Assembly: GCA_021793495.1 (NCBI GenBank)
Contig: JAJYSQ010000002.1
Span: forward strand, 1-15,407
Reading direction: 5' to 3'
Length of the DNA: 15,407 nucleotides
DNA from: Actinomycetes bacterium
GTDB lineage: Bacteria > Actinomycetota > Actinomycetes > JAJYSQ01
This document shows, in pieces, positions 1 to 15,407 of the stretch. The notes below the pieces were generated by a model. That model ran no database searches and was not told where the DNA came from. It saw nothing but the letters and a program-made list of their open reading frames with translations. A program made the position numbers and the translations under genes. Within the stretch, counting starts at the first letter, position 1. Each line of letters begins with the position of its first letter.

Positions 1-132
1 GTGGACGAGCCCGGCACCGAGATCGACCTGCTGCTCGTGCCCTACGCGCACTGGGCGAACCGCGGACCCGGGGAGATGACGGTCTGGCTGCCGTTGCTCC
101 GGTCCGCCCGAGAGACCGGAGGAGACGTATGA
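1..132 (+). CDS. C-terminal end of GH127 (DUF1680) beta-L-arabinofuranosidase-like protein, partial
   Basis: Only the last 43 codons lie in the window; frame 1 is open from the first base and ends in TGA at 130-132. The readable tail contains PYAHWANRGPGEMTVWLP, which closely matches the conserved C-terminal signature of GH127/DUF1680 proteins (usually PYxxWANRGPGxMxVW). Characterised GH127 enzymes remove beta-L-arabinofuranose from plant glycans and glycoproteins, using a cysteine nucleophile that would lie upstream of this fragment. The stop overlaps the next start (ATGA at 129-132), so the two genes are probably translationally coupled. The GH127 context fits the glycosidase genes further right. 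The family call rests on a short but distinctive motif; the exact substrate cannot be judged. Confidence 0.72.
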   Translation: MDEPGTEIDLLLVPYAHWANRGPGEMTVWLPLLRSARETGGDV

Positions 133-773
133 CCCGCCTGGCCTTCATCCACACCGGCGCTGTGGTGATCCCCACGATCACCACGCTTGCCAGCACCTAC
201 CTGCCCGGGGTGGAGACCCACCACCTGCTCGACGACAAGATCGTCGCCGACCTGGGCCGGGACGCCGAGGGCACCGGGGTGCGCCAGCGGCTGCGCGACC
301 TGGTGCACGCAGCCCAGCAGGGCGGGGCGGACGCGGTGATGTTCAGCTGCTCCTCGATCTCCGGGTACGCGGCCGGGCTGCAGGACGAGCTCGGCATCCC
401 GGTGCTGCGCATCGACGAGGCGATGGCCGACGAGGCGGTGCGTTCCGGCGAGCGGGTCGCAGTGCTGGCCACGCTGCCGACCACGCTCGCGCCCACTGTG
501 GCGCTGCTGCGCGAGCGGGCCGAGGCCGCCGGTCGGCAGGTCGAGGTGCAGGAGGTGCTCATCGAGGGCGCCTTCGAGGCGGTGAGCAGCGGCGACCGGG
601 ACCGGCACGACGCACTGGTGGCCGAGGCGATCACCACCCAGGCCGCACAGGTGGACGTGGTGGTGCTCGCCCAGGCCTCGATGGCCAGTGCCGCCGAGGC
701 GGTGCAGACCGACACCCCGGTCCTGACCAGCCCCGAGCTCGGCGTGCGCCGCGCGGCCAGCCTGCTCCCCTGA
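129..773 (+). CDS. Asp/Glu racemase-superfamily protein
   Basis: A 214-residue protein of the size and fold pattern of the aspartate/glutamate/hydantoin racemase superfamily (two Rossmann-like halves). The first-half catalytic loop is present as MFSCSS with Cys74. The equivalent second-half loop, which carries a second Cys in two-base racemases, reads VVVLAQASM at about residues 177-185, with no Cys. Two-base racemisation therefore looks unlikely; isomerase, decarboxylase-like or other one-Cys chemistry is possible. No signal peptide, so cytoplasmic. The start is supported by a strong GGAGGAG ribosome site about 5 bases upstream, inside the end of the GH127 gene, and by the ATGA overlap. Linkage to a glycosidase suggests a sugar-related or accessory role, but the substrate is unknown. 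Confidence 0.75.
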   Translation: MTRLAFIHTGAVVIPTITTLASTYLPGVETHHLLDDKIVADLGRDAEGTGVRQRLRDLVHAAQQGGADAVMFSCSSISGYAAGLQDELGIPVLRIDEAMADEAVRSGERVAVLATLPTTLAPTVALLRERAEAAGRQVEVQEVLIEGAFEAVSSGDRDRHDALVAEAITTQAAQVDVVVLAQASMASAAEAVQTDTPVLTSPELGVRRAASLLP

Positions 774-780
774 CCCGCCC

Positions 781-823
781 CACCCAGCCCCACCCCGGAT
801 CCGCACCCACCCAGCCCCGCCCC
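781..823 (+). repeat. Pair of C-rich 16-bp direct repeats
   Basis: The 16 bases at 781-796 (CACCCAGCCCCACCCC) recur at 808-823 with one change (A to G). The copies are 27 bases apart start to start, within a strongly C-rich stretch just after the racemase stop. The second copy also forms the left outer arm of the neighbouring hairpin. This may be simple low-complexity sequence; no function is claimed. Confidence 0.5.
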
Positions 824-893
824 TGCTCGATGGTGTGGTTGACGTCGGTTATGTGCTGATAACCGACGTCAACCACACCCCCGGCGGGGCTGG
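811..893. terminator. Nested hairpin between convergent genes, probable bidirectional terminator
   Basis: An inner inverted repeat has perfect 21-bp arms at 832-852 and 859-879 around a 6-base loop (GTGCTG). An outer 11-bp perfect stem pairs 811-821 with 883-893 (CCAGCCCCGCC with GGCGGGGCTGG). The structure fills the gap between the racemase stop (773) and the rhamnosidase stop (902), which point at each other. There is no clear U-tract on either side, as is common for hairpin terminators in high-GC actinobacteria. A perfect 21-bp arm is longer than most terminators, so a dispersed palindromic repeat or a protein-binding site are alternatives. Confidence 0.7.
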
Positions 894-901
894 CTGGCGG
901 C

Positions 902-3574
902 CTAGGCGACCAGGGCCTGGGCCGGCTGGTGGGTGGCGGTGACCTGGTGCCGGCCGCTGCCGATCCGGGCCTGCACGCTGCCGTCCGCAGCGGTGCTGAG
1001 CTCGCTGTCCAGACCGGTGACCGAGTCGGCGTCCGTGGTCGGCAGGGACAGCACCGCCTCGGTACCCGGCGGGATCTCCACGTCCAGGGTGAAGGTCTCC
1101 CCGGTGAGCTGCCAGCTGGTGGCCACCCGGCCCAGCGGGGTCTCCACCGCCGCCGAGGCCCGGCTGACCCCAGCACCCGGGCGAGGCCGGATGAGCACCT
1201 CACGGTACGCCGTCGACCCGGGGGCTTGGTCGATCCCACCGAGGCAGGCGTAGATCCAGTCCACCACCGCGCCCAGGCTGTAGTGGTTGAAGGAGTTCAT
1301 CGTCACCGACTGGAACCCGCCCTCGGGGGTCCACCCGTCCCAGCGTTCCCAGATGGTGGTGGCCCCGTGCCGGATCGGGAACAGCCAGCTCGGGTACTCC
1401 TCCTGCACCAGCAGCGCGTGCGCCAGGTCGTCCTGCCCGTGCTCGCTGAGCACCCGGCAGATCTTGGAGACGCCGACGAACCCGGTGGTCAGTCGGTTGC
1501 CCGCCTCCCGGACCAGCTCGACCAGTCGCGCCACCGCTGCCGGCACCGCCTCGGCCGGCAGCAGGTCGTAGTCCAGGGCGAGCAGGTAGCAGGTCTGGGT
1601 GTCCGAGGTGATCACCGTACCGTCGACGAACTCGCGGTTGAACGCAGCGCGGATCTGGTCCGCGAGCGCCGTGTACTCCGCCTCCTCGCCCGCGTGGCCG
1701 AGGATGGCGGCGGCACGCGCCACCAGGGAGGCGGAGTTCGCGAAGTAGGCGGTGGCCAGCACGGCACGGTCGGTCTCCGGACCCACGTGCAGCCAGTCGC
1801 CGTAGTTCGACCCGACCCGCTTGCGCCAGATCAGGTCCGGGTTCGCCCGGCGCACGTGCTCCACCCAGCGGACCATCGCCGGGAAGCTGCGCTGCAGCTG
1901 GCGGCGGTCGCCATACAGGTCGAACAGCGCCATCGGGATGATCACCCCGGCATCACCCCAGGCGGGTGCCCCCTCACCCATCCACGGCCCGGCGGGGGCG
2001 ATGTCGCCGAACGCGCCGTCGGTGCTCTGTCCGCCGACCACGTCCACCATCCAGCTGGCGAAGAACGCGGACACGTCGCACAGCCGCGCCGAGGTGGGCA
2101 GGAACACCTGGGCGTCGGCGAGCCAGCCGAGCCGCTCGTCGCGCTGCGGGCAGTCGGTGGGGATGGACAGGAAGTTGCCCCGCTGGCTCCACCGGGTGTT
2201 GGAGACGATCTGCAGCACGTCCGGGTTGTCGCAGTCGAAGCTGCCGGTGGTCTCCAGGTCGCTGCTGACCACCATCGCGGTGACGTCCTCGGCCGCCGGC
2301 GCCTGGTCCAGCCCGGCGATCCGCACGTACCGGAAGCCGTGGAAGGTGAACCGTGGTTCGAACACCTCGGTGGCCGCACCGCGCGGGTAGTACAGGTCGC
2401 GGGCCTCGGCGCGGCGGAGGTTCTCGGTGTACAGGCGGCCGTCGGCGTCCAGGGTCTCGCCGTGGGTGAGCTCGACCAGCTGGCCCGCCTCCGGCTGGTG
2501 CAGCCGCAGCCGCACGTGGCCGACCAGGTTCTGGCCGAAGTCCACCAGCCAGGCGTCCGACCCGGGTTCGGGCAGGATCTGCGCCGGGGTGAGCTCGGCG
2601 ACGGTGCGCACCGGCGGCGCGGTGGAGCCGGTCACCGTGGCGGTGTCATCACCTAGCGCCCGGGCGCGGCGCCAGCCGGAGTCGTCGAAGCCGCCCAGCT
2701 CCCAGCCGACCGGCCGCTGCCGGGCATCCACCCCCTCGCCCATCAGCAGGTCCGCATAGAGCCACTCGCCGGCGGACTCCCGCCAGGTGTCGTCGGTGCA
2801 GATCACCTCGGTGGCGCCGTCCGCGGCGACCAGGTGCAGCTCGGCCAGCAGTGCCGGGGCGTCCCCGTAGAGCCGGCCGGCGTTGCGCGGGTCGTAGCCG
2901 ACGAAGCCGCTCCACCAGCCGTCCGCGAGCACCACGGCCAGCACGTTCTCCCCGGCCTGGACGGCGGTGGTCACGTCGTAGGTCTGGTAGTGGATGCGGC
3001 GCCGGTAGTCGGTCCAGCCCGGGTTCAGTGTGCTGTCCCCGACCGGCTGGCCGTTCAGCTGTGCCTCGTACAGGCCCCGAGCGGTGATGTGCAACCGGGC
3101 GGAGACGACCTGTCGGCGCGGGGTGAAGGTGGTGCGCAGCAGCGACGGCGGGTTCAGCGGACGGCTGTTCCAGGTAAGGTCGTCGTCCACCGGCGCCAGG
3201 AACGCGGACCGGTCCCGGCTGTCCCTGCCGATCCAACGAGCCTCCCACGGGCGGTCCAGCCGACCGGTCTCGAACCAGGACCGGGTGGGCTGGGTGGGCT
3301 GGTCCTGCTCGTCCCACACCTCCAGCGCCCACTCGTAGCGGGTGTAGGGCTGCAGCGCGGGGCCCGCGTAGCAGATCTCCAGCTGCTCCGCCGAGGCCAC
3401 CTTGCCGGTGTCCCAGGTCTGCTGCCCGGCAGTGACCACCAGGCGGTAGGCACTCTGCCGGGCACCGTTTCGTAGGCTGCGCAGTCGCCAGGCGAACCGC
3501 GGACGCTCCTCGTCCAACCCCAAGGGGGTGGCGAGGTGCTCGACACGCAGGGCATAGGGCTCGAGGCTGGTCAT
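902..3574 (-). CDS. Alpha-L-rhamnosidase, GH78
   Basis: An 890-residue protein of full GH78 length. It hydrolyses terminal alpha-L-rhamnose from oligosaccharides or glycosides by an inverting mechanism (family knowledge). The N-terminal 420 residues look like the beta-sandwich domains of the family. The (alpha/alpha)6 catalytic domain follows, with the hallmark DCPQRDERLGW at 474-484, where Glu480 is the expected general acid. TIWERWDGW lies near 740-748, with Glu743 as the expected base. A C-terminal beta domain ends the protein. There is no signal peptide or membrane segment, so it should act in the cytoplasm on imported oligosaccharides. The ATG overlaps the GH2 stop (ATGA, 3571-3574), implying translational coupling. 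A GAGAAG-like ribosome site lies within the end of the GH2 gene. It is the last gene of the leftward operon, ending at the hairpin at 811-893. Confidence 0.93.
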   Translation of the reverse strand: MTSLEPYALRVEHLATPLGLDEERPRFAWRLRSLRNGARQSAYRLVVTAGQQTWDTGKVASAEQLEICYAGPALQPYTRYEWALEVWDEQDQPTQPTRSWFETGRLDRPWEARWIGRDSRDRSAFLAPVDDDLTWNSRPLNPPSLLRTTFTPRRQVVSARLHITARGLYEAQLNGQPVGDSTLNPGWTDYRRRIHYQTYDVTTAVQAGENVLAVVLADGWWSGFVGYDPRNAGRLYGDAPALLAELHLVAADGATEVICTDDTWRESAGEWLYADLLMGEGVDARQRPVGWELGGFDDSGWRRARALGDDTATVTGSTAPPVRTVAELTPAQILPEPGSDAWLVDFGQNLVGHVRLRLHQPEAGQLVELTHGETLDADGRLYTENLRRAEARDLYYPRGAATEVFEPRFTFHGFRYVRIAGLDQAPAAEDVTAMVVSSDLETTGSFDCDNPDVLQIVSNTRWSQRGNFLSIPTDCPQRDERLGWLADAQVFLPTSARLCDVSAFFASWMVDVVGGQSTDGAFGDIAPAGPWMGEGAPAWGDAGVIIPMALFDLYGDRRQLQRSFPAMVRWVEHVRRANPDLIWRKRVGSNYGDWLHVGPETDRAVLATAYFANSASLVARAAAILGHAGEEAEYTALADQIRAAFNREFVDGTVITSDTQTCYLLALDYDLLPAEAVPAAVARLVELVREAGNRLTTGFVGVSKICRVLSEHGQDDLAHALLVQEEYPSWLFPIRHGATTIWERWDGWTPEGGFQSVTMNSFNHYSLGAVVDWIYACLGGIDQAPGSTAYREVLIRPRPGAGVSRASAAVETPLGRVATSWQLTGETFTLDVEIPPGTEAVLSLPTTDADSVTGLDSELSTAADGSVQARIGSGRHQVTATHQPAQALVA

Positions 3575-6500
3575 CGGTCACTCTTCTCTTGCTCGTGATC
3601 GGTCTCAGCGGTGGTGAACACCACCGCGAACGTGGTCGGTTCCGGGGTGATGCGGTAACGGGCCGGGGTGGCCGGTCCGCAGGAGGAGCTGCCCAGCCCG
3701 TGCTGCGCATGGTCCAGGTGCAGGTAGATGCGGTCCTCAGGGTGCAGCTCGAAGGCGGCGATCGCTTCTTCGAGGGCTTCGTCGGACCACCGGCGCGCGC
3801 TGAAGTCGATGGTCGGGTCGCCCTGCACCCGCAGTGCCGGCAAGGAGCCGCCGGCCAGCTCCAGCCAGCGGGTGCGGTGCCGGTTTCCGGCCTCCTGCGG
3901 CACGACGTAGCGGAAGTCGAGGTCGTCGATCCGGCTCTGGTACCGGCCCACCCGGGTGGCAGCGTGGCTGTCCCGGTAGCTCTCCCCCGGGCCGAGCCCG
4001 AACCAGGTGACCCGGTCCAGCTCGGCAGGCAGCTCCAGCCGCACCCCGAGCCGGGGCAGGGTGAGGTGGTGGTGCCCGATCGGGGTGTCCCGCCACGGCC
4101 CGTACGGTGTGACGTCCACCTGCAACCGGGCAGCGGGCGCTCCCACCTGCGTGGTCTCGGTCCAGGTGTAGACCACGTCCAGGCCGAAGGACTGGGTCGG
4201 CGGCGCCATCCGCGCGCTGACCTGCAGTCCGCCTGCGGTGGGTCGCACGTCGGTGACCCGGTGGCGCATCTGGTCCAGTCCGACGGCGCGCCAGCCCTCG
4301 GCCAGGTTGTTCAGCTCTCCCTGGCCTCGGTCGTTCTCGGTGGGTGCTCGCCAGATGTGCACACCGAAGCCCTGCACGGCCAGGCCGCCCAGGTCCCGCA
4401 GGGTCCCCGTGGCCGCGTCCAGCACTGCCGGCCCGATGCGCACCTCGCCGGCCGGGGCGGGGTCGGCACCGGGCGGCTGGGCTGCGGGTGGGGTGGTCGG
4501 CTGGCTCGCTGGCTCGGTCACCGGGTCGAGTCGCCCCTGACCCCAGGCCACCTCGTGGCCGGCCGCTGCCCACGGGGCCGGTTCGGCCAGCCGAGCGGAG
4601 ACTGTCAACCACACCTCTCCGGCATCCTCGGCGACGTCCGGCAGGTCGGGCAACGGCACGCGCACCTGGTCGCCGGCGTCGGTCACGGGCACCTCCAGCA
4701 GCCCGGTGGCCAGCACCTGTCCGTCCTGGCTGAGCTCCCAGGAGAAGTCCAGGTGCGCAGTGTCGAGCACGTCGTAGGCGTTGCGCACCAGCACCCGCTG
4801 GTCATCGATGTCGATACGGACCGGCTCGATCACCTTCGCCAGCTCGAGCAGGCCGGGTGAGGGGACCCGGTCCGGGCGCACCAGACCATCGAGGCAGTAG
4901 CTGCCCCCGTTGGGGCGGTAGTCGAACCGGCCGCCGTGCCAGAAGCCGTCGCTGCCGTCCGGTTCGGTGCGGCGGATGCCGTGGTCGATCCACTCCCACA
5001 CGAACGCTCCGGCCATCCGGTCGGAGGACTCCAGGATCTCCTGGTAGTCCGCCAGGGACCCGGGCCCGTTGCCCATCGCGTGCGCGTACTCGCAGAGCAG
5101 GAACGGCAAGGCGCGCCGGCGTTCTTCCAGCTCCGGCTGGTCGGCCAACGCCTCCGAGGGCGCCTCGGTGCGCTGTGCGATCGCCTGCAGATCGTCCAGG
5201 GACGGGTACATCAGCGAGTAGAAGTCGGACTGGGCGTAGGTGCGGTCGCGCTCGTAGTGCAGCGGTCGGCTCGGGTCCCGCTCACGGATCCAGCGCTCGA
5301 TGGCCACGAAGCCGCTCCCGCCCTCGCTCTCGTTCGCCAGGGACCAGATGATCACCGACGGGTGGTTCTTGTCCCGTTCCACCATCCGGGCGGTGCGGTC
5401 CAGCAGCGCCGGCTCCCAGGCCGGGTCGTCCACCGGGTTGCCCTCCCAACCGGCGTAGATGAACCCGTGCGTCTCCAGGTCGCCCTCGTCCACGACCCAC
5501 AGGCCGAGCTCGTCGCACAGCCGGAGGAACTCCGGGTGCGGCGGGTAGTGCGCAGTGCGTACCGCGTTGATGTTGTGCTGCTTCATCAGCAGGATGTCCT
5601 GGCGCATCGTCTCCGGGCTGAGCGCCCGGCCGTGGTCCGGGTCGTGCTCGTGCCGGTTCACCCCGCGCAGGTGGATACGTCGACCGTTCACCCGCAGCAC
5701 ACCGTCGGCCACGCTGACGGTGCGAAAGCCCACTGCCAGGTCGACCGTCTCCTGGCCGACCTGCACGGTACCGCGGTAGAGCCGGGGCACCTCGGCGCTC
5801 CACGGCTGCACGGTCTCGATCCGGTGCTCGGTGCCGGTGGGCACGTCGACGAGGTCGAGCTCCGGGATGCTCACCCGGCCCTGCAGCGCAGCACCGGTCG
5901 GTCCGGTGGTCTCCACGCGGAGGGTGCCTGCGCCGGTGTGGTGGTCGTAGTCGGCGTGGACGAACAGGTCGTCCAGCGCCCCCTCAGGCCGCTCCAGCAG
6001 CTCCACGTCCCGGAAGATCCCGGGCAGCCACCACATGTCCTGGTCCTCCAGGTAGCTGCCGGAGGACCAGCGGTGCACCCGCACGCAGAGCACGTTGCCG
6101 CGCTGCCGGAGCACGTCGCCCACGTCCAGCTCGAACGGCAGCCGGCTGCCCTTGGAGTGACCGAGCTCTGTACCGTTCAGCCACACCTGGGCACAGGAGT
6201 CCACACCCTGGAAGCGCAGCACACTGCCGGTGGTGCGCCACCCTGCCGGAAGGTCGAAGGTGCGCCGGTAGTCCCCGGTGGGGTTGTCCGTGGGGGTGTA
6301 GGGCGGATCGATCGGGAACGGGAAGGCGGTGTTGGTGTAGCGGGGGACGTCGTGGCCGCGCAGCACCCAGTGCGACGGGACGTCGATCCGCCCCCAGGTG
6401 GAGTCGTCCAGGTCGGGGTCGGGGAACTGAGGCCCGGTGCCGGCGGCGGTCGGGACCAGCTCGAACGCCCAGTCTCCGTTCAGGCTCAGCCGGTTGGCGT

Positions 6501-6630
6501 CCGAGGTGAAGTCCGCGCGCGGGCGCCGGCGACCGGCTCCGGGCACCGGATCGTCGTAGTACTGCAATGAGCTCGAGTCCAATCGTCGTTCAGGGTCGTC
6601 GGTCACCCATGGTTCGGGTCGGTCGGTCAC
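3571..6630 (-). CDS. GH2 beta-galactosidase, LacZ-like
   Basis: A 1019-residue protein matching the five-domain LacZ architecture: sugar-binding domain (about 50-205), immunoglobulin-like domain, TIM barrel (about 305-600), a second beta domain, and the small-chain domain (about 730-1010). The acid/base motif is SLANESE with Glu434; the nucleophile motif is LLCEYAHAMGNG with Glu514. RAPTENDRG (761-769) and WFGLGPGESYRD (876-887) mark the small-chain domain. A Pro/Ala/Thr-rich linker (about 703-727) precedes it and is a local oddity. No signal peptide, so intracellular; it probably removes terminal beta-galactose, though GH2 also includes arabinopyranosidases and glucuronidases. The start is GTG at 6630, 12 bases after the reductase stop. 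No clear ribosome site is visible, and a second in-frame GTG at 6606 lies in a duplicated 24-bp unit, so the start is uncertain by 8 codons. Confidence 0.92.
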   Translation of the reverse strand: MTDRPEPWVTDDPERRLDSSSLQYYDDPVPGAGRRRPRADFTSDANRLSLNGDWAFELVPTAAGTGPQFPDPDLDDSTWGRIDVPSHWVLRGHDVPRYTNTAFPFPIDPPYTPTDNPTGDYRRTFDLPAGWRTTGSVLRFQGVDSCAQVWLNGTELGHSKGSRLPFELDVGDVLRQRGNVLCVRVHRWSSGSYLEDQDMWWLPGIFRDVELLERPEGALDDLFVHADYDHHTGAGTLRVETTGPTGAALQGRVSIPELDLVDVPTGTEHRIETVQPWSAEVPRLYRGTVQVGQETVDLAVGFRTVSVADGVLRVNGRRIHLRGVNRHEHDPDHGRALSPETMRQDILLMKQHNINAVRTAHYPPHPEFLRLCDELGLWVVDEGDLETHGFIYAGWEGNPVDDPAWEPALLDRTARMVERDKNHPSVIIWSLANESEGGSGFVAIERWIRERDPSRPLHYERDRTYAQSDFYSLMYPSLDDLQAIAQRTEAPSEALADQPELEERRRALPFLLCEYAHAMGNGPGSLADYQEILESSDRMAGAFVWEWIDHGIRRTEPDGSDGFWHGGRFDYRPNGGSYCLDGLVRPDRVPSPGLLELAKVIEPVRIDIDDQRVLVRNAYDVLDTAHLDFSWELSQDGQVLATGLLEVPVTDAGDQVRVPLPDLPDVAEDAGEVWLTVSARLAEPAPWAAAGHEVAWGQGRLDPVTEPASQPTTPPAAQPPGADPAPAGEVRIGPAVLDAATGTLRDLGGLAVQGFGVHIWRAPTENDRGQGELNNLAEGWRAVGLDQMRHRVTDVRPTAGGLQVSARMAPPTQSFGLDVVYTWTETTQVGAPAARLQVDVTPYGPWRDTPIGHHHLTLPRLGVRLELPAELDRVTWFGLGPGESYRDSHAATRVGRYQSRIDDLDFRYVVPQEAGNRHRTRWLELAGGSLPALRVQGDPTIDFSARRWSDEALEEAIAAFELHPEDRIYLHLDHAQHGLGSSSCGPATPARYRITPEPTTFAVVFTTAETDHEQEKSDR

Positions 6631-6648
6631 CCGTCGTGCGGGTCAGTC
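6601..6648. repeat. Imperfect 24-bp tandem repeat across the reductase/GH2 junction
   Basis: Bases 6601-6624 and 6625-6648 are two adjacent 24-base units that both begin GGTCACCC and end in GGGTC(A/G)GTC, matching at about 20 of 24 positions. A third partial copy begins at 6649 (GGTCAC). The repeat covers the stop of the aldo/keto reductase and the GTG start of the GH2 gene, duplicating the GTG-ACC-GAC start context. This leaves two equivalent in-frame GTG codons 24 bases apart. Confidence 0.75.
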
Positions 6649-7551
6649 GGTCACGGTCGTGGGTGGCGTGCCGAGGCTCTCCAGCTCGGGCCAGACCTCG
6701 GCGGGGGTCTCCACGGCCAGCAGTGCGTCCAGCTCGGCCAACCGGGCCGCGGTGCCGGCGCCCACCACCGTGGAGGAGACGACCTGCGACCGGGTGGAGA
6801 ACGCGAGCGCCACGGCGGCGAGCGACACACCGTGCCGGGCGCAGACCCTGCTGGCCCGGTGGACCCAGTCGAGCAGCTCCTCCGGTGCCGGCCGGTAGGC
6901 GTAGCGGGCGTCCGCGCCGGCCCGCTCTGCGGCGGCGAGCAGACCCCCGCCGTAGGGCGCAGCGTTGAACACCACCATGTCCCGCCGACGGGCTGCCTCG
7001 AACAGGTCTGCTGCGGAGGAGTCCACGAGCGTGTACCGGTTGTGGCTGAGCACTGCGTCGAAGACGTCGGTCTGCACGTACTGCCGGATCAGGCTCGAGG
7101 GCCCTGCGGCCACGCCGATCGCGCCCACGGCGCCCTGCTCGCGCAGCTCCACCAGGCCCTGGACGGCGCCACCGGGCGCCATCGCCTCCTCGAACGTGAT
7201 CGTGTACGGGTCGTGCAGCTGGTAGAGCGGCAGGGTGTCCAGGCCGAGGCGGGAGGTGGACTCCTCGAAGGAACGCAGCACCCGGTCCCGGTCGAAGACG
7301 CCGGTGGCCAGGTCGCGGTCCGCCTTGGAGATCACCTGGACGCCTTCCGGCAGCCCACCCAGGTCGGCGATGGCCTGCCCGAGCACCTGCTCGCTGCGTC
7401 CCTCGTCATAGGCGTTCGAGGTGTCGACCAGCCGGTGCTGGGAGGTCAGCAACGATCGCGCTGTGGCGACAGCATCGGGCCGGTCCCCCAGTCCGGAGGT
7501 GCCCAGCGTGACGACGGAGGGCGCCAGCAGCGCCTCAACCCTTGACTGCAC
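6643..7551 (-). CDS. Aldo/keto reductase, sugar dehydrogenase-like
   Basis: A 302-residue aldo/keto reductase with the full catalytic tetrad visible: Asp43 and Tyr48 (VDTSNAY), Lys76 (VISKAD) and His113 (YQLHDP). The NAAPYGGGLLA segment (196-206) resembles the L-fucose / L-galactose / D-threo-aldose 1-dehydrogenase subgroup, so NAD(P)-linked oxidation or reduction of a released monosaccharide is likely; the sugar itself is inferred only. No signal peptide. The only usable start is GTG at 7551, because an in-frame stop (TGA) lies 15 bases upstream. An AAAGGA ribosome site sits 12-17 bases before it. The start overlaps by 17 bases the end of an ABC permease remnant, which once probably provided translational coupling. 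It is the first gene of the compact set reductase, GH2, GH78. Confidence 0.88.
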   Translation of the reverse strand: MQSRVEALLAPSVVTLGTSGLGDRPDAVATARSLLTSQHRLVDTSNAYDEGRSEQVLGQAIADLGGLPEGVQVISKADRDLATGVFDRDRVLRSFEESTSRLGLDTLPLYQLHDPYTITFEEAMAPGGAVQGLVELREQGAVGAIGVAAGPSSLIRQYVQTDVFDAVLSHNRYTLVDSSAADLFEAARRRDMVVFNAAPYGGGLLAAAERAGADARYAYRPAPEELLDWVHRASRVCARHGVSLAAVALAFSTRSQVVSSTVVGAGTAARLAELDALLAVETPAEVWPELESLGTPPTTVTD

Positions 7552-7651
7552 CGGAAGCCAGTCCTTTCATGATCTTCTGGCTGAAGAACAGGAACACGAT
7601 CACTGTCCCGAACACGTTGAGCGAGGCTGCCGCGAACAGCGGCCCGTGCTG
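7535..7651 (-). pseudogene. C-terminal remnant of a MalG-type sugar ABC transporter permease
   Basis: Reading the minus strand from 7651 to the TGA at 7535-7537 gives 38 residues that include GPLFAAASLNVFGTVIVF, then FFSQKIMKGLASGAVKG at the end. This matches the last membrane helix and the characteristic tail (F-Q-x-x-hydrophobic-x-KG-x-x-x-GAVKG) of carbohydrate ABC permeases of the MalG/LplC type. Upstream, the frame stays open only to a stop at 7718-7720, and residues before about 7651 do not look like a permease. No start codon, binding-protein dependent motif or other helices remain. The stop overlaps the reductase GTG, as expected for the last gene of a former transporter operon. It is therefore a truncated relic, cut off by the block carrying the GH140 and Opp genes. 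Confidence 0.78.
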
Positions 7652-7721
7652 CAGCCCACGTCCGGACCGCCTCCAGCTGACGTACCGCTGCCACCGGTGC
7701 GTCTGCTGGTGGCGGCCTCAG

Positions 7722-9248
7722 TCAGTTCCACGGAGCGGGACTGGTGCCAGGCTTGTCGAAGCCCATGTCGGTGTCGTCCAGGACGAGCACCCAGTCGTTT
7801 CCCTCCTCGATGGCCCCCGGTGGGTCGAAGGTCTGCACGCCTCGGTTGGTCCTGGTCCCGGCGGCCCGCGAGTTCCCGTTTCGGGTGTTGTACCACCACA
7901 CCTTCACCCGGGTACCAGAGATGTGTCCCATCTCGAGCGAGAACGGACGTCCGGTATAGCTGTAGGCGAAGAGGTACGCGTCGCCTCGGGTAGTCAGGAT
8001 CCGGTCGTAGCGCCAGCCGGCGTCACCGGACACGATCGACGGGTCGTAGATGCGGCTGTAGTACGGGCGGGACAACACCAGGTTCTTCAGGTGCTGGAGC
8101 TGACGAGCGCCGGGATCATCCAGCGCCTCATACCAGTACTTGCGTACCCCGTACCCATTCACCGGCCCGTCAGACTCGACGTGCATCGGCATCACAGCAC
8201 CGTTGCCGTACGAGTGTCCGCAGGCGCCGGCGAAGACCGCCCAGTAGGCGTACCGTCGCACGTCCTTGGGCTTCCAGAACGGCTGATCGGTGTCATGCAG
8301 GCCCTGCGGGACACGTTCGTAGCTCGGCTCGCCGTCCAGTGTCGGTTTGGGCGGCCACAGCTTGAAGTCTTCGAGCACGAGCTTCCAGTTGTCCTCGCCC
8401 TTCCACAGCGTCGGCAGCTGAACTCCCGTCTCCTCGGTGCCGATCTCCTCGAACGCCTGGGCATAGGTCCGGTGGCCGGACTGAAACATGTTGAAGTCCA
8501 GCCAGTCGGCCTGGTGGAACCAGGTCGCCGACGAATAGCGCCCGAACGGGTGGAACGTCATCAGGTGGTCCGGGTCCCGTTCCCGCACTGCCTGCGCCAA
8601 CGTCGTCCACACCTCCAGCCGCTCGTGCGCGATCGAGTCACCGCCGATCAGCCAGACGATGTTCGGGTGCGCCCGGTAGCGTTCGGCGATCCAGCGCCCG
8701 TAGCGCTCTGCACCGGCGACGCTCAGGGATCCGCCCTTGACGACGGCGTTCCAGACGGCATCCAGACCCATGTAGATGCCGTACTGCCCTGCCACCTCCA
8801 CCATCGTGTCGACATGTTCCCAGTAGGGCTCGTTGGGCTGAGCCATGTCCTCGTCGATGAAGGGTGTCTCGCCGTAGTAGTTCTTGAACGCAAGACTCGC
8901 TGGGACCACCTGGAGAAGGGCGACATTGAAGCCCTTGTCATGACGGTCGCTGAAATAGGTGTGCAGCTCGTCTGCGGACAGCTTGTGCAGCAACCACGGC
9001 GTATCCGCCAGCCAGAAGAACGGTGTGCCGTCCTCGTGCTGGAAGAATCGACCGTCCTCGGTCACCTGGACCGGCCCGTGCTCCTCCCACGGCGGGACGT
9101 AGTCGTCCGACCCTGGCTCTGCAGCCATCGCCCCGGTGCCTGAGAACGCGACCGATCCCGCCCATGTTGCCGCGCCCGCAGCGAGCACTCCACGTCGGGT
9201 CATGGTCGCCCGACCACCGGCTCCCGAAACCTCCGTCGCCATCGTCAT
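7722..9248 (-). CDS. Tat-exported GH140-type glycosidase (apiosidase-like, DUF4038 family)
   Basis: A 508-residue protein with a twin-arginine signal: MTRRGVLAAGAA with Arg18-Arg19, a hydrophobic stretch, and a probable cleavage after AMA near residue 42. It is therefore exported folded. The mature part has the DUF4038 TIM-barrel pattern: FFWLADTPWLLHKLS (77-91), NIVWLIGGD with Asp204 as the likely acid/base, and DGEPSYE with Glu307 as the likely nucleophile. A C-terminal beta domain of the type annotated as a collagenase collagen-binding domain follows (about 410-500). The founding GH140 enzyme, from Bacteroides thetaiotaomicron, cleaves apiose linkages in rhamnogalacturonan II; extending that activity here is inference. 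ATG 9248 has a GAGAGGGG ribosome site; ATG 9242 is also possible. It lies 30 bases after the binding-protein stop, so it belongs to the transporter operon. Confidence 0.82.
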   Translation of the reverse strand: MTMATEVSGAGGRATMTRRGVLAAGAATWAGSVAFSGTGAMAAEPGSDDYVPPWEEHGPVQVTEDGRFFQHEDGTPFFWLADTPWLLHKLSADELHTYFSDRHDKGFNVALLQVVPASLAFKNYYGETPFIDEDMAQPNEPYWEHVDTMVEVAGQYGIYMGLDAVWNAVVKGGSLSVAGAERYGRWIAERYRAHPNIVWLIGGDSIAHERLEVWTTLAQAVRERDPDHLMTFHPFGRYSSATWFHQADWLDFNMFQSGHRTYAQAFEEIGTEETGVQLPTLWKGEDNWKLVLEDFKLWPPKPTLDGEPSYERVPQGLHDTDQPFWKPKDVRRYAYWAVFAGACGHSYGNGAVMPMHVESDGPVNGYGVRKYWYEALDDPGARQLQHLKNLVLSRPYYSRIYDPSIVSGDAGWRYDRILTTRGDAYLFAYSYTGRPFSLEMGHISGTRVKVWWYNTRNGNSRAAGTRTNRGVQTFDPPGAIEEGNDWVLVLDDTDMGFDKPGTSPAPWN

Positions 9249-9278
9249 ACCCCTCTCTTCCGACTCGCAGCCCGGTGG

Positions 9279-10943
9279 CTACTGACCTTCAGTTGGTGTC
9301 AAGTTCTGGATCGTGATCGTGGCGTCCACCGGTTGGGTGATGTGCGGGATGTAGGTGGCGCTCTCCGGGTCCGGCCAGCCAGACCACTGCGTCGAGTTCA
9401 CATCGACGAAATAGGCTGCTGAGTGCAGCGGCGCAAACGGCACCTCGTCGACGATGATGTTCGCGACCTCGGCGACGTCCTCCCTCAGCTCCGCTTCGTC
9501 CAGCGTCTGCGACATGTCATCGAGCAGCTGATCGACCGTCTCGTTCTCGTACCGGCCCTGGTTCGCGATGGCGGCCGTTCCGATCGGCTCCACGAAGCTG
9601 CTGTTCAGCTGGGCGTTCAGGCTCGCCCACACGTCATCCCCGCTGAGCAGGTACTGCTGGATCATCTGGAACTCGCCGTTGTTCAGGTCGCGCTGCCACT
9701 GCTGTCCCGGGATCGAGTCGATCTCCACGTCCAGTCCGAGCACCTCGTTCCACTGGTCCTGCATCGCAGGACCGAACAGGTTCCAGCCGTTGTCGTCTGA
9801 GTTGGTGGTCAACGTCAGCGGGTAGCTCTCGCCGTCCTTCGTCAGGTTGCCGTCCTCGACCGTGTAGCCACTGGCTTCGAGCTCAGCAACGGCCAGCTCG
9901 GCATCCTGCTCGTGGCGCACGTCGGCAAGATCATCAGGGAGCAGGGACCCCCAGGTGTCACCGTCCAGGCCGGTCGGGTTGGCCGACGCGGTGCCCACGT
10001 TGTTCAACAGGGAGAGCTGGTCGCTGTCGATCGCGGCGTACAGGGCTCTGCGGACATGCACATCTGTGGTCGGCCCCTCTTGCATGTTGAAGAGCATCCC
10101 GGTCGAGAATCCGGCCGGATACACCCAGTAGTGGTTGTGCTCGGGGTCGGAACCAACGAAGTTGTCCTCATAGTTCTGCCACGACATACCAGCCCAGTCC
10201 GCCTCGTTCTTGAGGATCATCTGCTTCCCTGAGTCGTCAGAGGCGAACGGCTTGACCTGCACATACTCCACCCCGTTGAACTCCCCGTTCCAGTACGAGT
10301 CGCGAACCTCGAACCTGATGAGCTGGGGACTGAAGGAGTCCAGGGTGAAGGCCCCGGTAGAGACCGGATCCTCGTTGGTCCACTGCACCGGGTCCTCCTC
10401 CTCCCACACATGCTTCGGCACGATGGCACGAGGAATCTGTCCGTAGTTCGCCAGGTCGTGGTACTGCGGCTCGGAGTAGTGGACGATGACCGTGTGCTCA
10501 TCGGGCGTCTCGATGGAGTCGAGATCGGGGATCGGGGCAACGGCCAGTCCCTCGACCGTCGTCGGCAGCTCCAGGGTGTACTTGACGTCTTCAGACGTGA
10601 ACGGCTCACCATCGCTCCAGGTCACGTCCTGGCGAAGGTTGAACGTCAGCGTCCTGCCGTCCTCAGAGAAGTCGAAAGACTCGGCCAGCCAGGGCTCGAC
10701 CTTCATCGCATCAGCCCGGTTGACACGCACCAGCGGCTCGTAGACGAGGTTCATCAACGGGCTCTTGTTCGCCGCCGGCGAGAACGGGTTGAAGTTCTGC
10801 ACATACGAGGTCGCCCCACCCATCGCGAGGGTGACCGTGTCGACCGTGTCAGCATCCGTCTCACGGGTGCGTTCGGTCGAACAGGCGGCTGCGCTGGCGC
10901 TCAGGGCGAGCGCCAGGGCGGCGGCGATGATTCGCTTCTTCAT
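9279..10943 (-). CDS. Family 5 extracellular substrate-binding lipoprotein of the ABC transporter
   Basis: A 554-residue protein starting MKKRIIAAALALAL with a lipobox (AAAC, Cys21), so it is a surface lipoprotein. Its length and motifs fit the SBP_bac_5 family (DppA/OppA type): the LVYEPLVR segment, the LTFNLRQDVTWSDGEPFTSEDV region, the STGAFTL segment, and VRRALYAAIDSDQL in the second lobe. The family binds peptides, nickel or oligosaccharides; adjacency to a GH140 enzyme and glycosidases favours oligosaccharides (inference). The open frame extends 15 codons upstream, but ATG 10943 is chosen because AGGAGA lies 6 bases before it and the signal peptide begins there. The gap to the upstream ATPase gene is 10 bases. 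The binding protein is fifth in the operon instead of first, which is less common. Confidence 0.92.
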   Translation of the reverse strand: MKKRIIAAALALALSASAAACSTERTRETDADTVDTVTLAMGGATSYVQNFNPFSPAANKSPLMNLVYEPLVRVNRADAMKVEPWLAESFDFSEDGRTLTFNLRQDVTWSDGEPFTSEDVKYTLELPTTVEGLAVAPIPDLDSIETPDEHTVIVHYSEPQYHDLANYGQIPRAIVPKHVWEEEDPVQWTNEDPVSTGAFTLDSFSPQLIRFEVRDSYWNGEFNGVEYVQVKPFASDDSGKQMILKNEADWAGMSWQNYEDNFVGSDPEHNHYWVYPAGFSTGMLFNMQEGPTTDVHVRRALYAAIDSDQLSLLNNVGTASANPTGLDGDTWGSLLPDDLADVRHEQDAELAVAELEASGYTVEDGNLTKDGESYPLTLTTNSDDNGWNLFGPAMQDQWNEVLGLDVEIDSIPGQQWQRDLNNGEFQMIQQYLLSGDDVWASLNAQLNSSFVEPIGTAAIANQGRYENETVDQLLDDMSQTLDEAELREDVAEVANIIVDEVPFAPLHSAAYFVDVNSTQWSGWPDPESATYIPHITQPVDATITIQNLTPTEGQ

Positions 10944-10953
10944 AGGTGTTCTC

Positions 10954-11973
10954 CTAGGACTCAGTCGTGGGCTGCGGGCGCTCTGCATGGAGCCAGCAAT
11001 GGGTCCAGTGCCCGTTCCCTAGCTCGGAACGCTTGGGAAACTCGGTCTTGCAGATGTCCATCGCGAATGGGCAACGCAGGTGGAACCGGCAACCGGCCGG
11101 CGGATCGGCAAGGTTCGGCGGCTCACCCAGATCACCCGATCCCTCCGCACTCAGTGCGGACTCGGGATCGGGCGAAGCATCGATCAGCAGCTTGGTGTAC
11201 GGGTGCTGTGGGTCTTGGATCACCGACTCGACCGGACCACCTTCGACGGTCTGCCCGGCGTACATCACCTGCACCGTGTTCGCCAGGTAGCGGGCGCTGG
11301 CGATGTCGTGGGTGATGTAGAGCATGGCGAGATCCTCTTCGTCGCGGAGACGACGGAGCAGGTTCAGGATGTCGAGCCGGATGGAGACGTCCAGCATCGA
11401 GATCGGCTCATCGGCCAACAACACCTCGGGGTCGACCGCCAGCGCCCTCGCGATCACCAACCGCTGGCGCTGTCCACCGGACAGCTGGTGCGGGTAGGCG
11501 TCGATCAGGTCCGCGGCCGGGGTGAGGTTGACCCGTTCCATCAGCTCGAGCATGCGCTGCTCGAGCTCCTCACGGCCGTTGAACGTGTGGTGCAGCTTGA
11601 GCGCTCGTTCGAGAGCGTGCCGGACCGACTTCTGCGGGTTCAGGGCACCGAACGGGTCTTGGAAGATCAGCTGGACTCGGCTGTAGTACTCCCGGTCAGC
11701 GAACTCGTGCTTGGTCCGGACGGGTTCACCGTCCAGCCGGATCTGCCCTGAGGTGAGCGGGTAGAACTGCGCCAGGAGCCTGGCCAGCGTGGTCTTGCCG
11801 CTCCCCGACTCCCCCACCAGCGCCACGATCTGCCCCCGGCGCAGCTGGAGCGTTGCGTCCTCGACGGCGTGGATCGTTGTGTCACGGCCCAACCCACCGC
11901 TGATCTCGAAGTGCTTGGTGACGTGATCGGCCTCCAGCACCACGTCTGCCGCTGACGACTGCGTCGGACTCAT
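10954..11973 (-). CDS. Opp/Dpp-type ABC transporter ATPase, F subunit
   Basis: A 339-residue nucleotide-binding subunit with Walker A GESGSGKTT (54-62, Lys60), Q-loop Gln105 (LIFQDP), signature LSGGQ (164-168), Walker B VLLADEP (184-190), D-loop SMLDVS and H-loop His222 (YITHD). The C-terminal oligopeptide/dipeptide-transporter extension carries four cysteines (295, 301, 308, 326), the usual spacing for the 4Fe-4S-like cluster of this subfamily. It pairs with the D-subunit ATPase to energise the two permeases. The ATG overlaps the upstream stop (ATGA, 11970-11973), with a strong GGAGGAGA ribosome site 8-9 bases before it. All motifs are intact. Confidence 0.94.
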   Translation of the reverse strand: MSPTQSSAADVVLEADHVTKHFEISGGLGRDTTIHAVEDATLQLRRGQIVALVGESGSGKTTLARLLAQFYPLTSGQIRLDGEPVRTKHEFADREYYSRVQLIFQDPFGALNPQKSVRHALERALKLHHTFNGREELEQRMLELMERVNLTPAADLIDAYPHQLSGGQRQRLVIARALAVDPEVLLADEPISMLDVSIRLDILNLLRRLRDEEDLAMLYITHDIASARYLANTVQVMYAGQTVEGGPVESVIQDPQHPYTKLLIDASPDPESALSAEGSGDLGEPPNLADPPAGCRFHLRCPFAMDICKTEFPKRSELGNGHWTHCWLHAERPQPTTES

Positions 11974-13031
11974 CGGCTGATCTCCTCCTGCGGGGTGGTG
12001 TGCAGATGGCAGGCCACCCGCCGGCCATCGATGGGCAACAGCTCAGGTAGGACCGAGTCGCACTGCTCGAGCCGCTGAGGACAGCGCGGATGGAAGGGGC
12101 AGCCGGACGGAGGGTTCCTCAGGTCCGGCGGGTTCCCGGAGATGCCGGACAGCTCTCCCATCGGCGCGTGCAGTGAGGGGAAGGCGTCCCGGAGCCCTCT
12201 CGTGTACGGATGGAACGGGTTGCGATAGATCTGGTCGGAGACGGCTTCCTCGACGATCCTGCCCGCATACATGATCGCGATCCGGTCCGCGAGCTGCACC
12301 AGCAACGACAGGTCGTGGGTGACGAAGACGACCGCAAATCCGAGCCGGTCCTGCAGGCTGAGCAGCTGCGTGAGGATCTGCCGCTGCATCACGACGTCAA
12401 CGGCTGTGGTGGGCTCGTCCATGACGACCACACGCGGATCGCAGGCCAGCGCCAGGGCGATGAGCGAACGCTGCCGCATCCCGCCCGACAGCTGGTGCGG
12501 ATAGCTACGCGCGCGATCGGCGGGCACCCCGACCAGCTGCAGCAGCTCGGCGGTGCGTTCCTTGACTGCCTGCCGCCGGATCCCGGGCCGGTGTGCGCGC
12601 AACGTGTCAGCGAACTGGTCGCCCAGACGCATCACGGGGTTCATGCAGTCCATGGCCGACTGCATGACGATCGCGATCTCGTTCCAGCGCAGACGCCGGA
12701 GCTCACCATCGGTCATCGTGGTGAGCTCGACCGGCTCGTGGCCGGGCGAGTGGTAGAGGATGGAGCCTGCCGTCGTGACCGCTGGTGGGCGTTGGAGCCG
12801 GGTCAGCGCAGTGATCAGGGTGGACTTGCCCGAACCCGACTCACCCGCGATGCCGACGATCTCCCGTTCGTGCACCGTCAGATCAACTCCGTTGCAGGAG
12901 CGGACGGGCCCGTTGGCGGTCAGGTAGTCGACCGTCAGCCCGCTGACCTCCAGCACCGGCCCACCACGGCGGCGTGCCGGGCGCTGTCGATCGTCAGCAG
13001 ACCCAGGGCTCTCGATCAGTGGTGCACTCAT
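11970..13031 (-). CDS. Opp/Dpp-type ABC transporter ATPase, D subunit
   Basis: A 353-residue nucleotide-binding subunit with Walker A GESGSGKST (63-71, Lys69), signature LSGGM (181-185), Walker B VVVMDEP (201-207) and H-loop His239 (FVTHD). The D-loop reads TTAVDVVMQ instead of the common TTALDVTVQ, a modest deviation. The C-terminal family extension has the NPPSGCPFHPRCP segment with cysteines 311, 317, 324 and 341. The first 24 residues are a polar, Arg-rich tail not found in most relatives. The ATG overlaps the permease C stop by 4 bases (13028-13031), and its own stop overlaps the F-subunit ATG, so the two ATPases are probably made in fixed ratio. Confidence 0.94.
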   Translation of the reverse strand: MSAPLIESPGSADDRQRPARRRGGPVLEVSGLTVDYLTANGPVRSCNGVDLTVHEREIVGIAGESGSGKSTLITALTRLQRPPAVTTAGSILYHSPGHEPVELTTMTDGELRRLRWNEIAIVMQSAMDCMNPVMRLGDQFADTLRAHRPGIRRQAVKERTAELLQLVGVPADRARSYPHQLSGGMRQRSLIALALACDPRVVVMDEPTTAVDVVMQRQILTQLLSLQDRLGFAVVFVTHDLSLLVQLADRIAIMYAGRIVEEAVSDQIYRNPFHPYTRGLRDAFPSLHAPMGELSGISGNPPDLRNPPSGCPFHPRCPQRLEQCDSVLPELLPIDGRRVACHLHTTPQEEISR

Positions 13032-13978
13032 CCGACCATCACTCTTCCTGCGGCGTCCTTCTGGGCAGCTGCCTCGGTCTTCTTGAGGTGCGCTCTACGG
13101 CGCGCCTTGTCGAACTTGCGGACGAGCTTGCGCTCCTTGCCCTGCAAGCGCGGATTGCTCAGCTCATCGATACCGAAGTTGATCAGCGCTGTTGCGGTGC
13201 CGATGAGTGCGAGGCACAAGCCAGGCGGCAGGTACCACCACCAATATCCGAGCCGGATCGCGGACTGGTTGCGGGAGTCCTCGATCATCGTTCCCCAGCT
13301 GATGGTGTCAGCACTGATACCGAGGAATGCCAGGCCCGCTTCTGCCATGATTCCCGCGACCATCGCGCGGAGGAACAGGGCCGAGATGATCCCGGTCAGG
13401 TGCGGCAGGATCTCGGAGAAGATCAGCCGGCTGCGCGTCTCGCCCAAGACACGCATCGCGAGGGCGAAGTCCCTGGTGCGCAAGGACAGGGTCTGCGAGC
13501 GCAGGTAGCGCGCGCCCCCGGGCCACTCGAAGATGCCGATGAGGAACGCCACCACCATCCACGTCACGCCCTGGACGTAGCCAGCCACGATCAGGATCAG
13601 GGCGAAGCTCGGCATGGTGATGAACAGGTTGGTGAACATCGTCAGCAGCTGGTCGGTGCGGCCGCCCAAGAACCCGCCGGTGACCCCGACCAGGATGGCC
13701 AGCACCGTTGCCAGCACCGCCGAGGTGACGCCGACAGCGACACTGCTGCGGGCACCCACGATGACCTGGGAGAGCACATCCTGGCCATTGTTGGTCGTCC
13801 CGAGCGGGTGCCGCCCACCCGGGGGCTGGTGCAGAGCGTCGTAGTCGATCGCCTCGGCGGGCATGCCCAGGACGTGGTCGACGAACCAGGGCCCGAACAG
13901 CGCCACCACCAGGAACACGGCGAGAATGATCAGACCAGCACGGACGCGACCTGATCGCAGCAGGCGTCTCATCGACAT
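13028..13978 (-). CDS. Opp/Dpp-type ABC transporter permease, C subunit
   Basis: A 316-residue inner-membrane permease. A first helix (about 14-31) is followed by the OppC-type external loop HPLGTTNNGQDVLSQVIVGAR (HPLGT at about 57-61) and then five more hydrophobic segments. The cytoplasmic EAA loop reads as FALAMRVLGETRSRLIFSEILPH, near residues 171-193. A 40-residue basic tail (RLQGKERKLVRKFDKARRR) extends past the last helix. The frame allows a GTG at 13987, but AGGGAG then lies only 1 base away; ATG 13978 has it about 10 bases upstream, and ATG 13972 is also possible. The gene sits one base beyond the permease B stop. Confidence 0.92.
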   Translation of the reverse strand: MSMRRLLRSGRVRAGLIILAVFLVVALFGPWFVDHVLGMPAEAIDYDALHQPPGGRHPLGTTNNGQDVLSQVIVGARSSVAVGVTSAVLATVLAILVGVTGGFLGGRTDQLLTMFTNLFITMPSFALILIVAGYVQGVTWMVVAFLIGIFEWPGGARYLRSQTLSLRTRDFALAMRVLGETRSRLIFSEILPHLTGIISALFLRAMVAGIMAEAGLAFLGISADTISWGTMIEDSRNQSAIRLGYWWWYLPPGLCLALIGTATALINFGIDELSNPRLQGKERKLVRKFDKARRRAHLKKTEAAAQKDAAGRVMVG

Positions 13979-13979
13979 C

Positions 13980-15077
13980 TCAGGCACTCTCCCTGGTGCG
14001 CGGATCGAGCAGCACGTACAACGAGTCCGCGATGAAGTTGGCAGCCAGCGTGGTGAGGGTGATCATCAGGAACACCGTCTGCATGACCGGGAAGTCGTGG
14101 GCACCGATCGCCTTCAGCAGCAGGAATCCCATACCGGGATAGGTGAACACGATCTCGGTCAGCAGCACACCGCTGATCACCCCACCGATGGACAGTGCCA
14201 GACCCGTCACATTCGGTAGCAATGCGTTGCGTGCGGCATATTTGAGCAGCACCCGCCTGCTGGACAGCCCCTTGGCATGCGCCAGCAGCACGTAGTCCTC
14301 GGCCACTGTGGTCACCATGACATTACGCATGGAGAAGAACCAGCCGTTGAATCCGACGAAGATCAACGTGATGGCTGGAAGAGCCCCGTACTTCAGGACA
14401 GACAACAGAAAGAAGATGTTGTTGATCTGGAACGGTACCGAGGAGTCGTATCCGCCGGAGAGTGGAAACCACCCCAGGACGAAGCCGAAGTACCACAGCG
14501 CCAGGAGCGCCAGCCAGAACGGTGGGACCGAGTGCAAGAACGTGGTGACAGGGGTGAAGATCGTGTCGATCCGGCTCCCCGGTCGCGCCCCGATCCACGC
14601 CCCGAGGAAGGTTCCGATCACCCACGAGACGAGCGTGGTCGCACCCACCAGGAGCACGGTCCACGGCAGCGCCTGTCCGACCAGCTCGGAGACCGGCGTC
14701 GGAAACTCGCTCAACGACGTGCCGAACCGGAAGTTGGCGATGTCGACCCAGTACTGCAGGTACTGCCCCAGGAGATTCTCGCTCGGGTCACCGTAGAAGG
14801 TCTGGATCGCCGCGATCTGGTCCGGCGTCGGCGTCTGCCCGGTCTGCTGCCGAAGATTCTGCAGGAGGTCCTGGGCCGGGTCGCCGGGGACGAACCTGGG
14901 AATCAGGAAGTTCAGGGTGATGGCAGCCCAGGCGGTGAACAGGTAGAAGCCCAACCGACGGGAGAGGAACCGCAGCGGGTTAGCTCGGGCACGTTGCGCC
15001 TTCCCAGGACGAGAAGCGGATGCGTCGCCTCCCGGCGACTTCACAGGCTTGACGGTCGAGGGCGAGTCGGTCGTCAT
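13980..15077 (-). CDS. Opp/Dpp-type ABC transporter permease, B subunit
   Basis: A 365-residue inner-membrane permease. A 40-residue polar, basic N-terminal stretch is followed by helix 1 (about 43-61) with the OppB hallmark FLIPRFVPGDP. Helices then follow near 137-163, 175-205, 222-250 and 290-312, with a last one near 333-350. The EAA loop is EDYVLLAHAKGLSSRRVLLKY (260-280). The open frame reaches 15326, but ATG 15077 is preferred: GGAG lies 7 bases upstream, the added residues look non-coding, and a short upstream ORF stops in TGATG overlap with this ATG. It is the first full gene of the leftward transporter-GH140 operon. Confidence 0.9.
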   Translation of the reverse strand: MTTDSPSTVKPVKSPGGDASASRPGKAQRARANPLRFLSRRLGFYLFTAWAAITLNFLIPRFVPGDPAQDLLQNLRQQTGQTPTPDQIAAIQTFYGDPSENLLGQYLQYWVDIANFRFGTSLSEFPTPVSELVGQALPWTVLLVGATTLVSWVIGTFLGAWIGARPGSRIDTIFTPVTTFLHSVPPFWLALLALWYFGFVLGWFPLSGGYDSSVPFQINNIFFLLSVLKYGALPAITLIFVGFNGWFFSMRNVMVTTVAEDYVLLAHAKGLSSRRVLLKYAARNALLPNVTGLALSIGGVISGVLLTEIVFTYPGMGFLLLKAIGAHDFPVMQTVFLMITLTTLAANFIADSLYVLLDPRTRESA

Positions 15078-15139
15078 CAACGCACTCCGACCCACTGAGC
15101 CACAACGGCGCAGTCGATCCGGGTCGGGATGAGCGCCAT
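15077..15139 (-). CDS. Short upstream ORF overlapping the permease B start, possible leader peptide
   Basis: A 20-codon ORF starts at ATG 15139, with AGGA 5 bases upstream. It reads MALIPTRIDCAVVAQ and then WVGVR, and its TGA shares the A of the permease ATG (TGATG). The frame also permits a longer 47-codon version from ATG 15220, behind GGGGTGAGAG, with a Pro-rich start. Such overlaps usually signal translational coupling. The peptide has one Cys and one Trp but no run of a single regulated amino acid, so attenuation is not evident. It could also be a chance ORF; I do not recognise a family. Confidence 0.4.
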   Translation of the reverse strand: MALIPTRIDCAVVAQWVGVR

Positions 15140-15333
15140 CGGGTTCCTGTCCGTGCTCGGCACGGGCCTGACTGGTTCCGGAGGTGCTGCCACAGCGGGC
15201 AGCGGGGGCGCCTGCGTCATCTCTCACCCCAGTTCCTGGTCTGCACCGTCGCCAAGTCCTCTCGTTGGTTGATGGGCCGTGGCCGCTGCCGCCGTTGGTG
15301 GCCAACTGTGCGCCAAAGGACCGCATCGTCTGG

Positions 15334-15345
15334 TGAATCGTTTGT
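15334..15345. promoter_or_regulatory. Possible LacI-family operator
   Basis: TGAATCGTTTGT matches the LacI-family consensus TGAAACGTTTCA at 9 of 12 positions, with the central CG. It overlaps the predicted transcription start, just downstream of the -10, where a repressor would block initiation. No regulator gene is in the window. A match of this quality can occur by chance. Confidence 0.3.
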
Positions 15346-15349
15346 CCGG

Positions 15350-15379
15350 ATAGTAATGAGAAATTCTCTCCCCACGCAA
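15350..15379 (-). promoter_or_regulatory. Candidate sigma-70-type promoter of the transporter operon
   Basis: On the minus strand, TTGCGT (15374-15379) could be a -35 and TACTAT (15350-15355) a -10, separated by 18 bases; the expected start is near 15343. The -10 matches TATAAT at 4 of 6. It lies in the only AT-rich stretch upstream of the operon. Weak consensus, so tentative. Confidence 0.35.
15358..15368. promoter_or_regulatory. Small palindrome GAGAAATTCTC in the promoter spacer
   Basis: A perfect 5-bp inverted repeat around a central A lies between the candidate -35 and -10. GAGAAA recurs 31 bases further out (15389-15394), about three helical turns away. This could be a second regulator site. 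It is short, so the evidence is weak. Confidence 0.3.
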
Positions 15380-15407
15380 CCCCCCCAAGAGAAACTCCTA
15401 CAAACAG

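Follow-up and report, generated by a model that had tools for sequence, protein, structure and literature searches.

A remnant of a CUT1-type sugar permease at the start of an aldo/keto reductase gene in an actinomycete contig

One of the questions raised by this locus is the nature of a short minus-strand reading frame that runs into the start of an aldo/keto reductase (AKR) gene, where a block of AKR and glycosidase genes meets a GH140 gene and an Opp-type transporter. Is it the relic of a lost sugar transporter? Why would this piece in particular have been kept? And did the transporter that now lies upstream take over from the lost one? The window, i.e. the whole stretch of DNA analysed (15,407 nucleotides), is an entire contig of a 453-contig MAG that is 81% complete, and contains the following features:

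902..3574, minus strand: GH78 alpha-L-rhamnosidase (Pfam); overlaps GH2 by 4 bases
3571..6630, minus strand: GH2, beta-galactosidase type, downstream of AKR (Pfam; also after AKR in Occultella)
6643..7551, minus strand: AKR, PF00248, 302 aa, GTG start within the permease tail (Pfam and open reading frame)
7549..7569, minus strand: AKR translation start region, with stop TGA at 7569-7567, Shine-Dalgarno-like GAAAGGAC at 7568-7561 and GTG at 7551-7549 (sequence)
7535..7651, minus strand: msmG remnant (CUT1 permease), last 39 codons and TGA, equivalent to residues 263-301 of the intact permease (protein and DNA homology, synteny of relatives)
7652..7721, minus strand: spacer of 70 bases that separates the GH140 stop from the first codon recognisable as permease (no related sequence found)
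7722..9248, minus strand: GH140 apiosidase-like protein, PF13204 and PF12904, first gene upstream of the stub (Pfam)
9279..10988, minus strand: SBP_bac_5 binding protein of an Opp-type transporter (Pfam); translation may instead begin about 15 codons further in, at MKK
10954..15020, minus strand: OppF, OppD, OppC and OppB of the same Opp-type transporter (names by resemblance)

Lpl, Msm and Opp are family names, assigned by resemblance. The four-base overlap between GH2 and GH78 (3571-3574) is a further case of tight coupling within the same gene set. The window gave no Rfam match at gathering scores, no match in the plasmid collection and no tRNA.

Identity and extent of the permease tail

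The initial annotation had read positions 7535-7651 of the minus strand as a 38-residue, MalG-type permease C-terminus. The frame is open from 7717 to 7538 and closed by TGA at 7537-7535, giving 60 codons with the translation GRHQQTHRWQRYVSWRRSGRGLQHGPLFAAASLNVFGTVIVFLFFSQKIMKGLASGAVKG, whose C-terminal part is ...GLQHGPLFAAASLNVFGTVIVFLFFSQKIMKGLASGAVKG. Its last 39 residues align with residues 263-301 of a 301-residue Occultella permease at 72% identity (E 2.6e-17, for a search of two short stretches), and DNA similarity starts at about 7647 (80 bases, 82.5% to the Pseudactinotalea locus L026). The coordinates first given were thus right to within a few bases, and the assignment, now to the C-terminus of an MsmG/MalG-type CUT1 permease, was borne out by the protein search; the length has to be revised to 39 residues by alignment, within an open frame of 60 codons. 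Relatives of this permease are named 'raffinose/stachyose/melibiose transport system permease protein' in one source.

No Pfam match was found at E<=1 in the 60-codon frame. The PF00528 match of the intact Occultella permease stops at residue 284, so that 17 of the 39 stub residues lie beyond this domain. The full-length PF00528 membrane domain of a functional CUT1 permease is absent from the frame, as are, from the window, the msmE- and msmF-type partner genes of a functional CUT1 transporter. Compared with MsmG/MalG-type CUT1 permeases (PF00528), the stub shares the 39 C-terminal residues, the KGLASGAVKG-like ending of the family and the position relative to AKR, but lacks the other 262 residues and both partners, msmE and msmF. 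Homology and position together identify it as a genuine relic of such a permease. Chance similarity was ruled out, as intact relatives have the same tail at the same position relative to the orthologous AKR.

Upstream, the permease has no recognisable continuation, as had been stated: positions 7652-7721 gave no match better than E 0.6 in 11 loci of relatives and a best other match of E 0.03 in the genome itself, and the GH140 gene ends at 7722. Elsewhere in the same genome, a GH78-like stretch (locus L002, contig C256; 37% to the GH78 of the window) is directly preceded by a second CUT1-type permease end, with 41% identity to the stub over 34 residues; the genome hence has another permease-GH78 pair.

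The intact operon and a second scar in relatives

A scan for AKR loci over genome contigs, from which the best 80 of 362 were kept, shows how often the two genes are associated. A permease of the stub type ends within 1.5 kb upstream of AKR in 10 of these best 80 loci, nine of which also have GH2 downstream of AKR, and no such permease is found upstream in the other 70 of the best 80 (of 362), so that AKR is generally independent of an upstream permease. In the two Occultella loci (L025 and L028), the end of the intact permease and the AKR start share 17 bases, exactly as with the stub, and in two Pseudactinotalea loci (L026 and L027) the permease lies directly before AKR. The operon with binding protein, two permeases, reductase, GH2 and GH78, which the initial annotation had proposed to look for in relatives, is present in Occultella L025: a binding protein gene (PF01547), two permease genes (PF00528), AKR, GH2 and GH78. 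Upstream of this msm operon lie an opposite-strand glycosidase gene and then LplB-, LplC- and LplA-like genes, and further on downstream of GH78 is a racemase gene on the opposite strand. The counterpart of the glycosidase in L024, a locus described below, matches PF14498; no Pfam match was obtained for the two LplA-like proteins scanned, and the LplC-like protein of L024 stayed below the cut-off.

AKR itself is found at E<=1e-20 in 14 of 60 relatives' genomes (own included), and among 23 loci, own stretches included, a tail against AKR was found in the window's own stretches only. At E<=1e-75, 10 of 393 genomes of the class (own included) carry AKR, and L158 is the only one of the other nine with the tail; it is not an independent case, because its permease is identical to that of L025. 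Among named proteins, the AKR of the window is nearest to those of Ruania and Occultella, and a tree of 24 AKRs places it with L024 and P0001-P0007 and separates it from Occultella (support 0.91). An intact 301-residue permease, P0125, has 36 of the 39 tail residues of the window.

A second stub was found before AKR in L024, a 6.1 kb contig of Candidatus Ruania gallistercoris. Collinearity of this contig with Occultella extends over 4.9 kb (79% DNA identity), as far as the LplA end, and resumes at the permease tail to continue across AKR; upstream of the stub, an LplB-LplC-LplA transporter lies in the same order as in Occultella. The contig lacks msmE, msmF and most of msmG; what is left is the msmE promoter motif, the msmG tail and 44 bases from the middle of msmG (86% identity, E 9e-9), which are joined directly to the tail. 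In L025 numbering, the deletion comprises about 3.1 kb (about 6683-9781) and 112 bases (9826-9937). In the genome of this species, the best-scoring match to the permease reaches 34% and that to the binding protein 29%, so that neither search gave an orthologue.

The L024 promoter motif (TTGACA, 18 bases, TACGAT, at 4962-4991) now stands directly before the tail and AKR, suggesting that the former msmE promoter drives AKR in this species. A conserved element, GCATATCYATTCA-N5-GCACA-NAN-TTGACAG, lies upstream of msmE at 6627-6682 in L025 and from 6649 in L028, and upstream of the stub at 4936-4991 in L024; it is probably a promoter with an operator. With up to three mismatches and over seven genomes, the msmE promoter motif was found a single time in each of three genomes, that of R. 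gallistercoris and those of the two Occultella; it is absent from the other four, including that of the window, and a reversed control gave none. The matches in the three genomes are by construction, because the pattern was built from these three sequences; what the search adds is that the motif occurs once per genome and is absent elsewhere among the seven.

Searching proteins with the L024 stub gave three proteins from three candidates. P0121 (40 aa) is the L024 form; P0122 (51 aa) starts from residue 251, and P0123 (48 aa) has a permease part from residue 278 behind a different N-terminus, the positions in these last two being set by eye and the two forms known from their protein sequences alone. 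P0122 and P0123 could be odd gene calls. The four tail-only forms (window, L024/P0121, P0122 and P0123) all retain at least residues 278-301, with the frame open.

Origin and retention of the stub

Why was the tail kept when the rest of the transporter was lost? In the window, AKR, read from the GTG at 7551, shares 17 bases with the stub, confirming the overlap noticed initially. The AKR frame of both the window and L024 has an in-frame stop 18 bases before this GTG and no ATG, GTG, TTG or CTG between the two; the stretch from the GTG to the conserved GTSGLG motif is likewise free of ATG, GTG and TTG (CTG being left out of this second count). The only ATG/GTG/TTG start of AKR therefore sits in the remnant. 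A Shine-Dalgarno-like site, GAAGGGAC, also precedes the AKR GTG of L024. The best anti-Shine-Dalgarno duplex at the AKR GTG of the window has an energy of -5.6 kcal/mol, compared with -2.9 to -10.3 for seven other genes of the window. For the intact Occultella loci, the AKR start can be assigned less confidently, since both L025 and L028 have a further GTG at AKR codon 13 and L028 has an additional ATG and GTG upstream, at -96 and -108.

The overlap was read directly in DNA at four loci (window, L024, L025 and L028). AKR N-termini of the form MxS[RK][AV][ED] in P0001, P0002 and P0004-P0009 match what would be expected from an overlapping GA[VL]KG* tail. In P0003, an AKR relative with 76% identity, the ATG start is further upstream and the usual overlap residues, VQAPAE, do not fit a GAVKG* tail; in that lineage, a new AKR start perhaps freed the stub to decay.

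The explanation that we favour, with a probability of roughly 0.8, is that the stub is a deletion scar whose tail was kept since the AKR GTG and ribosome-binding site lie within it. The ancestral operon would have been msmE-msmF-msmG-AKR-GH2-GH78, with AKR translation initiated from within the last msmG codons. In the lineage of the window, msmE, msmF and most of msmG would have been deleted, and GH140 and the Opp-type transporter would have come to lie immediately before the remnant, in the same orientation. Presumably, the 39 codons at the end of msmG stayed because a longer deletion would have removed the AKR translation start, so that the overlap would set a natural end point for deletions. 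The remnant would now form the AKR leader in the mRNA, with translation from the GTG at 7551; a scan of 7400-9400 detected no promoter-like site, so AKR is presumably transcribed by read-through from the GH140/Opp genes. Within the stub, the same scan picked up a single terminator-like site, whose T run is poor, and two such sites were found in L024; a short hairpin with a weak T-rich tail occurs at the matching place in both stubs (window 7591-7609, L024 5038-5056).

Other routes to the present arrangement were considered. Insertion of a foreign block into msmG was rejected as the main reading, since the collinear L024 locus has undergone a plain deletion. A single simple deletion from GH140 to msmG starting from the Occultella gene order was also rejected. 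In that order, some 21 kb separate AKR from GH140, which lies upstream on the same strand with a gene of 685 or 690 aa and others after it, and no Opp match was found in L155, around the Occultella GH140; with such a distance, intervening genes and no Opp, the order of the window does not follow from one deletion.

Could the stub simply be a recent leftover under no constraint, the permease having been lost recently in each lineage and its tail not yet erased? We consider this unlikely. Between the window and L024, the stub has 75 of 81 bases in common, and 25 of its 27 codons, counting the stop, have the same meaning; for AKR, DNA identity is 77%, and none of its 268 segments of 27 codons reaches the stub's value. 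The last 24 codons, moreover, are common to the four tail-only forms with an open frame, and the window and L024 offer AKR no other ATG, GTG or TTG start. In favour of such a leftover, the tail is well conserved in the intact Occultella pair too (93.6% DNA identity, third positions 21/26), and codon identity in the stub is not clearly above codon bias: same-residue codons are identical in 20 of 24 cases, where 16.7 (AKR rates, P 0.07) or 19.2 (Opp rates, P 0.45) are expected. Before the Shine-Dalgarno site there are 14 same-residue codons, and all 14 are identical, against 11.2 (AKR, P 0.027) or 12.1 (Opp, P 0.11). As codon-corrected P values range from 0.027 to 0.45, depending on the codons and the reference, stub conservation falls short of establishing selection at the RNA level, and codon use accounts for much of it. 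Long neutral decay of the stub is unlikely, and a recent loss of the transporter after constraint at the protein level is possible. The shortest retained tail pieces extend 58 bases upstream of the GTG, beyond the strict need of a ribosome-binding site.

Two further readings appear far less probable. A translated small membrane protein with a role of its own (one hydrophobic helix and the permease C-terminal tail) would fit the predicted proteins of 40, 51 and 48 aa (P0121, P0122 and P0123, respectively) and the open frame of the four forms. However, the first ATG/GTG/TTG of the window frame is the GTG of NVF, inside the hydrophobic part, the N-terminal halves differ among forms, and the ATG predicted in L024 (4990) overlaps the -10 hexamer (4986-4991), so that from this promoter it would precede the start of the transcript; this makes such a protein highly improbable. 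A chimeric joining of two contigs during assembly is also very unlikely. It would be in line with the status of the window as a whole MAG contig, with the drop in GC from 0.72 to 0.64 across the junction and with the location of the Opp block elsewhere in R. gallistercoris. The orthologues in that species have the same GC values within 0.02 (Opp block 0.644 vs 0.641, GH140 0.646 vs 0.666, AKR 0.723 vs 0.720), thus the step is intrinsic. Furthermore, the assembly contains the junction DNA only once (the runner-up match covers 29 bases of the query at E 0.03), another assembly (L024) has a comparable stub, and the genes on the AKR and GH140 sides all share one orientation.

Beyond the deletion scar itself, it is tempting to regard the msmG tail in Ruania as a selectively maintained module, of which at least 24 codons would be kept at each transporter deletion, serving as AKR leader and as a plug-in site for the different blocks placed before it (GH140-Opp, or LplBCA together with the msmE promoter), overlapping starts thereby steering the cutting and rejoining of operons. 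We regard this extension as speculative and rather improbable.

Transporter loss, replacement and known parallels

The loss of an older CUT1 transporter, as originally proposed, agrees with the intact Occultella operon and with the searches of the 81% complete MAG, in which the MsmG-type permease and the binding protein were used as queries: the best-scoring of four permease matches has 35% identity, and the binding protein (MsmE) had no match at E<=1e-10. As the MAG is 81% complete, an intact transporter copy elsewhere in the genome is possible. The LplA-like protein had no match at E<=1e-15 in the same genome.

Was the lost transporter replaced by the Opp family, which would now serve the same enzymes (GH2 and GH78), as also suggested? 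The Opp-SBP5 block (9278-15147) has 87% DNA identity (about 90% at the amino acid level) to L153 of R. gallistercoris, where it has other neighbours and where the match stops at the end of SBP5. At E<=1e-20, GH140 is matched once in each of five out of six relatives' genomes, every time at a different place, with 58% identity in R. gallistercoris and 47-50% in the Occultella and Pseudactinotalea genomes. The genome behind L027, that of Pseudactinotalea suaedae, has a GH140 relative (L137, G063:C15:38468-39823) with one TAG in frame. Since the Opp block and GH140 lie elsewhere in relatives, the gene order of the window arose by rearrangement. Functional replacement would be in line with the position of Opp-SBP5-GH140 directly upstream of the stub in the same orientation, and with the lack of a CUT1 orthologue among the matches in the 81% complete genome. 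R. gallistercoris argues against it, having lost msmEFG with LplBCA next to AKR, upstream of the stub, and Opp elsewhere: loss of CUT1 does not need an adjacent Opp, which was already in the genus. Replacement thus did not hold up as first formulated, and we consider it doubtful.

The locus is a natural example of one and the same transporter having disappeared from at least two species, with a remnant left behind that leads into the overlapping start of the gene that follows, and its value lies in the scar being seen in two species and perhaps in four forms of the tail. Should the cause be confirmed, the end points of operon deletions would be predictable from overlapping starts, and tail stubs before intact genes could reveal former gene orders; gene callers have entered three such stubs as unnamed small proteins. 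In the open literature, judged by titles and abstract openings and including that on Ruania, Occultella and Ruaniaceae, nothing was found on this locus.

Two known systems are nevertheless comparable in part. In Buchnera, as outlined in PMC3164680, intergenic spacers derive from decaying pseudogenes, and signals such as Shine-Dalgarno sites stay conserved where genes are lost, as for the stub; that outline concerns a reduced symbiont genome, whereas the relatives considered here have genomes of 4.4 to 5.9 Mb, and here the start codon itself lies within the reading frame of the lost gene. Synthetic gene overlaps have been engineered to protect a gene, according to the summary of that work (PMC8528312), and similarly tie the fate of one gene's sequence to the function of another; at the present locus, in contrast, protection would cover the overlapped tail only, and not the whole gene.
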